From positions 124,001 to 188,000 of the forward strand of contig JAUJOR010000007.1 in NCBI GenBank assembly GCA_030447525.1: a DNA stretch of 64,000 nucleotides, written 5' to 3'. Below are positions 1 through 64,000 of the stretch, one piece after another. Source of the stretch: Chloroflexota bacterium (GTDB taxonomy: Bacteria; Chloroflexota; UBA11872; UBA12225). A program made the position numbers and the translations under genes. How positions within the stretch are numbered: the first letter of the stretch is position 1; every line of letters starts with the position of its first letter. The notes beneath the pieces were generated by a model. It worked only from the letters and a program-made list of their open reading frames with translations, was not told the origin of the DNA and did no database searches.

Positions 1-1010
1 CGGGCGACACCGGCAATGAGCTCCGCCGGGGATTTGGCCTTGGCGCGGTACGCCCGCTGGGAGTAAAAGGCCGGGGAGGTAAGGATGGCCCGCACCACGG
101 CGCGGATGCTCCCCTTGCTGGAGCGGAACAGATCGACGATTGGCGCCAGAACGGCCGGCTCCGGATCGTCGTAGGCGAAAAAGGAGAACAAGCGCCGGCA
201 GATGTACGGGGCGCAGGCCGGGTGATCGATCAGCAGGCCGATGACGTCGTCGCCACCAAAGCGACCGGTCTTGCCGAAGATGGTCTTCCCGCCCCCATCA
301 TGCTGACCCTCTCGGAAGATGAACTTGCGCTCCGCGTCCAGGCTCCAACCGGTAAAGGCGCGGGCCACCTCGCGCACGTCCCGCTCGCTAAACGTGGGCT
401 GCCCGTCCGGGCCGGTGACGCCAAGGGTAAACAGCTCCATCAGCTCACGGGAATAGTTCTCGTTCGGCTTGCCTTTGCGGTTGTCCCGCACGTCCAGGTA
501 GACGACCATGGCTGGATCGCGGGAGATGCCCTTGAGGATCGTCGCCAGGTCGGCCAGGGCATGAGACCGGAAAAAGGCGTTCTGGTCCATCATCAGATTG
601 GGCGGCGCGGGATCCTCCGGCTTCGGCTGTGGGAGGCCCACTTTGCCCGTCCCGCTCACCAGGAGCCCGTGCCAGAAGAGAGTCATCTTCTCGAGTAAGG
701 GCCGCTTGGTGTAGATCATGCGCAAGAGCCACCAGCGCTGCATGTCGCCGGCCTTGTTCAAGTCGAGGCCGGCGCGCTGGAGTCGCTCGTCGAGGTCATC
801 CGAGACCTGCTGGAAGTTGAGCAGGGCGTCCACCGTGCCGCTCACGCCCAGCCTGGCGTACGCATCCAGCTCGTCCGGGGAGTAGCCGAAGCCGGCCCGG
901 CGCAGGAGATGGGCCACTCTATCGCGCTCGTCTACCAGCGGTGCGCCCCGGCCGCTCCGGGACTCGGCGGCCCCGCTGATAGTGGTGCGTAGCGCGACCA
1001 GGGCAGCGCT
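1..1010 (-). pseudogene. DUF1800 protein, main body, cut at its 5' end by an IS3 element and at its 3' end by the window edge
   Basis: Read on the minus strand from 1010 to 1 this is one open frame with no start codon of its own. It has the DUF1800 signature: VAHLLRRAGFGYSPDEL near the start, then MTLFWHG, FFRSHALADL, NRKGKPNENYSRELMELFT, ARAFTGWSL and FGGDDVIGLLIDHPAC. Members are about 450-550 aa proteins of poorly known function, often exported and often next to a DUF1501 partner; any partner here would lie outside the window to the left. The first codons read SAALVALRTT and continue in frame from a fragment at 2289-2372 on the far side of the element. The family call is firm. The claim that the gene once started at 2372 is inference from the in-frame join. 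Confidence 0.85.
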
Positions 1011-2288
1011 GGAGTGGTATTGCCCCGATAGGGTGGACACCCTGACACTAGGGGGAGGAAACCCCAGAAGGGATCCAGATCAATGAGCGCAGGACGCGAG
1101 CGCCGTATGCGGAGGAGTTCCGGGCGGAGGCGGTGCAGCTGGTGCGGGCGGGCGGGGGTCGCTGACCCAGGTGGCGAAGGACCTGGGGATCCACCACGAG
1201 ACGCTGCGGGGATGGGTCAAGCAGACCGACGTGGACGCCGGGCGCGCGACGGGCTGACGAGTGAGGAGCGGGCCGAGATCGCCCGCCTGCGCCGGGAGGT
1301 GCGCATCTTAAAGGAGGAGCGGGAGGTCCTAAAAAAGCCGCGCCTTCTTCGCGCGGGAGAGCGAGATCCGGTGAGGTGCTTCCGGTTCGTCGCGGCGGAG
1401 GAGGCCCAGCACCCGGTCGCGCTCTTGTGTCGGGTGCTCGACGTCTCGCGGGCGGGCTACTACGCCTGGCGGCGCCGGTCGCCGTCGGCGCGGGCCCGCG
1501 CCGACGGCGAGCCTGACGCGGGGGATCCTCGCCATTCATGCGACCAGCCGGGGCACCTACGGCAGCCCGCGGGTGCACGCCGAGTTGGGGGACCGCGCGT
1601 GCAGTGTGGGCGCAAGCGGGTCGCGCGCCTCATGCGCCGCCGGGCTCGCCGGGTGTCATCGCCCCCGTCGAAAGCCCCGCACGACGCGGGCGGACCCGCA
1701 CGCTCAGGCGGTTCCTGATCTGGTAGCGCGCGCCTTCCGCCCCGCCGCGCCCGATCGCTTATGGGTTTCCGATATTACGTATGTCGCCACGCGGGAGGGC
1801 TGGTTGTACCTCGCGGTCGTCCTCGACGCCTACAGCGCCGCGTCGTGGGCTGGGCCATGGCCGACCACCTGCGCACCGAACTCGTGCTCGCCGCGACGGC
1901 CATGGCCGTGCGCACGCGACGGCCAGCGCCGGGGCTCGTGCATCACTCCGACCACGGCTGCCAGTATACGTCGCTCGCCTTCGGCCACCGCTGCGCGCGT
2001 GAGCGGCATCGCCCGCTCCATGGGCAGCGTCGGCGACTGTTTCGACAACGCCGTCGCCGAGAGCTTCTTCGCCACGCTCAAGGCCGAGGTCGTCGACCGG
2101 CGGGCCCTGGGCGACACGGGCGGCCGCCTGCTCGGCGATCTTCGACTATATCGAGGGGTGGTACAACCGCCGGCGGCACTCGACCCTCGGCTATCGCAGC
2201 CCGGCCGACTTCGAGCGCACCCGCGGCACCACGGCGGCGGTTGTTGCCTGAACGACCAGTGTCCACGAAAACGCGTTAATACCACTCC
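1011..2288. mobile_element. IS3-family insertion sequence, decayed
   Basis: The ends match as inverted repeats: GGAGTGGTATT, then 11 unmatched bases, then GTGGACAC on the left (1011-1041). The reverse complement of the right end has the same two blocks with the same 11-base spacing. The interior carries an OrfA/OrfB-type transposase with a run of six A followed by G at about 1331-1337, resembling the IS3 frameshift signal. No target-site duplication is seen at these borders, so the true tips may differ by a few bases or flanking DNA was lost. It lies inside a DUF1800 gene. Confidence 0.8.
1060..2251 (+). pseudogene. IS3-family transposase OrfA/OrfB, multiply frameshifted
   Basis: OrfA is recognisable from APYAEEFRAEAVQLVRAGG, which then hits a stop and continues one frame over as TQVAKDLGIHHETLRGWVKQ and then EIARLRREVRILKEEREVLKK. 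OrfB shows VALLCRVLDVSRAGYYAWRR, WVSDITYVATREGWLYLAVV, HHSDHGCQYTS and DNAVAESFFATLKAEV, and it ends in the typical RSPADFERT-like tail before the stop at 2249-2251. These carry the three DDE acidic residues of the rve integrase fold but sit in different frames, so at least four shifts separate them. The element could not make transposase as written. The number of shifts is unlike most surrounding genes and suggests real decay or poor sequence consensus here. Confidence 0.85.
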
Positions 2289-2372
2289 TGGCACGGTGTC
2301 CGGCTCCTCCGCGGCTGCGTTCATGAGTTTATCCGTCCGCGGGTTAGGATCTGGTAAAGCCATCTTCCACAC
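2289..2372 (-). pseudogene. 5' fragment of the interrupted DUF1800 gene (28 codons)
   Basis: An ATG at 2372 opens MWKMALPDPNPRTDKLMNAA and continues to EEPDTVP, ending exactly at the right inverted repeat of the IS3 element. If the element (1011-2288) is removed, the frame continues without a shift into SAALVALRTT of the DUF1800 body. A second ATG four codons in (MALPDP) is an equally good start. The chance of the frame matching by accident is one in three, so the join is plausible and not proven. Confidence 0.5.
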
Positions 2373-2690
2373 ACCGCCTTAAAGACATCCCGTGCTTAGC
2401 GTCCTCGCTCCCGTCGGCCCAGCCTGAGCCGTTTCCCTATCTGGCGAGGAGGGATCGCGGCCTGCCGACCGGACCCGAGCGGGGTGGTGGCGATGCACCA
2501 GCAGCCCCGGAGTCGCTGACAGGCACGTCCTGGCGTCACTGGCCCACGTTCTGCGTCAGGCCGCGCGCCGTCCCCTGCGACACATCCTAGCGCGCCAACC
2601 AGGCAGGAGGCGTTAAGGGCGGGTAGAGATTGCCGGCTATCCGGCGCTGCCTTCCGGCGTCGCCTACAATGGGTTCACGATGGATCTTCG
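2373..2690. other. Divergent intergenic region with a -10-like box
   Basis: This gap of about 320 bp lies between the minus-strand DUF1800 start and the plus-strand M16 gene. It holds no convincing gene. The only signal picked out is TACAAT at 2665-2670, 20 bases before the M16 start at 2691, without a good -35 box at the usual distance. Confidence 0.5.
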
Positions 2691-4031
2691 ATGAGCCGCG
2701 AGCCGGCGCAAGAGCATCACCTAGAGAACGGCCTGACCCTTCTAACCCGGGAAGTGCGGGTCGCCCCGATCATCAGTTTCTGGGTCTGGTACCGCGTGGG
2801 GAGCCGGAATGAGCTCCCCGGGGTGACCGGCGTCAGCCACTGGGCGGAGCACATGTTGTTCAAGGGGACGGCCCGTTTCCCCAAGGGTGAGACGGACAAG
2901 CAGGTGGCGCTCCACGGCGGGACGCGCAACGGCTTTACCTGGCTGGACTACACCGCCTACTACGAGACGTTGCCCAGCGAGCACGCCCGCCTGGCGGTGG
3001 AGATCGAGGCCGACCGCATGGCCAAGGCCACCTTCGACGTGGAAGAGGTGGCCAGCGAGCGGGGGGTGATCATCTCCGAACGGGAGGGGAACGAAAACCA
3101 TCCCGGGTTCTACCTGGGCGAGGAGGTCACGGCCGCCGCCTTCAAGGCCCACCCGTACGGGCAGCCGGTGGTGGGCTATAAGTCAGACTTGCTCACCATC
3201 TCGCGAGACGACTTGTGGACGCACTACCAGCGCTACTACGCCCCTAACAACGCCGTGGCCGTGGCCGTGGGGGACTTCGACACGGCGGAGATGGTCAAGC
3301 TGGTACAAGATGAGTTCGGGACCATCGACCGCCGCCCGGCCCCAGCGGACGTGCGGGCCGTGGAGCCGAAGCAAGAAGGGGAACGGCGGGTGGTGGTGCG
3401 CCGGCCAGGCCCTGTCCCGCAGATGACCATCGCCTACCATGTCCCAGAGGCGACGCACCCGGACACCCTGCCTCTGTGGATCCTGGGCAGCGTCCTCAGC
3501 GCCGGGCGGAGCTCGCGCTTGTACAAGGCCCTGGTGATCGGCGGGCTGGCCAGCAGCGCCGGCGCGGGGGGCGCCATGACGCGTGACCCGTACCTCTTTC
3601 GCATCAGCGCCACCGTTCGGCCGGACGTGGCGCCGGAACGCGTGGAGAGCGCCGCCCTGGCAGAGGTGGAGCGCGTGATCGAGGAGGGGGTGCCAGAGAC
3701 GGAGCTGGCCAAGGTGCGGCGCCAGCTCCGGGCGGGCCACGTCTTCAGCACCGAAGGGGTGAGCAGCCAGGCACGGTACCTGGGCCAGTACGAGCTGGCC
3801 GGAACGTGGCGCAGGTTCGAGACTTACCTGGACGAGCTGGACAAGGTCACCGCCGCCGACGTCGTGCGCGTCTGCGCGACCTACCTTACGCCGGAGAACC
3901 GCACCGTGGGCTGGTTTCTCCCTTCCCCGGAAGGGCACCGCCCGGATGCAGGCGTCAGGGGCCGGACGCCGCTCATGTCCATTACGCCGCCACTCGCCCC
4001 CACGGGAGCGCCGGTCGGAGCACCACAATGA
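2691..4031 (+). CDS. M16 zinc metallopeptidase, catalytic subunit
   Basis: A 446-aa protein of the M16B (pitrilysin, processing-peptidase-like) family. The inverted zinc motif is complete: HWAEH at residues 50-54, with the third ligand Glu130 exactly 76 residues on, in ASERGVIISERE. Two M16 halves follow the usual order, active N-terminal and structural C-terminal. No signal peptide is seen, so it is probably cytoplasmic. Its stop overlaps the start of the next M16 gene (ATGA at 4028-4031), so the two are translationally coupled and probably form a heterodimer in which this subunit cuts. Family members degrade small peptides or process precursors; the substrate here is unknown. Confidence 0.92.
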   Translation: MSREPAQEHHLENGLTLLTREVRVAPIISFWVWYRVGSRNELPGVTGVSHWAEHMLFKGTARFPKGETDKQVALHGGTRNGFTWLDYTAYYETLPSEHARLAVEIEADRMAKATFDVEEVASERGVIISEREGNENHPGFYLGEEVTAAAFKAHPYGQPVVGYKSDLLTISRDDLWTHYQRYYAPNNAVAVAVGDFDTAEMVKLVQDEFGTIDRRPAPADVRAVEPKQEGERRVVVRRPGPVPQMTIAYHVPEATHPDTLPLWILGSVLSAGRSSRLYKALVIGGLASSAGAGGAMTRDPYLFRISATVRPDVAPERVESAALAEVERVIEEGVPETELAKVRRQLRAGHVFSTEGVSSQARYLGQYELAGTWRRFETYLDELDKVTAADVVRVCATYLTPENRTVGWFLPSPEGHRPDAGVRGRTPLMSITPPLAPTGAPVGAPQ

Positions 4032-5347
4032 CCGAGAGCGTCTATCGGCCCGCTGCCGGGGTTGCAGTCACGTCCGGGGCCAGGACGCGCGCGCGTCTGG
4101 AGATCCAGCGGGCGACGCTGGCCAACGGGATGGTGGTGTTGGGGAGCGAGAACCACACTCACTCCAGCGTCGTGCTACGCCTGGCCCTCCCTGCCGGGGC
4201 CGTGCTGGACGCCCCTGAACGAGCGGGGCTGGCGACGCTCACCGCTTCCGGCCTGACTCGGGGCACCCAGCGGCGCACGTTCGCCGAGATCAACGAGACG
4301 GTGGACGGGGCCGGGATGAGCCTGTCCGCCAACGCCGGGCGGCACCTGGCCGGCGTCTCCATGCGCTCCCTGGCGGAGGACGTCGATCTTGCCATCGAGC
4401 TCCTGGCGGACGTGACCCGGCGGCCCGTCTTTCCCCAGCCGGAGATCGAGCAGCTTCGGGCCCAGGTGCTCACCGGGCTGCGCCAGGCCGACGACGACAC
4501 CGGGGCCGTTGCCGACCGCCACTTCCGGGAGCGCATCTACTCTGAGGGGCACCCCTACCGCCGGCGCGTCCACGGGTACCAAGAAACAGTGGCCGAGCTA
4601 GGGGAACCGGACCTGGTGGCGTTCCACGCCGCGCGCTACGGACCGAGGGGGGCCTTTTGTGTCGTCGTCGGGGATGTGGACTTCGAGAGCATGGTGGCCA
4701 AGCTCGAAGATGCCCTGGGGGACTGGCACGGCGAGGCCGGAGCCGGGAACCCGGTGCCCGAGGCCCCAGCCCCTGAGCCGGGCCAGGAAGACGTCGTCGT
4801 CGCCGGCAAGACGCAGAGCGATCTCGTCCTGGGACGGCCGGCCATCCGGCGCAGCGACCCAGACTACTACGCCCTGCGAATGGCCAACTTGATCTTCGGA
4901 CGCATCGGGATGATGGGACGGCTGGGCGAGACCGTGCGCGAGGCGCAGGGCCTGGCTTACAGCGTCTATAGCGAGCTGGACGCCAACGTGGGCGCCGGGC
5001 CATGGGCGGTGCGCGCCGGGGTCAACCCGGCGAACGTGGACGCCGCCCTGGCGGGGATCCGGGAGGAGCTGCACCGCCTGCGCGACGGCGGGGTCACGGC
5101 CGCCGAGCTGGAGCGTGGCCAGCGCTTCAGCACCGGCACGCTCGTCCTGCAGCTGGAGACGAACGACGGCGTGGCCGGGGTGGTCCAGGACATCGAGTTC
5201 TTTAACCTGGGGCTGGACTACATCTCCCGCTATCCTGCCACCATCAACCGCCTGACGCTGGACGAGGTCAACGGGGCAGCCGCGCGCCACCTGCCCCGCT
5301 TCGAGGACACGGTCAGGGTCGTCGCCGGCCCTCAACGGAGCCTCTAA
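4028..5347 (+). CDS. M16 peptidase family protein, non-catalytic partner
   Basis: 439 aa, starting at the ATG at 4028 inside the ATGA overlap with the upstream M16 gene. The frame is open further upstream, but that part is antisense-like noise over the upstream gene. It has the M16 fold, but the place where HxxEH should sit reads LDAPERAGLATLTASGL, with no His pair, so it cannot bind the catalytic zinc. The later M16_C core (FHAARYGPRGAFCVVVGDV, GRIGMMGRLGETVREAQGLAYSV) is intact and carries the R/Y-type substrate-binding region. Active/inactive M16B pairs are known, for example in Sphingomonas. This is most likely the substrate-binding half of such a pair. Confidence 0.88.
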   Translation: MTESVYRPAAGVAVTSGARTRARLEIQRATLANGMVVLGSENHTHSSVVLRLALPAGAVLDAPERAGLATLTASGLTRGTQRRTFAEINETVDGAGMSLSANAGRHLAGVSMRSLAEDVDLAIELLADVTRRPVFPQPEIEQLRAQVLTGLRQADDDTGAVADRHFRERIYSEGHPYRRRVHGYQETVAELGEPDLVAFHAARYGPRGAFCVVVGDVDFESMVAKLEDALGDWHGEAGAGNPVPEAPAPEPGQEDVVVAGKTQSDLVLGRPAIRRSDPDYYALRMANLIFGRIGMMGRLGETVREAQGLAYSVYSELDANVGAGPWAVRAGVNPANVDAALAGIREELHRLRDGGVTAAELERGQRFSTGTLVLQLETNDGVAGVVQDIEFFNLGLDYISRYPATINRLTLDEVNGAAARHLPRFEDTVRVVAGPQRSL

Positions 5348-5417
5348 GCAGATTCAAGGTGCCCCTTCATCCATCTGTCATCTGGAACATCCCGACGCGG
5401 CGAGCGGCTGACGGGGG

Positions 5418-6781
5418 ATGAAGAATGTTCATGACAGGCGCCCGCAGTCCCGCCACACTAGCAGCGTGTCCCTTCTCGCGCTCCATATCCGGCGCGCTCT
5501 ATGCGAGTTGGTGGTGCCCCGCCTGCTCGTGCTGTCCGTGATGGGCATGGCCGCTGCCGCCGCGATGTTCGGCGGCCCCACTGGGTCGCCGCCCATCGCC
5601 GAGGCGGCGCCCTGCCTCCCCATTGCACCGAATCAGGGGACGCAATTCTTGGGCTGCACCTACGATAACCAGACCCTGACCGGGGTAAACGGGAGTGGGT
5701 CCAACTTCACCTCCGACCCCTTTAATGGCGCCAACCTCTCCGGCTCGAACTTCAGTAACGCCAACTTCACCAGCGCCACCTTTGATGGCGCCAACCTGAC
5801 CTGCGTGAACCTGTTCCAAGCTAATCTGACCGCCGCGACGCTGAACGGCGTGAACCTGACGGGCGCTAATCTCTTTGGGGCCACCACGACGAGCGTCACC
5901 GTCGACGCAAGCATTACCTATTCCAACACGACCTGCCCCGACGGGACAAACAGCAATAACAACGCCCCCGGCACGTGCGCCGGTGTCACTTCGGGCCACC
6001 GCCGCCGGGCACCACACCGATCACCGTCGCATGTGTCGCCGCGACGGCGACGAGCACGGCAACGAGCACCCCCACAGCCACGAGCACGGCGGTGCCGGCC
6101 ACAGCCACGGCAACGGCCGCTGCCGTCACGGCCACCACGGTGGCTGCGACCGCCCCGCCCGCGACGGCCACCACAGCCGCGGCCGCGGCGGCCGCGACCG
6201 GCGTCATAGCCAGTGAGGGCTCCGGTGGCGAGGCACGGCCCGAGCCAACGGCCGTCTTGGCAGCCGCCACGCCCGCCCCTCCGCCGACAGCCGTCCGCGC
6301 GACCACCCCGCTTCCGGCTGCCACACCGATACCGGCCCCGCTCCCGGCGGTCGTCGCGGCGCCGGTGGTGGTCGCGGGCATTCCGATCCTGCCGGCAACG
6401 CCGATTGAAGTAGTGGCGCTGCCCGCGGGCACGGACCTCCAGGCAGGCACGGCGGTTCTGCCACCCGGCACCCTGATCGCTGTGCCCGAGGTCGGGATCG
6501 TAGCCATTGAGGCGCCCATTCCCGTCCAGATCCCCGCGGTCGCGCCGGGCGCGGTGCCGGTGGTGCCACCGTCCCAGGCGATGCCGAACCCGCGCCCCAC
6601 GCCGCCGGCGGTGGCCTACCCCCGTACAGGGACAGGACCCGCGCCCACTCAGCTGCCACGCAGCGGCTCTGCTGCCAATGGCTTCCCCGGCGATCTCGCG
6701 CTCGCTGCGGGAGCCCTCGCTCTGGGTGCCGTGGGGGTAATGGGGCGCCGCCGCCTGGCCCTGCGCCGCGACGAGCCGTGA
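5418..6781 (+). CDS. Secreted pentapeptide-repeat surface protein with sortase-like C-terminus, frameshifted near the middle
   Basis: The first frame, from ATG 5418, gives a long N-terminal signal segment (hydrophobic core LLVLSVMGMAAAAAMFGG), then about a dozen pentapeptide repeats of type A-N-L-x-x at roughly residues 80-155 (NGANLSGSNF, FDGANLTCVNL, NGVNLTGANLFG). After a TCPDGTNSNNN linker the frame is lost near 5985-6000. The protein continues one frame over as PPPPGTTPITVACVAATATS, a long Ala/Thr/Pro stalk, ending in LPRSG, a hydrophobic helix and RRR, a sortase-type anchor ending at 6781. Read together this is a cell-wall-attached protein of about 450 aa. The shift needs one missing base in a GC-rich stretch; it may be a real mutation, a phase-variation site or a sequence error. 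Function unknown. Confidence 0.7.
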
Positions 6782-6786
6782 TCCGC

Positions 6787-7680
6787 TCAGCGTGACCTCT
6801 CTGGAAGTCCGTGGCGCGGCCGGGCTCGGCCGCTGGCCACGCCGCTCGGCGCCCCGGCCAGGGCGCCCTCAGCGGCATCTGCGACTCCCGTCTGCGACCC
6901 CGTTGGGGTGCCACACTCGTCCACAGACTGGGGCACGAAGCGGTAGCCCCGTCCCGGGATAGTGGCAATGTAACGGGGCTCCCGCCAGCTGTTCTGCAGC
7001 TTGGTGCGCAGGTTCTGCACGTGGCGGTCGACGACGTTGCTCTCAGCCACAAAGTCGATCCCCCACAGATGATCCAAGATCTCGTCTCGGGTCAGCACTC
7101 GGCCGTCGTTCGCCGCCAGCAAGTACAGCAGGTTCTGCTCCATCGGGGTCAGCTGCAGCACGTGCTCCCCAGCGCGGACGCACCGGTTGAGGATGTCGAT
7201 TTCCAGCTCGCCCCGCGTGATAACAGGGACAACGGGGATGAGCTGGCGGTAGGCCCGTCGCAGGACGGCGCGCGTGCGGGCCAGCAGCTCCTCCGCCGAG
7301 AGGGGCACCGTCAGGATGTCGTCGACGCCGCGCTCAAAGGCGTCGAGCGTGGTCTTGAGATCGCCTCGCCGCGTCAGGGCAATCACCGGCAGACTCGCCG
7401 TGCCCGCCGCCACCGCCGCCGCCTGCGCCTGCTCCAGGAACGACACGCCGCCGTTGTCCATGTTGACGACGGCGAGCTGCGGCTGCCACGTCTCCAGTGC
7501 GGTCAACGCCTCGGGCACCGTCTCCACTGTGCGCGTCACGTAGTGGCCATGAGCCAGGGCCAGGGTGACCACCTGAGCCAGCACCTGGCGGTCGAGCAGT
7601 AGGAGCACGCGGACAGTCTCCAGAGAACGCCTGGTATTGACCGTGGGCAGGGGATGGCTGGTCGGCGACGATGACATCAC
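6787..7680 (-). CDS. OmpR/PhoB-type response regulator with a degenerate receiver domain
   Basis: 297 aa. Residues about 20-145 form a receiver-like domain and residues about 155-250 a winged-helix DNA-binding domain (LTPMEQNLLYLLAANDGRVLT, VVDRHVQNLRTKL, IATIPGRGYRFVP). The phosphorylation machinery is altered. The acidic pair is reduced to LLLLDRQ, the acceptor Asp aligns with Asn in LAVVNMDNGG, and the conserved Lys is Val in ILTVPLS. Such atypical regulators act without His-Asp phosphorylation, and no histidine kinase lies nearby. A disordered tail of about 45 residues follows. The gene ends 5 bp from the convergent pentapeptide gene. The start is at 7680 or one codon later (MM). Confidence 0.85.
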   Translation of the reverse strand: MMSSSPTSHPLPTVNTRRSLETVRVLLLLDRQVLAQVVTLALAHGHYVTRTVETVPEALTALETWQPQLAVVNMDNGGVSFLEQAQAAAVAAGTASLPVIALTRRGDLKTTLDAFERGVDDILTVPLSAEELLARTRAVLRRAYRQLIPVVPVITRGELEIDILNRCVRAGEHVLQLTPMEQNLLYLLAANDGRVLTRDEILDHLWGIDFVAESNVVDRHVQNLRTKLQNSWREPRYIATIPGRGYRFVPQSVDECGTPTGSQTGVADAAEGALAGAPSGVASGRARPRHGLPERSR

Positions 7681-7757
7681 TACCTCTCTCCCGGAAGGTC
7701 AAGGACCATACCATCTTGATGTCACCGTGATGGAGGACCTGGCTCACGCGGCGGGGC

Positions 7758-7796
7758 CCCGGTCCGCAACCGGAGGACCGAGGGTTGCGGACCGGG
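7758..7796. terminator. Strong hairpin, likely terminator after the YqeY gene
   Basis: Perfect 14-bp inverted repeat, CCCGGTCCGCAACC at 7758-7771 and its complement at 7783-7796, with an 11-base loop. It lies 105 bases beyond the YqeY stop on the minus strand and 80 bases upstream of the response regulator start. There is no clear T run on either side. Confidence 0.55.
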
Positions 7797-7900
7797 AGTT
7801 GGGCACCCAGGGTTGCGGCTTCGTGATGGCGAACCGTCACGACAGCTGGAGGGCAACACTCTGGGATTGAGCGCTTGGGATCGAGCGCGTTGCGCCAGGC

Positions 7901-8356
7901 TCAGGCGGTCAGCTCGCGCACCACCTCGTTCACCAGTCGTCCATCGGCGCGCCCGCGCAGGCGCTGCGCCGCCAGGGGCATCAGGGTACGGAACTCCCGC
8001 CCGTGCTCGGCGATCAACCCCTCCACCTCGGATTTGATCTCGTCCCGTCCGAGCTGCTTGGGGAGGTACGATTCCACTACCGCCAGCTCCGCCCGTTCCT
8101 TCTCGATCAAGTCGGTCCGGCCGGCCTGCTCGGCAAACTGCAACGCCTCGCGGCGCTGGTTGGCTTCCTTCTGGATGGCGGCGATCAAGTCGGCTTCTGA
8201 GACCGGCTGGCCGAATTGCGGGTTCTTGCGGTCAGTGCGGGCGATCTCCAGGTTACTGACGGCGGCCCGGAGCATGCGAATGGCCGATAAGCGCCGCTCC
8301 TCACGCGCCCGCATGGCCTCTTTCATGTCGGTGGCGAGCCGGTCCTTCAAGCCCAT
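7901..8356 (-). CDS. GatB/YqeY domain protein
   Basis: 151 aa, the full usual length for a stand-alone YqeY protein. It matches the family from the start (MGLKDRLATDMKEAMRAREE, SAIRMLRAAVSNLEI) through VVESYLPKQLGRDEIKSEVE to the C-terminal tail domain shared with GatB and GlnRS. These proteins are thought to touch tRNA or help amidotransferase chemistry, but the role of the free form is unclear. An SD-like GGAG lies 9-12 bases before the ATG at 8356. A short dyad at 8435-8450 sits in its upstream region. Confidence 0.9.
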   Translation of the reverse strand: MGLKDRLATDMKEAMRAREERRLSAIRMLRAAVSNLEIARTDRKNPQFGQPVSEADLIAAIQKEANQRREALQFAEQAGRTDLIEKERAELAVVESYLPKQLGRDEIKSEVEGLIAEHGREFRTLMPLAAQRLRGRADGRLVNEVVRELTA

Positions 8357-8434
8357 TGCTGTATCTCCTGGCTCAGGAGAGGGCGCCGGGGAAATGGCTG
8401 GCCACCCCTCCTCGGTCGCGCGAGGTGCGATCCT

Positions 8435-8450
8435 CAGTAGAATACTACTG
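8435..8450. promoter_or_regulatory. Short perfect dyad in a divergent promoter region
   Basis: CAGTAG-AATA-CTACTG, a 6-bp palindrome with a 4-base AT spacer. It sits in the 196-bp gap between the divergent YqeY gene (8356) and the unknown gene at 8553, and contains an AGTATT -10-like core on the minus strand. It could be an operator or simply the promoter core; no dedicated regulator is adjacent. Confidence 0.35.
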
Positions 8451-8552
8451 ACGGCGGCGTAGACCGCTACCCCTGACGGAGTCGATGCCTCCCGGGCCGT
8501 GTGTCGCCATCAAGGTAACGACCAACAGGTGAGATGAGAGGTCGATAGGCCA

Positions 8553-9311
8553 ATGGCCGCTCGCTTCGAGATCGGCGATCCGCAGCGACCCAAGGGGCAC
8601 GCCCTTGTGTTTTTCCGTAGCTCCAGCAGCGCCACTGCCGTGCTGGCGACGTACGTCGTCGTACTGCCCATCGCCATCAACCCGGCCAAGTACATTCCCC
8701 CGGCGTTCGCCGCTCACATGCCCACAGGGATGGGGGCCGTCGAGGCCACGGCCCTGCCGCCCATCCCCGAGTCGATCGGCGACCTGGCTACCCTGCGTCG
8801 CCTGGCACAGCGGCGCGGCGACGACCTCCTCGACGGGGGAGTGGTGGACAGCGACACTGAGCGCCTGATGGTGGCGACGCACGAAGTCTCCCGGGAGTAC
8901 GCCGCGCGGTACCAGGAAGCCACAGCCGCCGTCCCGCCTGATCCCCCGTCCGGGAACGAAGTGCCACCACCCGCCGCGGCGGATGAGGACGCCCTGCGCT
9001 GGATGTTCCTGGACGAGCGGGGACGCGTCGGCGAGCTGGCCAAGCTCACCGGGCAGCTGCGCTACGCCGTGGACGGGAACGATGCCCACCTCATCCGTAG
9101 CACCACGGCCCAGATCCAGCGCCTCAAGGGGCACCTCTCAGAGAAGTACCGCCTGGACGAGTTCCTCACCGGGGCAACGCGCCCGGGAGAGACCGGGCGC
9201 CGGCTCGCCGAGCTCTACATCGACCGCTGCTACAAGCTGAGCAACGAACAGTACGAAGACCTGAGCCGCATCGACCGCGAGATCGAGGCCCTGGAGCGCT
9301 CGGACACCTGA
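8553..9311 (+). CDS. Conserved protein of unknown function
   Basis: 252 aa. I do not recognise a named family. The first 60 residues hold one hydrophobic stretch (ATAVLATYVVVLPIAIN) followed by KYIPPAFA. The middle (residues about 115-145) is a Pro/Ala linker. The C-terminal 110 residues are charged and helical (ELAKLTGQLRYAVDGND, AQIQRLKGHLSEKYRLDEF, YEDLSRIDREIEALER), suggesting a coiled or helical-bundle domain. The mix of a short apolar segment without a signal peptide and a helical tail fits a peripheral or regulatory protein, but nothing in the context fixes its job. The ATG at 8553 is the first in frame. Confidence 0.6.
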   Translation: MAARFEIGDPQRPKGHALVFFRSSSSATAVLATYVVVLPIAINPAKYIPPAFAAHMPTGMGAVEATALPPIPESIGDLATLRRLAQRRGDDLLDGGVVDSDTERLMVATHEVSREYAARYQEATAAVPPDPPSGNEVPPPAAADEDALRWMFLDERGRVGELAKLTGQLRYAVDGNDAHLIRSTTAQIQRLKGHLSEKYRLDEFLTGATRPGETGRRLAELYIDRCYKLSNEQYEDLSRIDREIEALERSDT

Positions 9312-9352
9312 TCCCTGACCGGCCGCCCGTAGCCAGTCCCAGATCCTGGCCC

Positions 9353-9377
9353 CAAGGGCGTTTCCGCAGCGCCCTTG
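9353..9377. terminator. Hairpin between convergent genes
   Basis: Eight-base stem CAAGGGCG (9353-9360) pairing with 9370-9377 around a 9-base loop. It lies 42 bases after the stop of the gene at 8553-9311 and before the convergent end of the gene at 9433, where a bidirectional terminator is expected. Confidence 0.45.
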
Positions 9378-9432
9378 CCTAGCGGCGCATCGAGGCCGTA
9401 GCCGGCGCCGCCTGGCCCTTCCTGGCCCACGC

Positions 9433-10425
9433 TCAGGCCCCACCAGGGCGCACAAGGCGGGCGTGAACCGGCAGCGCGCGATCGGCAGCCGGGGGGGCGC
9501 CGTTGGCACCCAGGGCTTGGGGAAAGATGATCCGCAGCAGGATCTCCACGCCCTCCACCAGGCGGGGGCTGGGATGCGTGAATAGCCCATCCAGGCGTAG
9601 CGCCCAGATGCGCCCCTGGCGAGCCGCAGGGACATGCCCCCACGCCCCGTCGGCCACCAGGGCCGTGGCCGCCCCTCTCGCGCTGGCCAGATCGGGCGCG
9701 CCCACCAGCAGGACGTCCGGCCGGGCCCGGCTCACCCGGTCCGGCGCCAGGGTCAGGTCGTCGGCCCCCGCCTCTGCCAGCAAGGGCACTCCCCCGGCGG
9801 CGTCGATCATGTCCGGCAGCCAGCGCCCGGGCAGGCGCAGGGGTGCGCCTAGCGCCATGCCTCGGGGGCCGGATAACTCGTCCCCCACAGCGGCCAGGAC
9901 GACTCGCGGGCGGTCACCCCCATTGCGCACCAGGTGGCGAGCGACGTGCATCCCCAGCGCCAGGAGCCGGGCACTCCGCGCGTTGAGCAGACTGTGGCCC
10001 CGCTGGGGGTGCCCGACCAGGGTCGCCAGAGGGACGATAGGGGCCAGCACGTCCTCCAGCCGGCGGGCGTTGAGGGTCACGAGCGTCATATCCTGGCCGT
10101 CGATAGTGGTGTGGCTCACGGCGGCCCCGTCGACCAGCGGCCGGTAGGCTGACCGGCAGACGGGACAGACCTCTTCCGTGATCAGGACGTCAGGGCGCAC
10201 GGCGCGAAGCAGGGGGCGATCGACGACGAAGCGGGTGGTGTGCTCGTGCGCCCGGAGGCCGGAGACGAGAGGCTGATCAGGCGTCGGCAGATCAGTGGCG
10301 CGAGCCACGTCCGGGGCGTCGCGGACCTCCCCAGGGACGCCGGCGGCCTTGCCGGCGATCTCGGAGGCCAGTCCCAGGTCGGCAAGGAGGTCGTTGGCCG
10401 CGGCCGGGAACGAGACGAGGCGCAC
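9433..10425 (-). CDS. Cobalamin-binding (BtuF-like) periplasmic-fold protein without a signal peptide
   Basis: 330 aa, GTG start at 10425. It opens directly with the BtuF/FecB fold (MRLVSFPAAANDLLADLGL), followed by LLRAVRPDVLITEEVCPVCR, the stretch in soluble cobalamin-binding proteins that usually reads as a Cys pair after the xPDLIxT motif. The second lobe has ARPDVLLVGAPD. No signal peptide or lipobox is present, and no BtuC/BtuD genes flank it. Cytosolic stand-alone proteins of this type are common and annotated as cobalamin-binding, but their role is unsettled. A -10-like box lies only 6 bases before the start, so the message is probably leaderless. Confidence 0.75.
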   Translation of the reverse strand: MRLVSFPAAANDLLADLGLASEIAGKAAGVPGEVRDAPDVARATDLPTPDQPLVSGLRAHEHTTRFVVDRPLLRAVRPDVLITEEVCPVCRSAYRPLVDGAAVSHTTIDGQDMTLVTLNARRLEDVLAPIVPLATLVGHPQRGHSLLNARSARLLALGMHVARHLVRNGGDRPRVVLAAVGDELSGPRGMALGAPLRLPGRWLPDMIDAAGGVPLLAEAGADDLTLAPDRVSRARPDVLLVGAPDLASARGAATALVADGAWGHVPAARQGRIWALRLDGLFTHPSPRLVEGVEILLRIIFPQALGANGAPPAADRALPVHARLVRPGGA

Positions 10426-10431
10426 GTCTCT

Positions 10432-10437
10432 ATACTA
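10432..10437 (-). promoter_or_regulatory. -10 box abutting the start of the cobalamin-binding gene
   Basis: TAGTAT on the minus strand (or TATAGA shifted by 3), with 6 bases between it and the GTG at 10425. Transcription starting the usual 6-7 bases downstream would give a message with essentially no leader. No -35 match is visible. Confidence 0.4.
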
Positions 10438-10586
10438 CCGCCGGGCTGTCCCCATGCCCGCTCGTCCAAGGAATAATCGGTCCTGCTCTGCCGGGCACCA
10501 GCGGGGGATGAAAAGTGGTGCGCCATGTTCACCGGAATCTAGGTTTCATCGCCGGACTGTTCTAGACGAGGAATTCGGGGCTGCCG

Positions 10587-11585
10587 ATGAGCGCGCTGCC
10601 AACGGTGCTGGACGTAGATACGGGGATTGACGATGCCCTGGCCTTGCTCCTGGCCTTACGGTCCCCGGAGCTCAGGGTGGTGGCCGTCACCTGCGTCGCC
10701 GGGAACGTGACGCTGGACCGGGTGCTGCGGAACACCCTCGGCGTGCTGACGGTTGCCGGGGCGGAGGAGGTAGCGGTCGCCGCCGGGGCCGACCGGCCGC
10801 TGGTGCGCCGGTTGACGACGGCGACGTTCTTCCACGGCGTTGATGGTATCGGGGGGGTGCCGCTGCCGGACACGGGAGCCCGAGTGGTGGACGAGCCGGC
10901 AGCGGCCCTCCTTTGCCGGATGGCGCGGGAGCACGCGGGAGAGCTCAACCTGGTGGCTGTGGGGCCCCTGACCAACGTCGCCCTGGCCTGCCGGCTGGAC
11001 GCCGGCTTCCCGCGTCGCCTGCGTCGCCTGGTGGTCATGGGTGGGGCGGCCGGGGTGGCCGGCAACGTCACCCCGGCCGCCGAGGCCAACTTCTTCAATG
11101 ATCCGGAGGCCGCCGCCGTCGTATTCCAGTCTGGAGCCGCCGTGACCATGGTGGGGCTGGACGTGACCCTGCGAGCCCTGTTCGAGGCCAAACGCTACCG
11201 TCTGCTCCGTGACGTACTACCCGGCCGTGGCGACGCCGTGGCCCGCTTCGCCTATGGCATCATGGAGCGCTACCTGGAGGCAGACCTGGCCGCTGGCCTG
11301 GAGGGCAGCCCCCTCCATGACCCGCTGGCCGTGGCGGCGCTGGCCCAGCCCTCGCTCATTCGCTCCCGCCCCCTGCACGTGGCCGTTGAGACCGAGGGGC
11401 GGCTCACCGCCGGACAGAGCGTGGTGAACCTGGCAGGGGTGGTGGAGCGCCTGGAGTCACGCGGCGACCATGACGACGTGGTCGGTCTGACCCACCCGGC
11501 ACCCAACTGCGAGGTGGCCCTGGAGGTGGAGACGGCCCCCTTCATTGACCTGTTCTGTACTCGCCTGGGCCTGCTGCCCGACTGA
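10587..11585 (+). CDS. Inosine/uridine-preferring nucleoside hydrolase family protein
   Basis: 332 aa, typical length. The N-terminus has the calcium-binding family signature DVDTGIDDALAL (Asp9, Asp11, Asp15, Asp16). Later motifs are VAVTCVAGNVTLD, FFHGVDGIGGV, LNLVAVGPLTNVALA and the C-terminal HDPLAVAAL, which supplies the catalytic-site His and metal Asp. The enzyme cleaves the N-glycosidic bond of ribonucleosides, giving base and ribose for salvage. There is no signal peptide, so it acts in the cytoplasm. It stands alone, and the short gap to the convergent gene at 11628 holds nothing notable. Substrate preference cannot be read from sequence. Confidence 0.9.
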   Translation: MSALPTVLDVDTGIDDALALLLALRSPELRVVAVTCVAGNVTLDRVLRNTLGVLTVAGAEEVAVAAGADRPLVRRLTTATFFHGVDGIGGVPLPDTGARVVDEPAAALLCRMAREHAGELNLVAVGPLTNVALACRLDAGFPRRLRRLVVMGGAAGVAGNVTPAAEANFFNDPEAAAVVFQSGAAVTMVGLDVTLRALFEAKRYRLLRDVLPGRGDAVARFAYGIMERYLEADLAAGLEGSPLHDPLAVAALAQPSLIRSRPLHVAVETEGRLTAGQSVVNLAGVVERLESRGDHDDVVGLTHPAPNCEVALEVETAPFIDLFCTRLGLLPD

Positions 11586-11627
11586 GCCACTGGGAGCGAG
11601 TCGATCCCGGCAACGGCCAGGAACCCC

Positions 11628-11891
11628 CTAATACCACCAGTAGCCCTTGACGGCCTTGATCTGAATGCGGCGCCAGAGACGCTTGGCCCAGGGTAGACGG
11701 TGCTGGCGGTGCTGGCGCTGCAGGGCCGCCAGCGTTGTCTCCGTTGGCAGGCCGGCGTTTTGCATCCCCTTGACGAAGTTCCACAGCCAGTCGGGATCGA
11801 ACCAGGTCTCGCGGGCCACCCGCCGGACGTGGGGGGCCAACAGGTCGTAGTCCCGCACCGTCTCCGGGGCCGGGATGTCGGCTACAGGCAT
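11628..11891 (-). CDS. Small protein of unknown function
   Basis: 87 aa, not recognised. It is rich in aromatic and basic residues: RETWFDPDWLWNFVKGMQNAG in the middle, then RQHRQHRLPWAKRLWRRI and a C-terminal KGYWWY. There is no signal peptide or clear membrane helix. It lies 58 bases downstream of the glycosyltransferase at 11950 on the same strand and may be the last gene of that cluster. Confidence 0.5.
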   Translation of the reverse strand: MPVADIPAPETVRDYDLLAPHVRRVARETWFDPDWLWNFVKGMQNAGLPTETTLAALQRQHRQHRLPWAKRLWRRIQIKAVKGYWWY

Positions 11892-11949
11892 CTCTCGGAT
11901 CTCATGGCTGAAGTCTCAGGCTTCAGGACGATCGGCGATCAAGCCTCAG

Positions 11950-12684
11950 CTACCTGGCCTCGCGGTAATGCGGGGCCAGCCGCTGGGGGTGGACACCGCA
12001 AAGATACAGGAGACGTAGCGCCCACATGCGCACGATCGTGCGCAACACCCCCCCGCGCTCCCAGCGCCGGGCAGAGGTGACCACCGCCTGGGGCAGGCGG
12101 ACGACGCGCCCCCTGCGGGAGAGCCGGGCGGCGAAGTCCAGGTCCTCCATCAAGGGAAGAGGGGCGTAGCCCCCCATGTCATGGAAGACGCCGGCGCGGA
12201 CGAAGACCGCCTGGTCTCCGGTGAAGCCCCCTAGGAGGCGGTCACGCAGATTGATAGCGCCGGCGATGACGCGGAAGGGCCACTCCGGGTTGTCCAGCGC
12301 GACGCGGAACCGTCCGCCGGCCACGCCAGGGTCTCGCAGGGCTTGGCGCACGATGGCCAAGGCGTTCGCCGGCAACACCGTGTCGGCGTGGGGAAATAGG
12401 AGGATGTCCCCCCTGGCCACGGCCGCGCCGGCGTTCAGCCCGGCGGCGCGCCCGCCGTGGCGCGTCACGACGCGGGCATACTCCCGGGCGATGATCGCGG
12501 TCTGGTCACGGCTCCCCCCGTCCGAGACGATGACCTCTACCGTCCCCGCAGCCTGCTCCGACCCGATCGCCTGACGCAGACGCTCCAGGCAGGCTCGGAT
12601 CACCGGGCCTTCATTCAAGGTGATGACCACCACCGAGATGAGCGGTGGGCCGGGGGGCGAGGTGGCGCTAGCGTCGTAGGGCAA
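11950..12684 (-). CDS. Family 2 glycosyltransferase of the rSAM/selenodomain-associated type
   Basis: About 244 aa. It follows the TIGR04283 pattern closely: LISVVVITLNEGPVIRACLE, EVIVSDGGSRDQT, GLNAGAAVARGDILLFPHAD with the metal-binding HAD, GDQAVFVRAGVFHDMGGY, MEDLDFAARLSRRGRVVRLP, TSARRWERGGVLRT and WALRLLYLCGV. The TTG at 12684 is chosen as start because the frame upstream lies over the flippase gene and a GGTGGGG run sits just before it; this overlaps the flippase by 17 bp, so the two are coupled. Family members transfer sugars to unknown acceptors and often cluster with radical-SAM and TVP38-type genes; a TVP38 gene is two genes upstream here. Confidence 0.85.
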   Translation of the reverse strand: MPYDASATSPPGPPLISVVVITLNEGPVIRACLERLRQAIGSEQAAGTVEVIVSDGGSRDQTAIIAREYARVVTRHGGRAAGLNAGAAVARGDILLFPHADTVLPANALAIVRQALRDPGVAGGRFRVALDNPEWPFRVIAGAINLRDRLLGGFTGDQAVFVRAGVFHDMGGYAPLPLMEDLDFAARLSRRGRVVRLPQAVVTSARRWERGGVLRTIVRMWALRLLYLCGVHPQRLAPHYREAR

Positions 12685-13798
12685 AGATCGCCCCACCCCC
12701 CAGGCTGACCACGCCGACCAGGATGGCGAAGAGCAGCGAGGCGGCCACGGCCTCCGGCGCGCCCAGGCCGGCGCTGCCAAAGAAGAAGACGTAGGCCCCC
12801 TCACGCACGCCCAAGCCGTTGAGCGACACCGGGATCAACTGGATAGCCGAGATGATGGGAATAAAGAGGAAGCAGGCCGCCAGGGAAACGGGGGCGCCGA
12901 TGGCCGCAAACGTCGCCCAGCCCAGGAACACCACCGTGGCATGGAAAGCCAGTGAGAGGGCCATCACGGCGAGTAGCGCCCGGCGATCTTCAAAGGCCCC
13001 GCCCATCTGCCCGCCGACGCGTCCCAGGATGCTCTGCCGCAGCCCCGGGAAGCGCTGTCCCAGGCGCCGGCGTAGCCTGGCCGAGGCGATAGCCCCCACG
13101 AGGGCGGCGAACAGGACGAGCACGGCGGCCACCGTCCCGGCCACCGGTGCCGACGAGCGGAGGCTGAAAAGGAGCGCTCCGGCGGCCGTGAGCCCCAGGG
13201 CCAGCCCGGCGAGGAGCCGCTCCCCGATCACGGAGGCGGCCGCGGCCGTCCCCTTCCCCGTATATCGGGCGATATCATGTATCCGAGCGACGTCACCGCC
13301 GATGTTCGAAGGCAGGAAGTTGTTGAAGAAAAGTCCTACGAGATAGGAGGTGAACAAGAGGCGAAACGGCACCCTCAGCCCCTGGGCAGCGAGCAAGAGC
13401 TGCCACTTCCATGCGCTCACCACCAGGGCGGCGGCTACCAGCAGGAGGCCCACTGCAAGCCAGGCAAGCTCGGCCTGACGGAGCAGCTGCCAGACCTCCG
13501 CGGCGCCGAACTTCCTGAACAGCAGGGCTAGAAGGGCCAGGCTGACCACCGGGCGGAGGGTCAGCGCCAGCCCCCGCCAGCTCGACCGGCGGCGAGCACC
13601 CTGTGCTTCGTCCCCGCCGGCCGAGCCGGCATCTGAGGCGCCCGCACGGGGGCTATGCGAGAGGGGAGTGGCCGGGGTGCCATGCGATAGGCCAGGGCGC
13701 GCCGGGGGGGTCACCGGGCCGCGCTGTGGGGCCACCGCCGAGTGCGGGGTCTCAAGGATTGCCATTGGTCTTGTCCATGTGGTTGGCACACGCTCCAT
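12668..13798 (-). CDS. Lysylphosphatidylglycerol synthase-like transmembrane protein (UPF0104 / PF03706)
   Basis: 376 aa. After about 70 low-complexity residues comes the LPG-synthase TM domain: ALLFRKFGAAEVWQLL, a run of about eight membrane helices, and the hallmark FTSYLVGLFFNNFLPSNIGGD, followed by ERLLAGLAL and IPVSLNGLGVREGAY. The aminoacyl-transferase domain of MprF is absent, so this is the stand-alone flippase-like form that usually neighbours glycosyltransferases and is thought to move lipid-linked substrates. That fits the coupled downstream glycosyltransferase. The start at 13798 has a GGTGGA ahead of it; Met12 (13765) is an alternative. Confidence 0.87.
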   Translation of the reverse strand: MERVPTTWTRPMAILETPHSAVAPQRGPVTPPARPGLSHGTPATPLSHSPRAGASDAGSAGGDEAQGARRRSSWRGLALTLRPVVSLALLALLFRKFGAAEVWQLLRQAELAWLAVGLLLVAAALVVSAWKWQLLLAAQGLRVPFRLLFTSYLVGLFFNNFLPSNIGGDVARIHDIARYTGKGTAAAASVIGERLLAGLALGLTAAGALLFSLRSSAPVAGTVAAVLVLFAALVGAIASARLRRRLGQRFPGLRQSILGRVGGQMGGAFEDRRALLAVMALSLAFHATVVFLGWATFAAIGAPVSLAACFLFIPIISAIQLIPVSLNGLGVREGAYVFFFGSAGLGAPEAVAASLLFAILVGVVSLGGGAIFALRR

Positions 13799-13839
13799 CG
13801 TTCCACCGGCCGGGCGGTACGGCGTTGCGGTTTCACCTG

Positions 13840-14994
13840 CTACTGGTGCCCCGCCCCCCGCCGGGCACCGCCGGGCACCAGGGTCTCTCCTGAAAACGGG
13901 TCCGGGTTACGGGCGGGTACCTGGCGATCGAGGCGGGACTTGGCCGTCACACCCAGAACCAGGAGGGACAGCAATGCCCCGGCTGCCCAGAGGACGGCCC
14001 GGGACCCGACGGTAAGGTTCTCGCCGAGCACCGAGTACACGATGGTGGCCGGGAGCTGGCCAATCCCTGTGGCCACGAGGAATGCCGGCAGACCGATGCG
14101 GGTGAGGCCGGCGGCGTAGCTCACGACGTCGAACGAGATCACCGGCACCAGGCGAGCGATCAAGACGGCGGCGCTCCCGTAGCGGGCGAAAAAGGCGTCC
14201 GCCCTGGCTACGGGGGTGGCCCCGGCGAGTCCCTCCACCACTGGACGACCCAGGGCGCGGGCGATGCCAAAGCAGAGCGCCGCCCCCACCATGGCCGAGG
14301 ACCACGACAGGAGCGTGCCCCACACTGCGCCGAACAGGAGGCCGTTGGCAATGGTGATAACAAAGGCCGGAAGCGGGGCGGCCACCGACTGTAGAACCAT
14401 CAACAGAAAGGAGACCACCGGGGCCCAGACCCCGAAGCCGCGCAAGTAGTCCCGCAGCCGGCCGATATCCCGCGGGTCGAGGGCCGCGATCCCGGCATTG
14501 ATCGATTCCCGCAGTGGCGTCACCAGGGCGTACAGGGCGGCACCGGCGGCCACGGCGGCGACCAAGAGAGGTAGAGAGGCTGAGGAAGGCCGGTGACCCC
14601 CCGGCACCGGCCGGCGCCCCCGACTCAGGGCCATGGCCCAGATGATCGGCGGGACGATCAAGAACGGGGCGCGGCTGATGACGGCGTAGGCGCTGTACGT
14701 CACCTCCGGGTTGGCCTGCAGCGGCGCCAACAGGGCGAAGTACGGGGTGAAGGGCCAGTACAGGACGCGTACGGCGGCGTAATACCAGGATGGAAACGAG
14801 GGGAGCCAGACCACCCCGGTGGCGTTGCCGATACCGTTGAGCACCACCACCAGGCTGCTCAGGAAGTACAGCAAGGCGACGAGACTGGCGATCAGCCAGC
14901 CCCGCCGCCGGGCGGCGCTCCCGTCGAGACTCCTCCCGCCAAGGCTGCTCCCATGGAGACGGCTACCCACTGGCACCTCAGCTCTGGCCGGCAT
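13840..14994 (-). CDS. TVP38/TMEM64 (VTT domain) membrane protein with extra N-terminal helices
   Basis: 384 aa. Residues about 165-345 form the VTT domain: LRDYLRGFGVWAPVVSFLL, QSVAAPLPAFVITIANGLLFG, RYGSAAVLIARLVPVISFDV and SYAAGLTRIGLPAFLVAT. About 130 residues with further membrane helices precede it, longer than the usual protein of about 230 aa. VTT proteins are linked to phospholipid scrambling. It lies just upstream of the flippase-like and glycosyltransferase genes on the same strand, suggesting a membrane-lipid or glycolipid theme. A Pro/Arg-rich cytoplasmic tail ends the protein. Confidence 0.87.
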   Translation of the reverse strand: MPARAEVPVGSRLHGSSLGGRSLDGSAARRRGWLIASLVALLYFLSSLVVVLNGIGNATGVVWLPSFPSWYYAAVRVLYWPFTPYFALLAPLQANPEVTYSAYAVISRAPFLIVPPIIWAMALSRGRRPVPGGHRPSSASLPLLVAAVAAGAALYALVTPLRESINAGIAALDPRDIGRLRDYLRGFGVWAPVVSFLLMVLQSVAAPLPAFVITIANGLLFGAVWGTLLSWSSAMVGAALCFGIARALGRPVVEGLAGATPVARADAFFARYGSAAVLIARLVPVISFDVVSYAAGLTRIGLPAFLVATGIGQLPATIVYSVLGENLTVGSRAVLWAAGALLSLLVLGVTAKSRLDRQVPARNPDPFSGETLVPGGARRGAGHQ

Positions 14995-15062
14995 CTGGAC
15001 ACCGGTGGGGTGTGCTTTCGCGTCCCCATGGGCGCTTGGGACACCAGGGGCGACGATGGAGC

Positions 15063-16019
15063 TCAGGCGTCGCCCTGTACCTTCTTCGTCCCCGGGTCAT
15101 TGCCCCACTCTACCCAGGAGCCGGCGTAGTTGCCGACCTTGGGGTATCCCAGCAGACGCAGCGTCCAGTACGAGACGGACGAGCGCTGTCCGGTCTGGCA
15201 GAGGGAGATGACCTCCTTGTCCTTGGTCACGCCCTTGCTCTCATACATCGTCTTGAGCGTGGAGGCGTCTTTGAGCGAAGCGTCGGCAGCGAAGTTTTCC
15301 CGCCAGTCCACGTTGACCGAGCCGGGAATGCGTCCGCCGAACTTGGCCCGCACGTCCTCGCCGCGGAACTCCTCCGGAGAGCGGGCGTCCAGGATGACCT
15401 TGGACTTATCCGTGATGGCCAACTCGCACTGCTCCTTGGTAGGGAGCTTGGCAGGATCGATCTTGGAGGTGAACTGCGCCGGCTCCACTGCCGGCACCTC
15501 GGCGGTGATGGCCCCGGACTGGGCCTGCCAGGCCTTGAGGCCCCCATCGAGAACGGCGGCGTTGGTGTGGCCGATGTATTCCAGTGTCCAGAACAGGCGT
15601 GCGGCCGGCGTCTCTCGCCCGTTGTCGTAGGTCACGACGCGGGTGGCATTCCCAATGCCCTTGCCGGCGAACAGGGCCTCCAGCTTCTCCTTGGTATCCG
15701 GGTAGTTCTTTTGCTGCCCCGGGTCGAAGGTGTCCGCCACCGGGAGGCTCACCGCCCCGGGGATGTGCCCCTTCTCGTACTCCGCCGCCGGCCGGGCATC
15801 AACCAGGCGCACGTTGGGGTCTTTGGCATGCTGCTGCAGCCAGGCCACATCGACCACCAGCTGCGGGTTGGCGAAGCTAGCGCCCTCAGCACCCTTGCTC
15901 GTCGCCCTGGCGCCCCCCGGTCCCACCGCCGTGCCACACCCCACCAGGAGCAGGAGACCGGCGCCGGCCAATCCCCCCCAGCCCCGTCGCGTGATCCTCA
16001 GTGTTGTGTCCCCTTCCAT
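15063..16019 (-). CDS. Lipoprotein thiosulfate sulfurtransferase, tandem rhodanese domains
   Basis: 318 aa from the ATG at 16019, chosen because it gives a proper lipoprotein signal (LRITRRGWGG then GLLLLVGCG, lipobox Cys about residue 29). An upstream ATG at 16085 would bury it. Two rhodanese domains follow. The first (VRLVDARPAAEYEKGHIPGA) is structural. The second (VILDARSPEEFRG, GRIPGSVNVDW) carries the active-site loop SLCQTGQRSS with the catalytic Cys. It transfers sulfane sulfur from thiosulfate to thiophilic acceptors, here on the outer face of the membrane. It is divergent from the TetR gene at 16310. Confidence 0.88.
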   Translation of the reverse strand: MEGDTTLRITRRGWGGLAGAGLLLLVGCGTAVGPGGARATSKGAEGASFANPQLVVDVAWLQQHAKDPNVRLVDARPAAEYEKGHIPGAVSLPVADTFDPGQQKNYPDTKEKLEALFAGKGIGNATRVVTYDNGRETPAARLFWTLEYIGHTNAAVLDGGLKAWQAQSGAITAEVPAVEPAQFTSKIDPAKLPTKEQCELAITDKSKVILDARSPEEFRGEDVRAKFGGRIPGSVNVDWRENFAADASLKDASTLKTMYESKGVTKDKEVISLCQTGQRSSVSYWTLRLLGYPKVGNYAGSWVEWGNDPGTKKVQGDA

Positions 16020-16124
16020 CTCCGCCACGCTCTCCTCAATGTCTATGACCCGCAGCCTGCGCCCACCGGCCGCGTCTATGGCCACCGTACGGCCGACGCG
16101 CCCAGCCCCGCCCCGGGGTCATTG

Positions 16125-16153
16125 TTGAGTAAAAGAATCATCTTACTTGGTCA
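16125..16153. promoter_or_regulatory. AT-rich imperfect dyad between a sulfurtransferase and a TetR gene
   Basis: In GC-rich surroundings this patch is strikingly AT-rich and roughly palindromic: AGTAAAAGA, then ATCA, then TCTTACT. GGTCAA at its right edge reads TTGACC on the minus strand, a good -35 for the sulfurtransferase gene. It could be the promoter or operator of the divergent pair. The TetR regulator starts about 157 bp away, so binding by it is a guess. Confidence 0.35.
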
Positions 16154-16309
16154 ATTCTACGGGCCAGGGGGGCGGGAGTCAAGCTAGGCTGCACGGTGGA
16201 GATGGAGATAAGGCGGTGACCGCTTCCCTAGTTGCGGGCCATACCCGGGGGTTATTGCCCCTCCGAACTGGGAGAGGGAAAATAGACCGGGAGGACGATA
16301 ACTCCGGCG

Positions 16310-16972
16310 ATGGTGGCACCAAAGCGCCCCGGCCGGCCCCCGGGGGCGGGAGTAGCGGACGCAACGAAAGAGCGCATCCTGCAGGCGGCGGCCGGCGTCT
16401 TCGCCGAGAAGGGGTACTACGGCGCCGCCGTAGACGACATCGTGCGGGCGTCGGATACATCCAAGGGGTCGTTCTATTTCCACTTTCCCAGCAAGCGGGG
16501 GATCTTTACCGCCCTGCTGGATCATCTCACCGCCCGTCTGCTGCAGCGTGTGGACGAGGCCATCACCGCCTCCGGCGAGGGAGTCGATCCGGCGCAGCGC
16601 CTGGACGCCGCCCTGCAGGCGGTGATCTCCGCCTTTTCCCGCCGCCGGCTGCTGGCCCGCCTCCTCCTGGTGGAGGCCACCGGGCTGGGCCATGCCACGG
16701 ACGAGCGCTTGATGGCCGTACATACCCGGATCACCGAGTTGATCCAGGGCTACCTGGACAAGGCGGTGCAGGGGGGCCAGATCCCGCCCCAGGATACCGC
16801 CCTGGCGGCCTGTGCCTGGATGGGGGCGCTCAACGAGGTGGTCATCCGCTGGCTGTACACCGGGCAGCCCGACCCGCTGGAGAGTGCCCTGCCGGCCCTG
16901 CGCGCCCTGCTGCTGCGCAGCGTCGGTTTCAAAGAAGTCAGTTGTCCCCAGCCGGGCGCCAGCAGCACATGA
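16310..16972 (+). CDS. TetR-family transcriptional regulator
   Basis: 220 aa. The N-terminal helix-turn-helix is classic: ATKERILQAAAGVFAEKGYYG, AAVDDIVRASDTSKGSFYFHF, PSKRGIFTALLDHL. The C-terminal ligand domain includes RRRLLARLLLVEATGLGHAT and LAACAWMGALNEVVIRWLYT, resembling the acyl- or drug-responsive TetR_C families, but the ligand cannot be read. It stands upstream of the ABC importer operon at 17213 in the same direction, separated by a MITE, and divergent from the sulfurtransferase. It may control either neighbour. Confidence 0.88.
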   Translation: MVAPKRPGRPPGAGVADATKERILQAAAGVFAEKGYYGAAVDDIVRASDTSKGSFYFHFPSKRGIFTALLDHLTARLLQRVDEAITASGEGVDPAQRLDAALQAVISAFSRRRLLARLLLVEATGLGHATDERLMAVHTRITELIQGYLDKAVQGGQIPPQDTALAACAWMGALNEVVIRWLYTGQPDPLESALPALRALLLRSVGFKEVSCPQPGASST

Positions 16973-17000
16973 AACCGCAACGCCGGACCGTGTTGGGAGC

Positions 17001-17152
17001 CTAGCCCGGATTATTCACGGGGTTGAGACCGCCCAGATCGCAGCGGCCCTTGTGTCTACATGAGCCACCAGGAGGGAAATGGCCCTGTCTCAGGCACCGC
17101 TCCAGGAGTAGCTGGGCTAGCACCGTTACCGTGTATGAATAATCCGGGCTAG
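17001..17152. mobile_element. 152-bp MITE-like element with IS1380-like tips
   Basis: Perfect 17-base inverted repeats, CTAGCCCGGATTATTCA at 17001-17017 and its complement at 17136-17152, flank about 118 bp that encode nothing. The outer CTAG can be read as a 4-bp target duplication, leaving a 13-bp repeat that starts CCCGGATTATT. Tips of this kind resemble those of IS1380-family elements as I recall them; that link is from memory and unchecked. It is non-autonomous and sits between the TetR gene and the ABC operon, in the region expected to hold the operon promoter. Confidence 0.7.
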
Positions 17153-17212
17153 CCGGCGATCTGCAGGCGGGTGCCAGGGATGAAGTAACACCAGAAAGGG
17201 AGGCACAGAACG

Positions 17213-18355
17213 ATGTCTGGCCGGGCGAGCAAGGTCACGCTGCAGCTCCCGCGGCGCCCCCGCCGGGACGTCCTCGGCGGGAGCCTGCTGGGTCTAACGT
17301 TTCTCGGCCTGGGGGCCGGCTGTGGCGCCGAGGGGCCACCATCCCGCCCTTCCGGCGGGGCAGCAGCCGGCACGCCGACGGGAAACCTGGCCACAAGGGG
17401 CGGGGAGTCTACCGCCGTCCCCAGGGAACCCGCCGGTGTGGAGCAGGTCAGCCTGCGGCTCTCCTGGATCAAGAATACCGAGTTCGCCGGCTTTTTCGTG
17501 GCCCTGGAGAGGGGTTTCTACCGTGACGAAGGGATTGACCTGACGATCAACGGGGCGGCCCAGAATCTCTCCGAGGTACAGGCGGTGGCGAGCAAGGGGG
17601 ATACGATTGGCCTCTCCGGCGGGCAATCGCTCATGCTGGCCCGGGCGCAGGGCATCCCCATCAAGGCCTTCGGCGCCCTCTTTCAGCGGGGGCCCGGCTG
17701 CTTCCTATGGCTGGCACGCTCTGGGATCAAAGGGATCGCCGATTTCAAAGGCAGGAAGATCGGCGTACAGCAGACCGCCCGGGCCAGCAGCGAAGCGATG
17801 CTGACGATGCACAACCTCAAGATCGAGGACGTGTCGCTGGTACCCGTTGGGTTCGACATCCAGCCCTTGCTCAGCGGGGTGGTGGATGTCCTGACCGGTA
17901 CGGTAATCAACCAGGTGGTGCTCCTGGAGCAGCAAGGGGAGCAGGTGGGCTTCATCCCCTACGCCGACCTGGGCTTCACCTTCTACTGGAACACCCCCTT
18001 CGTCCTGGACGACACGTTACGCGACCGCAAAGCGCTGCTTACGGCCTGGCTGCGGGCCTCGGCGCGGGGGTGGGACTACGCGTTGCACAACCCTGAGGAA
18101 GTAGCCAAGCTGGTGGTGGACAAGTACGGCGAAGGGCTGGACCTGACCAACCAGACCCTGGAGCTCAAACGCGAGACGCCCCTGATCCGCAGCGAGCTCA
18201 CCGCCCAGAAGGGGCTGTTCTGGATGGATCCGGCGGTGTGGCGCGCGGGGCAGGACATCCTGCTCCACCGTACCAAGCAGCTGGAGCGGCCCCTCAACCC
18301 CGATGACGTCTCCACCCTGGAGATTCTCAGCCGCGTGGGCAAGATCGGGGGCTGA
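17213..18355 (+). CDS. ABC importer substrate-binding lipoprotein, NMT1/THI5 (ThiY/SsuA) type
   Basis: 380 aa. A twin-Arg-like basic start (PRRPRRDV) and lipobox LGAGC place it as a membrane-anchored lipoprotein. After a Gly/Pro linker the NMT1 domain runs from VSLRLSWIKNTEFAGFFVAL (residue about 85) through FYRDEGIDLTI, IGLSGGQSLMLARAQGIPIK and GIADFKGRKIGVQQ. The family binds pyrimidine thiamine precursors, sulfonates, nitrate or similar small molecules. The W-x-K/P-N-T-x-F-x-G start is most like hydroxymethylpyrimidine binders, but no TPP riboswitch is visible upstream. SD GGGAGG precedes the ATG. The stop overlaps the ATPase start. Confidence 0.85.
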   Translation: MSGRASKVTLQLPRRPRRDVLGGSLLGLTFLGLGAGCGAEGPPSRPSGGAAAGTPTGNLATRGGESTAVPREPAGVEQVSLRLSWIKNTEFAGFFVALERGFYRDEGIDLTINGAAQNLSEVQAVASKGDTIGLSGGQSLMLARAQGIPIKAFGALFQRGPGCFLWLARSGIKGIADFKGRKIGVQQTARASSEAMLTMHNLKIEDVSLVPVGFDIQPLLSGVVDVLTGTVINQVVLLEQQGEQVGFIPYADLGFTFYWNTPFVLDDTLRDRKALLTAWLRASARGWDYALHNPEEVAKLVVDKYGEGLDLTNQTLELKRETPLIRSELTAQKGLFWMDPAVWRAGQDILLHRTKQLERPLNPDDVSTLEILSRVGKIGG

Positions 18356-19185
18356 TGGTCACGCCCCTCTTCCGGCCCCCTGCTGCGCCCCTGGGGTCAT
18401 CGCCCGGCACCGTCGCGGCGCCGGCGGTGGCATTCCACCGCTGCGGCTACAGCTATGGCCGATCGGCGGGGGCGGTGGAGGCGCTGCGAGACGTCACCCT
18501 CACCGTGGGAGCGGGCGAGTTCGTGGCCGTGATCGGCCCCTCCGGGTGTGGGAAGTCAACCCTCCTGCGCCTGGCGGCCGACGTCCTGGCGCCGAGCTCC
18601 GGCACGGTGGAAGTCCTCGGCGGCCCGCCGGCGCAAGCCCGGCGGCAACGTCGCTTCAGCGTCGCCTTTCAAGACCCCGTGCTACTCCCCTGGCGAACGG
18701 TGCTGCAGAATGTGGAGCTGCCCTTGGAGATCGCCGGGCGCTCCCCAGGGCACCGCCGAGAGATGGCACAACAGATGATCAACCTGGTAGGGCTGACCGG
18801 TTTCGAGCGGGCCCTCCCGGGGCAGCTTTCCGGGGGCATGCGTCAGCGGGCGTCGATCGCCCGGGCGCTCACCCTTCAGCCGGCGCTGCTCTTGATGGAC
18901 GAGCCGTTCGGTGCCCTGGACGAGCTGACGCGTGACCGGCTCAACCAGGAGCTCTTGGACGTGTGGCAACGCACGGCGGCGGCCGTCCTGTTTATCACCC
19001 ACAGCATCGAAGAGGCGGTGTACCTGAGCGACCGCGTGATGGTGCTCACCCGGCGCCCGGGAACAGTGGCCGCGACGCTCCCGATCGACCTGCCACGGCC
19101 GCGCACGCTTTACGTCAAGCGCACGGCGGCGGCCTTTGAGTGGACGGCCCGGGCCCGCCTGGCGCTGGAGGCCGCCAGCCGGTGA
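18355..19185 (+). CDS. ABC importer ATPase (SsuB/TauB/ThiZ family)
   Basis: 276 aa, starting in a TGATG overlap with the substrate-binding gene. Walker A is GPSGCGKST, the Q-loop is FQDPVLLPWRTV, the signature is LSGGMRQRASIARAL, Walker B is LLLMDEPFGALDELTR and the H-loop is LFITHSIEEAVYLS. It powers import together with the permease that follows through a GTGA overlap. The first 25 residues before the core are Pro/Ala rich. Confidence 0.92.
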   Translation: MVTPLFRPPAAPLGSSPGTVAAPAVAFHRCGYSYGRSAGAVEALRDVTLTVGAGEFVAVIGPSGCGKSTLLRLAADVLAPSSGTVEVLGGPPAQARRQRRFSVAFQDPVLLPWRTVLQNVELPLEIAGRSPGHRREMAQQMINLVGLTGFERALPGQLSGGMRQRASIARALTLQPALLLMDEPFGALDELTRDRLNQELLDVWQRTAAAVLFITHSIEEAVYLSDRVMVLTRRPGTVAATLPIDLPRPRTLYVKRTAAAFEWTARARLALEAASR

Positions 19186-19946
19186 GGCCAGGCGGTGTCT
19201 CCGGGTCCCCGGGGGCCGGGGGCCTGCTGGGCCTGGCCGTCCTCCTGGCGGCATGGGAGGCAGGGGTGGCCTTGTTCGCCGTCCCGCTCTACCTCCTCCC
19301 GCCCCCATCGACCATCTGGTGGCAAGTGGTACGAGACTGGCCGCTGCTGTGGCGCAATGCGCAGCCGACGCTGGTGGAAGCCGTGGGTGGGTTCGTCCTG
19401 GGCAACGGTGTGGCCGTCCTGCTGGCGGCGGTATTCGTCCACGCCCCGGCAGTGCAGCGGGCCGTCTTTCCCGTGGCCATCGCCTTGCGCACGGTGCCCC
19501 TCGTCGCTCTGACGCCGCTGCTCCTGCTCTGGCTGGGCACCGGCTACGCCCCCAAGATCGCCATCGCCGCCCTGATCTCGTTCTTCCCCACCCTGGTGAA
19601 CATGACTCGCGGCCTGGCCGCCCTGGATGGGCAGGCCCTAGAGCTGATGCACACCATGTCCGCCAGTCGCTGGCAGATCCTGGTCAAGGTACGCTGGCCC
19701 TCCAGCCTCCCCTACCTGTTCTCCGCCCTGAAGATCGCAGCCACGAGCAGCGTGCTGGGGGCGGTGATCGCCGAGTGGATCGGCTCAGACCGTGGCCTGG
19801 GCTACCTCGTGGTCGCGGCTACCTTCGAGTTCAGGATCGCCCGCCTGTGGGCGACCATCGCCGTGGTCTCGGCCCTGGCCCTGGCAGGGTACCTGCTGGT
19901 CGTCGCCGCCGAACGCCTGGTCGTCCCCTGGCGGGGAGATGTCTAG
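19182..19946 (+). CDS. ABC importer permease (BPD_transp_1, SsuC-like)
   Basis: 254 aa from the GTG at 19182, which forms a GTGA overlap with the ATPase stop. An ATG at 19140 is in frame but lies inside the ATPase gene. Six membrane helices with the EAA loop TMSASRWQILVKVRWPSSLPY about residues 160-180, the coupling helix that docks on the ATPase. The conserved EWIGSDRGLGYLVV follows. Its stop overlaps the stop of the convergent threonine synthase gene by four bases. It completes a three-gene importer. Confidence 0.9.
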   Translation: MRPGGVSGSPGAGGLLGLAVLLAAWEAGVALFAVPLYLLPPPSTIWWQVVRDWPLLWRNAQPTLVEAVGGFVLGNGVAVLLAAVFVHAPAVQRAVFPVAIALRTVPLVALTPLLLLWLGTGYAPKIAIAALISFFPTLVNMTRGLAALDGQALELMHTMSASRWQILVKVRWPSSLPYLFSALKIAATSSVLGAVIAEWIGSDRGLGYLVVAATFEFRIARLWATIAVVSALALAGYLLVVAAERLVVPWRGDV

Positions 19947-21421
19947 AGGGCCAGGCGGGAGCGGATGGCGTCGCGGAGCGCTTCGGCGGTGGCGTCGACG
20001 ACGACCGGCGGGTTGGCGAAGTGCGACTCGAGCTTCTTCCCCTTGGGGCTGAGCGTGGTCTCGGTGGCGAACTCTTCGTACAGCGCCGAGGCATGGTAGC
20101 GCAGAGTGTAGTCGGCGTCCTTGAGCACGTTCCCGGTGAGGATGCAGACGATGTCCTCCTCCGGATCGACGCGGGCGTCGGTTCCCTCTCGCGCCAGGCG
20201 CCGGATGGCCGCCAGGGTGGTGGCCGAGGCCGGCTCGCAGCCGATCCCGTCCGCCCCGATGATGGCCTTGGCGTCGGCGATGTCTTGCTCCTCCACGGAG
20301 GTGACCCAGCCGTCGCTCCAATCCACCGCCCGGCGGGCCTTTTTCCAGCTCACGGGGGCGCCGATCTTGATCGCCGTGGCCAGGGTGCGGGCATGGTGCA
20401 CGCGCTCCAGCATCTCCGGGTGCCCGCTCTTGCCGCTGTTGAAGGCCCCGCTGTTGAAGGCGTTGTAGAAAGGGGCTGCCCCGCGGGCCTGGACGATGGT
20501 GATGTGGGGCCGCTTGGAGAGCAGGCCCAGGTCATGGAGCTCGCGCAGGGCCTTGCCATAGGAGCTGCTGTTGCCAAGATTGCCCCCGGGGACGACGATG
20601 CGGTCGGGGGCCCTCCAGGCGCATTGCTCCAGCAGCTCCGCCATCACCGACTTCTGCCCCTCCAGGCGGAACGGATTCACGGAGTTGAGGATGTAAATGC
20701 CCAACTCCGGGGCGATCACTTGCAGGAGGGTCTGGGCGGCGTCGAAGTCCCCCCGTATCTGGAGCGTAAGGGCCCCATAATCCAGGGACTGTGAAAGCTT
20801 GGGGAAGCTGACTCCCCCCTCGGGGACGAGCACGATGGCGCTCAAGCCGGCGCGGGCGGCATAGGCGGCCATAGAGGCGCTGGTGTTCCCCGTGCTGGCG
20901 CAGGCCACGGCGCGCATCCCCAGGATCTTGGCCTGAGTCACCCCGGTGACCATGCCGTAATCTTTGAACGAGCCGGTGGGATTGAACCCCAGGTGCTTGA
21001 ATCGGATCCGGCGCACCCCGCCATAGCTGGCGCTGCGCGGGCCCTCCAGCAGGGGGGTGTTCCCTTCCGGGTAGGCAACCACCTGGTCATCGCGGTCGTA
21101 GAACGGCAATAGCTCCCGGAAGCGCCAGACGCCGCTGCGATCGATCAGCTTCTCCGAGCCCCGGCGGCGGCGCCAGCGGCGCTTCAGCCCTTCGGCGTCT
21201 TCGATCGGGCGGGGGTAGACGACGTCCAGTAGGTCGTTGCACTCCAGGCAGCGATAGATGACCTCGCGGACGGGATACCAGCGCTGGCAGTTAATGCAAC
21301 GCAAACCACGGGCGTCAGACCAGGGTTGCCACGCTTCCTGACCGCCGATGGTTTCGGCGGCCGTGGGCGACCCTTGATCTACGGTGGTGCGATCCACGAT
21401 CGTCCGTTCGGTGGCCGGCAC
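19943..21421 (-). CDS. thrC: Threonine synthase
   Basis: About 492 aa from the GTG at 21421, which has GGTAGG 8-9 bases ahead; the frame runs on upstream as low-quality sequence. An N-terminal zinc-ribbon-like segment (LRCINCQRWYPV and YRCLECNDLLD) precedes the PLP fold. The PLP lysine is in LGFNPTGSFKDYGMV; CASTGNTSASMAAYAARAGL is the phosphate/substrate loop and VPGGNLGNSSSYGKAL the cofactor-binding Gly-rich loop. It converts O-phosphohomoserine to threonine. It is alone here, convergent with the ABC operon, with no other threonine genes in view. Confidence 0.92.
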   Translation of the reverse strand: MPATERTIVDRTTVDQGSPTAAETIGGQEAWQPWSDARGLRCINCQRWYPVREVIYRCLECNDLLDVVYPRPIEDAEGLKRRWRRRRGSEKLIDRSGVWRFRELLPFYDRDDQVVAYPEGNTPLLEGPRSASYGGVRRIRFKHLGFNPTGSFKDYGMVTGVTQAKILGMRAVACASTGNTSASMAAYAARAGLSAIVLVPEGGVSFPKLSQSLDYGALTLQIRGDFDAAQTLLQVIAPELGIYILNSVNPFRLEGQKSVMAELLEQCAWRAPDRIVVPGGNLGNSSSYGKALRELHDLGLLSKRPHITIVQARGAAPFYNAFNSGAFNSGKSGHPEMLERVHHARTLATAIKIGAPVSWKKARRAVDWSDGWVTSVEEQDIADAKAIIGADGIGCEPASATTLAAIRRLAREGTDARVDPEEDIVCILTGNVLKDADYTLRYHASALYEEFATETTLSPKGKKLESHFANPPVVVDATAEALRDAIRSRLAL

Positions 21422-21521
21422 GCTTTTGATCCTACCACTTCCACGAGGGGCCCCCTTCCACGAGGGGCCCGGCCGTACTCCCGGCCGACGCCCCCTGCCG
21501 GAGAGGGGAGCGCCTCGAGCG

Positions 21522-21833
21522 CTAGAGGCCGAGCAACGCGAGGGCAATGGCCGCGACCAGTGACACCGCAGCCGTCCCCACCAAGACCACGCCGCTGCGC
21601 TTGAGCACCGTGGTCAAGGTAGAGCGTTTCTGCCGTGCTGCGCGCTGGGCGGTAATCAGGGCCCGCATGCGGTCTGGCCCGCTGGCACGGCGTTCCAGCC
21701 GCGGGCGAGTCGTCGTCGTGGCCACGCGGCTGGCCAGCAATGGGGCCAGGATCAGGAGGAAGATGCCACCAACGAGGAGGACGCCGGCGAGGAAGAGCAG
21801 GATAAGCCAGATGGCCAGTCCGGCGAGCACCAT
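21522..21833 (-). CDS. Small two-helix membrane protein of unknown function
   Basis: 103 aa. One long membrane helix at residues about 3-35 (LAIWLILLFLAGVLLVGGIF), a basic cytoplasmic middle (RPRLERRASGPDRMRALI, RAARQKRS) and a second helix at the C-terminus (VVLVGTAAVSLVAAIALALLGL). I do not recognise a family. A perfect TATAAT lies 8 bases before the ATG, so it probably has its own, nearly leaderless promoter, even though it follows the DUF4870-like gene by only 9 bp. Confidence 0.65.
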   Translation of the reverse strand: MVLAGLAIWLILLFLAGVLLVGGIFLLILAPLLASRVATTTTRPRLERRASGPDRMRALITAQRAARQKRSTLTTVLKRSGVVLVGTAAVSLVAAIALALLGL

Positions 21834-21841
21834 GACGCGGG

Positions 21842-21847
21842 ATTATA
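21842..21847 (-). promoter_or_regulatory. Perfect -10 box, near-leaderless promoter
   Basis: TATAAT on the minus strand, overlapping the last codons of the upstream gene and 8 bases before the ATG at 21833. A start 6-7 bases downstream gives a 0-2 base leader. No -35 consensus is present. Confidence 0.5.
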
Positions 21848-22409
21848 CCGCCGGCCCCTCCGGCGAGACTTCTTCCGCCGGCATGTCGGGGGCAGGGGCC
21901 TCCGGATGGGAGGGACGGGGCTCGGCCAAGCGCCGAATGGCCCCACTGACCAACGGGTACCAGAAGGGACGGTCCCGCGCCGTGCGCCAGGCACCTATGG
22001 CCGCGCCCAGGACAGTGGCGCCGTAGAACAAGGGCCACACGAGGACAGACAGGCCCCAGGTAACCTGCAGGATCGTGAGCCAGGGCTCACGCAGGGTGTC
22101 AAAGATGCGCCAGTCGCCGATGCCGGGGAGCTCCCCACCAAAGGAGAGGAAGCCGGCCCCCAGCCAGGCGATGAAGACCAGGTGTGCAACAAAGACGGCT
22201 AGCTGATAAAGAGCGGCCTGGCCGGAGTGGGCCACCAGGTACCGTGAGCGGCGTCTTTCGGCCACGAGCAGCAGCCCGATGGACACGGCGGCCGCTGCTG
22301 GCCAGCCGAGGAGGCTTAGGCCCAGCACACCGGCGGCGTGCGCCACCACCGCCAGGCGGCGCTCGGTCGCGCCCCTCGGGCGCAGTCCCAACCTCTCCCC
22401 ATCCGCCAT
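21843..22409 (-). CDS. DUF4870-like (Tic20-type) membrane protein
   Basis: 188 aa from the ATG at 22409; the longer frame upstream lies over the divergent promoter. The pattern RRLAVVAHAAGVLGLS, then two helices, then SRYLVAHSGQAALYQLAVFVAHLVFI fits DUF4870: a four-helix protein with a conserved H-x-x-Q-A motif after the second helix. The C-terminal 40 residues are acidic and Pro rich. Function is unknown; plant Tic20 relatives are translocon parts, but a bacterial role is not established. Confidence 0.7.
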   Translation of the reverse strand: MADGERLGLRPRGATERRLAVVAHAAGVLGLSLLGWPAAAAVSIGLLLVAERRRSRYLVAHSGQAALYQLAVFVAHLVFIAWLGAGFLSFGGELPGIGDWRIFDTLREPWLTILQVTWGLSVLVWPLFYGATVLGAAIGAWRTARDRPFWYPLVSGAIRRLAEPRPSHPEAPAPDMPAEEVSPEGPAV

Positions 22410-22422
22410 GCCCGCCGGCGAG

Positions 22423-22428
22423 TATAGT
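22423..22428 (+). promoter_or_regulatory. -10 box for the small membrane protein at 22442
   Basis: TATAGT, 13 bases before the ATG, with the SD GAGAGGGAG between them. It lies in the 32-bp gap between two divergent starts, so both promoters must overlap here. Confidence 0.45.
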
Positions 22429-22441
22429 CTCTGAGAGGGAG

Positions 22442-22741
22442 ATGGAGCGCTGCCGTAAAGGTCGTCATCGCACCCACGCCCTCGTTGCCCTGCACGTCGT
22501 CCTGGTGTGTCTCTTCCTCGTGGCCACACCGGTCCAGGCCCATGGCGAGATCACCGGCGCGCAGGACATTGTCCAGGATTACGGCGTCCTGCTCTTCCTG
22601 GCGGCCACCATTCTGATTGGCGCCGGCGTACTGGCCTGGGTGACCTTCGCGCCCCAGCCGGATGAGGCCGAGGTTGACCGGCCGGCCGGCAGCGGGCGGC
22701 CCGGCGAGCGCGCGGGGGATGCCATCGCCGAGGGGGACTAA
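22442..22741 (+). CDS. Small exported membrane protein
   Basis: 99 aa. The ATG at 22442 is chosen for the GAGAGGGAG just upstream; the open frame extends further back without reason. An N-terminal signal peptide (ALVALHVVLVCLFLVATPVQA, cleavage after AxA before HGEITG) is followed by one membrane helix (LLFLAATILIGAGVLAWVTF) and a short acidic tail. The His after the cleavage site and the single anchor resemble small periplasmic metal or cytochrome-linked proteins, but there is no family match I can defend. Confidence 0.65.
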   Translation: MERCRKGRHRTHALVALHVVLVCLFLVATPVQAHGEITGAQDIVQDYGVLLFLAATILIGAGVLAWVTFAPQPDEAEVDRPAGSGRPGERAGDAIAEGD

Positions 22742-22748
22742 TCCCATC

Positions 22749-22794
22749 TTGCTGTCCGGGCGGCGCCCCGGCCAGGGGCACGTCCGGACAGCAG
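22749..22794. terminator. Bidirectional hairpin between convergent genes
   Basis: TGCTGTCCGG at 22750-22759 pairs perfectly with 22784-22793, with wobble pairs extending both ends. It sits in the 82-bp gap between the end of the small membrane protein gene and the end of the c-di-AMP receptor gene. Confidence 0.6.
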
Positions 22795-22823
22795 ACACGC
22801 CAGAACAGCCGGCCCCGGCCGAC

Positions 22824-23105
22824 TCAGACTTGCAAGAAGCCGGGCGAGTCGATGACGAAGACAACGGCGCGGGCCCTCGGGGCCGGGCTATCCTGGCTGG
22901 CCTGGCGGGCCTGACAGTGCTGGCGCAGCGTGGCGACGACGTCGTCCACTTGCTCCGCCTCCACGCCGGCAAGGAGGGTGACGTTGCCACGCCGGAGCAA
23001 CCCGCCGACGGTGTTGATGCGCGTCGTACGGTAGCCTTTCCCGAGCAGGGCCTTGACCGCATTGCCGGCGTCTTCGCTCTGCACGATCGCCCACACGAGC
23101 TTCAT
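22824..23105 (-). CDS. c-di-AMP receptor-like protein (DarA/PstA family, DUF970), first copy
   Basis: 93 aa, PII-like fold. It matches the DarA pattern: MKLVWAIVQSEDAGNAVKALL, then the ligand loop YRTTRINTVGGLLRRGNVTLLAGVE and EQVDDVVATLRQHC, with a C-terminal strand AVVFVIDSPGFLQV. DarA binds cyclic di-AMP in trimers and signals to unknown partners. SD GGAGGA precedes the ATG. It follows its paralogue by 39 bp on the same strand; the B-loop between the Cys and the last strand is short. No c-di-AMP cyclase or phosphodiesterase is in the window. Confidence 0.85.
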   Translation of the reverse strand: MKLVWAIVQSEDAGNAVKALLGKGYRTTRINTVGGLLRRGNVTLLAGVEAEQVDDVVATLRQHCQARQASQDSPAPRARAVVFVIDSPGFLQV

Positions 23106-23144
23106 CGCCCCGTCCTCCTCCGAATGCCTGCCCCGCGACCTGCG

Positions 23145-23516
23145 CTAGAGGCGCTCGAAACGCTCGACGTCGATGACGAAGACCGTGGCCCCACCCACCT
23201 GCACCTGGATTGGATCGAGGGGGTATGGCTCCCCCACCTCGCCCGGGGCGGTGGGGACAAAAAACTCGGTGCGCGTCTCACAGTTGTCACGGATGATCAG
23301 CAGGGCCCGGTGCAGGCGTTGCCGTTCCACGCCGGCGATAATCGTGGCATTCCCTTTGCGCAAGAATCCGCCCACGGTGTTGATGCGCGTGGCGCGAAAG
23401 CCGGCCCCGGTCAAAGACTCGATTACCGGCCCGGCGTCCTCATCCTGGACGATAGCCAGGATGAGCTGCATGTCCGAGGCATCGACTTCTGGCGCTGGAT
23501 CTGACGTTTCAGCCAT
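23145..23516 (-). CDS. c-di-AMP receptor-like protein (DarA/PstA family), second copy
   Basis: About 123 aa from the ATG at 23516 (MAETSDPAPE). The earlier ATG at 23528 overlaps a TATAAT promoter box and is rejected. It has the same core as its neighbour: MQLILAIVQDEDAGPVIESL, FRATRINTVGGFLRKGNATI and IAGVERQRLHRALLIIRDNC. A longer insert (TEFFVPTAPGEVGEPYPLDP) lies before the final strand VQVGGATVFVIDVERFE. That insert sits where PII-like proteins have the partner-contacting loop, so the two copies probably talk to different partners. Confidence 0.85.
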   Translation of the reverse strand: MAETSDPAPEVDASDMQLILAIVQDEDAGPVIESLTGAGFRATRINTVGGFLRKGNATIIAGVERQRLHRALLIIRDNCETRTEFFVPTAPGEVGEPYPLDPIQVQVGGATVFVIDVERFERL

Positions 23517-23526
23517 CAGGGGGGCC

Positions 23527-23532
23527 ATTATA
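23527..23532 (-). promoter_or_regulatory. -10 box just upstream of the second DarA-like gene
   Basis: TATAAT on the minus strand, 10 bases before the ATG at 23516, which gives a leader of only 3-4 bases. It overlaps and so argues against the ATG at 23528. Confidence 0.5.
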
Positions 23533-23591
23533 CGCCCCCGCGGCTGAAGGAGTGCGGCGGCGCGGCCGAAAGGCGCGCCTCTACGGCCCGG

Positions 23592-24431
23592 TTACGCCGG
23601 CACCTGTTCAGCCGGCCGTTGGCGCAGGGCCAGCGACTGGGCTTTCCCCCCGCGTCTGACCTTGACGATCTCGGCCATGATGGCCAGGGCGATCTCTTCC
23701 GGCCAGCGTCCGCCGATGTCCAGCCCGATGGGGGCATAGATCCGGTCCAGGAAATGATCCGGCACGCCCTGGGCCTTGAGGCGCTGGAACACCAGCAAGA
23801 CGCGCCGCCGGCTGCCGATCATGCCGATGTAGGGGGCAGGGGAGGCCACAACGCGCTGTAGGGCGACCTCATCGTGCTCGTGGCCTCGAGTGACGAGGAC
23901 GAGGTACGTCCATGGCGTGATCGCCTGCCGGGTGATGGCCTCGTCAAAGGGGGCCACTACCAGATCGTCGGCGTCCGGGAAGCGCTCCCGGCTGGCGAAG
24001 CGGGCCCGGTCATCGATCACGACGATCTCGAATCCCAGGATCTTCCCGAAGCGGGCCAGCGGGACGGCGATGTGTCCGGCGCCGAGGATAATCAGTCGCG
24101 GAGGCGGGAGCATGGGCTCCAGCGAGACCTCGATCAAGGCATCGTCGGACTCCGCCTGGCGCAGGGCGCGACGCGCCGGGAGGGGCTCTCCGTTAGGGTT
24201 GAAGCGCGCCACGGCGATGTCTTCCCGCCGCAGCTGGCACACGGCAGCTTCCCGGATGGCCGTCTCCAACCGTCCACCGCCCAACGCCCCCTCGGTCGTG
24301 CCGTCGGCGAAGACGATCAGCTTCTGTCCCGGATTCAGCGCCATCCCCCGGGCGACCACGACCGTGACCAGGCAGAAGGGGGTGCCCGCGCCCAACAGCG
24401 TGAGGACGCGCTGCGGGAGGTCGGCGGTCAC
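23592..24431 (-). CDS. XdhC family protein (molybdenum cofactor chaperone type), two-domain
   Basis: 279 aa. Residues 1-105 give the XdhC_CoxI domain (FCLVTVVVARGMALNPGQKL, EGALGGGRLETAIREAA). Residues about 110-260 give the XdhC Rossmann domain (RLIILGAGHIAVPLARFGKI, VVIDDRARFASRERFPDADD, YIGMIGSRRR, LDRIYAPIGLDIGGRWPEEI). Proteins of this family load sulfurated molybdopterin into xanthine-dehydrogenase-type or CO-dehydrogenase-type enzymes. Its ATGA overlap with the gene at 24428 shows coupling. The client Mo enzyme is not in the window. Confidence 0.9.
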   Translation of the reverse strand: MTADLPQRVLTLLGAGTPFCLVTVVVARGMALNPGQKLIVFADGTTEGALGGGRLETAIREAAVCQLRREDIAVARFNPNGEPLPARRALRQAESDDALIEVSLEPMLPPPRLIILGAGHIAVPLARFGKILGFEIVVIDDRARFASRERFPDADDLVVAPFDEAITRQAITPWTYLVLVTRGHEHDEVALQRVVASPAPYIGMIGSRRRVLLVFQRLKAQGVPDHFLDRIYAPIGLDIGGRWPEEIALAIMAEIVKVRRGGKAQSLALRQRPAEQVPA

Positions 24432-24901
24432 GCGGCCGGGCTAGACTCGCCGGCTGGGCTGGTCGGTCGGCCAGACTCCCCGTCCGCCGTGGAGGCGCCC
24501 CGCTGTCCCCCCGTGGCCCCGGCGGCACTGCCGGCCTCCAATGCCAGCTGCCGGCCTGACGCGACTGCCCCAGCCGGTGGCTTGAGGATGTCGATGAACA
24601 CCTCCATCGTACCGCCACAGACGTCGCCGCCGGGGGCATCGGGATCGTCGGCCAGGACAAACTCCCGCAGCGCGCTCTCTCCCCGGCGCAGGAGGCGTGA
24701 CGCTTCTGACCAGACCTCTGCCTCGATGCACCCCCCACCGATGGTTCCATACATCTTGCCGTCGCTGGCGATCATCATGTGGGCACCTGCCTTTTGCGGC
24801 GTCGAGCCGCGTGTGGCCACGACCGTAGCCAGTACCACCGGCTCGCCGACTTGCAGGCGCTCGTGTGCCGTGTTGAGCAGATCGCGCAGACCGCCGGGCA
24901 T
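24428..24901 (-). CDS. XdhC/CoxI N-terminal domain protein
   Basis: 157 aa. It matches the XdhC_CoxI domain: VGEPVVLATVVATRGSTPQK, AHMMIASDGKMYGTIGGGCI, EAEVW, and GGDVCGGTMEVFIDIL with its conserved Cys-Gly-Gly. It lacks the Rossmann domain, which the coupled gene downstream supplies, so the two likely act together as a split CoxI/XdhC. The last 45 residues are low-complexity. A TATACT box 48 bases upstream is a candidate promoter for the pair. Confidence 0.88.
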   Translation of the reverse strand: MPGGLRDLLNTAHERLQVGEPVVLATVVATRGSTPQKAGAHMMIASDGKMYGTIGGGCIEAEVWSEASRLLRRGESALREFVLADDPDAPGGDVCGGTMEVFIDILKPPAGAVASGRQLALEAGSAAGATGGQRGASTADGESGRPTSPAGESSPAA

Positions 24902-24949
24902 GTTGGAGTGTCCTCTTGAGGGGCCGCGTACGGGTATGGTCCCAGATCA

Positions 24950-24955
24950 AGTATA
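24950..24955 (-). promoter_or_regulatory. -10 box for the XdhC/CoxI pair
   Basis: TATACT on the minus strand, which would give a leader of about 42 bases before the ATG at 24901. No clear -35 is present. Confidence 0.35.
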
Positions 24956-25076
24956 CCAACGCCCCCTCTCTCCCCTGCCCCCGTCTCCTGAGCCGGGTAT
25001 GGCAATGCGTCCAACGGCGACCCTGGTGATGACGCCTCGCCATTACCTGGACAGCAGGGACGCAGTGGGAAGGGCG

Positions 25077-25691
25077 TTAGCCCATGCGCGTCGTCGCACC
25101 GGGCGTCGAGGCCCCGCCGGTGTGAGTCGGGCTGGTCTCCTGCCAGGCCTGGTTGATCGTTTGAACGGCCTGCTGGATGGCGCTGTCGTTCACCATGTGG
25201 CCATCCTTGCGCAGCTCCCAGACAACGATGTCGGGCATGATCTGGTTGATCTTCTGCACAGCCTGGGCGTAGTCGCGCAGGTGGCGCTGGGCCAGCTGGC
25301 CCGTGCTCGGCTGGCCCAGGGCATTCGCCGTGGTGTGGAGCATGCCATACCCGATGGCGGCCAGGTTGAAGGCGGTGTAGTCGTCTCGCAGGAGCTTGGA
25401 AACGCTCTCCGTACGGAGCTTATCGACGACCCCGGCAGCGACGCCGAACAGGCTGGAGACAGCAGACTTGATGGGGCTGGACTCGCTACCACCGAGACTC
25501 TGCAGATGGTCCTTGAGGGCGTCCCGGTGGGCCTTTACGGTGTTGTGGAATTGCGCTACGGCCTCGGCCGCCTTCGGATGGTCCTTGGCCTCATCGAGCT
25601 GCCGGTCGATCGCCTCTTCGATGTGTGACTCCAGCGCCACCATGTCTCCGACGTACTGCTGCACCGTGTTGAGGTTCTTGTCATCAGGCAT
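25077..25691 (-). CDS. Ferritin-like four-helix protein (DUF892/YciF-like), uncertain
   Basis: 204 aa from the ATG at 25691 (MPDDKNLNTVQQY). It is almost wholly helical: YVGDMVALESHIEEAIDRQL, AVAQFHNTVKAHRDALKDHL, DDYTAFNLAAIGYGMLHTTA, LAQRHLRDYAQAVQKINQIM. The spacing of Glu and His residues resembles ferritin-like bundles of the DUF892/YciF type, stress-associated proteins, but the match is by pattern only. The Pro/Thr tail is disordered. It stands divergent from the XPB helicase. Confidence 0.55.
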   Translation of the reverse strand: MPDDKNLNTVQQYVGDMVALESHIEEAIDRQLDEAKDHPKAAEAVAQFHNTVKAHRDALKDHLQSLGGSESSPIKSAVSSLFGVAAGVVDKLRTESVSKLLRDDYTAFNLAAIGYGMLHTTANALGQPSTGQLAQRHLRDYAQAVQKINQIMPDIVVWELRKDGHMVNDSAIQQAVQTINQAWQETSPTHTGGASTPGATTRMG

Positions 25692-25817
25692 GCGGTTGAT
25701 TCTCCTCTGTTCCCTACCGACCTCTCCTTGCGAGGCAAAAGCGCTGCGCATTTCTCAGTGCAGGTTGCATGCCACCTAGAGCGGGAGCGGCGCCCGAGGG
25801 ACAGGTATGATTCCGGC

Positions 25818-27395
25818 GTGAGCGCTGAGCCGGGTGGGGCTTCGCCACGAGAGGGTCCGGTGCCCTCTGCAGCGGCCCCGGACGTATCTCTACGCCTGCG
25901 GGGCAACGACCTGTTGATCCAGTTTGCCGGCCATGGCCCGCCCGGGGACGACCGTGACCAGGCATTGCGCGCGCAGGTAACGCGTGCAACCGGCCGAGCG
26001 TCCCTGGTCTATGACCGCCGGCTGGGGAGCTATCGCACCCTGGCCTCAGCCTACCGGGCGGTCCGAGAGGGGCTGGAGGCAGACCGCTACCGCGTGGGGA
26101 CGGACTTCGATCCGGCGCCGGCGTTACCGTTCACGCCCCGGCTGTCCCAGGCGCCGCGCCCGTACCAGGAGGCGGCGCTGGAGGCATGGACGGCCGCCGG
26201 GGGCCGGGGGGTTGTCGTCCTCCCTACCGGCGCCGGGAAGACGCTCGTCGCCTTGCTGGCGGTGGCCCGGCAGCGGGTCTGGACCCTGGTAGTGGTGCCC
26301 ACCCTGGACCTCCTGGCCCAGTGGCAGCGAGCGGCGACCGAGCTGCTGGGCGCGCCAGCTGAGAGCGTCGGCGTCTTCGGCGGGGGCAAGCGCGACCTGG
26401 CCCCCATAACGATCATCACCTACGACTCGGCCGCCATCCACACGGGCGACCTGAATTGCTTCGGACTCCTGGTGTTCGACGAGGTGCACCACCTCCCGGC
26501 GTCGTCCTACCGGCTCGCCGCCGAGGGGACGGTGGCGCCTTACCGGCTGGGCTTGTCGGCCACGCCGGAGCGCACTGACGGCCTGGAGCGCGACCTGGCG
26601 CACCTCGTGGGGCAGGTGGTCTATTCCCGATCGCCGGGCGAGTTGGCCCAGCACCTGGCCACCTTTCGCGAGGAAAAGATCACCATCGCCTTGAGCCCGG
26701 ATGAGCAAGGGGCCTACGACGCGGCCATGGCCGGCTACCGCGCCTTTCTGCGCCGCCGGCGCTTGCGCATTACCTCGCCGGAGGACTTTCAGCGCTGGGT
26801 GATCTGGCACAGCGCTAACGATCCGGAAGCCCGAAAGGCCATGCTGGCCCACCGCGAAGCCCGGCGGCTGGCCTTCAACGCAGCCGCCAAGACGGCAGTC
26901 CTGATCCAGCTGCTACAGCGCCACCACGACGAGCGCGTGCTGATCTTCTCGGAGTTCACCGCCGTGGTCGAGGGGCTCAGCCGTGACCTGCTGATCCCTG
27001 CCATCACCTACAAGACCCCCCCTGCGGAGCGTGCCGCCGTCCTGGACGGCTTCCGCAGCGGGCGCTTCACCAAGCTGGCCACCGGCCGGGTGCTGAACGA
27101 GGGCGTCGACGTGCCGGATGCCAGCGTGGCCATCGTCCTCAGTGGGACAGGGACACGCCGGGAATACGTCCAGCGCCTGGGCCGCGTCCTGCGGCCAAAG
27201 GCCGGCCCGGCGGTGCTCTACGAGCTGATCACAGAAGAGACGGGCGAGGTGCACCTTACCCGCCGCCGGCACGCCCGGCCCCGCGGCAGCCGGGGGGCAC
27301 GATCCAGTGACCAGGCAGGCAACGGCGAGGAAGCGCTCAGCACCGAGCGTCATGCGCCGCGCACCTGGGGGGAAGGCAAGGGAGCGGGGCCCTGA
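25818..27395 (+). CDS. XPB-type superfamily 2 DNA helicase
   Basis: 525 aa from the GTG at 25818, the most sensible start, although the frame is open from 25728. A damage-recognition-like N-terminal region of about 110 residues precedes the motor: RPYQEAALEAW (Q-like motif), Walker A LPTGAGKT at 135-142, DEVHH at 221-225, LSATPERTDG from 246, and in domain 2 VLIFSEFTAVVE and motif VI YVQRLGRVLRP. This order and the compact size match archaeal/bacterial XPB, a 3'-5' helicase that opens DNA in repair. A Bax1-type nuclease gene follows after three bases, the known partner of XPB in archaea. Repair by unwinding and incision is the likely joint role. Confidence 0.88.
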   Translation: MSAEPGGASPREGPVPSAAAPDVSLRLRGNDLLIQFAGHGPPGDDRDQALRAQVTRATGRASLVYDRRLGSYRTLASAYRAVREGLEADRYRVGTDFDPAPALPFTPRLSQAPRPYQEAALEAWTAAGGRGVVVLPTGAGKTLVALLAVARQRVWTLVVVPTLDLLAQWQRAATELLGAPAESVGVFGGGKRDLAPITIITYDSAAIHTGDLNCFGLLVFDEVHHLPASSYRLAAEGTVAPYRLGLSATPERTDGLERDLAHLVGQVVYSRSPGELAQHLATFREEKITIALSPDEQGAYDAAMAGYRAFLRRRRLRITSPEDFQRWVIWHSANDPEARKAMLAHREARRLAFNAAAKTAVLIQLLQRHHDERVLIFSEFTAVVEGLSRDLLIPAITYKTPPAERAAVLDGFRSGRFTKLATGRVLNEGVDVPDASVAIVLSGTGTRREYVQRLGRVLRPKAGPAVLYELITEETGEVHLTRRRHARPRGSRGARSSDQAGNGEEALSTERHAPRTWGEGKGAGP

Positions 27396-27398
27396 TTG

Positions 27399-29375
27399 AT
27401 GCCCTTCCCGCTGAGCGACCTCAAGCGCAGCTACGGGCGCAGCGGCGTGGCCGGCGGCCCGCCGGACGTCCGTCCCTACCTCCTGGCGGGGCGGGAGCTC
27501 GCGGCGCAGCGCCGGCGCCTCCTGCTTGTGATCGACTGGCATGCCCGGGGCGTTGGACGCCCGCGACAGGCCTTGGACTTCGACGAACTGGCCCAGTTGG
27601 TCGGAGACTACCGCCTGGCCCGCTGCCTGGGGGCTTGCCTGCAGACCAGTTTCCGCTTCGTTCCGCAGTCCTTCGAAGACGCCGTGGCGGGGGCCGCGCC
27701 GGCCGGCGCCCGGCAGCAGCTGGCCGAGTCCGGCGCCCGCGGGCCGACAGATCTGCGGCTGCGGGTGTTCGAGACCGTCGGCGCCGAGCACGGGGGCTTT
27801 GTGACGGTGGAACAACGCCCCGCTGTGCTGGCCGGAGTGGCCGCCGGCCTGGGGTTGGAGCCAGAGGCGCTGGAGACCTTGCTCTGGCTAGACGCCGAGG
27901 GAAACCATCGCCTGGACGCCGTGGCCCCACTGCCCACACCCGAGGCCCTGGCGGCGGCCTATAACCGCCGGGCGCTGGCCACGCTCCTCGTCCGCTCCAT
28001 GTCCGCCGATCTCATTCTGCCGGCCCCGGATGGGGCGACCATCAGACGCCTCTACCTCATGGTCAAGCGCCATGGGCTACTGTGCGATCTACAGCTCGTT
28101 GAGCCGGCGCGGGGGGCGGCCGGGGGCGTTCACGTCCACCTATTCGGGCCGCTGGAGGTGTTTGGACCCCGCACGCGTCACGGCGATCGCTTCGCCGGCG
28201 TGCTGCTGGGGCTCCTCTACCGTTTTCCAGCCCTGCAAGGTAGCGCCCGCGTCCTGCTCAACGAGCGGGAGTATCGCTTGGGCCTGGGGCCCGACGTGGC
28301 GGTTGCCCTGGGTGGGGAGGACCCACTACACCTCGCTGTGGCCGAGGCAGGTGCCCTGGCCGCCAGTTCCGAGGGCGATGTGGCGCCAGAGGGCCCCGCC
28401 GGGGCCCCTTTGGACGAGCACTCGGCCGGGGCTGTGGCCGCCTCAGGAGGGTTGTCGGCGTCCGCCGGGCCCACGGCGCTGGTCGCCCGCCCGGAAGGGG
28501 GGGAGTCTTTCGACAGCGACGTCGAGGCCCAGCTGTTCGCCACCTTGCGGGGCATGGAGCGGGGCGGCGATGCCGCCGGCTGGACAGTGGAGCGGGAGCC
28601 GGAGCCATTGATCCACGGGACGACGGTGATGGTGCCGGACTTTGCCCTTAGCCGCCCGCCGGCGCGAGGCCGGCCGGGTCGGCGGGTGTACGTCGAGGTG
28701 ATCGGGTTCTGGACGGCAGCTTACCGCGAGCGGAAGCGGGACAAGCTGCGCCAGCTCGCCGGGCAGGCCGACCTGCTACTTATCATCCAGGAGGCCCTGG
28801 CCAGCCACTTCCAGGGGCTACCCTTCCCCATCCTCACGTATAAGCACCGCGTCCCGGCAGGCGACCTGATCCGCCTCCTCAACCGGCTGTATGTCCACTC
28901 CCCGGAGGACGCGGTGGACATGGCAGTGGTGCGCCGGGAGCTGGACACCCTCTTGGAGGCCGTGGATCCCGCCCTGGGACTGCTGCTCGCCGAGGAGCTG
29001 CGCCGGGCGCTGGAGCTGCCCACGACCGCCAGCCTCAGTGCCGTCGTGCAGCGATCGCCCGGGAGCGCCGACGGCGCCGGCGCATCCAGCGGGGCGCCCG
29101 GCCCCGTCGGCGGCTGGCGCTGGCTGCCGGGCGTGGGGATGTACCACCGACGGTGGCTCGACGACCTACGGGCTTGCTGTGCCGCGACGTTCGACACAGG
29201 CGATGGGAACGTCTCGTTGGAGACGCTACGGGAAGCGGTGCGAGCCTCCGGCCTGGCGGCGGCCGAATTGGCCGCCGCGCACCTGGAAGCCCTGTTGCCG
29301 GCGGCGGGGTATGAAGTGGACCGGCAATCCCTTTTCGAGGCCACCGTCCGCCGGCTGAACGCCCCTCCGGCCTGA
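27399..29375 (+). CDS. Bax1-like DUF790 endonuclease, partner of XPB
   Basis: 658 aa from the ATG at 27399, right after the helicase stop; a TTG one codon earlier is also possible. It starts with the DUF790 pattern (LSDLKRSYGRSGVAGGPPDVRPYLL, CLGACLQTSFRFVPQSFE) and contains LVRSMSADLILPAPDGATIRRLYL and HVHLFGPLEVFGPRTRHGDRF. The nuclease core at about residues 405-460 has PDFAL followed by VYVEVIGFWTAAYRERKRDKL, a PD-(D/E)xK-like arrangement of Asp, Glu and Lys seen in Bax1. Compared with archaeal Bax1 it has an inserted low-complexity stretch (about 315-365) and a C-terminal extension. Coupling to XPB supports a helicase-nuclease complex that nicks DNA during excision repair. Confidence 0.85.
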   Translation: MPFPLSDLKRSYGRSGVAGGPPDVRPYLLAGRELAAQRRRLLLVIDWHARGVGRPRQALDFDELAQLVGDYRLARCLGACLQTSFRFVPQSFEDAVAGAAPAGARQQLAESGARGPTDLRLRVFETVGAEHGGFVTVEQRPAVLAGVAAGLGLEPEALETLLWLDAEGNHRLDAVAPLPTPEALAAAYNRRALATLLVRSMSADLILPAPDGATIRRLYLMVKRHGLLCDLQLVEPARGAAGGVHVHLFGPLEVFGPRTRHGDRFAGVLLGLLYRFPALQGSARVLLNEREYRLGLGPDVAVALGGEDPLHLAVAEAGALAASSEGDVAPEGPAGAPLDEHSAGAVAASGGLSASAGPTALVARPEGGESFDSDVEAQLFATLRGMERGGDAAGWTVEREPEPLIHGTTVMVPDFALSRPPARGRPGRRVYVEVIGFWTAAYRERKRDKLRQLAGQADLLLIIQEALASHFQGLPFPILTYKHRVPAGDLIRLLNRLYVHSPEDAVDMAVVRRELDTLLEAVDPALGLLLAEELRRALELPTTASLSAVVQRSPGSADGAGASSGAPGPVGGWRWLPGVGMYHRRWLDDLRACCAATFDTGDGNVSLETLREAVRASGLAAAELAAAHLEALLPAAGYEVDRQSLFEATVRRLNAPPA

Positions 29376-29413
29376 ACCGTCCTGACCCTCTGACTGGGCC
29401 AGGTCCCGAGAGA

Positions 29414-31375
29414 TTACTTGGCCATGCGTTGCAGGGCGAGGTAGGCCGGTCGGGGTGTGAAGTCTCGGTTCAAGATGCCAAAGGGGGGCTTCTCGTCGCT
29501 CGCCGGGAGGTCAGGGAGCGTCCCGAAGTTGAGGTTCCAGACGAACATCACCCCCATCCACGGGTAGCGCGTCTTGGCCAGGTCGAAGGCGTGGACGAGA
29601 TAGCTGGCCTGCTGGGCCTCGGTGATGTCATTGCCGTACTCGTAGCCGGGGGCCCGGTTGGCCGTGCTCCAGCCGAACTCCGTCAGCCACATTCGCTTGT
29701 TGGCATCGCCGTTGCGCTCCATCACCGCCCGGAGCTGCTCGATGCGCCGAAAGTAGAAGCTTGGGTGGCCGCGGAATGGCTGCGTGCTGACGGTATTGGG
29801 GTCCGTCTCGGGCGCGTTATTGTACCCACCGGCGTGGGCGCCGATGGCGTCCGAATACTGCTTGATGACACCGCCCTGGTATTGGTACATCTGCTCGAAG
29901 TACAGCAGATCGTCGATGGCAATGCTGGGATCGTTGAAGCCGTTGGGGGTCAAGGCGCCGGAGACGACGATGGCGTTGGGATCGGCCGCCTTGATGGCGC
30001 TGTAGCCAGCTTTCAGGAGCTCCACGTAGTCCCCGGCGTTGATGCGCCCCCCGCCCCACTCGCGGCTGAAGTTCTGCTCATTCCACACCTCGTAGGCCCG
30101 GACCTGCCCCTGGTAGCGGCCGGCCAGCTGGCCCATAAAGCTGGCGAAATCGTCCAGGTTATCCGGGGGGCCGTTGGTGCGCCCGTCGGCCCGTGACCAG
30201 CTGGGGGAGCTGACGACGCTGAAGAGGATGTTCAGCGGGGCGCTGAGCGAGAAGTCGACCATCTTGTCCAGCTCGTTCCAGTCGATCTGGCCCTTGGTGC
30301 GCTCCACGTCCGCCCAGCGTACCTGCTGCTTGATCCAGCCGAAGTCGGCCTCCTTGACCAGGCGAGTCACCCGTCCCATGTCCTGGTACCAGAGATGGGC
30401 GCCCATGCCGTAGCCCAGCCGGTTCGGGTCGTAGGGGGGGGGCAGCTTGCGACCCGGCGTCACCGGCACGCCTTCCTGGGCAAAGGCCCCGCTAAGGTCG
30501 GTGCCGGGTAGCTGCGCCGGACGGGCCAAGCCGAGCGACCGCCCGGGGGCATACTGACGGTAGAAGCGGCTGGAGCGGGCGTCGCTCTCCAGATCCGGGG
30601 GGAGGTTTTCGCCGGTCAGGATAGCCTTGAGATAGTCCGCCAGGAGCAGGCCCTGAGTCAGGTTGCTGGCGGCGTCATAGTGCATGATCCCACGCTGGAA
30701 GCGGAGATAGACGAAGCCGGCGTTGGTCGGATCGTAGGCCGGCTGGCTGGTTGGCACGCCCCACAGCTCGAGATTGATGCCCGGCATCAGGGTGGGTGGC
30801 GCCTCTCGGTTGGGAAAGGCCTCCTCATAGCGGACGGTGTTATTGAAGGCCTGGTTGAAGGCTACCGGGAGACTGGCCCAGACGTCCGGGGCGTTACTGC
30901 GGACGAACTCGGCCACGCGCGTGCCGTAGTCCGGCGCCGAAGCGTCGGGGACACCGGCCAGCACCTGGGCGCTGACGGCAGGGAAGACGGAGCCGTTGAT
31001 GCGGGTGTACGGCATCAGGTCTTCGTCCAGGATGTTGAGCGTCCCGACGTTCCCGTCTGGCCGGACTTGCATGATCTGGCGCTGGAAGAACTGCACCTGG
31101 GTGCCCAAGAACAGGAAGCCTCGCGAGACGGGGTACCCAAAGGTACGCAGGCCACCGCGCTTGGTGAAGAAGTCAGCGAACTGGGAGTTGGCGATGCGGA
31201 ACCCGGTCTCGCTGAAGAATGGGAGGGAATCCTGGCCGGCCGGGGCGTCGACCGCGCCGGGGAGCGTCGCCTCAGCGGGGCTGTGTTCCGGAGCGGCCAG
31301 GGCCGTTAGCGCTCCGGCGGCGGGTGAGAGCAGGGTGCACAGGGCAAGCAACAGGGAGAGTAAGGTACGAGTCAT
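29414..31375 (-). CDS. Secreted clan GH-A glycoside-hydrolase-like protein, first copy
   Basis: 653 aa. The ATG at 31375 has AAGAGG close ahead and opens a signal peptide (TLLSLLLALCTLLSPAAGALTALA); the ATG at 31390 is an alternative. Residues about 50-300 form two repeats of a domain starting FFSETGFRIANSQFADFFTKRGGLRTFGYPVSR, common in secreted Chloroflexota proteins. The C-terminal half (from about 330) is a TIM barrel with both clan-A catalytic Glu: acid/base in YEVWNEQNFSREWG and nucleophile in RMWLTEFGWST. It likely hydrolyses a beta-linked polysaccharide outside the cell; the substrate is unknown. Convergent with the Bax1 gene and divergent from the sugar-nucleotide enzyme at 31664. 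Confidence 0.82.
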   Translation of the reverse strand: MTRTLLSLLLALCTLLSPAAGALTALAAPEHSPAEATLPGAVDAPAGQDSLPFFSETGFRIANSQFADFFTKRGGLRTFGYPVSRGFLFLGTQVQFFQRQIMQVRPDGNVGTLNILDEDLMPYTRINGSVFPAVSAQVLAGVPDASAPDYGTRVAEFVRSNAPDVWASLPVAFNQAFNNTVRYEEAFPNREAPPTLMPGINLELWGVPTSQPAYDPTNAGFVYLRFQRGIMHYDAASNLTQGLLLADYLKAILTGENLPPDLESDARSSRFYRQYAPGRSLGLARPAQLPGTDLSGAFAQEGVPVTPGRKLPPPYDPNRLGYGMGAHLWYQDMGRVTRLVKEADFGWIKQQVRWADVERTKGQIDWNELDKMVDFSLSAPLNILFSVVSSPSWSRADGRTNGPPDNLDDFASFMGQLAGRYQGQVRAYEVWNEQNFSREWGGGRINAGDYVELLKAGYSAIKAADPNAIVVSGALTPNGFNDPSIAIDDLLYFEQMYQYQGGVIKQYSDAIGAHAGGYNNAPETDPNTVSTQPFRGHPSFYFRRIEQLRAVMERNGDANKRMWLTEFGWSTANRAPGYEYGNDITEAQQASYLVHAFDLAKTRYPWMGVMFVWNLNFGTLPDLPASDEKPPFGILNRDFTPRPAYLALQRMAK

Positions 31376-31663
31376 GTTCCTCTTGGTCATGTACTGGGGT
31401 ATGTCCACGCCCATATAACGCGTGCGCCGGGCGGCGGTTAGCTGGATCATCGTTGGAGACCTCACAGTTGCCTGGCACGGCCCGCCCGTCCGCCGGCGGT
31501 TCTCGGGTCGTTGCACCGCCCAGGCGAAAGTCTTTACCAGCGGTCTCACTCGTGGTAGCGTAACCCTGTCCCCGGCCGGCGAGCCCGTGCCGGCGCTGGC
31601 ACGCACCCCGTCGCTCGGCAGGCTGCAGATCGCCACGCTCCACTTACTTAAGGAGGGAAGCTC

Positions 31664-34285
31664 ATGAAGGCCGTTGTCATGGCCGGGGGCGAAGGCTCCC
31701 GCCTGCGCCCCTTGACTATCGGTCGGCCCAAGCCCATGGTGCCGATTGTCAACGCCCCGGTCATGGAGCACATCTTTGGTCTTCTCCGGCGCCACGGCAT
31801 CACCGAGGTGGTGGTCACGCTGCAGTACCTGGCACGGGTGATTCAGGAGTACTTTGGCGACGGCAGCGACTTCGGAATGCAGATCCACTACGCCGTCGAG
31901 GACACCCCGCTGGGGACAGCAGGGAGCGTGAAGAACGCCGAGCACCTCCTGGACGAGCCGTTCGTGGTCATCAGCGGTGACGCCCTGACCGATTTCGATC
32001 TACAGGAGATCATCCGTTTCCACGAGCAGAAGGGGGCCATGGCTACCCTGACGCTGTATCGGGTGCCCAGCCCACTGGAATATGGGGTGGTGATCGTCGA
32101 CCGGGAAGGCAAGGTAGCCCGCTTCCTGGAGAAGCCTACCTGGGGAGAGGTCTTCTCGGACACGGTGAACACGGGGATCTACGTCCTGGACCCCTCCATC
32201 CTCCGATACGTCCCGCCCGGCGTCCCGGTGGACTGGAGCAGCGATGTGTTCCCGCAGCTCCTACGCAACAACGATCCCATGTTTGGCTTCGTCGCCGGTG
32301 GCTACTGGTGCGACGTCGGGAGCATCTCCGAGTACGTACGTGCCAACACGGACATGCTCAACCGGCAGGTGGGACTGGAGATGCCGGGGCAAGAGGTGAC
32401 CACTCAGACCTCCGGCCGGGTCTGGCTAGCAGGGCCGGAAGGCGACGCGACGATTGATCCGTCGGCCCGCCTCTACGGGCCGGTGCTCCTGGGAAAGGGA
32501 GTGGAGATCCGAGCCAACGCCGTGGTGCACGGGCCCTCGGTGATCGGTGATTACAGCATCGTCGACGAACGTGCCACGATCGACCGGAGCATTATCTGGT
32601 CCAACTGCTACGTTGGGGAGAACACCGACCTGCACGGCGCCCTGATCGGCAGGCAGTGCAATCTCAAGGCCGGGACGGCGGTGTTCGAGGGGGTGGTCGT
32701 GGGGGACAACTGCACCGTCGGGGAGGGGGCCATCATCCGCCCGAACGTCAAGTTGTGGCCCAATAAAGACGTGGAGGCCGGCGCCACCGTCAGCTCCAGC
32801 ATCATCTGGAGCGCGCAGGCGCGACGGGGGATCTTTACCCGCTCCGGGGTCTCTGGCTCGGCCAACATCGAGATGGTGCCCGAGTTCGCCGCCCGCCTGG
32901 GAGCGGCCTACGGCTCGCTGTTCCCCAAGGGGACGATCGTCACGGCCAACCGAGACCTCTCCAACCAGGCGCGGATGATCAAGCGAGCGGTGATGGCCGG
33001 CCTACTCAGCGCCGGGGTGGACGTCCTGGACATCGGCGAAGTACCCGTGCCCGTGGCACGCTACGAGACGCGCGTCTCTGCAGCCATGGGCGGGTTGCAC
33101 GTCCGCATCTCACCTGATCATGGGCGCCAGATCGACGTCAAGCTCTTCGACGGCGCCGGCCTGAACATCGACAACAGCGCCGAGCGAAAGATCGAGAGCA
33201 CGTTCTTCCGCGAGGACTACCGGCGGGTACCGATGGCAGACGTGGGGGCCATCGTCTCCATTCGCGAGCCGGTCGTGGAGCGCTATCGGGATGCCTTTCT
33301 GGCCCATGTCGACCGCCAGTCCATTGTCCGGGGGCGACTACGGGCAGTGATTGATTACGGCTTGGGGAGCACGTCGGCCATCCTGCCCACGCTGCTAGGC
33401 GAGCTTCGGGCGGACGCCATCACCGTCAACGCCGCTACCCGGTCGGCGTTTACCCTGCGTTCCGCTGCCGATTACGAGCAAGACTTACGGCAGCTGGCCG
33501 CCATCTGCCGGGCCACCGGCGTGCACGCCGGGGCCAAGATGGACAACGACGGCAAGACCATTGCCCTGGTGGACGACGAGGGAAACATCGTTCCAGACAT
33601 GACTGCCCTGGCCGCCTTTGCCGTCCTGGCCTGGCAGGTGCATCCGGGGGGCGCGGTACTGGTGCCCGTCACTGCCCCACGGGTGATGGAGCAACTCGCC
33701 AGCCGGTATGGGGGCCGGGTGCGGCGCGTCCCGGCCAATCCCCAGGCGCAGATGCGGGCGGCCGAGACGGGCTCCCCGTCTACACGCCCGAGGAGCGGGC
33801 TTGCGGGGGATCATGACATCCCGGTGCTGGTGGGAGACGGCCAAGGGAGCTACGTCTTCCCCGACTTCCATCCAGGCTTCGACGGCATGATGGCCGTTGC
33901 CCGCCTGCTGCAGTACCTGGGGATGGTGCAGAAGCGGTTCTCGGAAGTGCTGGCCCTCGTCCCACCGTACTTTCTCTCCAGCGCCGAGGCGCCCTGTCCA
34001 TGGGACGCCAAGGGTCGTGTGATGCGCGGGCTCCATGAGCGGGCCAGCCAGGGGCCGGCCGAGGTCGATGGACAGGCGGGGGGAACGACCCCTGAGCAGA
34101 TCGAAGGTGTGCGGTTCAACCTGGGCGAGGAATGGGCCCTCGTGCTGCCCGACCCCGACCAGCCGGTGTTCCACGTGCACGCCGAGTCCCACTGCGCAGG
34201 GGCGGCGGCTGCCCTCGTAGACCGCTACGTCAACCTGGTCAAGGACCTGCAGGCCGAGACTGCCGCCACCATGGCTACAATCTAA
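31664..34285 (+). CDS. Sugar-1-phosphate nucleotidyltransferase fused to a phosphomannomutase-like domain
   Basis: 873 aa, SD AAGGAGGGAAG ahead of the ATG. Residues 1-235 are a nucleotidyltransferase ([65 protein letters not shown]). Residues about 250-380 are left-handed beta-helix hexapeptide repeats ([20 protein letters not shown]). Residues from about 385 are phosphomannomutase-like ([20 protein letters not shown]). The mutase Ser-His loop is missing: [20 protein letters not shown] stands where TASHNP should be, so the mutase half is probably not catalytic, as in the cyanobacterial relatives usually labelled mannose-1-phosphate guanylyltransferase. It should supply an activated sugar for surface polysaccharide. 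A terminator hairpin follows. Confidence 0.88.
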
Positions 34286-34291
34286 GTCTTT

Positions 34292-34319
34292 CCGAAGCCC
34301 TTTGGGCCCAGGGCTTCGG
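34292..34319 (+). terminator. Terminator hairpin after the nucleotidyltransferase fusion
   Basis: Perfect 10-bp stem CCGAAGCCCT (34292-34301) with 34310-34319 and an 8-base loop, only 6 bases after the stop codon. No strong T run follows. Confidence 0.6.
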
Positions 34320-34517
34320 GCTCGTGGCTCTAGGCCCGGCGCCGGCGGCAAACACGCTGCGGGAACCGGGCCAGTGGCAAGAACCGATCGCTGCCTGGGG
34401 TCCTGACGAGGGGTACGTCTGCGGGCTCCCGGTGGCACGCCTCACGATCCAGGCAGCGGCCGGTACAGCAGTAGCGAGGCCGGCGCTGCTGTCCGTGCTG
34501 CGCCCGGTTAGCCGCTG

Positions 34518-36650
34518 ATGCCCCTTCCGAAGGCAGGACTGCATCCCGGCGACCGTCTACTGCATACTCCGGTAATGACGCTCGACCGCTACTGCCGCCG
34601 GGCCGCGCGGGATATGACGCGCTTTGCGGCCTGGTTTTTCAGGGGACGCTATCAGCTCCTGGCCCGTGTGGCCGGCCTCCAGCCGCAGGGTGACGCCCGT
34701 TCACCGCGGGGCACCCTGTTTATCGAAGTGGACGGACTCGGCTACGGTCACCTCCAGCGATCGTTGCAGCGAGGCTATATGCCCCACCTGAAGCGACTTA
34801 TCGACAAGGGGGAGTATCGCGTCTATCGCTGGCGCTGTGGCCTCGTCGCCGATACGCCGCCAATCCAGAGCGGCCTGATGTACGGTCGGCGCGACGGGAT
34901 AGTCGGTTTCTACTGGTGGAGTCGCCTCGAGCAACGGCGGATCGTAGGGGCGAATCCCTACGACATGCGCGTCGTCCAGCAGCGCCTCGCCGCCCAGGCC
35001 GGAAGCCCCGGACTCCTGGCCGGCGGGAGCAGCTACTCCAACATTATGTCCGGCGGGGCGCGGTGGTCGGTGCTGACCATCGCCGGGGCCAACCCGCACT
35101 GGTTTCACCCCGGTGAGGGCCTCTTGCGCGCCCTGGCCATCCTCCTGCTCAACCCCGGCAAGACGATACGTTTCGCCTTCGACTCCATCTGGGAAGTCCT
35201 CCAAGAGATGGAGGACCGGGCCTACGTTATCGCCACCGACCGGCCACGAATCCTGGAGGGGGCCTTCCCGCTCGTACGCATCCTGCTCAACGTCCTGGCG
35301 CGAGAGATCGTGACCGCCGGGACGCGAGTGGACATGCTCCGCGGCGTCCCTGTCATCTACACCTGCTACATCGGCTACGATGTGGTGGGGCATCACAGTG
35401 GCCCGCTGTCCCGTAACGCCTTACGCGTCCTGCGCGGTATCGACTCCGCCATCGGCAAGCTCTTGGAGACGGCCACCTGGACGGAGCGACCGTACGACGT
35501 CATCCTGCTCAGCGACCACGGTATGAGCGGCTGCCAGCCGGTGGCCGAAGCCTTCGACCACAACTTCGAGAGCTGGGTGGAGGCCTGGTGGCGCCAGGGG
35601 CTGCAGGCCGAGCCGCAATACCAGTTCGATCGGCGGCGGGTACGGCGGCGGATGCGCCGGCGCATTCGCCGCCAGCGAGGCACCTTACTCAGCCGTATCG
35701 CCGGGGGGGTGGCTCGACACAGCTCTGGCTGGCTCCGCACCTGGGGGCGCATCGGGGCGTGGGTGCTGGAGATTGGTAGCTCCGGGGCCATCAAGCTGGG
35801 GGAGCGGTTCTTCGAGGAAGAGCCAGAACCGCGGTCCCCGGGCGTGACGGTGATCAGCTGTGGACCGTTGTCTCAGCTGTGGGTGCGCGAGGTGGGCCAG
35901 CGGCTCAATCTGAGCGAGTTGGAAGGGCTCTGCCCGGGGTTCGCTCAAGCGCTCATCGATCATCCGGCCGTGGAGTGCATCATCGCCCGTGAGGGGGAGG
36001 AACTCCTCGTTCGGGGGCGAGACGGCACGGCCTACCTGCGGCTCGTGGAGGGGGATGCCCCGCGCGGCCAGGCTTCGCCGGGGCAGGGGTCGGAGGATCC
36101 GGCGGCCAATCCGGTGATTCGAGTCGAGGGCCAGAGCCCCTTCTGCGCATTCGAGGAGCCGGACATCGTCGCCCGCCAGGTGGCCTCCTTTGCCAGCATG
36201 CAAGCCTGTGGCGACCTGATCTGCTTCGCCGCCACCTTTCAGCCGGACACGCTGCGTGACGCTACCCCGGGGGCGTCCGGGGAGCGCCACGTCTACTCGT
36301 TCGAGCAGCAGCTGGGCACCCACGCCTCAGCCGGGGGCGACCAGGGGTATCCCTTCATCATGATGCATCGCAGCGTCTCATTCGACCCCAGCGGGATCAT
36401 CGAGGCCAGCGATTTGCACCCCTTCCTCTCGGCCTTTGTGCACCGCGATGCCAGGCCCGCAGGGGCAATGGCCGCGCCCTCTGCCGTGGAAACAGCGCAG
36501 GCCACGAGCGTCTCGCAAGCCGTCCCCCGAGTTCCTCGCCGGCCGTCCCGGGCAAGTCACCTGCGCCTGCTACCATTCAAGCAGAGTGAGGCCAAGCGCA
36601 GTGAGGGGACAGCGGGGACAGGACGAGCACTTTCACCTCCTCATCGATGA
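34518..36650 (+). CDS. Alkaline-phosphatase-superfamily phosphodiesterase/nucleotide pyrophosphatase
   Basis: 710 aa. The metal-binding pattern of type I phosphodiesterases is clear: TLFIEVDGLGYGHLQR with the first Asp, ADTPPIQSGLMYG with the probable Thr/Ser nucleophile region, TCYIGYDVVGHHSG, and LLSDHGMSGCQPV with the Asp-His-Gly metal ligands. A cluster of Arg residues (RRRVRRRMRRRIRRQR, about 373-388) and a short apolar segment split the protein before a beta-rich C-terminal domain. There is no signal peptide, though the substrate could be a membrane lipid. The basic cluster suggests binding to an acidic lipid or polymer. The start at 34518 follows the terminator of the previous gene; Met20 is an alternative. 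Confidence 0.8.
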   Translation: MPLPKAGLHPGDRLLHTPVMTLDRYCRRAARDMTRFAAWFFRGRYQLLARVAGLQPQGDARSPRGTLFIEVDGLGYGHLQRSLQRGYMPHLKRLIDKGEYRVYRWRCGLVADTPPIQSGLMYGRRDGIVGFYWWSRLEQRRIVGANPYDMRVVQQRLAAQAGSPGLLAGGSSYSNIMSGGARWSVLTIAGANPHWFHPGEGLLRALAILLLNPGKTIRFAFDSIWEVLQEMEDRAYVIATDRPRILEGAFPLVRILLNVLAREIVTAGTRVDMLRGVPVIYTCYIGYDVVGHHSGPLSRNALRVLRGIDSAIGKLLETATWTERPYDVILLSDHGMSGCQPVAEAFDHNFESWVEAWWRQGLQAEPQYQFDRRRVRRRMRRRIRRQRGTLLSRIAGGVARHSSGWLRTWGRIGAWVLEIGSSGAIKLGERFFEEEPEPRSPGVTVISCGPLSQLWVREVGQRLNLSELEGLCPGFAQALIDHPAVECIIAREGEELLVRGRDGTAYLRLVEGDAPRGQASPGQGSEDPAANPVIRVEGQSPFCAFEEPDIVARQVASFASMQACGDLICFAATFQPDTLRDATPGASGERHVYSFEQQLGTHASAGGDQGYPFIMMHRSVSFDPSGIIEASDLHPFLSAFVHRDARPAGAMAAPSAVETAQATSVSQAVPRVPRRPSRASHLRLLPFKQSEAKRSEGTAGTGRALSPPHR

Positions 36651-37173
36651 CCTGCTGGTGCTCCCAGAGCTCCATTCCAGCCGCCAGCGCTCCCATCACT
36701 TTGACCTCAGCGAGTTCGACCACCTGTGGCTCGTCGCCCAGCACGCCCACAGGCTCTCGCGCTACGTCAGGGCGGACGCCCGCACCTGCGCCCGCGCCGG
36801 CCTGTTGCATGACTTGGGGGCGCATTGGTTCAACACGGCGGTACCCTATGCCCTGGCCATGCGCCTGGAGGAGACGCACGGCGTGCGCCACGCCATCAGG
36901 GCCCACACCCTGTTTCCGGAGCTTCCCCGCACGCGAGAGGCCTGGGTAGTGGTCGCCGCCGACTTCCTGACCTCGGCGCAGGAATGCCGGCTCGTCTTTC
37001 GGCGGGCCCGCGATCGCGCCTCGGCCGGCCTGCGCCGGCGTCTGAGTCAGCCAGAGCACCTGCTGACACCCTTACGTACGCTCCCTGGCCGGCGCCCTAC
37101 CGTCCGCTGGCGTCGCCTGACTGCGTCGACCGGGCGCGACGTGCCGGCACGAGGCATCCATGACCAAAGTTGA
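36601..37173 (+). CDS. HD-domain hydrolase, predicted
   Basis: About 190 aa from the GTG at 36601, which has GTGAGG at a suitable distance; a GTG at 36586 is also possible. It overlaps the last 50 bases of the upstream gene. HD-family residues are visible: HAHRLSRYVRADARTCARAGLLHDLG (His, then His-Asp), IRAHTLFPELP (His) and VVAADFLTSAQE (the last Asp). HD enzymes are metal-dependent phosphohydrolases acting on nucleotides. The very basic C-terminus is probably non-core. It overlaps the next gene by 14 bp, so the three genes from 34518 to 38032 are one transcription unit. Confidence 0.7.
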   Translation: MRGQRGQDEHFHLLIDDLLVLPELHSSRQRSHHFDLSEFDHLWLVAQHAHRLSRYVRADARTCARAGLLHDLGAHWFNTAVPYALAMRLEETHGVRHAIRAHTLFPELPRTREAWVVVAADFLTSAQECRLVFRRARDRASAGLRRRLSQPEHLLTPLRTLPGRRPTVRWRRLTASTGRDVPARGIHDQS

Positions 37174-38032
37174 GGGGCAGGTGCCCTGGAAGCACGGGGC
37201 AGCGCTGCTGGAGGAGATCGCCGAGACAACACCGGATACGGGCAGCCTGGCCCTGTGGCACATCGGTCAATCAGGCTTTGTCGTGAAGGCCGGGCGGAGC
37301 ACCCTGGTATTCGATCCATTTCTGGCCCCATCCAGCGAGCGGATGCGCCGGACGTGGGAGCCACCATTCGCGGCCGGAGACCTGACAGGGGCAGACTTCG
37401 TCTTCTGTAGCCATGACCATGGGGATCACCTTGACCCGGTGGCAGTGCAGGGGATCGCCGCTGCCTCGCCGCGGGCACGCTTCATCGCCCCGCCGGCGGC
37501 GCATGGCCGTCTCGCTGCCCTAGGTATTCCACCGCAGAGAATTATCGCCGCCGAAGTGGGTGAGACCCGGTCATACGATGGGCTCACGGTACACGCCGTC
37601 CCCGCGGCTCACGGCGACCTCAGGGACCCGGTGGCGGAATACGTCTGGGAGGCCCATCCAGAGCGTGGCTTCCGCTTCGTCGGCTTCCTGGTAGAGGTCA
37701 ACGGCGTTCGCCTCTACCACGCCGGAGATACGACGATCTACCCTGGCATGGTCGATCGTCTCATCCCTTTGCGACCCGATCTCGCCCTGATCCCGATCAA
37801 CGGACGCGACTGGTTCCGCGAGCGCCAGGGGATTATCGGCAATACCGATGCCCGTGAGGCGGCCGACCTAGGCCATGCCATCGGAGCGGACGTGATCGTC
37901 CCGATGCACTACGACATGTTCGCCGGCAACCCGGGCAAGCCGGGCTGGTTTGCCGAATATTGCGCCGAGACGTACCCGGAGCAGGGTTTTCATGTCCCGG
38001 CCCGGTGCAAGCGCTGGCGGTACACGAAGTAG
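37160..38032 (+). CDS. Metallo-beta-lactamase fold hydrolase, UlaG-like
   Basis: 290 aa. Motifs: LALWHIGQSGFVVKAGRSTLVFDPF, the metal loop FCSHDHGDHLD, RLYHAGDTTIYPGM with the bridging Asp, and the final His in VIVPMHYDMFAGNPGKPGWF. The order and the His-Tyr-Asp near the end resemble L-ascorbate-6-phosphate lactonase (UlaG). No ula sugar-phosphotransferase genes are nearby, so the true substrate is probably another lactone or phosphodiester. It is coupled to the HD gene by overlap, and a hairpin at 38042-38076 ends the unit. Confidence 0.85.
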   Translation: MTKVEGQVPWKHGAALLEEIAETTPDTGSLALWHIGQSGFVVKAGRSTLVFDPFLAPSSERMRRTWEPPFAAGDLTGADFVFCSHDHGDHLDPVAVQGIAAASPRARFIAPPAAHGRLAALGIPPQRIIAAEVGETRSYDGLTVHAVPAAHGDLRDPVAEYVWEAHPERGFRFVGFLVEVNGVRLYHAGDTTIYPGMVDRLIPLRPDLALIPINGRDWFRERQGIIGNTDAREAADLGHAIGADVIVPMHYDMFAGNPGKPGWFAEYCAETYPEQGFHVPARCKRWRYTK

Positions 38033-38041
38033 AAGTAGGGG

Positions 38042-38076
38042 CGGAGCCGGGCTGATCCTCGTCCAGCGCGGCTCCG
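38042..38076. terminator. Hairpin between convergent genes
   Basis: CGGAGCCG (38042-38049) pairs with CGGCTCCG (38069-38076), with a 19-base loop, in the 52-bp gap between the UlaG-like gene end and the disordered-protein gene end. Confidence 0.45.
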
Positions 38077-38084
38077 GCAGGGCC

Positions 38085-40421
38085 TTACTGCTCCGGTCTG
38101 AAGCCCCGCTGGGGACGCCGCGCGCGACGGCGCTGCCCTGATGCCGGGCCGGGGCCGCGCTGCACTCCCCCGCCATCGCTCCCCGAGAAGTCCCCCTGGC
38201 GGCGGTTAGGGTTTCCCCCCTGGCCGCCGAGGGGAGGGCCGGAGCTGACCGACCTCCCTAGAGAGCGGTAGCCTCCGGCACCCGGCCCGGCCTGCTGCCG
38301 GCCATAGCCCCCACCCCCAGACCGCCAGCCGCGGTTGCCCATCCTGGCCTGTTCCTGCAGCCTTTGCAGATCCTGTGGCGACTTGCCGAGGGCACGGTAT
38401 CCGGAGGTCGGCCGGGGCCCGGTGGAATCGTAGCTACCATAGCCCCCACGCCGGTCGTAGCCCCCCTGACCACCCGGGGCGCCGCGGTCGTAGCCCCCCT
38501 GTCCGCCGCGGTCGTAGCCCCCCTGGCCACCCGGGGCGCCGCGGTCGTAGCCCCCCCGACCGCCCCGGTCGTAGCCCCCCTGGCCACCCGGGGCGCCGCG
38601 CCGGTCGTAGCCTCCCTGGCCACCCGGGACGCCGCGATCATAGCCCCGCCGACCGCCCCGGTCGTAGCTGCCCGAACTCCCCTCGCCCCCGCGGCCCCCA
38701 CGGTCGAATCCCCCTTGATCGCCCCGGCCGGGTGGACGTCCGCCCGATCCCTGGCTGCCCCGGGCGTCTCGCCAGCCACCGGGAGCGGGCGAGGGACGAT
38801 CGCCGCGTGGCGTGCCTGCTTGTGGCGCACGGGGATAGCCGGGGCCGGCACCACCACGAGGGGGCCGCGCCGATGGGGCCTGGCCCCCGCTGGGTGCCCC
38901 CATCCCGGCGGTGCCCGTACCAGGTCCACCCAAGGCGGGGACACCCGTTCCGGGACCTCGCCGGCGGCGACGACGCGCCCCCGGGAGGCGTGCATCGGCC
39001 GCTCCCCCCTCCACGCCCTCAGGGGCGAGCTGGGACGTGGATTGCACGTCGCCAGTCTGTCTGCCGGGCTGACGCCCCTCCAGCGGGGGAGCCAGTCCCT
39101 CCGGTGAAGCAGGCTCGACGATCGAGGTGGCCGTGCCCGCGGCCATAGGTCCTGGGCCGATGTCTTCCACGGTGTCTATGGTCGTGGCCGCGCCCGCGGC
39201 GCTGGGGCCCGGACCGAGATCCTCCACGGTGTCCATGGCCGCGGCCGCGACCTCCGGCACCGGCTGGCTGGCATCTGCCGGCGGCGCCCGGCGCGACCGC
39301 CGGCGGGGCGCCGGGCTCATTCTCGTTTCGGCCCCTTCGCCGGCCTCCGCTATCGTCGGAACACCGGCCGCTGCCATCTCGGGGCCGCCCATCCCTGCGG
39401 CTGCCGATGAGACGGTATCAACCGGCGGCGCGGGCGGCGCCGCAGCCGGGGTAGAGACGGCGTCACCGAGCGCGGCATCAGGAGACGCCGCACCCTCCGG
39501 CCCGGTCACGGATGAGGCGCGGCGGACGCGTCTTGGACGTGCCTCTCGCCCGGTTGCCGGGGCGGCCGCGGGCGCGGCGGATGCGGTCTCAGCCGTGGCC
39601 TGAACGTCGACCCGGTCCGGGGCGTCCGCTGGGAAGACGGCACCCGGCGTGGCCGGCACGCCCGCCTCGGCCGGCTGGGCTGGGGCGATTGATGGCTCTG
39701 GAGTGACCGCGTCGCCGGTGCCCAGCGCCTCAGCAGCTGGGACCCCGGCGCGGGCCCGGCGCGGCCGTGCCGGCCGAGACGGCGCCGGGGCGTCAGCCCC
39801 GGTATCGGCGTCGTCGACGTCCGCGCGGCTGCGCCGCCGTCGTGCCGGGGTGGCCGGGGCCGCTGGGGCGGCGCCCGCGTCCACGGCGGCCAGGGCATCG
39901 GCAACGCTCTGACCACCGGACGCCGGCTCGGCGAGCGCCAGAGCGGACTCGGTCGGGGCCGTGTCGGGATCTGGAGTCGCCGCCACACGGGCGCGCCTGC
40001 GGGGCCGTGTGGCCGGAGTTGGCGCCCCGTCTGCCGCTTGGGAGGTGGTGGACTCAGGGACCCCCTCAGGGGCGGCGGCCATCGGCGCGGGAGGGGCAGC
40101 GCCGCCTGCATCGTCGCCCTGAGTGGTGGCTGGCGTGGCAGCAAGTCGGCGGCGGGGCCGGCGAGGGGCCGGAACGGCGGGGGCCTGCTCGACTCCCCCG
40201 TTCTCACTCGCTGCCGTGCCCTGGCCGGCGGCGCCCTCCTGGCCGGCGACGTCAGGCTCGGCGGCGGCGGCGACACCGTTGGTCATGGACGCCCCATCGG
40301 TCAAGCTGCTGGCAGCAGGCCGCCGGCGCGGCCGGCGCGATGCGCCGGCCGGGGGAGGTGCATCAGCCTGTGCGGTAGACGCTTCAGTTTGCACTGCTGC
40401 GTCAGTGGAAGAGTCGCTCAC
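38085..40421 (-). CDS. Large intrinsically disordered protein with basic patches and YDRG/RGG-like repeats
   Basis: 778 aa, GTG start at 40421 with a good GGAGG five bases before it. No folded domain is visible. The first 500 residues are Ala/Pro/Thr/Glu rich with eight regularly spaced Arg clusters (RRPRRRP, RRPRRRL, RPRRRAR and similar, every 40-60 residues). A tandem repeat TVEDLGPGPSAAGAA / TVEDIGPGPMAAGTA lies in the middle. From about residue 600 there are eight YDR units in GGYDRGAPGGQ-type repeats and a Gly/Arg/Gln tail ending RRRARRPQRGFRPEQ. This composition is that of RGG-box RNA-binding, phase-separating proteins. RNA or DNA binding is inference. No translation-factor or helicase domain is attached. 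Confidence 0.75.
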   Translation of the reverse strand: MSDSSTDAAVQTEASTAQADAPPPAGASRRPRRRPAASSLTDGASMTNGVAAAAEPDVAGQEGAAGQGTAASENGGVEQAPAVPAPRRPRRRLAATPATTQGDDAGGAAPPAPMAAAPEGVPESTTSQAADGAPTPATRPRRRARVAATPDPDTAPTESALALAEPASGGQSVADALAAVDAGAAPAAPATPARRRRSRADVDDADTGADAPAPSRPARPRRARAGVPAAEALGTGDAVTPEPSIAPAQPAEAGVPATPGAVFPADAPDRVDVQATAETASAAPAAAPATGREARPRRVRRASSVTGPEGAASPDAALGDAVSTPAAAPPAPPVDTVSSAAAGMGGPEMAAAGVPTIAEAGEGAETRMSPAPRRRSRRAPPADASQPVPEVAAAAMDTVEDLGPGPSAAGAATTIDTVEDIGPGPMAAGTATSIVEPASPEGLAPPLEGRQPGRQTGDVQSTSQLAPEGVEGGAADARLPGARRRRRRGPGTGVPALGGPGTGTAGMGAPSGGQAPSARPPRGGAGPGYPRAPQAGTPRGDRPSPAPGGWRDARGSQGSGGRPPGRGDQGGFDRGGRGGEGSSGSYDRGGRRGYDRGVPGGQGGYDRRGAPGGQGGYDRGGRGGYDRGAPGGQGGYDRGGQGGYDRGAPGGQGGYDRRGGYGSYDSTGPRPTSGYRALGKSPQDLQRLQEQARMGNRGWRSGGGGYGRQQAGPGAGGYRSLGRSVSSGPPLGGQGGNPNRRQGDFSGSDGGGVQRGPGPASGQRRRARRPQRGFRPEQ
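38451..38690. repeat. DNA tandem repeats encoding GGYDRG units
   Basis: Near-identical 33-36 base units built on GGTCGTAGCCCCCCTGG and CCACCCGGGGCGCCG recur about seven times within the disordered-protein gene. They encode the YDRGAPGGQGG repeats. Such repeats can expand and contract, so the repeat number may vary between strains. Confidence 0.7.
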
Positions 40422-40442
40422 GTCGCCTCCAATTCGGCCTAT

Positions 40443-40498
40443 CGTTACGGCGGTCTGCGGTCGTGCCTGGCGTTACGGCGGTCTGCGATCGTGCCTGC
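40443..40498. repeat. 28-bp tandem duplication in the leader of the disordered-protein gene
   Basis: Two copies at 40443-40470 and 40471-40498 (both begin CGTTACGGCGGTCTGCG) differ at only two positions. They end about 21 bases before the start codon on the minus-strand message, close to the ribosome-binding site, where they could form a regulatory structure or protein site. Confidence 0.65.
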
Positions 40499-40948
40499 GC
40501 TTGCGCCACCCGGCACTAGGGCCTCTCACTGCCATCGCCTCTGCCCATTAGGACAGGCCGGACGCGTACGGGGAATCGGCATACCCCCAGACGGCTCACC
40601 CCGGTGCACGAGGTCACCGGCCGGCAAGAGACTCAGCTAGGTGCACGCTGCGTGCCGGCCGTCGGCAACTGTGCCCTCCGATAGGGCGGGCCATGCGTCA
40701 CTCAGAAGTTCGGTAGCAAGAAATGGGCGACGTCTTGCCGCGCCCGGTGCGCCGACGACCGGCGCACGTCATGCTCGCCGCCAGGTAGGATGCCACTGAT
40801 TGCGGTGGGGCACCCGCTCCGTTCAGTATACCGCTATTCGGCGTGCAGTGGCATGTCTGGCGCCCCGTGGCAAGAGTCTGGCCAACTACGCCGAGCCAGC
40901 AGCTGAGGCAACCTTGACGTGGAGCCGAGAGAGAACCGCCGGCGCCGC

Positions 40949-40974
40949 GGGCCGGCTGGTGCGCCAGCCGGCCC
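40949..40974 (-). terminator. Tetraloop hairpin after the second glycoside-hydrolase-like gene
   Basis: Perfect 11-bp stem GGGCCGGCTGG (40949-40959) with 40964-40974 and a 4-base loop, 70 bases beyond the stop at 41044 on the minus strand. Confidence 0.55.
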
Positions 40975-41043
40975 TTGCCAGAAACGGCGCCCGTTCAGGG
41001 ACTGACTTGATGCCCGCATGGCGCGGATGGGACGGTCGGCTTG

Positions 41044-43281
41044 TCAGAGGCGACACTCCGGGCGCGTGATCCGTCCATTATGGCGCACGAAGTCGGCGGC
41101 ACAGGTGTACGCCGGTAAGGGCGTCCCGCTAGGATCGACGACGCCAAAACCGTGGCGCTCGTCAGATTCGGGCCACAGCGACCGGAAGTTGAGATTCCAG
41201 ATGAACACGTGAGAGACGTACGGCGCCTCGTTGTTCAACTGCTCCAGCATGCGGGCAGTGTAGCGTCCGCGCTGCTCCTCGCTGACGTCTTGGCCGAACT
41301 CGTAGCCCGGTACCGAGCGCCGTGTGGAGGACCAGCCAACCTCCGTCAGCCACATCGGCTTGAAGTCGCCGAAGCGCTCTTGCACCTCGCGCAACTGCTG
41401 GTAACGTTTGATGTAAAAGCTGCCGTGCCCTTTGAAGCGCCCGAACGCCGGACTTGATGGAGGCAGGCTATTGCGGTCGATAAAGTCGTCCGGCGGATTG
41501 TTGTACCCGCTGGGGTGAACACCCAGGGCGTCGTAGTACTGCTTGATCTCCCCATTGTTGACGCCGTAGAGGAACTCTAAGTAGAGCCGATCGTCGATGG
41601 CCAGGCGCACGGCGTCGAGGCAGAAGCTCTGGCTGCGAGCCTCCAGATTGCGCCAGCACTCGCCGACGCCGGTTGGGGTGAGGGCCGGCAATATCACGGT
41701 GACGGCGGCGTCGCCGGCCTTGATTCCCTGGTAGGCCGCCTTCTGAAGCTGGACAAACTCCACCACCCCTTGCGGGGGGGCGGCCGGGGCGTTGGGCCAC
41801 AGCCGGGCGCTCCCCCATTCCCAGGACAGGTTCTGCTCGTTCCAGGGCTCGATGGCGCTGACTTTGCCCTTCAATGGGGGATAGCTGACCAGAAACTGCA
41901 GGAAATCGCGCAGCTTTGCCGGGTCGGCCGGGGCGATGCCCTGCGGGGCGGCGTAAAAGGCCGGCGCTCGCACCACGCTGATCATGACGCTAAGACCGGC
42001 GCCCCGGATATCGTCCAGCAGGGCCTGGAGGTCTGTCAGCTGGTTGCGCCAGAAGTACTTGGTCGAGCCGTTGACCTCGGCCTCCAGGCAGTTGGCGCCT
42101 TGCCGCCGACACTCGGCGGCCGTCATCTCGAAGTTGGCCCAGACCAGCTGCTGCTTGACCCAGCCGAACCCGGCGCCAGTTACCAGGGGAACCGCCTGAC
42201 GGCGCAGCGTGGCGTTCTGGAAGTCGCCCTGATATCCGTAGGACAGGGGGATGGTGCGTCGCCCGGCGCTCAGGGCAGGTCTCAGTCTCACCACAGGGGC
42301 TGCTGGGAGGGGCGCATCAGCGCGACCGGCGACGGCGAAACGGACGATGGGGGAGTCGGCAGGCTGCCCCGGAGGATGGGGCTGCACTGAGGGCCCGGCG
42401 AGGATGCCCGTCGCCTTGAGCAGATCGCCACCGAGCACTGCGGTGACGTCGCCGGCCTTGATCCCGGCCGGGCCATCCACGAGCCAGCGTTGAAATGCAA
42501 TGCGCTGGAAGCGCTGGGAAACGAACGGGCCGAAGGCGCCCGGCCGGTTCATCGGCAGGCCACATAGGTCTATCGCCGCCGCCGCGTTGCCGGCGCCGCA
42601 CTGGATGAGGTAGCGCTCATGGATGGATGCGTCCTCCATCCAGCCCAGGCGCGTGTTGACCGCCTCGGCGAACGTGGCGCTCCCGTCGGGCGCGCCGGGC
42701 CCGACGCCGGCCCGCTCCAGCAGAGGATTGACCCCCGCGTCTTGAAGGATCTCGAAGGTGTTCGCCAGGCGGACGCCCTGGCCGGGGCATTGCTGGAGCA
42801 GCAAGACTTGAAACGCCTGGTAGGTACAGCCGTCGCTGGCCGGGAAAGGACTGGACACCGGGTAGCCGGCGATCGATGGCCCGCCGAGAGCGTTGACGAA
42901 GGCAAAAAACGGATCACGGACGTCGAAGCCGGTGGTGGCGCCATCGCCGGTCTGCCGGTAGTGCCGTCCTTGCACCCCCCCGTCCGGGCCGGAGATCGCC
43001 TCTTCCAGGCCATCCTCCGTCACTGCCTCACTCCCGGCGACGGGGGCCACTTCCAACGCTTGAGCCCGCGCTGTAGTCGCCAGAGCCGGCCCGGCGACGA
43101 GCTGTGTCAGGATCATGGCCAGGAGGAGCCAGGGGGCGCCTGCTGTCTGCCCGTAGGCCGCCCGCCGGTACAGTGCAGACGCAATGGAGCGAAGTGGCCG
43201 GCCGGCCGCAGACGCGCTGGAAGTCACAGGTCGATAACTCACTGGTCGTAGTAACGTCGCCGCCGGCCCTTTCGATACGGC
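41044..43281 (-). CDS. Secreted clan GH-A glycoside-hydrolase-like protein, second copy
   Basis: About 745 aa from the ATG at 43281; the frame is open further upstream and the start is not certain. A membrane-export segment, APWLLLAMILTQLVAGPALA, begins near residue 48. The architecture matches the protein at 29414: an N-terminal half with DPFFAFVNALGGPSIAGYPVS-type repeats (about 110-370), then a barrel with GYQGDFQNATLRRQAVPLV, the acid/base in IEPWNEQNLSWEWG and the nucleophile in PMWLTEVGWSSTRR. The barrel has an extra disulfide-like Cys pair (AAECRRQGANCLE). Probably a paralogue with its own substrate. The active-site Glu are both kept, so it should be an enzyme. Confidence 0.78.
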   Translation of the reverse strand, partial: AVSKGPAATLLRPVSYRPVTSSASAAGRPLRSIASALYRRAAYGQTAGAPWLLLAMILTQLVAGPALATTARAQALEVAPVAGSEAVTEDGLEEAISGPDGGVQGRHYRQTGDGATTGFDVRDPFFAFVNALGGPSIAGYPVSSPFPASDGCTYQAFQVLLLQQCPGQGVRLANTFEILQDAGVNPLLERAGVGPGAPDGSATFAEAVNTRLGWMEDASIHERYLIQCGAGNAAAAIDLCGLPMNRPGAFGPFVSQRFQRIAFQRWLVDGPAGIKAGDVTAVLGGDLLKATGILAGPSVQPHPPGQPADSPIVRFAVAGRADAPLPAAPVVRLRPALSAGRRTIPLSYGYQGDFQNATLRRQAVPLVTGAGFGWVKQQLVWANFEMTAAECRRQGANCLEAEVNGSTKYFWRNQLTDLQALLDDIRGAGLSVMISVVRAPAFYAAPQGIAPADPAKLRDFLQFLVSYPPLKGKVSAIEPWNEQNLSWEWGSARLWPNAPAAPPQGVVEFVQLQKAAYQGIKAGDAAVTVILPALTPTGVGECWRNLEARSQSFCLDAVRLAIDDRLYLEFLYGVNNGEIKQYYDALGVHPSGYNNPPDDFIDRNSLPPSSPAFGRFKGHGSFYIKRYQQLREVQERFGDFKPMWLTEVGWSSTRRSVPGYEFGQDVSEEQRGRYTARMLEQLNNEAPYVSHVFIWNLNFRSLWPESDERHGFGVVDPSGTPLPAYTCAADFVRHNGRITRPECRL

Positions 43282-43474
43282 CATCCCTTGCCCGGATGCC
43301 CGGTTGCTCAAGCCTCGCGGCCGGCGCGACCGGGCATCTCGCTGGCAATCTCGGTGGCAATACTGCAAGGGCACTTTAGCCGGTGGTTTCCATGCCTCGC
43401 CGCGGGCAGAGGCTGGGCGCAGCAGAGTAGCCGGGCGCCATGGCCCAAGCCAGGGTCCCTCTTCGGCCCCTGCT

Positions 43475-43524
43475 CTCGAGCACAGCACCTGTTGTCCGGC
43501 AGGACGACGGGTGCTGTGCTCGAG
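43475..43524. terminator. Long near-perfect hairpin between two minus-strand genes
   Basis: A 50-base inverted repeat: 15 perfect pairs starting CTCGAGCACAGCACC, then 8 more pairs including two G-T, closing on the 4-base loop GGCA. It lies 61 bases after the stop of the gene at 43585 and 194 bases upstream of the glycoside-hydrolase-like start. It is longer than a typical terminator and has no T run; it could be a terminator, an RNA-processing site or a mobile-element scar. The rest of the 300-bp gap shows nothing else. Confidence 0.55.
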
Positions 43525-43584
43525 CCGGCATGTCCCATGGCCGGGGGCAGTCGCCACGGGTTATGGCAGCGTTGGGGCCCGCGC

Positions 43585-44019
43585 TCAGGACTCGATCTGG
43601 ACGTCGTCGGCCCCGGCGGAGACCAGGGCGCGACGCACCTCCGCCGTGCGGCCGTCGTCGCGCACTGCCAGGACGTAGCGTCCGGCATGCAGCCGGCGCT
43701 GATACTCCGTGGCCTCCTGGTCGGTCACGCCCAGGGCGCCCAGCGTCGCTGCCAGGCCACTTCCGGCCGCCACTCCGCCGATCACGGCACCCACAGGGCC
43801 GAGCAAGAAGCCTCCCAGCACGGCGCCCACGGCGCCGCCGACCATGGCCGTGTCCACCTGGCGCCCCGCCCGCTGCTCCTCGTCTAGCGGCGCCCCGGCG
43901 GCGTCCTGGGCACGAGAGACAATGGAATAGTCATTTTCACTGAAACCCATGCCGTTTAGCCGTTCCATGGCGTCTTCTGCCTGAGTCTGCGTCTCGAACG
44001 AACCAAGGACGATCGGCAT
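43585..44019 (-). CDS. General-stress-type protein with YflT-like domain and glycine zipper
   Basis: 144 aa. N-terminus MPIVLGSFETQTQAEDAMERL NGMGFSENDYSIVSR is the YflT/heat-induced stress protein pattern, in which a short alpha-beta domain reads a residue pair. The middle is a glycine zipper with membrane character (VGGAVGAVLGGFLLGPVGAV), followed by a second alpha-beta segment (RRLHAGRYVLAVRDDGRTAE). Proteins of this type are induced in stress and sit at the membrane; the mechanism is unknown. SD GAGGAGG precedes the ATG. A hairpin lies downstream. Confidence 0.78.
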   Translation of the reverse strand: MPIVLGSFETQTQAEDAMERLNGMGFSENDYSIVSRAQDAAGAPLDEEQRAGRQVDTAMVGGAVGAVLGGFLLGPVGAVIGGVAAGSGLAATLGALGVTDQEATEYQRRLHAGRYVLAVRDDGRTAEVRRALVSAGADDVQIES

Positions 44020-44318
44020 CGTCGTTTTGCCTCCTCTTTCGGCCTCTCACTGCTTGGACGAGGCCGGGTGATCACTCGGCTGGACGGGAATCGATTCTGG
44101 GGCCCGCCGGCCCCCGGAGCACCTCACCCATGGGGTAGGCGCTCCCGAGAAGCCAGCGAGGACGCGGCCCCCGCCGGGCGCCCGCCTACCGCTCGTGGGG
44201 TACATGTATTGCCTGGTGCGTGAATCGCTGTACGTCCTTCGGGGACGGAGCGTCCTTGGCCACCCGTAGCTGCCCATGGCGCGATCAGGAGCTTGGATCG
44301 GCCTCTAGCCCCCGGCCT

Positions 44319-44657
44319 TCAGCCCTGGCCCGCGATCGCGTCAATCTTGGCCGCCATGATGAAGTCGTTTTCACTCAGGGCGCCGATGCTGTGAGTCCAC
44401 AGCTTTACGCCCACCTTGCCCCAGCTAACGGAGAGGTCTGGGTGGTGCCCCTCGCCCTCGGCCACCGGGGTGATGGCGTTGACGAAGTCCACGGCGGCCA
44501 CGAAGTTGGGGAACCGAAAGACCTTTACCAGCTTTCTGTTGTCCTGAATATCCCAGCCCTCAAGCTGGTCCAGGAGGGGCTGGAGCTGATCCGGCGCTAG
44601 GGGCGGTGTTCCGCCACTACATGGCTCGCAGTGCCGCTCTGTCAGGCCCCCTGCCAT
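44319..44657 (-). CDS. phhB: 4a-hydroxytetrahydrobiopterin dehydratase (PCD/DCoH family)
   Basis: 112 aa from the ATG at 44657, preferred over 44675 because GAAGGGA lies ahead of it. The family signature is GHHPDLSVSW followed by VKLWTHSIGALSENDF, with the catalytic His pair and Trp. WDIQDNRKLVKVFRFPNFVAA matches the conserved N-terminal strand and helix. The enzyme dehydrates 4a-hydroxypterin to quinonoid dihydropterin, recycling the cofactor of aromatic amino acid hydroxylases. No such hydroxylase is in the window; many bacteria use these proteins in molybdopterin-related roles. The 299 bp downstream (44020-44318) hold no clear gene. Confidence 0.92.
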   Translation of the reverse strand: MAGGLTERHCEPCSGGTPPLAPDQLQPLLDQLEGWDIQDNRKLVKVFRFPNFVAAVDFVNAITPVAEGEGHHPDLSVSWGKVGVKLWTHSIGALSENDFIMAAKIDAIAGQG

Positions 44658-44742
44658 GACTGCATTCCCTTCCACCGTCCCGTGGGGGGCGGTGACACGT
44701 CAAAGACACGTCCACCCGCCTGATCGTAGTGTACGACGGGAG

Positions 44743-45630
44743 TCAGTGTACCGGCGGGCGCGCTATCAAGGGGTTGCTTTCTGCTGCCGGGGGGCGCAGC
44801 GTGGCCGGCAGGGCGTCCGGCGTGAGCCCCTGATGCAGCAAGCGGATGCGGGCCAGGTCAGGGACGAGGCGCAGGCCAGAGCTGAGGCGCACCTTGCTCT
44901 CTGGGGCGTCTGCCCAGCGCACGCCCAGCTCCAGGACCGACAGGCGCAGTCGCTGGGCGATGTACATCGTCTCTACGTCAAACATGAAGCCGTTGATGCG
45001 CTGGCACGAGAAGATGAAGCGGGCGACGTCGCCATCGAATACCTTGAGGCCGCACTGAGTGTCACGCAGACCCCGGATGCCGACGATGCCGTCACGCAGG
45101 ACGTTGAAGAGCTTGGCGCTGGCGCGGCGGTAGATGGGTTGCCGCCGGCTGATCTCCGCCCCCAGGGCCGCACGCGACCCGATAACCACCTGATAGCATC
45201 CGCCCGGGCCTTTGCCCTCCAGGCTATTGTCTAGATGACCGAGGGCGCGGTCGACTTCCTCCACAGGGGTGGACAGGTCGGCGTCGGTAAAGGCGACGAA
45301 GTGACCTCGGGTGTACCCCACGCCGGTACGTACAGCTCGCCCCTTGCCGGTATTGGGGTAGTACTCGTAAAAGCCCCCGGCGACATTTCCGTCAGGCGCC
45401 AGGCGGCTGATGGCCTCCCGCGCAACGCGCGACGTCCCGTCGGCGCTACCGTCGCTGACCACGATCACCTCACTGGTGTATGGCCGGCGGGCGAAGTACT
45501 GGAAGACGCTGGCCAGTGTCGGGCCCAGGCGACGCTCTTCGTTATAGGCCGGGATCACCAGCGAGAGATAGGGATAACTCGTCTCCCCGCCGCTGCGGGG
45601 GACGAAGACAGTGGATGGCGCTTCCAGCAT
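44743..45630 (-). CDS. Family 2 glycosyltransferase, dolichyl-phosphate beta-glucosyltransferase-like
   Basis: About 295 aa. The ATG at 45630 is used; a TTG five codons earlier is possible. Motifs: YLSLVIPAYNEERRLGPTL, EVIVVSDGSADGTS, GKGRAVRTGVGYTRG, FVAFTDADLSTPVEEVD with the DxD-like metal site, VVIGSRAALGAEISRRQPIY and GLRDTQCGLKVFDGDVARFI. It uses a nucleotide sugar and a polyprenyl phosphate to make lipid-linked sugar on the cytoplasmic face. The family is broad (dolichol-phosphate mannose/glucose synthases); the exact sugar is unknown. No other surface-sugar genes are directly adjacent. Confidence 0.88.
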   Translation of the reverse strand: MLEAPSTVFVPRSGGETSYPYLSLVIPAYNEERRLGPTLASVFQYFARRPYTSEVIVVSDGSADGTSRVAREAISRLAPDGNVAGGFYEYYPNTGKGRAVRTGVGYTRGHFVAFTDADLSTPVEEVDRALGHLDNSLEGKGPGGCYQVVIGSRAALGAEISRRQPIYRRASAKLFNVLRDGIVGIRGLRDTQCGLKVFDGDVARFIFSCQRINGFMFDVETMYIAQRLRLSVLELGVRWADAPESKVRLSSGLRLVPDLARIRLLHQGLTPDALPATLRPPAAESNPLIARPPVH

Positions 45631-45759
45631 GACCGTGGACGACAACGGTCGAGGGGGTAGCGCGGTATCGCTGGGGCTTCCTGACCCCCCTGTTTCGCCC
45701 CCCGGGGGACAATGTCTTCTTCACCGCTGCACCACTCGAGGCGCAGCGATGTTGCGGTG

Positions 45760-47124
45760 TTAGCGGGGGAGGCTGAGGACGTTCTGGAGCTCGTCGTTCA
45801 AGGCTTTGAGGAACGACGGAGTTGGCTCGCCCTCGTTCTTCCAGACCTTGTCCACGGCCGCCCCTAGTGCGGCGTTGAACTCCGGGATCTTGTAGTTGTG
45901 CGGGATGCTTCCGACGTAGTCCTCAGGGAGCTGATTAGCATCCCGGTCAAGCTCCTGGATGTGCTTGGGAAACACCTCATGGTTGAGAAAGCGGGGGTCG
46001 TTGTAGACATCCGGCCGCGCCCCGGGGGTGGTAGATGTCCCCTGGGCCTTTTGGAGGGCCAGGGTGAGCCCGGTTTCTTTATCGGTGAACCACTTGAGCA
46101 CCTGCCAGGCCTCGTCGGCATTGGGGGTGCCGGTGGAAAGCTGCAGGGCATCGGGGATCCAGACGCCCCCCCGGCGTCCGGTGGGACCCTTGGCCACGAG
46201 GGTGGCGCTGTACTTGAATCCTTGGGTCTGGGCCGCCGGGTGGATCGTTGTCTTCTGGTTGAAGTCACCGTTGATCAGCATGGCGGCCTTGCCCTGCTGG
46301 AAGAGCTGTCCGGCGTTGGCCAGCGGATCCATGAACTTGCGGCGGTGAAAGGCGTCGTAGAACCACGACCAGGCGGTGCGAGCCTCCTGCGTGTCCAGCG
46401 TGGCTTTCTTCTGATCCTTGGACATCAGCTCGGCGTTCCAGCGCCGGATGGTGGCCACGTGCGTCCGAGCGTCCTTAGGCAGACTGCCGGCCAGGCCCCA
46501 TTGGGAGCCGTCCGGCCGGGTCAGCTTGATGGCCATGTCCATGAGGTCGGTGACGGTGGTATTGAGATCCGGGGGCTTTATCCCCCCTTGCTCGAACAGC
46601 GTCTCGTTGAAGAACAAGGCAACGCCGGCCATCTTGCCCTTGAAGGGTAGGGAGATGATCTTGCCGTCCAGCCGGCCGGCCTCGATCGCCTGGGGATACC
46701 AAGCCTTCAGGTCGAGCTTGTCCTTGGCGATCAGGGCGTCCAGGTCACGCATGCTCTTGCCCAGGTACAGGCGCTGTGGCTGGGCCTGGGAAGGGTGCGT
46801 GTGCACCACGTCACCTATGGTGTTGGCGGCAATCAGGGCGGCGATCTTTTCCTGGATGTTTCCAGCGTGCAGGTCCGGCTCCACGGTGATGTGGGGGTAG
46901 GCCTGCTGAAAGGCCGGGACCCGCACCGGCCACATCTCCTGCTCCGGCGTCTGTCGCGCCGTGATGCGGACGGTCACGTGTCTTTTCGCGCTCGTACCCG
47001 CAGATTGTCCTTCCCCGGCCGGCGCCGGGCCGCAGGCCGCCGCCATGACGGCGCCCGTCGCCAGTCCGGCTTCCTCTAGCAGTCGCCGCCGGCTACCCCC
47101 CAGGCCTCTTGTCTCCGGTCCCAT
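45760..47124 (-). CDS. Orphan ABC sugar-binding lipoprotein (SBP family 1)
   Basis: 454 aa. It starts with a Tat/lipoprotein signal (GSRRRLLEEAGLATGAVMAAACG, lipobox Cys about 31). The mature part is the family-1 extracellular binding fold: VRVPAFQQAYPHITVEPD, SLPFKGKMAGVALFFNETLF, QQGKAAMLINGDFNQKTT, and NADEAWQVLKWFTDKETGLTL near the end. No permease or ATPase gene accompanies it, so transport must rely on shared components. The substrate is likely an oligosaccharide, but this is family-level knowledge. The 135 bp upstream show no more than short repeats. Confidence 0.88.
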   Translation of the reverse strand: MGPETRGLGGSRRRLLEEAGLATGAVMAAACGPAPAGEGQSAGTSAKRHVTVRITARQTPEQEMWPVRVPAFQQAYPHITVEPDLHAGNIQEKIAALIAANTIGDVVHTHPSQAQPQRLYLGKSMRDLDALIAKDKLDLKAWYPQAIEAGRLDGKIISLPFKGKMAGVALFFNETLFEQGGIKPPDLNTTVTDLMDMAIKLTRPDGSQWGLAGSLPKDARTHVATIRRWNAELMSKDQKKATLDTQEARTAWSWFYDAFHRRKFMDPLANAGQLFQQGKAAMLINGDFNQKTTIHPAAQTQGFKYSATLVAKGPTGRRGGVWIPDALQLSTGTPNADEAWQVLKWFTDKETGLTLALQKAQGTSTTPGARPDVYNDPRFLNHEVFPKHIQELDRDANQLPEDYVGSIPHNYKIPEFNAALGAAVDKVWKNEGEPTPSFLKALNDELQNVLSLPR

Positions 47125-47259
47125 GGCGCTCCTCGCTTACGACACACCCGCTAGACGGGCGACAACACCGGCGCCGCCGCATCCCCCGAGGCGCCGGATG
47201 CGTCTGTGGCACTCTTGGTTACGGGACCCGTCTCAGATGCGGGACCCCCTAGCGGGGTA

Positions 47260-47724
47260 TTACTCTTCCTCCCCTTCTTTGTCGTCTTCTTCGTCCCCGC
47301 CGGTAATGGCGTCCAGCAAGGCGAAGTAGATCGTCTCGAAGCTCTCTACCACCGCCGCCCGCCGCTCGGCATGATTTTCCGGCAGGCCGGTGATGCCGAC
47401 GATCTCCGTCAGCTTGGTAGCGGCCTGGATGATGGCCACCGCCAGGTCGGCGTCCACGTCCTCGAAATCCTCCAGCTCCTCCGGCGGCGCCGGCGGGCGG
47501 CGGTCGCGGTCGAACGGCTGAGGCTCGAAGCCCCGATCGGGGCGCGTATCGGGGCGGCCGGGCGGCCCGCTGCTACGGCGGTCTGGACGCGGCGCGCCAA
47601 AGTCCCCGCGCGGCGGGCCAAAGTCCCCGCGCGGCGGGCCAAAGTCCCCGCGCGGCGGGCCGCCAAGGCCCCGGCCCCGGTCACGGTCAAAATCACGGGT
47701 ATTGCCCCGGTGGCGATCAGCCAT
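47260..47724 (-). CDS. Small protein with GDFGPPR repeats and an acidic helical domain
   Basis: 154 aa from the ATG at 47724, with AGAGGAGA ahead of it. The N-terminal half is disordered and Arg/Gly/Pro rich (RGNTRDFDRDRGRGLGG, then three GDFGPPR units and GDFGAPR). The C-terminal 65 residues look folded and helical: LEDFEDVDADLAVAIIQAATKL, FETIYFALLDAITG, ending in an acidic run. No family is recognised. It is a second protein in this window with an RGG-like disordered part. It follows the HD gene by 50 bp on the same strand, with its own TATACT box upstream. Confidence 0.65.
   Translation of the reverse strand: MADRHRGNTRDFDRDRGRGLGGPPRGDFGPPRGDFGPPRGDFGAPRPDRRSSGPPGRPDTRPDRGFEPQPFDRDRRPPAPPEELEDFEDVDADLAVAIIQAATKLTEIVGITGLPENHAERRAAVVESFETIYFALLDAITGGDEEDDKEGEEE
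47599..47661. repeat. Three perfect 21-bp tandem repeats
   Basis: Units starting at 47599, 47620 and 47641, each AAAGTCCCCGCGCGGCGGGC plus one base. They encode GDFGPPR three times. They are perfect at the DNA level, including third positions, which implies recent duplication or gene conversion. Confidence 0.8.
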
Positions 47725-47756
47725 CGGCAGTCTCCTCTGAATCGATGCTGAGTGGC

Positions 47757-47762
47757 AGTATA
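47757..47762 (-). promoter_or_regulatory. -10 box upstream of the GDFGPPR protein gene
   Basis: TATACT on the minus strand, giving a leader of about 25 bases that contains the SD. It lies just inside the gap after the HD gene stop at 47774. Confidence 0.4.
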
Positions 47763-47773
47763 CGGCCCCCCGG

Positions 47774-48790
47774 TCAGCGCTCCCCGACAACCTCGGCGCG
47801 GAGGTGTTGCAGAAGCTCGGTGGGGGTGGAGACGTGGCTGTCGCCCGTCCAGCGCTGCTCCAGTAACGCCATTTGTTCCGTCAACTGTGGATTCTGGCGA
47901 TTCTCCATGAAATAGCGTACCACCGCCAGCCGTCCCTGCTCCACGGCCTCTTCGAGGCCTTCCAGCTCAGAGATAAGGTGATCGTTGATCTGGCGCAGGC
48001 GCTCGATGCGTCGCTCCGCCACCTGCCGCCCGGCAGCCGTGGTCATCTTGGGGACGAAGTCCCGCTGCTTGCCGTCGATCCACGTGGGGATCTTCTCCTT
48101 GAGGTAGCCCTCCAGATACTCCGGGAGGTTCGCCCGTAGCCACTCCACGAAACTGTCCCCGCGGCGCGAGAACTGGTTGTCCTGGCCCCGCAGGCTGATC
48201 TGGATGTTGCGGTAAAAGGCCGGCAGGCCGATGTTGGCGTCGATGGTGTCTGAGTCGTAGAGGACGCGGCCCTCGAGGGAGGCCCCCCCTCCGGCCATGA
48301 GGTGCTCTCGGATGGCTTGATCGACCCGGCCGCGAAAGGCGGCCGGCATACCTGCTTCTTCGAGCAGGGCATCGGCGATGCGCCCGCCGGACACGTTGTG
48401 CAGCGTGCCACCAAGGCCCATCCGGTCGTAGAGCTCGGTGACTTTGTTCGTCCGTCGCGGCGGCAGGGTGGCGTTCTTCCAATAGCCGTTCTCGTCCAGG
48501 ACGCGCTTCCCGTCCGGCCCGACGATGATCTCGCCATCGTAGCTCTTGGTTACGTCATGGAGCGTGGCGGCATATTCCACCACCCGCGCGTCGGCCCCTT
48601 CGTCACGCCCCAGGGTACGGGCCAGCCCGCGCACGCGCTGCATGTGCTCGAAGGTGTAGTTGCGCCAGGAGAAGCCCACCCACTCCTCGTCCCACAGGAG
48701 GTGCGTCTCTCGCACCAGGGCCTCCAGGTCCTGGAGGACCTGCTCGTCCCGCGCCTCCAGGCCAGGTATCGTGGTGATTGGCAGTGTCAT
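47774..48790 (-). CDS. HD-domain protein, large
   Basis: 338 aa, starting in an ATGA overlap with the acyl-CoA ligase stop at 48787. The HD core is SWRNYTFEHMQRVRGLARTL (His), YAATLHDVTKSYDGE (His-Asp), AIREHLMAGGGASLEGRVLYDSDTID (His and the Asp-rich end) and a helical tail with FMENRQNPQL. It is longer than typical HD domains through insertions (GPDGKRVLDENGYWKNATLP). HD enzymes hydrolyse phosphate esters or phosphonates using metals. Its place in an operon with a CoA ligase and a MetE-like protein suggests a role in a catabolic pathway, which remains unnamed. Confidence 0.78.
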   Translation of the reverse strand: MTLPITTIPGLEARDEQVLQDLEALVRETHLLWDEEWVGFSWRNYTFEHMQRVRGLARTLGRDEGADARVVEYAATLHDVTKSYDGEIIVGPDGKRVLDENGYWKNATLPPRRTNKVTELYDRMGLGGTLHNVSGGRIADALLEEAGMPAAFRGRVDQAIREHLMAGGGASLEGRVLYDSDTIDANIGLPAFYRNIQISLRGQDNQFSRRGDSFVEWLRANLPEYLEGYLKEKIPTWIDGKQRDFVPKMTTAAGRQVAERRIERLRQINDHLISELEGLEEAVEQGRLAVVRYFMENRQNPQLTEQMALLEQRWTGDSHVSTPTELLQHLRAEVVGER

Positions 48791-50472
48791 CGTTCCCCTC
48801 CTTGCAGGTAGCGCTCCCGAAATCGGTCGCGCAGTACGCCCTTCTGCACCTTTCCCGTCGCGCCGGTCATGGGGAGATTGTCGACGAACTCCACATAGCG
48901 CGGGCGCTTGTAGCCGGCCAGGTGCCGGCCGACGAAGTCCTGGAGGGCCGCCCCGGTGAGGGCGCGGCCCTCCGGGCTGGGGGAGCGTACGACGCAGGCC
49001 AGCACCGACTCGCCCCATTCCCGGTCGGGGACGCCGATGAGGGCGACGTCGCCCACACCCGGGAGTGTTCGTAGGAGCTTCTCCACCTCCACAGGGTAGA
49101 CCTTTTCCCCGCCGCTGACGATCATGTCCTTGGCCCGGCCGGCAAGGTACAGGTAGCCCTCGGAATCGAAGTAGCCTAGGTCGCCGGTGCGCAGCCAGCC
49201 TCCGGCCAGGGACTCCGCCGTCTTCTCCGGCAGATCCCAATAGCCGTCCATCAGGGTAGGACCCCGGGCAATCACCTCGCCGACATTGTCGCCAGCGTGG
49301 CCATCACCGTGGCGGGGGGCTGGGAGCGGGTCAGCGCCATGGCCGGGCGCCGGCTCGAGAGGGGCGATCTGCACCTCCACCAGGGGATGCGGCCGGCCAA
49401 CGGAGTGGATCTTGTCCCGCCGGTGGCCGGTGAGCCTGGCGTAGGTCAGGATACAGGCGGCCTCGGTCAACCCGTACGTGACGTAGACCTCGGCGTCGAA
49501 GTGGTGGAGGATGGCGTCCAGGAGGTCGGCCGGCAGCGTGTCCGAAGATCCCAGGCAGCGACGCACGCTGGCGACGTCGTACCGTCCCCCCTGGAGGGCC
49601 GCCAGCAGGCGACGCCAGACGGTGGGGGCGCAGAAGACGTTCGTCGCTCGGTGGCGCTCAATCGCCCCTAGCATGGCGGCCGGGTCGGCGCCGTCAAGGA
49701 GCACGACGCTAGCCCCCACCAGGAAGTGGGGCAGCAGGACGCAGTCCGGGCCGCCGGTATGGAACAGGGGATACACCAGGAGCCCCACGTCCTCGGCGTG
49801 CTGACCGGTCATCAGGGCCCAGGCCAGGGCGTGCAAGTAGTGGGCCCCTTGGGAGAAGACGGCCCCCTTGGGGAAGCCGGTGGTACCGCTGGTGTACAGG
49901 ATGATGTGTTGATCGGCGGCCGTTGCCGGGACGTCTGGCTCCCCCGCCGGGGCATCGGCCATCAGCGCCCCCAGCTCCAGGACCCCCTCGCCGGCGGCGC
50001 CCCGTCCGGGGGACTGGCCCCATACCACCACGTGACGCACGTCGCCGTAGGCCTGCAGGGCCGCCGTTGCCTGGGGTGCAAAGCGGGCCTCGTAGAGGAA
50101 GGTGGTCGTCCCGGACTGGCGCAGGGTGTACTCGATTTCCCCGCTGCGGTACCAGAAGCTGACTGGGACGAGCACGGCCCCCAGCTTGGCCAGGGCGAAG
50201 TACAGCCAGACGTACTCGGGGCAGTTGCGGGCCAGCAGGGCGACGCGCTCACCGCGCCGGACACCAAGGGCCTGCAAGGCGTGGGCGGCGCGGTTCGCCA
50301 GGGCGTTTAGCTCGGCGTAGGTGCACCGTTGCTCGCCCCAGATCAGGGCCGTCTTGTCTCCGAAGCGCTGCCGGCCGGCGGCGACGCGCAAGACGTCTCC
50401 CAAGCGCAACGCCGGCGGGATCAGGGGGGGCCTTGCTATGGACTGTGAGACGGTCTGTGGGGGACGCGTCAC
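48787..50472 (-). CDS. AMP-dependent acyl-CoA synthetase
   Basis: 561 aa, adenylate-forming family. Motifs: ILYTSGTTGFPKGAVFSQG (P-loop), YVTYGLTEAA, GGWLRTGDLGYFDSEGYLYL, GRAKDMIVSGGEKVYPVEVE and the C-terminal lysine region MTGATGKVQKGVLR. It activates a carboxylic acid to the acyl-AMP and then to the CoA thioester; the substrate is not readable, though the hinge and size fit medium-chain or aromatic acids. The ATG at 50472 follows the stop of the MetE-like gene with no gap, and its stop overlaps the HD gene, so this is the middle of a three-gene operon. Confidence 0.92.
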   Translation of the reverse strand: MTRPPQTVSQSIARPPLIPPALRLGDVLRVAAGRQRFGDKTALIWGEQRCTYAELNALANRAAHALQALGVRRGERVALLARNCPEYVWLYFALAKLGAVLVPVSFWYRSGEIEYTLRQSGTTTFLYEARFAPQATAALQAYGDVRHVVVWGQSPGRGAAGEGVLELGALMADAPAGEPDVPATAADQHIILYTSGTTGFPKGAVFSQGAHYLHALAWALMTGQHAEDVGLLVYPLFHTGGPDCVLLPHFLVGASVVLLDGADPAAMLGAIERHRATNVFCAPTVWRRLLAALQGGRYDVASVRRCLGSSDTLPADLLDAILHHFDAEVYVTYGLTEAACILTYARLTGHRRDKIHSVGRPHPLVEVQIAPLEPAPGHGADPLPAPRHGDGHAGDNVGEVIARGPTLMDGYWDLPEKTAESLAGGWLRTGDLGYFDSEGYLYLAGRAKDMIVSGGEKVYPVEVEKLLRTLPGVGDVALIGVPDREWGESVLACVVRSPSPEGRALTGAALQDFVGRHLAGYKRPRYVEFVDNLPMTGATGKVQKGVLRDRFRERYLQGGER

Positions 50473-51540
50473 CTACCCCTCGAGCTCCCGGCGCACGAGG
50501 CCCACGCCGGCCACCAGATTCTTCAGCTTCGTGACGCAGAGCCAGCGGGGGAGCTGGAAAAAGCCGCAGTCCGGCACCAGAGTGAGTCGATCCGGACTGA
50601 CGTGCTCCAGGCACTGCCGTACCCGCTCAGCCACCTCCTCCGGAGGCTCGACGTAGAACGACTTGACGTCCACCACGCCGGCCCCCACGTCCTTGCCGGC
50701 GCGAGCGATCTCCCCCAGGAGGTCAAGCTCGATCATCTCGCGATTGGCGAACTCCAGCACGATCTGATCGGACCGCGCCTCCAGTAAGTCTGCAGCCATC
50801 CAGCGGTAGCTGCGCCGCCCCCGGGGCCGGCTGGCTAGATTGCCGAAGCAGACGTGCAGACCGAGACGGACGCCCTTCTGCTGCACCCCGCGCACCGCCG
50901 TGTTGTACAGCGCTATCCACTCCGCCGCCTTGCCGGGGATAATGGAATACGAAGGCTCGTCGAGCTGGATGAAATCGGCCCCGGCGTCGGCCAGGGCGTG
51001 TAGCTCCCGGTTGACGAGCTCGGCTACGTCAAAGGCCAGGGCCACGCGGTCCCCGCCGTAGGCGTCCCCCTGGCGCGTCTGCATGTGGATGGTAAGGGTC
51101 AGGGGACCGGGGCAGGTCACCTTGATCGCTCGGTCGGTCAGGTCGACCAGGTAGCGGTATTCCTCGACGATGCCCAGTCCGCTGGGGGCGGTCACTTTCT
51201 CCTGTATGCGGTAGCGGGGCGGGCTGTCGTAGCCGTAGACGCCCTGGGTGCGCAGGGGTGGAAGCTCCTCCAGCCCCGTAAACCGGCCATAGAAGCCCTG
51301 TACGAAGTACCACCGGCGCATCTCGCCGTCGGTGATCACGTCGATGCCGGCACGTTCCTGGTCGCGGACGGCGGCGTTCACGGCGTCGTCCATCACCTCG
51401 CGCACGTCAGTCTGACCGTACGTCCCGGCCTTGATCGCCTCCAGCGCCGTCCAGAACCACCCGGGGAGGGCATGGCTCCCCACCACGCTGGTGGGCAGGA
51501 GCGTTGGGAGGGGGCGGCGCGGACTGTTTACCGCAGTCAT
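50473..51540 (-). CDS. MetE C-terminal-like (cobalamin-independent methionine synthase family) protein
   Basis: 355 aa from the ATG at 51540; only the C-terminal catalytic domain of MetE is present. Zinc-binding residues are kept: LGLHVCFGNLASR (His and Cys), EFANREM (Glu) and PDCGFFQLPRW (Cys). Other family motifs are TSVVGSHALPGWFW, GIDVITDGEMRRWYF and FIQLDEPSYSIIPGKA. Short MetE-like proteins of this kind methylate homocysteine from varied donors or act as methyltransferases in degradation pathways; the operon with a CoA ligase argues for the latter. A TATACT lies seven bases before the ATG, so transcription probably starts at the codon itself. Confidence 0.85.
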   Translation of the reverse strand: MTAVNSPRRPLPTLLPTSVVGSHALPGWFWTALEAIKAGTYGQTDVREVMDDAVNAAVRDQERAGIDVITDGEMRRWYFVQGFYGRFTGLEELPPLRTQGVYGYDSPPRYRIQEKVTAPSGLGIVEEYRYLVDLTDRAIKVTCPGPLTLTIHMQTRQGDAYGGDRVALAFDVAELVNRELHALADAGADFIQLDEPSYSIIPGKAAEWIALYNTAVRGVQQKGVRLGLHVCFGNLASRPRGRRSYRWMAADLLEARSDQIVLEFANREMIELDLLGEIARAGKDVGAGVVDVKSFYVEPPEEVAERVRQCLEHVSPDRLTLVPDCGFFQLPRWLCVTKLKNLVAGVGLVRRELEG

Positions 51541-51547
51541 GGCGGCC

Positions 51548-51553
51548 AGTATA
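51548..51553 (-). promoter_or_regulatory. -10 box, leaderless promoter of the MetE-like/ligase/HD operon
   Basis: TATACT on the minus strand with 7 bases between it and the ATG at 51540, so the transcript start would fall on or next to the start codon. There is no -35 and no SD. Confidence 0.5.
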
Positions 51554-51809
51554 CTCCTTGGTAAACGTCCCATCGCGCCACCGGCCGGGCCCCACGGCGT
51601 TGGGTTTTCATGTGATGCGGGGACCCGCCGGACATAAGAGACGGCTCTTTACGTCGTGACCGGCGCATGCCGGAGGTGACGCAGACGTGTCGCCGGTCAA
51701 TCCCTGAGTCGTGGGCCTGCGGCGCGAGGCCGGCGAGCGGGCGGGCCTCTATGACCCGTCTTCGCACCGGACTCGTATGCCGCCGGGCGCAAGAAGGCCG
51801 CCACAGGGG

Positions 51810-52970
51810 ATGTCCAGCGTAGACACGCAACGCTATTACCTGCCACTCCTACGAGAGCATGTCCCTCTGCCGCGCCGGGGACGTGTCCTGGAGCTCGGCT
51901 ACTACGATCCCCATGGGGCGCTGTGGGCGGCCGGTGGGGCCGGACAGGTGCTCGCCTTGCGCCCCTCCATTGACCTCGTGGCCGATCTCCACCGGCGGGC
52001 GCGAGAGGCGGATGTGACGAACCTGGACGTGCGGCTGGCGGTGCGCCCGGAGGCGTTCGAGCATGGGACGTTCGACCTCGTCCTCCTCCTAGCGCCCTAC
52101 TTTCTGGGCAACGCCCCGGTGCGCCAGGCGCTGGAAGTCGCCGCCGCTGCCCTGACCCGCGGTGGGGTGCTGTACTTCCAGGTGCACCGCCGTCGGGGGG
52201 GGGACACGTTCGAGGGCTACGCCCGGTCGCTGTTCAACGAACTCTCTCTGCTCGGCAAGGGTGGCGGCCAGCGGCGCCTTCTGCGGGCGGCCGACCCGCG
52301 CCCGTCGCTCCCCGGCCCGCCGGCAGGGGCGGCGAGCGTAACGGGGCCGCACCTAGAGCTCAGTCTCCGCGGGGCTACCGTGCGCCTCCGCCTGGCGGCC
52401 GGGGTCTTCTCCGCCCACCGCCTGGATCCAGGATCCCAGCTCCTGGTAGAGACGGTAGAGCTCCCGGAAGGTGCCCGTTTCCTCGACCTGGGGTGTGGCG
52501 CCGGGACGATTGGGCTGGCCCTGGCGGCCGCGGATGGGCGCGCCCGCGGCATCCTGGTAGACAGTTCTCGGCCGGCGGTGGAGCTGGCACAGGAGAATGC
52601 GGCCACGAACGGCCTGGAAAGCGTGGAGGTGCGTCTGAGTGATGGCTACGCCGCCGTGGAGAACGAGCGTTTCGACGCCATCATCTCCAACCTCCCGGCC
52701 CATCAAGGTCATCGCAGCGACAGGAGCATCGCCACGACTTTCATTACCGGCGCCCCGGCCGTCCTCCGCGAAGGGGGAGCGGCCTGGTTCGTCGCCAACC
52801 GTGCCTTACCCTACGAGCCGGTGGCGGCTCAGGCCTTTGGCGAGGTGCGGGTGGCGGCCACCGACGGGCGCTACAAGGTCCTGCACTGCCTGCAGCCGCG
52901 GCGATCGTCCCGGGCGCCCCGCCCGCTAGGAGTTGCTACGCTGCCCCACCGGCCACGGCTTCGCGCCTAG
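51810..52970 (+). CDS. RsmC/RlmG-like two-domain methyltransferase
   Basis: 386 aa from the ATG at 51810 (an ATG at 51777 is an alternative). The N-terminal half (1-180) is a degenerate methyltransferase fold (GRVLELGYYDPHGALWAAG). The C-terminal half is a full class I MTS domain: SQLLVETVELPEGARFLDLGCGAGTIGLAL with the SAM motif, GILVDSSRPAVELAQENAATNG, and ISNLPAHQG in place of NPPFH. RsmC methylates G1207 of 16S rRNA and RlmG methylates 23S; the altered NLPAH motif leaves the target open. A short hairpin immediately follows the stop. Confidence 0.8.
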   Translation: MSSVDTQRYYLPLLREHVPLPRRGRVLELGYYDPHGALWAAGGAGQVLALRPSIDLVADLHRRAREADVTNLDVRLAVRPEAFEHGTFDLVLLLAPYFLGNAPVRQALEVAAAALTRGGVLYFQVHRRRGGDTFEGYARSLFNELSLLGKGGGQRRLLRAADPRPSLPGPPAGAASVTGPHLELSLRGATVRLRLAAGVFSAHRLDPGSQLLVETVELPEGARFLDLGCGAGTIGLALAAADGRARGILVDSSRPAVELAQENAATNGLESVEVRLSDGYAAVENERFDAIISNLPAHQGHRSDRSIATTFITGAPAVLREGGAAWFVANRALPYEPVAAQAFGEVRVAATDGRYKVLHCLQPRRSSRAPRPLGVATLPHRPRLRA

Positions 52971-52971
52971 G

Positions 52972-52986
52972 GCCCCGCTGCGGGGC
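52972..52986 (+). terminator. Compact hairpin right after the methyltransferase stop
   Basis: GCCCC-GCTGC-GGGGC one base after the stop at 52970. Small and GC-rich, with no T run, in the 116-bp gap before the PEP carboxykinase. Confidence 0.4.
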
Positions 52987-53086
52987 GACGCTGTGACGTC
53001 ATGGGCCGGTGTCATACCATGGAGAGGCAGACTGCGGGATCAGCCGAGCAACGGCTTGGCTCGCCGGAGCGGGGGAGAGGCGACGG

Positions 53087-54973
53087 ATGGACACGCAGAC
53101 ACGAGTCGAGACTTCCAGTGGGGTCACCAACGAGCGGCTGACGGCCTGGGTGGAAGAGATGGCCGCTCTTTGTCAGCCGCGCTCCGTCTACTGGTGCGAC
53201 GGCTCGCAGGAGGAATATGACCGGCTGTGCCAGGAGATGGTAGAGGCCGGCACTCTCATCCGGCTCAACCCCGCGCTCCGCCCCAACAGCTACCTGGCCC
53301 GCTCCGACCCCAGCGACGTCGCCCGGGTAGAGGACCGCACCTTTATCTGCAGCCGCAGCCAGGCGGACGCCGGTCCGACAAACAACTGGATGCCACCCCA
53401 GGAGATGAAGGCCACGCTGGAGCGCCTCTTTGATGGGGCCATGCGCGGCCGGACGATGTACGTCATTCCCTTCAGCATGGGACCCTTGGGGTCGCCCATC
53501 GCCCACATCGGCGTTGAGCTGACCGACTCGCCCTACGTCGTGGTGAACATGCGCATCATGACGCGCATGGGGCGGGCGGTGCTGGACGTGCTCGGCGATG
53601 GGGAGTTCGTCCCCTGCCTCCATTCCGTGGGCATGCCCCTGGCGCCCGGCCAGCCGGACGTCCCCTGGCCCTGCAACGCGGAAAACAAGTACATCGTGCA
53701 CTTCCCAGAAGAGCGGGCCATCTCCTCGTACGGGAGTGGCTATGGGGGGAACGCCTTGCTGGGCAAGAAATGCTTCGCCCTACGCATCGCCTCGACCATC
53801 GCCCGCGACAACGCCTGGCTGGCCGAGCACATGCTGATCCTGGGCGTGGAGTCCCCGGACGGGGAGAAGACGTACGTCGCCGGGGCGTTCCCCAGCGCCT
53901 GCGGCAAGACCAACTTCGCCATGCTGATCCCACCGCCGGCGTTCGTGGGCTGGAAGGTGACGACCGTCGGCGATGACATCGCCTGGGTCAAGCCGGGATC
54001 GGACGGCCAGCTGTACGCCATCAACCCGGAGGCCGGCCTCTTTGGCGTCGCCCCGGACACCTCGGAGCGCTCCAACCCCAACGCCATGGCGGCGATCAGC
54101 CGCAACGCCATCTTCACCAACGTTGCCCTCACCCTCGACGGGGACGTGTGGTGGGAAGGCATGACCGAGACGCCCCCCGCAGAGCTCATCGACTGGCAGG
54201 GGCGGCCCTGGACGCCGGGATGCGGGCGCCTGGCAGCGCACGCCAACGCCCGCTTCACCGCCCCCATCAGCCAGTGCCCCTCCATCGACCCGGACTGGAA
54301 CAATCCGCGGGGCGTGCCCATCAAGGCCTTTGTCTTCGGCGGACGGCGCCGGGACGTAGTCCCCCTGGTCTACCAGGCCTTTAACTGGACCTACGGCGTC
54401 TACCTGGCGGCCACCATGGGCTCGGAAACCACGGCTGCGGCCACCGGCCAGGTAGGGGCCGTGCGACGCGACCCCATGGCCATGCTCCCCTTCTGTGGCT
54501 ACCACATGGCCGATTACGTCAACCACTGGCTGCAGTTTGGACGCTCCATCCCCAACCCCCCCCGCATCTTCAGCGTCAACTGGTTCCGCAAGGACGAAGA
54601 CGGGTCGTTCCTGTGGCCAGGATTCGGCGAGAACATGCGGGTGCTGAAGTGGATCGTGGAGCGGGCGCAGGGTCGCGCCGTCAGCGTGGAGAGCCCCCTG
54701 GGGTGGATGCCGCGCTACGAGGACCTGGACTGGCGCGGGCTGGAGCACTTCACGCCTGAGCGGTTCCGCTCCCTAATGGCCATCGACCGGGAGACTTGGA
54801 AGGACGAGATCCTCTCGCACGATGAGCTGTTCATCAAGCTGTATGATCGACTGCCAAAGGAGCTGCTGTTCATCCGCGAGTTGATCCTGTCCAGCCTGTG
54901 GCGGGCGCCGGCCCGCTGGGGGCTGCTGGCCCCGGAGCGTCCGGATGGCGCGGCGAGCGAGAGCGCCGGCTAA
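53087..54973 (+). CDS. pckG: Phosphoenolpyruvate carboxykinase (GTP)
   Basis: 628 aa, full length for the family, from the ATG at 53087 with GGGGGAGAGG ahead of it. Motifs: [13 protein letters not shown], the GTP-type P-loop with reactive Cys in [17 protein letters not shown], the metal-binding [10 protein letters not shown], and [40 protein letters not shown]. It makes PEP from oxaloacetate using GTP, a gluconeogenic step in the cytoplasm. It is monocistronic. The 377 bp after it hold no gene before selC. Confidence 0.96.
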
Positions 54974-55350
54974 ACGCCTCCCCCCGCCGTCTGGGGCCCG
55001 GGGTCCTCTGATGTGGGCGCCGCCGTCCATCACGCCCCCTCGCGTGAGCTCCAGCCGAGCACCACGCCGCCGGCCGCCGTGCACGCCCGGGGCGTGGAAC
55101 GGCTGAGCCCATCTCAAGGACAGCCGAGGTGAAACCCGCATGGGGAGTGTGCCGCCCCCATGTGAGTCCCAGCGTGGGTGAGGAATAGGGCGGATACAAT
55201 CCACAACGTTCCCCTGGAGGCGCGTCCGCCGGATGGCCCGTCCGGTAAACTTTCCGAGCATTCCCCGGTGGACGGGGAGCAAGGGGGCGCCCTGACCCGT
55301 GGGCGGTGGGGGCCGGCGGCACCCGCTGGGCGGGGGTTACCGTTCCCCAG
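54974..55350. other. Intergenic region between pckG and the selenocysteine tRNA
   Basis: No convincing gene. An almost exact short copy of the tRNA lead-in (CGTTCCCCTGGAGGCGCG) lies near 55206, about 135 bases before the true one at 55341. It does not fold as a tRNA. Confidence 0.5.
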
Positions 55351-55448
55351 GGAGGCGCGGCCGGTCCGGTGATCGGCCCGGTCTTCAAAACCGGTGAGTC
55401 GTCGTTCGCGCGGCGATTGGTGGGTTCGACTCCCATGCGCCTCCGCCA
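55351..55448 (+). tRNA. selC: tRNA-Sec (anticodon TCA)
   Basis: 98 bases including an encoded CCA. The 8-bp acceptor stem GGAGGCGC pairs with GCGCCTCC before GCCA. The long D-arm, the anticodon arm CCGGT-CTTCAAA-ACCGG with TCA, the long variable arm and the T-arm TGGG-TTCGACT-CCCA all fit bacterial selenocysteine tRNA. It implies the organism makes selenoproteins, so selA, selB and selD should exist elsewhere; none is in the window and I saw no gene with an internal TGA and SECIS here. tRNA genes, selC in particular, are integration sites for genomic islands, and a recombinase remnant lies 164 bases downstream. Confidence 0.95.
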
Positions 55449-55851
55449 GATTGCGCGCTTCGCCATTGTCCGGCAGCCGAGCGCGTCTCGGTGACCCCAT
55501 CAGGCCGGGGCGGGACGCGGTGACTGCGCTGGTCGCGATCTTGACCATCGCCACCGGCCGGAGGAGCTAGCTCATCACGGCCCTGCCGGGCGCTTCGCGG
55601 TCACCCGGGGCTCACCCACAGGCGTTTGGCGCCAGGTGGTCGTCGCGCCCGGCGAGGTCCTCGGCCGTCGGCCGGGTGTCAATGGTAATGGCGTTCAGGT
55701 CGCTGTGGCCGAGCCGGCCGCCCCCACGCCCCTGCGGATGGGCCCCTGGAGATCGCCAGCCGGGAGACGACCCTCGTTCCTGGGCAGGTAGGGCACAATG
55801 CATCGTCACCGCGACCGATCCCGGTCACGATCGATCCTGGTAGGGAAGTAG
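55449..55851. other. Degraded region downstream of selC
   Basis: 403 bp with no intact gene. The only recognisable piece is the tail of a tyrosine recombinase at 55612-55700 on the minus strand. A short dyad (GACCGATCCCGGTC) lies near 55818, just before the ilvD fragment. Confidence 0.5.
55612..55700 (-). pseudogene. C-terminal tail of a tyrosine recombinase/integrase, catalytic Tyr lost
   Basis: Minus-strand codons give RLGHSDLNAITIDTRPTAED, then LAGRDDHL, and end at TGA 55612. This is the end of a phage-type integrase, normally LGHSDL-xx-T-x-I-Y-T-R-P. The nucleophile position reads Asp (GAC) in place of Tyr (TAC), a single T-to-G change. Upstream of RLGHSDL no integrase sequence is recognisable, so only the last 25-30 codons survive. 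Its position next to selC fits an old island integrated at the tRNA. Similarity is by motif only. Confidence 0.5.
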
Positions 55852-56256
55852 ATGAACGGTAAGAACGGCACGTCGACCGCGCCTTCCGACGCCCCTGCCG
55901 GAGGCAGGGGCTCGGACACCATCAAGTCCGGAGTGCAGCGCGCCCCGCACCGCGCGCTCCTGCGCGCCACCGGCGCCATCAAAGAAGAAGCGGACTTCAA
56001 GAAGCCCTTTATCGCCGTGATGAACTCCTACGTGGACATCATCCCCGGCCACGCCCACCTCCAGGAAGTGGGGCGCGTCGTGAAATCGTTTGTCCGTGAG
56101 GCCGGGGGCGTCCCCTTCGAGTTCAACACCATCGGCGTGGACGATGGCATCGCCATGGGCCATGAGGGCATGAAGTTCTCGCTCCCCTCGCGCGAAGTTA
56201 TCGCCGACTCGGTCGAGACGTGCCTGCCGTTGTTCGGGGTGAAGCACTGCATCTAA
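55852..56256 (+). pseudogene. ilvD: Dihydroxy-acid dehydratase, truncated after about 120 codons
   Basis: The first 124 residues are good Ilv[74 protein letters not shown]. Homology then stops, replaced by [10 protein letters not shown] and a stop. About 440 residues, including the Fe-S Cys ligands and the catalytic end, are missing, so it is inactive. The junction near 56220 leads straight into an opposite-strand DUF1801 fragment. It is either a deletion scar or an assembly join. Confidence 0.9.
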
Positions 56257-56284
56257 CGGGCGCGCCGAGGGGAATTGCGGCCGC

Positions 56285-56525
56285 TGCGCCCTTGAGCTTG
56301 CGCCGGCCGCCGGCCCGGTTGTTCGCGATGATCTGCTTGAACATGGCGCTGAGGGCGCGCGCGTTAAGCGTCTCGCCCTCGCGGACGGCCACAGTACGCG
56401 CGGTCTTGTTGTGGTGCCCGCCGGTGATGATCCCTTTGGGATCGGGGACGATCGCCCCGTCGTAGAGGAACACGTCGACGTGGTCCTTGGCCGCCAGCAG
56501 GGCGCAGATGTTGCCCTCCAGTACG
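56285..56525 (-). pseudogene. DUF1801 protein fragment
   Basis: The minus-strand frame gives HFVLEGNICALLAAKDHVDV, FLYDGAIVPDPKGIITGGH and ARALSAMFKQIIANNRAGG, then RKLKG, the C-terminal two thirds of a DUF1801 (YdhG-like) small protein. Upstream it runs directly into the DUF1761 gene in another frame, and downstream into the ilvD scar. No start codon of its own is present. Function of the family is unknown. Confidence 0.65.
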
Positions 56526-56526
56526 A

Positions 56527-56889
56527 AGTGAGGAGGAGGTTCACCAGCCAGTCACCGGCGTGGATGGCGGCGAGCCGCCACGGCACGTTCTCGTGAAAGA
56601 CCGAGCCGCCAAGCAATACGACCGGAAACGCGATCCATAGCGCCAGGCCAAGCAGCACCGTGCCCGCCCAGCTGCCCAGCTCTAGCCCGGCCGCGAGCCC
56701 CGCAACCACCACCGCGACAACTAGATTCCGGAGTAGCTCGACGGCGGCCTGCAGCGCCGCCGGCCGGCTCACCTCGCCCTCGGTGCTGCGTGCCGCAAGC
56801 CGGTTGCCGAACACCGCGTACCACCCGCCGCTGGCCACGAAGCCGGCCACCGCCGTCACGGCGACGGCCAGCATGTTGACGGACTCCAT
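56527..56889 (-). pseudogene. DUF1761 membrane protein, C-terminus replaced
   Basis: The ATG at 56889, with GGTGGAGGTGG ahead, opens MESVNMLAVAVTAVAGFVAS, GGWYAVFGNRLAAR, two further membrane helices, and HAGDWLVNLLLTSY, close to the usual C-terminus of a four-helix DUF1761 protein of about 140 aa. At that point the DUF1801 sequence begins in a different frame, and the reading frame continues as noise to 55825. The fold may be nearly complete, but the tail is foreign. Confidence 0.65.
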
Positions 56890-57258
56890 CCACCTCCACC
56901 ATGCGCTCCGTACGGCTCCGCCTACTGTGCCAGTCTTCCTGCCAGGATGCTGGCGTCTAGTGTTCCATGCCCCTAGGGGCGCCACCAAGGATACAAGGCA
57001 CCGTCTACTTGGCAGCGGGTGCGTTCCAAACCAGCCGGCACTCGGGTCACTTGCACGTTCCGGGAAACCTGTACGCTTCGAGCGCTGCCGTCCAGGGCAA
57101 CCGCGGGCGGGCCGGTGGCTGGGTGCGCGTCCCCGGCCGCGAGAGGGCGAGTCCACCGCGCCCGGCCGGCGTTGGGTCGGGCGGTGTGGAGGATCGGCGT
57201 CGCCGTGAGCGCGACGGGCCTCTCCCGCGCGCCCGGGCGCGGCGCGGGAGCCTGCCCC
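56890..57258. other. Intergenic region, nothing recognisable
   Basis: 369 bp between the DUF1761 fragment and the methyltransferase end, very GC-rich. I see no supported gene, repeat or strong hairpin. Confidence 0.5.
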
Positions 57259-57882
57259 CTACGGCCGCTGTGCCGCCAGGCGCAGCACGATCCCGAGCTT
57301 CAGACGCTCCAGGCGCTGGACTTCGAACCCCTCCCGGCGCAAGTGCTCGAGCGGCTCGCGCACCAGGTGGTCTCCCTGCAGTGGCACCGTGAGGAGGTTG
57401 AGCGCTCGCTGCGCCGCGTGGACGAACCAGCGGGGGCTGCGGACGTGCTCCAGGAGCAGCAGCCGGCCGCCGGGCCGCAGCACCCGCCGGGCCTCCGCAA
57501 CGGCGCGACCGTCGTCAGGGATGGAGCACAGCGCCAACGTGAACACGACGGTGTCGAAGCTGGCGTCCGGGAAGTCGAGCCGCTGCGCGTCACCCTCGCG
57601 GAGATCGGCCCGGAGGCCCAGCGCCGCCGCCCGGCGCCGGGCGAGTTCCAGCATGCCGGGGCTGAGGTCGATCGCCGTCAGCCGGACGCCGGCTGGGTAG
57701 AAGGGCAGGTTGCGGCCCGTGCCGACCGCCACCTCGAGCACGTCGCCCTTGGCCTGGCCGCAAACCCACTGCCGGCCCCCGGCGAGGAGCAGCCGCTCCA
57801 CGGACTCCATGCCCCGGTCGTAGCGCGGCGCCACCCGCTCCCAGAGCCGGCGCACCCGCGCGGTCTCGGGGCTCGCCGCCAT
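57259..57882 (-). CDS. Class I SAM-dependent methyltransferase (UbiE/PmtA-like)
   Basis: 207 aa, complete. The SAM motif is GDVLEVAVGTGRNLPFYPAG, followed by RLTAIDLSPGMLELARRRAA, LREGDAQRLDFPDASFDTVV and PGGRLLLLEHVRSP. The C-terminus (LKLGIVLRLAAQRP) is typical of small UbiE/PmtA-type methyltransferases acting on lipids or quinones. SD GGGGAGGG precedes the ATG at 57882. Upstream it is fused, with almost no gap, to the head of a serine recombinase gene, so it may have been captured there. The substrate is unknown. Confidence 0.88.
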   Translation of the reverse strand: MAASPETARVRRLWERVAPRYDRGMESVERLLLAGGRQWVCGQAKGDVLEVAVGTGRNLPFYPAGVRLTAIDLSPGMLELARRRAAALGLRADLREGDAQRLDFPDASFDTVVFTLALCSIPDDGRAVAEARRVLRPGGRLLLLEHVRSPRWFVHAAQRALNLLTVPLQGDHLVREPLEHLRREGFEVQRLERLKLGIVLRLAAQRP

Positions 57883-57901
57883 TCGTGCCCTCCCCTCGGC
57901 G

Positions 57902-57979
57902 GCCGAGCGTCGCGCTCATGGCGGTGATGTCCTGCGCGTCGCTGGAGCAGCGGGCGTAGCCGACCAGTATGACACTCAC
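57902..57979 (-). pseudogene. N-terminal remnant of a serine recombinase (resolvase family)
   Basis: An ATG at 57979 gives MSVILVGYARCSSDAQD and then ITAMSATLGRRG. This is the start of resolvase-type recombinases (VGYARVSTDAQDL), including the catalytic Ser position in CSSDAQD. After about 25 codons the sequence runs into the methyltransferase leader. The rest of the gene is deleted. Confidence 0.7.
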
Positions 57980-58029
57980 TCGCTGAGTGTACGGTACACC
58001 CTCTCCACGCCGTACACGTCACCGTACAC
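57972..58029. promoter_or_regulatory. Inverted and direct repeats at the recombinase start, possible res-site remnant
   Basis: ACACTCA-CTCGC-TGAGTGT (57972-57990) overlaps the recombinase start codon. Next to it is GTGTAC-G-GTACAC (57987-57999), then two more GTACAC copies at 58012 and 58024. Clustered dyads upstream of a resolvase gene are typical of its res recombination and autoregulation sites. The remaining 360 bp up to 58390 show no gene. Confidence 0.45.
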
Positions 58030-58389
58030 CGTCTGTGAGACACCATTGAGACGCCGTGCTCGCTGGGCGGCGGTGGCCGGGTAGCCACGCTGGCGCGCGT
58101 CCGGTGGAGGTTCGCCTAACGGACGGCCTTGCTCCGCTCAACGTTGCTCCTGCGGGCGTGTCGTCCGTCGCCAGTGAGCCGTTGTTGCAGCTCGATGACC
58201 AGCGCCCCGAGCAGCCCCGCACCCTCGCCGGCCACCCCAGAGAGCTCCAGTCTATTGGAAGCCGGCTTTCACAGGCGGCTCCCTTGCTTCATCCATTCAT
58301 CTCATCGGCCGCCGCTGAGTCCGGAGCTCCAAGCACCTATCCGAGCGCCCGCCGCGTCCACCCTCAGGGCCCGTGGGGCGTGGGGACGC

Positions 58390-58563
58390 TCAGGGTCGTC
58401 GGGGCCACAGGAGGATCGCTGCCACGGCCACCGGAGGTACGGATAGCGCCGGCAAGGAGACCCAGCGCATGTCACCCGTGGCCAGGGCGATCAGCCATCC
58501 CAGGGCGATCACTGCGACCTCCACGGCGAGAACGACGCCAAAGAGGGAGAGCCAGCGCTGCAT
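58390..58563 (-). CDS. 57-aa two-helix membrane protein
   Basis: The ATG at 58563 starts 3 bases after the stop of the gene at 58567, so it is translationally coupled. It reads MQRWLSLFGVVLAVEVAVIA then LGWLIALATGD, and SVPPVAVAAILLWPRRP before TGA at 58390: two membrane helices around a short polar turn and a basic end. Not recognised. It is the last gene of a three-gene membrane cluster (59369 to 58390). Confidence 0.6.
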   Translation of the reverse strand: MQRWLSLFGVVLAVEVAVIALGWLIALATGDMRWVSLPALSVPPVAVAAILLWPRRP

Positions 58564-58566
58564 TGC

Positions 58567-59115
58567 TCAGGACACGGCGGCGTCACGTTGCGCCGGCCGC
58601 GAACGCATCTCCTGCTGCTTGCGCCACCCGTACGGGGTCACGCCCCGCGGCTTGTACACATTCAGCACCGTGATCGCGAGCAACACGAGCAGGCCGACAC
58701 CGGGGTGGAGGAGGTCGCCGCCAAGCCCGCCGATGTTGGCACCATCCGCCTGTGCCGCGATGCCCGCCAGGTGGCTCACGGTCGGCATGTGCAAGAGCAA
58801 GACGACGGTGCAAAGGATGGTCAGCACGAGCGAGATCACGACCCAGTAGTGCCGGAACAGGCCCCACGGGGTGCCCAGCGACATGACAAGCCCGGTCAGC
58901 AGCGCGGCGAGTGCCAACGGCACGATAGCGAACCAACCGGTCACCTCCATGGCGATCCAGGCGGCACGCACCGTCTGCGTATCCTGGCGGGTCGCGGCGG
59001 CGACGCCGAGCGCCAGGTACGCAACGACCGCACCGATCCAGCCGAACGAGAAAGTGAGATGCGCGGTGAGCGCGAGCTTGCGGAGGCCGGGTGCCATGGT
59101 CACGGCCGTGTCCAC
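58567..59115 (-). CDS. DUF2269-like integral membrane protein
   Basis: 182 aa with four membrane helices: LRKLALTAHLTFSFGWIGAV, AAWIAMEVTGWFAIVPLALA, FRHYWVVISLVLTILCTVVL and HPGVGLLVLLAITVLNVYKP. The His after helix 1 and the one in LLLHMPTVSHLAG could hold a heme or metal, as in related families. The C-terminus GVTPYGWRKQQEM is typical of these proteins. It overlaps the upstream small protein by 16 bp and leads into the 57-aa gene. Function unknown. Confidence 0.7.
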   Translation of the reverse strand: MDTAVTMAPGLRKLALTAHLTFSFGWIGAVVAYLALGVAAATRQDTQTVRAAWIAMEVTGWFAIVPLALAALLTGLVMSLGTPWGLFRHYWVVISLVLTILCTVVLLLHMPTVSHLAGIAAQADGANIGGLGGDLLHPGVGLLVLLAITVLNVYKPRGVTPYGWRKQQEMRSRPAQRDAAVS

Positions 59116-59369
59116 GGCTGCTGCACCCCGTGTGCGAGCGGCGCTGTTGAGCCGGCAGGGCTACCGGACGGTATGTGACGGCCGGGGCGATGGCCTCCAT
59201 CACTGGCGACCAGCAGCACAGCGACCAGCGGCACGAGGGCGAGAGCGATGATCCCAAAGGCCTTCACCCAGCGTGGTGTGCCGTGATAGATGGTGGGCGA
59301 GCGAGGATTGGGGCCTCGACCGGCGTCGTTGACGCCGTTGGAGTGGGAGGGTGAGCCAGCCATCTGCAT
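59100..59369 (-). CDS. Small single-helix membrane protein
   Basis: 89 aa from the ATG at 59369 (a second ATG two codons on is possible; GGGGAG lies directly before). A polar head, then PRWVKAFGIIALALVPLVAV with LLVAS as one membrane helix, then GGHRPGRHIPSG and a C-terminal LAHGVQQPWTRP. The pattern TPRWVKxFGIIALxLV...GRH is a frequent small protein next to four-helix membrane genes as here. Divergent from the TetR gene at 59415, with only 45 bp between starts. Confidence 0.65.
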   Translation of the reverse strand: MQMAGSPSHSNGVNDAGRGPNPRSPTIYHGTPRWVKAFGIIALALVPLVAVLLVASDGGHRPGRHIPSGSPAGSTAPLAHGVQQPWTRP

Positions 59370-59414
59370 CTCCCCTATCACGCGTCGTGGTCGAATGGTT
59401 GTCACGGCTTCGGG

Positions 59415-59966
59415 ATGTGGATACTGGACACCACGGTGGCGCTGGTGGCTGAGCACGGGCTGGCCTCGGTGGCGATGTCGCAGATCGCTGAGCAGTCGGG
59501 CATCGGACGTGCGACGCTGTACAAGTACTTCCCGGACGTCGAAGCGATCCTGGTCGCCTGGCACGAACGTCAGGTCACCGACCACCTCGAACAGCTCGCC
59601 GCCGTCCGGGATCGGAGTGCTGACGCTGGCAAGCGGCTCGAAGCGGTGCTCGAGACCTACGCGCTCATCTCCCGCGAGCGCCACGGCAGCGAGCTCGCGG
59701 CCCTCTTGCATCGAGGTGCGCACGTCGCCCGAGCCGAGCAACAGCTCAGTGACTTTCTCCGAGACCTGTTGGCCGAGGGCGCAGCGGCCGGCGACGTCCG
59801 AGATGATGTCTCGCCTGACGAGCTCGCGTGCTACTGCCTCCACGCCCTCACCGCAGCCAGCACCCTACCGTCCGAGGGCGCGGTCCGGCGGCTCGTCATG
59901 GTCACGCTGGCTGGGGGGCGCCCGCACGTCGTCTTGTGCGGCCAGCCGAGCGGCGCGCGCCGCTGA
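59415..59966 (+). CDS. TetR-family regulator with a short N-terminus
   Basis: 183 aa. The helix-turn-helix is clear: LVAEHGLASVAMSQIAEQSG, IGRATLYKYFPDVEAILVAW. The start MWILDTTVALVAEHGL lacks the usual 10-20 basic residues and part of helix 1; no better start codon lies upstream in frame, so the N-terminus may be clipped. The C-terminal domain (ELAALLHRGAHVARAEQQLS) is the usual helical dimer part. It shares a 45-bp divergent promoter with the membrane cluster and is followed by the glycolipid-binding gene four bases later. Confidence 0.8.
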   Translation: MWILDTTVALVAEHGLASVAMSQIAEQSGIGRATLYKYFPDVEAILVAWHERQVTDHLEQLAAVRDRSADAGKRLEAVLETYALISRERHGSELAALLHRGAHVARAEQQLSDFLRDLLAEGAAAGDVRDDVSPDELACYCLHALTAASTLPSEGAVRRLVMVTLAGGRPHVVLCGQPSGARR

Positions 59967-59970
59967 TCTC

Positions 59971-60618
59971 ATGCGCGCGCCCGCTGCGCACGTGGTGCGG
60001 CGGGCACTCGCCTGGGTCAAGGAGGATCCCATCGGGGTGGAGTTCGCCCTGGCCAGAAGGACGCGGCGGGGGCTTCGGGCCGTGGGCATCGCCGTCCACG
60101 AGCACCCCCTGCCCTACCGCCTGGACTACCGGCTCGAGACGGGCGCTGGCTTCGTCACGGCGCGCCTGCGGGCGGTGACCCGCGGCGCGGGCTGGCGCCG
60201 GGAGCTCGACCTGGCGCGGACGCCGCAGGGGCCCTGGACAATCGTGACCCACACGGCCGGGGACGTCAGCCTTCCATCCCCCGGCGGTGACGCGGCCGCG
60301 TTGGCCGACGCAGTCGACTGCGACCTGGGCCTGTCGCCGCTGACGAATACCCTGCCGGTGCTGCGCCTCGGCCTCCTCCGTGGGGGGCGCTCGCACGAGC
60401 TCCTCATGGCGTGGGTCTCTGTCCCCGACCTGGGCGTGCGGCCCTACGCCCAGCGCTATACCCCCGCGGGGGCCGACGCCCGGGGCCGTCCTGTCGTCCG
60501 CTACGAGGACGCGAATGGGGGCCTCGCCGCCGACATCACCTTCGACGCCCATGGCTTCGTCCTCCACTATCCCGGGCTGGCGCGCCGACTCGGTGGAAGC
60601 AAGCGTTCCGGTGACTAG
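59971..60618 (+). CDS. Putative glycolipid-binding family protein (PF06475)
   Basis: 215 aa from the ATG at 59971, four bases after the TetR stop. The family pattern runs throughout: LRAVGIAVHEHPLPYRLDYR, FVTARLRAVTRGAGWRRELD, DCDLGLSPLTNTLPVLRLGL, LMAWVSVPDLGVRPYAQRY and FDAHGFVLHYPGLARRL. It is a beta-rich protein of uncertain function, named for structural similarity to glycolipid-binding folds. Pairing with TetR suggests regulated expression. Confidence 0.85.
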   Translation: MRAPAAHVVRRALAWVKEDPIGVEFALARRTRRGLRAVGIAVHEHPLPYRLDYRLETGAGFVTARLRAVTRGAGWRRELDLARTPQGPWTIVTHTAGDVSLPSPGGDAAALADAVDCDLGLSPLTNTLPVLRLGLLRGGRSHELLMAWVSVPDLGVRPYAQRYTPAGADARGRPVVRYEDANGGLAADITFDAHGFVLHYPGLARRLGGSKRSGD

Positions 60619-60639
60619 TCGTCGGGACGCATGGCGCGC

Positions 60640-61899
60640 TCAGGCGCGCGCGGTCTCCGCGGTCAGGGTGCCGGGCCAGGAGCGGTAGAGCCACTTGAGC
60701 AGCGGGGGCGCGGCCAGGGTGGTGGCAATACTCATGATCACGATGGCGGAAAAGATGTCGTCCGGGATGACGCCCCGCGAGCGCCCGATGCCGGCGATGA
60801 TCAGGCCCACCTCGCCGCGGGGCACCATGCCTACGCCCACGACGGCGGCGCTACGCAGCCGGCGGTCCGGCGCACCACCCCCCCACGCCCCAATGGTTCC
60901 GCCGGCGAACTTGCCCACAATGGCCAGGAACGTCAGGCCCCCGGCCAGCGCGACGACCGCCGGATCGGTGAAGACGCCAAGGTCGACCTCAGCGCCGGTG
61001 ACGACGAAGAAGAACGGGACGAGGAACTGCACGAGAGGACGAGTCTGGTGCTCCAGCTGGTACTGCTCGCGCGCCTCGGCCAGCACCATCCCCGCCAGGA
61101 AGGCCCCGATGATCGCCGCCAGTCCAATTACCCCGGAGAGCGTTGCCAGGCCCAGTGTGATCAGAAGGGCAAGGGCGAACGGGGCGTTCTCGATCCGCAG
61201 GCGCTCAAAATGGACGCTGTAGCGCCCGACGACGCGGGTGCCGACGAGCGTGACGAAGGCCACGAACCCGATGGCCTGCCCGAGCAAGAGGGCCAGGCCC
61301 CACGGCGAGGCGGCCCCGCCTCCGCTGAGGGCGACCACCACCGCCAGTAGGAGCATGGCCAGGATGTCGTCGATGACGGCGGCACCAAGGATGATGCGGG
61401 CCTCCACCGTGCCGAGCACGCCGAGGTCACGCATCACCCGTGCCGTGATTCCCACGGACGTGGCTACCAGCGCCGTGGCCGTAAAGGCGTCGGTAAGCTG
61501 CTGGGTGGGCTGGAGCACCATGAAGCCGAGCCCCAGGGCAAAGGGTAAGGCAATGCCCAGCACCCCCACCAGCAGGGCCCGCGGTCCGACGCGCAGGAGG
61601 TCGGAGACCCGCGTCTCCAGGCCCACGGAGAACAGCAAGACGATCACGCCCAGCTCGGCCACCACATGGTAGACCAGGCGCAGCGCCTCCGCGGCGCTCG
61701 CGGGATCGCCGTGGAAGGCGGCAATCAGTCCCGGCCGTGGCGTCCCCAACAGCCCCAGCGCGTGGGGGCCTATCAGCACACCCGCCAGCAGCTCCCCGAT
61801 CACCGGCGGCTGCCCCAGGCGCTCGAAGACCTCCCCGGCCCCCTTGGCGGCCAGGAAGATCAGGAACAGGTCGATCAGCACGGACGCGACGTCAGACAT
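60640..61899 (-). CDS. CPA2-family cation:proton antiporter
   Basis: 419 aa from the ATG at 61899, which has a perfect AGGAGGT ahead of it; the longer frame upstream is not used. Twelve or so membrane helices in the Kef/NapA order: EVFERLGQPPVIGELLAGVL, VVAELGVIVLLFSVGLETRV, ATSVGITARVMRDLG, LGAAVIDDILAMLLLA (the conserved Asp-Asp), LAAIIGAFLAGMVLAEAREQ and VPRGEVGLIIAGIG. No C-terminal TrkA-N domain is present. It exchanges Na+ or K+ for protons in pH and ion homeostasis. Confidence 0.92.
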   Translation of the reverse strand: MSDVASVLIDLFLIFLAAKGAGEVFERLGQPPVIGELLAGVLIGPHALGLLGTPRPGLIAAFHGDPASAAEALRLVYHVVAELGVIVLLFSVGLETRVSDLLRVGPRALLVGVLGIALPFALGLGFMVLQPTQQLTDAFTATALVATSVGITARVMRDLGVLGTVEARIILGAAVIDDILAMLLLAVVVALSGGGAASPWGLALLLGQAIGFVAFVTLVGTRVVGRYSVHFERLRIENAPFALALLITLGLATLSGVIGLAAIIGAFLAGMVLAEAREQYQLEHQTRPLVQFLVPFFFVVTGAEVDLGVFTDPAVVALAGGLTFLAIVGKFAGGTIGAWGGGAPDRRLRSAAVVGVGMVPRGEVGLIIAGIGRSRGVIPDDIFSAIVIMSIATTLAAPPLLKWLYRSWPGTLTAETARA

Positions 61900-62012
61900 G
61901 GTCAAACCTCCTGGGACGGAACGGAGATGCCGGCGTTGCGCCGGCGGCGATGCCGGTGGAAGGAAGGGGGCGCCGCCGGCGCTGGCCATCGGTGGCGGGA
62001 CTCTCTTGGCGG

Positions 62013-63582
62013 TTAGCGGTAGTTTGTTAACGATGGGAGGGCTGTGGTAAGAACGGGCGGGTGAGGAGGTGGCCATGACCGTGCGTCATCCATGCCCGGA
62101 GGCGCCCGGGCCGCTGGAAGCCTATGCCCAGCGCTTCGACGACGGCTTCGGGACGCTGGCCCAGCGCCGGGCTTTCCGGGCGTACCTGCAGGGGCTGCTG
62201 TTGCCCCGCGACCGGAACAAGACCCTGACGGCGCTCGCCGAGACGGAGCCGGTCGTGGCGCAGCACCATGGCCGCCCAGCAATTGCAGTACTTCCTGTCG
62301 GAGGCCACCTGGGACGCGCGGCGCTCAACGCGCGGCGCCTGGCGGGGCTCCTGGCCGACCCCGCCACCCGGCCCCACGCCGATGGGGTGCTCGTCGTGGA
62401 CGACACGGGGGACCGGAAGGACGGCACCAAGACCGCCCACGTCGCCCGGCAGTACCTGGGGTCCTCGGCAAGGTGGACAACGGCATCGTGGCCGTGACCA
62501 GCCTATGGGCCGACGAGCGGGTGTACTACCCGCTCCACGTCGAGCCGTACACCCCGGCGCCACGCCTGCCCAAAGGCAAGCACGACCCGGCCTTCCGCAC
62601 CAAGCCCCGCATCGCGGTCGAGTTGGTGGCGCGCGGGCGGCCGGCGTGCCCTTCCGGGCGGCGGTGGCCGACTGCTTCTACGGCGACAACGACGCGTTCC
62701 AGGGGCGTTGGACCAGGCCCGAGTGCCCTACGTGCTCGGCCTCAAGCCCTCGAAGGGGGCGTGGGTGCGCGAGGCGCCGCCGCCACGCCGGAGGAGGCCG
62801 CCCGGCGCCAGCGGTGGGAGGGGCCGACCCGCTCCGGGGAGCGTTCGGGCGACTGGGCGCGCGTCGTGCGCCGGTATCGCGACGGGCACCGGGAGGTGTG
62901 GTGGGCGACCGAGCGCCGCGGTTCGCGGGCTACCAGCCGGAGGGCCCGGTGCGGCTGGTGGTGGCCACGACCGACCCGACCACCCTGCCCCACCTGACCA
63001 CCTGGTACCTGGCGACGAACCTGCCACGCCCGGACGGCGCGCCCGGCGCGGCGGCGCCCTTCGCCCCCGCCGACCTGGCGGCCATCGTGCGCCTGTACGG
63101 CCTCAGGAACTGGGTCGAGCAAGGCTACAAGCAGGTCAAGCGCGAGCTCGGCTGGGGCGACTTCCAGGTCCGCACGGACCGCGCCATCCGCCGCCACTGG
63201 GCCCTCGTTGGCTGCGCCTTCTCCTTCTGTTGGCGGGTCTGGTTCACTACCCTTGAGGCAACCTGGCCCGCACGGCCACCGGCCACCCGGGGAGCCACCG
63301 GAGCCCCCGCCACCCCGGCGGTCGGGGGAAAAGACGCGGGCGGCCGCGGGGCCGCCCCCCACCGGGGACGCGGCGCCGCCGCCCGCCCCCCGGGTCTGGC
63401 CCTCCTGGCCGGTCGCGCTCCGCCAAGTGCGCAGTTGGCTCGTGCCCTGGACCAGCCTGTGGCGCATCTGGCGCGCCTGGGCCAAGTTCACCCCGCCCCC
63501 CGAACTCCAGCAGGCTCCTCGACCTCCTCGCCGACGGCTACTCTCTGCACCTCTATCTCCGTCCTTAACAAAGTACCGTTAG
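62013..63582. mobile_element. IS701-family insertion sequence with TTAG target duplication
   Basis: TTAG occurs at both borders (62013-62016 and 63579-63582), fitting the YTAR-type duplication known for IS701. Just inside are inverted repeats: CGGTAGTTTGTTAACGATGG on the left and CGGTACTTTGTTAAGGACGG reading in from the right. The element is about 1.56 kb and carries one frameshifted transposase whose stop lies in the right repeat. The visible target duplication suggests a fairly recent insertion. Confidence 0.85.
62075..63568 (+). pseudogene. IS701-family transposase, frameshifted
   Basis: SD GAGGAGG precedes the ATG at 62075. It begins PGPLEAYAQRFDDGFGTLAQ and passes through VLVVDDTGDRKDGTKTAHVA (first catalytic Asp). 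The frame then shifts near 62460 to VTSLWADERVYYPLHVEPYT, and again near 62640 to ADCFYGDNDAF (second Asp), with more shifts before YGLRNWVEQGYKQVKRELGW (catalytic Glu region). It ends LHLYLRP with TAA at 63566. All DDE parts are present but in three frames, so no full protein is made. Confidence 0.88.
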
Positions 63583-63947
63583 GCATACACGGCGTACCCC
63601 GGAGCAGGCAAATTGCCGGAGCGGCCCGCCGGGGCAGCGCCGGCAAGGGCCGCTCAGTCAGCCGGAACTGGCCGTTCCTTAACATGCCCCCAGAACCTTG
63701 AAGACGAGCACATCGGCGAGCGACCGAGGCCCTGGCACGGGAAGTGCTTCGACTCGGCGTGTCCGACGTGGTACCGTGGCCAAGGCCGTCGCCTGCGGCC
63801 ACGAGTGAGAGGTCTCCGGGTGAGGTCGGGGGTAACCGGCGCGGGCCACGGCAGAGCGGTGCCGGAGGAGATCCAGGCCCCCGCGCATGGGTGCGATACC
63901 GGCTCAAAGGGTCGCATCATCGGGAGGGGCACGGAGAGGCGTAGGGC
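63583..63947. other. Region between IS701 and the right-edge gene start
   Basis: 365 bp without a supported gene. The open frames here lack recognisable protein character. A possible structured leader cannot be ruled out; I recognise no known riboswitch. Confidence 0.45.
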
Positions 63948-64000
63948 ATGCCAGAGCTACGGGGTGACTTAGCCTTTGTGGGGTTGACGGCGCTGCTGCG
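63948..64000 (+). CDS. Start of a gene cut by the right edge
   Basis: An ATG at 63948, with AGGCGTAGGG just before it, opens MPELRGDLAFVGLTALL and runs off the window. The residues are protein-like, but 17 codons do not allow a family call. Confidence 0.35.
   Translation, partial: MPELRGDLAFVGLTALL

Follow-up and report, generated by a model that had tools for sequence, protein, structure and literature searches.

A Chloroflexota bacterium carries what we judge, with a probability of roughly 70%, to be a working bacterial XPB-Bax1 helicase-nuclease, most likely serving beside UvrABC as an auxiliary route for incising DNA that is distorted or forked, and one of two paralogous machines in the genome, the sister on contig C26 (type C) most likely being non-cutting. 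The genes lie in a stretch of 64,000 nt (the window; assembly GCA_030447525.1, contig JAUJOR010000007.1, positions 124,001-188,000 of the forward strand), to which all positions below refer. The XPB gene runs from a GTG at 25818 to a TGA at 27393-27395 and the Bax1 gene from an ATG at 27399 to a stop codon ending at 29375; both are in the same frame and are separated by three bases (TTG). Their features are as follows.

25818..27395, + strand: SF2 helicase/translocase XPB (525 aa) of archaeal type, carrying a domain like the damage-recognition domain (DRD) and a thumb region.
25875..26129, + strand: DRD-like N-terminal domain (XPB residues about 20-104, limits approximate), from structural alignment to 6p4f_C; XPB_DRD match below gathering score.
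26223..26243, + strand: Walker A, PTGAGKT (XPB residues 136-142).
26478..26492, + strand: motif II, DEVHH (XPB residues 221-225).
26568..26579, + strand: position of the RED motif, E-R-T-D (XPB residues 251-254), central Glu replaced.
26736..26801, + strand: region matching the thumb (ThM) of archaeal XPB by alignment (residues 307-328), placed with what we take to be the archaeal thumb boundaries.
27171..27185, + strand: motif VI, QRLGR (XPB residues 452-456).
27288..27392, + strand: XPB C-terminal tail predicted to be disordered (residues 491-525, pLDDT under 50).
27399..29375, + strand: Bax1 (DUF790) nuclease, 658 aa, type B.
27399..28328, + strand: Bax1 N-terminal and Cas2-like domains (residues 1-310, limit approximate), the XPB-binding part by homology (interface from PMC7293015).
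27891..27965, + strand: Bax1 D165, E167, Y188 and N189, matching A. fulgidus D133, E135, Y155 and N156 in the alignment (in the archaeal literature, residues of the XPB interface and of a proposed site in the N-terminal part).
28344..28499, + strand: disordered low-complexity linker between the Cas2-like and nuclease domains (Bax1 residues 316-367).
28506..28898, + strand: PD-(D/E)XK nuclease domain (Bax1 residues 370-500).
28524-28526, 28638-28640, 28695-28697 and 28734-28736, + strand: catalytic codons of Bax1 E376, D414, E433 and K446, respectively.
28857..29372, + strand: Bax1 C-terminal domain (residues 487-658), modelled as a tandem winged helix (pLDDT 81.6).

The XPB protein matched the Pfam families ResIII (89 bits) and ERCC3_RAD25_C (55 bits), and its residues 64-490 were aligned with A. 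fulgidus XPB by phmmer at E 5e-102. SF2 motifs I, II, V and VI were all intact. The XPB_DRD profile gave 22 bits (E 1.7e-4), under its gathering cut-off of 26, and the DRD and thumb were located by sequence alignment to A. fulgidus and S. tokodaii XPB, which starts at about residue 63; structural alignment of the model to 6p4f_C covered residues 19-486. This chain, from the XPB-Bax1-fork complex, had the lowest rmsd to the XPB half of the model among the archaeal XPB chains listed (2.2 Å over 432 residues, Z 30), while by Z score it was outranked there by 2fwr_B, 6p4w_A, 5tnu_B and 6p4o_A. The NCBIfam equivalog repair_heli_XPB scored 222 bits, short of its cut-off of 610. The RED motif, said in PMC3353954 to be absolutely conserved in XPB, reads R-T-D in the window protein, and its middle residue is variable in types B and C.

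The Bax1 protein scored 153.5 bits with Pfam DUF790 (PF05626; cut-off 28.8) and matched A. fulgidus Bax1 (6p66_B) at E 2e-15 by phmmer. It fell below both NCBIfam Bax1 equivalog cut-offs (81 and 53 bits, 500 required by each); the names of these two models point to the Sulfolobus and Archaeoglobus forms. The original prediction of XPB and Bax1 coupled in a bacterium, three bases apart, is confirmed by the coordinates and by the profile and phmmer matches of both proteins, and with such scores the pair is not a chance observation. The PD-(D/E)XK residues, on which the predicted nuclease depends, are intact in the window Bax1: E376, D414 and E433 (equivalents of the acidic A. fulgidus E275, D305 and E318) and K446 are kept there and in 28/28 type B, 5/5 type A, 50/50 archaeal and 14/14 other bacterial rows (five of the last from Chloroflexota), in a table which excludes the split L111 and further loci of proteins already included, with L152 missing from one row list, and in which E433 was partly selected for in rows L083 and above because the second of the two scan patterns includes it, E376, D414 and K446 being in neither.

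The low-complexity insert noted earlier in Bax1 proved to be real, residues 316-367 lying almost wholly under pLDDT 50, and in the model it is a disordered linker; it is longest in the window protein and shorter at the same place of the alignment in L035 and L036 of the same family. The C-terminal extension had been called atypical, and it is a folded domain that shows no profile similarity to those at the C-terminus of archaeal Bax1; however, archaeal Bax1 also has a domain at this place (PMC7293015), although one that is missing in many archaea according to PMC7672443. Homology of the window and archaeal C-terminal domains was hinted at by plain alignment but not by profile comparison (probability 0.5%, E 0.13). 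A relationship to the C-terminal part of type C Bax1 was detected by profile comparison (67 columns, 94%, E 1.2e-7). The modelled domain resembled the SelB winged helices of 1lva (Z 9.9, 3.0 Å over 121 residues), a likeness of winged-helix arrangement in the model which shows no function. Foldseek gave no match for this domain at E 0.001, and archaeal Bax1 was not among the 50 structural matches listed for it, which by itself shows nothing.

As judged from sequence and model, the pair consists of an archaeal-type XPB motor and a Bax1 that retains both its nuclease site and the residues contacting XPB in the archaeal form. A one-chain model of the two proteins (pLDDT 83.6 and pTM 0.73, values for both halves and not for the interface) supports an XPB-Bax1 complex, with which it agrees, short of demonstrating one. 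By analogy with the archaeal structures, XPB would translocate along duplex DNA and its thumb would split the strands at a bubble or fork, the N-terminal and Cas2-like parts of Bax1 would close a ring round the duplex, and the Bax1 nuclease domain would cut one strand near the junction.

The pair shares with archaeal XPB-Bax1 (A. fulgidus 6P66, S. tokodaii 6P4O/6P4F; PMC7293015 and PMC7672443) the coupled genes, the DRD-like domain and thumb region, a Bax1 with N-terminal and nuclease domains and identical catalytic residues, and an XPB model of low rmsd to the fork-complex form. It differs in the tandem winged-helix C-terminal domain without profile similarity, the longer disordered linker and the altered RED motif, and also in its phylogeny. 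The comparison with archaeal pairs that had been proposed earlier placed the window XPB in a clade of bacteria separate from that of the archaea, in an unrooted tree of 57 of the 70 pairs from which five long or odd rows (L093, L138, L144, L049, L128) and eight close relatives of kept rows had been dropped. In this tree 22 archaeal rows and one Bipolaricaulota row stood apart (98/93) and types B and C formed one group (100/100). Recent import of the pair from archaea was considered and is not supported, the archaeal rows being apart in this unrooted tree. A quick tree of all 70 rows gave the B and C group a support of only 86, joined there by the Bathyarchaeota bin L093 on a long branch (95). 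In the unrooted Bax1 tree type C (97) and types B and C together (98) were clades, and type B did not resolve as one clade.

The scan of genomes for Bax1 relatives gave at least 571 matches, 80 of which were kept. DUF790 was found in 56/400 Chloroflexota genomes and also in other bacteria. At 26 of the 39 Chloroflexota Bax1 loci read, XPB lay upstream on the same strand within 300 bases (overlaps included); the coupling is thus not universal, the others having no XPB nearby on the stretch (7), an opposite-strand gene between the two (5) or XPB at 1 kb (1). Of the wider interpretation in the original prediction, what holds is the coupling of a bacterial XPB with a Bax1 whose PD-(D/E)XK site is intact; it is not something special to this genome.

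Helicase-nuclease pairs are common in defence, and a reading of the genes as an anti-phage or restriction module, in which the XPB-like motor loads on invading DNA and the nuclease cuts, draws further on the scores of the motor against PbeA in PADLOC (163 bits) and TIGR04095, a restriction family of the Dnd system (125 bits, cut-off 600). PbeA belongs to PbeABCD, a phosphorothioation-linked defence system (PMC6459918), and by its PADLOC score has an XPB-like motor in common with the window pair. The partner here, however, is a DUF790 protein that had no PADLOC family match at E 0.01, and the ten window genes scanned with Pfam were not defence genes and included no Pbe (PbeBCD) or Dnd partner. 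The locus is also syntenic with relatives, its flanks being common to two other genera of the same family: ThrC-like, two PII-like and two XdhC genes precede the pair as in G322, and GH, ManC-like and PDE genes follow it as in G294. The DUF892 gene preceding the window pair was at neither relative's locus. Type C, moreover, looks vertical, given that it is spread over nine families of Chloroflexota and that its eleven copies in the 57-pair XPB tree form one clade. We consider a defence module unlikely on these grounds.

A repair route parallel to UvrABC, as originally predicted, is plausible, and a repair role of the pair is what we infer. UvrA and UvrC were found in this genome, and no UvrB was found over the family cut-off in the assembly. 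It would fit this absence, and the lack of UvrB at E 1e-60 in 5/56 DUF790-positive as against 10/344 other genomes, if XPB-Bax1 replaced UvrB-dependent excision repair in this lineage. We hold such a replacement to be very improbable, however, with UvrA and UvrC present. The uvrB gene sits immediately upstream of uvrA in the relative G294, and in this assembly the contig breaks off about 1 kb before uvrA, so that UvrB is probably missing because of the contig end. The five DUF790-positive genomes without UvrB are draft assemblies in 36 to about 1760 contigs. UvrB loss as the reason for the pair is thus unproven, given the contig end at the expected site and the presence of UvrB in 51/56 DUF790-positive genomes.

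Since UvrB in these 51 genomes means that excision repair is already covered, the pair might instead act, as a structure-specific machine, on stalled forks, recombination intermediates or R-loops, which we regard as possible if somewhat unlikely. The archaeal complex binds forks and bubbles according to PMC7672443 and PMC7293015, and archaeal mutants had no clear damage phenotype: PMC4471258 and PMC7690668 give none for bax1, xpb1 and xpb2 of S. islandicus and a marginal one for xpb of T. kodakarensis, so that even in archaea the genetics does not establish a repair role. Against this alternative the window XPB retains a damage-recognition-like domain, and auxiliary incision at distorted or forked DNA beside UvrABC is the most likely job of the pair.

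In the literature found, as far as its text was accessible, XPB-Bax1 is described as archaeal. The mycobacterial-type XPB of PMC3353954 is likewise an XPB motor in a bacterium but has another N-terminal domain and is without a thumb; its authors knew in 2012 of no Bax1 complex in bacteria. No description of a bacterial XPB-Bax1 complex or of a nuclease-dead Bax1 was found in the accessible literature searched, which was mostly without subscription papers and the original 2008-2010 Bax1 papers.

What is new here is a second XPB-Bax1 pair, in which the active site of the cutter is missing yet the gene is retained. This type C pair, sister to type B, was found in 22/400 sampled Chloroflexota genomes, seven of which (this genome included) also have type B, and in 4/251 Armatimonadota genomes; XPB adjoins Bax1 in 21/22 type C loci. 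E433 and K446 are gone in the four Armatimonadota copies and absent from 22/22 Chloroflexota type C proteins, the latter count being partly by choice because type C was defined by a profile from eleven nuclease-dead rows. The calls at 376 and 414 depend on the alignment, with Glu at 376 in two and Asp at 414 in five of eleven proteins in the first and in six and 14, respectively, of 22 proteins in the second, and both alignments were without E433 and K446. The interface residue D165 is kept in all 22 Chloroflexota and the four Armatimonadota copies and N189 in 21/22. In the type C XPB the ATPase motifs are retained, whereas the damage-recognition domain seems to be missing.

The type C pair retains the motor and the portion of Bax1 that binds XPB but has lost the nuclease site, and probably the damage-recognition domain too, so that its most likely activity is to open or remodel DNA and not to cut it. 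We propose tentatively that it could serve bacteria as a dedicated complex for opening DNA, working in the manner of the XPB module in eukaryotic TFIIH, where the dismantled Bax1 nuclease would act as a scaffold, the pseudo-Bax1 would regulate or clamp an XPB without DRD, and labour would be divided with the cutting type B. Cutting and non-cutting versions in bacteria would allow a direct comparison of what XPB does without TFIIH and without a nuclease.

The 294 genomes from the phylum to which a Pirellulaceae bin belongs gave no type C match at E 1e-30, a weak check that returned no match of any kind. In the phylum of a bin labelled Crenarchaeota (29 genomes) there were nine weak matches at E 1e-20, of which the five read all had the catalytic residues. 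The dead nuclease domain of type C is under purifying selection in the one group tested, with a median dN/dS of 0.057 over the 16/21 pairs for which it was computable (no usable dS in 5 or 6 of the 21). Its conservation beside the XPB motor suggests that motor regulation may be a Bax1 role in its own right. For type B in the window's own family dN/dS was higher than for type C, at 0.31 for the nuclease (three pairs, dS about 1).

The original prediction of adjacent XPB helicase and Bax1 (Pfam DUF790) genes was borne out, with the two genes lying in one shared frame and separated by a three-base gap:

25818-27395, + strand, XPB
27399-29375, + strand, Bax1

They belong to contig C35 of a 5.1 Mb Chloroflexota genome in 36 contigs (completeness 94.7%). 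In a sequence search residues 63-64 to 485-490 of the window XPB aligned with the XPB proteins of A. fulgidus and S. tokodaii, which makes it the archaeal type, with a domain like the damage-recognition domain (DRD) and a thumb region. This is a different type from the mycobacterial XPB described in PMC3353954. Helicase motifs I, II, V and VI were all intact and the RED motif read R-T-D.

The pair was modelled as a single 1185-residue chain in which the one TGA between the genes was read as Trp, using 56 further rows, five of them paired. The model had a pLDDT of 83.6 and a pTM of 0.73, which are whole-chain and not interface scores. Among the archaeal XPB chains listed, the lowest rmsd to the modelled XPB half was obtained with 6p4f_C from the XPB-Bax1-fork complex (2.2 Å over 432 residues, Z 30, target-normalised TM 0.90); ranking by Z alone placed four archaeal chains above it. 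The A. fulgidus chains 6p66_A and 2fwr differed by about 20 Å, probably because the lobes are positioned differently. Bax1 chains were also found among the structural matches, and a physical interaction between the two proteins is supported at the level of the predicted structure.

The window Bax1 matched Pfam DUF790 with 153.5 bits. The catalytic residues given for A. fulgidus Bax1 in PMC7293015 (E275, D305 and E318) aligned with E376, D414 and E433, and a lysine follows downstream at position 446, so that the nuclease site, on whose loss the original prediction would have fallen, is kept in full. The same four residues were present in 28/28 type B rows (the window's type, with intact nuclease site), 5/5 type A, 50/50 archaeal and 14/14 other bacterial rows; rows from L083 onward were found by a scan with two patterns over R399-E402 and E433-Y442, and these positions were therefore partly selected in those rows, with E376, D414 and K446 lying outside both patterns. 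In the N-terminal part, D165, E167, Y188 and N189 aligned with XPB-interface residues of A. fulgidus, E167 being variable within type B too. An insert and a C-terminal extension had also been claimed for this protein. Linker residues 316-367 were modelled with pLDDT below 50, and the linker is shorter in the aligned relatives. The C-terminal domain (487-658, pLDDT 81.6) was modelled as two winged helices, and among the matches listed its closest fold was that of the winged helices in SelB (Z 9.9; 3.0 Å over 121 residues). Profile comparison with archaeal C-terminal domains gave no similarity, but type C, a nuclease-dead sister type, did show similarity in its C-terminal part. The window pair is a bacterial XPB-Bax1 member with a C-terminal domain of its own.

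Bax1 was called archaea-specific in a 2014 review (PMC4080772), and DUF790 almost exclusive to Archaea and Cyanobacteria in a 2005 survey (PMC1189080). Pfam DUF790 was detected in 56 of 400 Chloroflexota genomes, and the proteins read were of three types, A, B and C, with lengths of about 410-430, 600-780 and 430-580 aa, respectively. In 39 Chloroflexota loci chosen from the Pfam list, XPB shared the strand of Bax1 and either overlapped it or lay upstream by no more than 300 bases in 26, at 2.7-2.9 kb with an opposite-strand gene between in five and at 1 kb in one; none was present in the stretch read around Bax1 in the other seven. The intervening gene of the five loci (L038, L040, L046, L047 and L068, all of family f21, which includes named Ktedonobacteria) has about 740-880 codons and is serine/threonine kinase-like by reading. 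Among the matches listed, other bacteria in which XPB adjoins DUF790 included Candidatus Competibacter phosphatis as well as a bin of Bipolaricaulota. Two 707-codon frames of genome G357 (C3:127305-127541 and C1:6302518-6302754, in L060 and L061) matched only the first 80 DUF790 positions, and around them neither XPB nor a full Bax1 was found.

An XPB tree built by a careful method from 57 of the 70 pairs recovered clades of B (99/96), C (100/99) and B plus C (100/100), with the archaea and one bacterial row in another clade (98/93). The quick tree of all 70 gave 95 for B, 100 for C and 86 for B plus C, and placed one long-branched Bathyarchaeota row beside B/C with support 95. This pair (L093, from a bin named Bathyarchaeota) could reflect transfer or misbinning. 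With the nuclease domain left out, the Bax1 tree gave a support of 98 for B plus C and of 97 for C, and did not resolve B as a clade.

The location of the window pair looks like a stable chromosomal place. Of two relatives of the same family, G322 shares with the window the genes before the pair (ThrC-like, PII-like and XdhC) and G294 those after it (GH, ManC-like and PDE), the names ThrC and PII-like coming from reading, not Pfam; the DUF892 gene adjoining the window XPB was found at neither locus. Two further features were observed in the window:

22824-23528, two tandem small PII-like regulator genes (by reading) beside the XdhC pair, conserved in G322
55349-55448, + strand, selenocysteine tRNA (ARAGORN); the two genes scanned upstream are a methyltransferase and PEPCK

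With regard to the proposed route parallel to UvrABC, two UvrA copies and one UvrC exceeded the family cut-off in this genome, and no UvrB did so in the assembly. UvrB was found in 385/400 Chloroflexota genomes (E 1e-60) and was missing from 5/56 DUF790-positive genomes, all five drafts. The absence is likely an assembly gap, since contig C6 extends just some 1 kb beyond uvrA on its upstream side, and in G294 uvrB directly precedes uvrA. A small GIY-YIG-like gene (by reading) occupies the corresponding place at the C6 end.

What is unusual is the type C pair, which has lost the cutter and retained the motor and contact residues. The window's own genome contains one as a second pair (G000:C26:53504-56368; L034 7505-10369), with a Bax1 of 517 aa and an XPB of 434 aa separated by six bases, a dead nuclease site and no recognised DRD in XPB. 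A type C profile detected 22/400 Chloroflexota genomes in nine families at E < 1e-100, including G065 and G217, which Pfam missed; its next matches, none better than E 1e-82, were frames of types B and A. Type B is also present in seven of these genomes (G000, G322, G100, G156, G172, G286 and G258) and type A in one (G084). E433 and K446 were missing from 22/22, a count that is partly by definition because the profile was built on eleven nuclease-dead rows; E376 was left in 6/22 and D414 in 14/22, and D165 was retained in 22/22 and N189 in 21/22. XPB adjoined Bax1 on the same strand in 21/22, the remaining locus being interrupted by a contig end. Motifs I, II, V and VI were kept in 11/11 type C XPB rows, except for variable middle letters. 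The helicase domain began at residue 55-73 with no DRD match in 5/5 scanned; in the window XPB and two family relatives its start was at 88-113 and the DRD match scored under the cut-off. In a comparison of six congeneric species plus one relative, median dN/dS was 0.057 for the dead nuclease domain (16/21 pairs) and 0.037 for the N-terminal part (15/21 pairs), low values which indicate that the dead domain is kept by selection in this genus and relative. Of 251 genomes from the phylum to which an Armatimonadetes bin belongs, seven had DUF790, and four of the seven were type C by residues, with XPB adjacent on the same strand.

Follow-up and report, generated by a model that had tools for sequence, protein, structure and literature searches.

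The locus and its neighbourhood

The window considered here (the whole stretch of DNA analysed, 64,000 nucleotides in length) carries on its minus strand the gene for a disordered protein of 778 residues (38085..40421), read from a GTG start at 40421 to a TAA stop at 38087-38085, and preceded by a ribosome-binding site, GGAGG (40426..40430, minus strand), recognised from the sequence 4 nt upstream of the start codon. Coordinates and length had been given correctly in an earlier note on this DNA, which named no strand; the plus-strand reading of the same interval contains many stops. Directly upstream of the ribosome-binding site, a 28-bp direct repeat is present in two copies that match at 96% (40443-40497), and the regions preceding the orthologs described below show no obvious counterpart. 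On the opposite side, the gene converges with that of a metallo-beta-lactamase-fold hydrolase (37160..38032, plus strand), a protein separate from the disordered one, whose gene serves as a syntenic anchor. The adjacent conserved genes encode a sugar nucleotidyltransferase/phosphomutase fusion, a phosphodiesterase, an HD protein and this metallo-hydrolase, and none of the neighbouring genes points to RNA or nucleoid biology.

Other proteins of the window were examined in passing. The interval 41044-43557 (minus strand) encodes a large protein with no Pfam match; its C-terminal half resembles a glycoside hydrolase, and its family is multicopy in these bacteria, with as many as 14 matches in a single genome. 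Further along, at 47260-47724 (minus strand), lies the gene for a second lineage-restricted RG-rich protein (154 residues), with an Arg/Gly-rich tail, (PPRGDFG)x3, that a 21-bp repeat in the DNA encodes, and a C-terminus that is acidic and probably helical; it has no match in Pfam, and relatives were found in six of nine family genomes (this one included) and in none of the sampled f2, f3 and f4 genomes.

Disorder and arrangement of charge

The 778-residue protein is composed mainly of Ala (18.8%), Gly (18.4%), Pro (12.7%) and Arg (11.6%), contains 90 Arg for a single Lys, and is devoid of Cys and His. The earlier note had described it as having no folded domain, and this description held: searches of Pfam and NCBIfam returned no match and hence no conserved folded domain, and AlphaFold2 run on the single sequence gave pLDDT values below 50 for 749 of the 778 residues. 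Following a simple charge-hydropathy index, the Ala-rich first half is borderline and the remainder clearly disordered. The sole element predicted by AlphaFold2 is a helix at residues 682-698, inside the conserved module presented in the next section, and the same helix was obtained in a second AlphaFold2 model, computed from the C-terminal 128 residues together with five orthologs.

Arg residues are concentrated in eight dense patches within residues 26-492, and in a ninth close to the C-terminus. Patch 1 (RRPRRR, residues 26-37; 40311..40346, minus strand) corresponds to the first RRR patch of all orthologs, whereas patches 2-7 (residues 84-95, 136-148, 190-202, 215-226, 291-304 and 370-381; 39279..40172, minus strand), with Ala/Pro-rich acidic spacers between them, differ in number among genera. 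Patch 8 (RRRRRRGPG, residues 478-492; 38946..38990, minus strand) is the central Arg patch of the orthologs, and the C-terminal basic patch (residues 761-775; 38097..38141, minus strand) was located by patch scan and ortholog comparison. The eight clusters announced by the earlier note are thus present, and their clustering far exceeds chance, as shuffling of residues 1-492 produced a mean of 0.73 patches and a maximum of four (2000 shuffles). Regular spacing, which had also been proposed, is only approximate: the patches are placed more evenly than at random (CV 0.38 versus a median of 0.80 under random placement, P about 0.012), but not strictly so, the gaps ranging from 24.5 to 109.5 residues (in order, 58, 52.5, 54, 24.5, 77, 78 and 109.5).

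In residues 1-492, the patches hold 43 of the 47 Arg and only 2 of the 58 Asp/Glu, so that charge is arranged in blocks, and because of the acidic spacers the whole protein is near-neutral, with a net charge of only about +14. Alternating basic and acidic blocks along a disordered chain, a trait of charge-block condensate scaffolds, are therefore found in this protein, and the clustering of its Arg patches supports a build predicted to suit multivalent polyanion binding.

A lineage-restricted family and its conserved module

Searching other genomes with the full-length protein yielded no matches, a result that reflects low sensitivity rather than absence, and that says little because of the composition of the protein. 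Synteny was more informative, since in the relatives a disordered ORF of the same kind lies beside the gene of the conserved hydrolase. Orthologs of 272 to 778 residues were found in nine of nine genomes of one family of uncultured Chloroflexota (five genera), and the convergent position beside the metallo-hydrolase is kept in eight of them, this one included; in G004, the metallo-hydrolase lies elsewhere, and the HD gene still adjoins the gene of the disordered protein. One of the records (L067, titled 'Thermoflexus hugenholtzii JAD2') carries this family-specific gene with the same neighbours that it has in the lake and groundwater Chloroflexi, and its organism label looks doubtful.

Homologous GTG starts give proteins of 778, 658, 512 and 272-284 residues, all of which have in common an acidic N-terminus, the first RRR patch, the central Arg patch, a Gly/Pro/Arg stretch and the module. 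The basic C-terminal tail is found in most orthologs, not all, and both the number of extra patches and protein length vary, the short orthologs (272-284 residues) having no more than 3-4 clusters of Arg/Lys and 1-2 Tyr. In a tree of the fusion gene next door (nucleotidyltransferase/phosphomutase), these short forms group as a single clade, and the long forms occur in larger assemblies (5.1-6.1 Mb versus 2.2-3.7 Mb).

Judging from sequence comparison, the one strongly conserved part of the protein, overlooked by the earlier note, is a module of about 50 residues near the C-terminus (residues 674-724; 38250..38402, minus strand), delimited by profile, orthologs and AlphaFold. Two copies of a short motif (GYRALGKSP and GYRSLGRS) flank the helix at residues 682-698, according to the pattern [YF]R[AS][LI]G[KR]SP[QE][ED][LMI]xR...YRxLGR[SDG]. 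A profile of the module detects one copy in each of the nine family genomes (five genera), with E values of 5e-17 to 1.5e-27 that include profile members, the profile having been built from these same nine-genome rows. Against 32 other genomes of the class, it gave one match only (E 0.003), which lies in a frame interrupted by stops, and among 400 genomes sampled from the phylum no match beyond the family was better than 1.5e-4; the weak matches that other families gave, with E values from 1.5e-4 to 1e-2, were judged to be noise. No match to the module sequence was found in Pfam or among PDB sequences, and a DNA-pattern search of the genome itself for other YRxLGR proteins returned 25 sites versus 21 for the control, with no convincing disordered protein among them. 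This is an undescribed, lineage-restricted protein family that fits no known family, and no description of such a protein was found in the literature on Chloroflexi. As only about 50 residues align well, the family is invisible to ordinary homology search; it has no Pfam or NCBIfam model, and was recovered by synteny.

Among four genomes of one genus, 2-4 of 50 module residues differ versus 19-21 codons, so that most changes in the module are synonymous, while 21-32% of residues differ outside it. With dN/dS values of 0.18-0.36 between these four genomes, purifying selection acts on the protein, most strongly in the module, and since such ratios among relatives are well below 1, the disordered protein is best regarded as translated and under selection, that is, made and used. 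Could the ORF nevertheless be spurious, or a pseudogene in decay? Long open frames arise readily in GC-rich, low-complexity DNA, and the third-position GC of the gene (0.754) is no higher than that of the first position. Against this, the same gene is present in nine of nine family genomes, with start, module and position kept and with the dN/dS values given above, and a proper ribosome-binding site precedes it. Conservation, as read from the sequences, refutes this explanation, to which next to no probability can be given.

Repeats are far less conserved than the module. The YDRG block (residues 586-658; 38448..38666, minus strand), with eight YDR[GR] units, is restricted to this genome. Its DNA consists of a 57-bp unit repeated 3.0 times at 89% match (TRF score 274), with codons that repeat too, in agreement with the near-identical DNA repeats reported before. 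Ortholog comparison showed, however, that the block is absent from all eight orthologs of the family, and the likeness to RGG/condensate proteins that the earlier note had drawn from its GGYDRG block is not supported in that form. The ortholog of G003 contains a different repeat, (GGGYGPPR)n, on the opposite side of the module. A second, 57-bp tandem duplication within the gene studied here (39127-39249) encodes DTVED[LI]GPGPxAAG units.

Proposed function and comparison with known systems

On balance, the protein is predicted to be a cytosolic disordered adaptor or scaffold, whose Arg patches would bind polyanions and whose module would dock a partner. We infer four properties in all, namely polyanion binding, a partner, condensation and the cytosolic location. 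The basic patches, made of Arg only and spaced by acid-bearing, Ala/Pro-rich linkers, would make multivalent contacts with polyanions, RNA or DNA being the likeliest, and the module may dock one specific partner protein or complex via the two copies of its short motif. In the lineages whose genomes are larger, valency would have been raised by additional patches and, in the present protein, by the Tyr/Arg/Gly block, and this may allow condensation with nucleic acid, as in charge-block RNase E tails. Because selection keeps the module and the basic patches (N-terminal, central and, in most orthologs, C-terminal), the job shared by the family looks like docking and polyanion binding. High valency is not conserved, given the few Arg/Lys clusters and Tyr of the short orthologs, and as both numbers are low in these forms, condensation is unlikely as a shared function of the family; by analogy, it is plausible in the long forms.

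The condensate scaffold put forward in the earlier note thus stands in part: the protein is selected, enzyme-free, disordered and Arg-patched, but the 'stickers' are not kept in short orthologs. One version of it, an RNA-driven scaffold in which Arg patches and YDRG repeats would form droplets that clients enter via the module, is possible, albeit doubtful. The charge blocks resemble the RNase E tail, and Tyr/Arg/Gly-rich regions occur in all three long forms, but each Tyr/Arg repeat is confined to a single genome and none occurs in the short orthologs, and RNase E/G (PF10150) was not detected in the protein, elsewhere in its genome or in those of 12 relatives, with a positive control search. 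A role as RNase E partner was rejected on the same ground. Rather unlikely is an enzyme-free condensate scaffold specific to this one Chloroflexota family, apparently without RNase E and HU, in which repeat expansion would tune patches and stickers and a bivalent YRxLGR module would recruit a conserved client.

A nucleoid-associated, histone-like protein, whose Arg patches would coat the DNA, or bridge it, in a lineage without detected HU, seems less likely still. HU/IHF (PF00216) was undetected in 13 genomes of the class (this one, G000, and 12 relatives), several control genomes being positive, and the combination of Arg-rich patches and Pro/Ala spacers recalls the style of H1-like proteins; yet the lack of HU extends over the sampled class as a whole, whereas the disordered protein is confined to one family, and acidic spacers nearly cancel its charge. 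The PF00216 domain is absent from the protein itself, and a general replacement of HU was rejected, given this mismatch between class and family. Returning to the predicted adaptor or scaffold, its orthologs provide a natural series, from 272 to 778 residues and from 3 to 9 basic clusters, for the evolution of scaffold valency with the docking motif fixed, in a bacterial lineage with neither RNase E nor HU detected.

AlgP, an H1-like protein, spaces polyphosphate granules in Pseudomonas (PMC9239181). An AlgP-like organiser of polyphosphate granules, or of another polyanion, is a quite improbable function for the protein described here: basic low-complexity repeats would bind polyphosphate and AlgP offers a precedent by style, but no polyphosphate gene lies nearby, and sequence similarity to AlgP is not demonstrated. 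Pro/Ala low-complexity basic patches and variable length are common to both; AlgP is Lys-rich, whereas the present protein has Arg instead, a charge close to neutrality and a conserved C-terminal module.

With eukaryotic RGG/YG-rich condensate proteins (FUS-like low-complexity regions), the likeness is limited to the Gly/Arg/Tyr-rich repeats of the C-terminal third, in this protein only. These repeats are of the YDR[GR] type and private to one genome, RGG/YG-type repeats are not kept across orthologs, and there is no RNA-recognition domain.

In Caulobacter, the disordered tail of RNase E contains alternating charged patches, whose Arg-rich blocks drive RNA-dependent phase separation (PMC12510024, PMC10412687). 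Unlike this C-terminal tail, which is the BR-body scaffold of Caulobacter crescentus, the 778-residue protein has no catalytic domain, possesses its own YRxLGR module, and no sequence homology between the two was found. Both are nevertheless disordered, Arg-rich basic blocks and acidic stretches taking turns along the chain, and the docking of partner proteins by the RNase E tail is what is likewise proposed for the protein of this locus.
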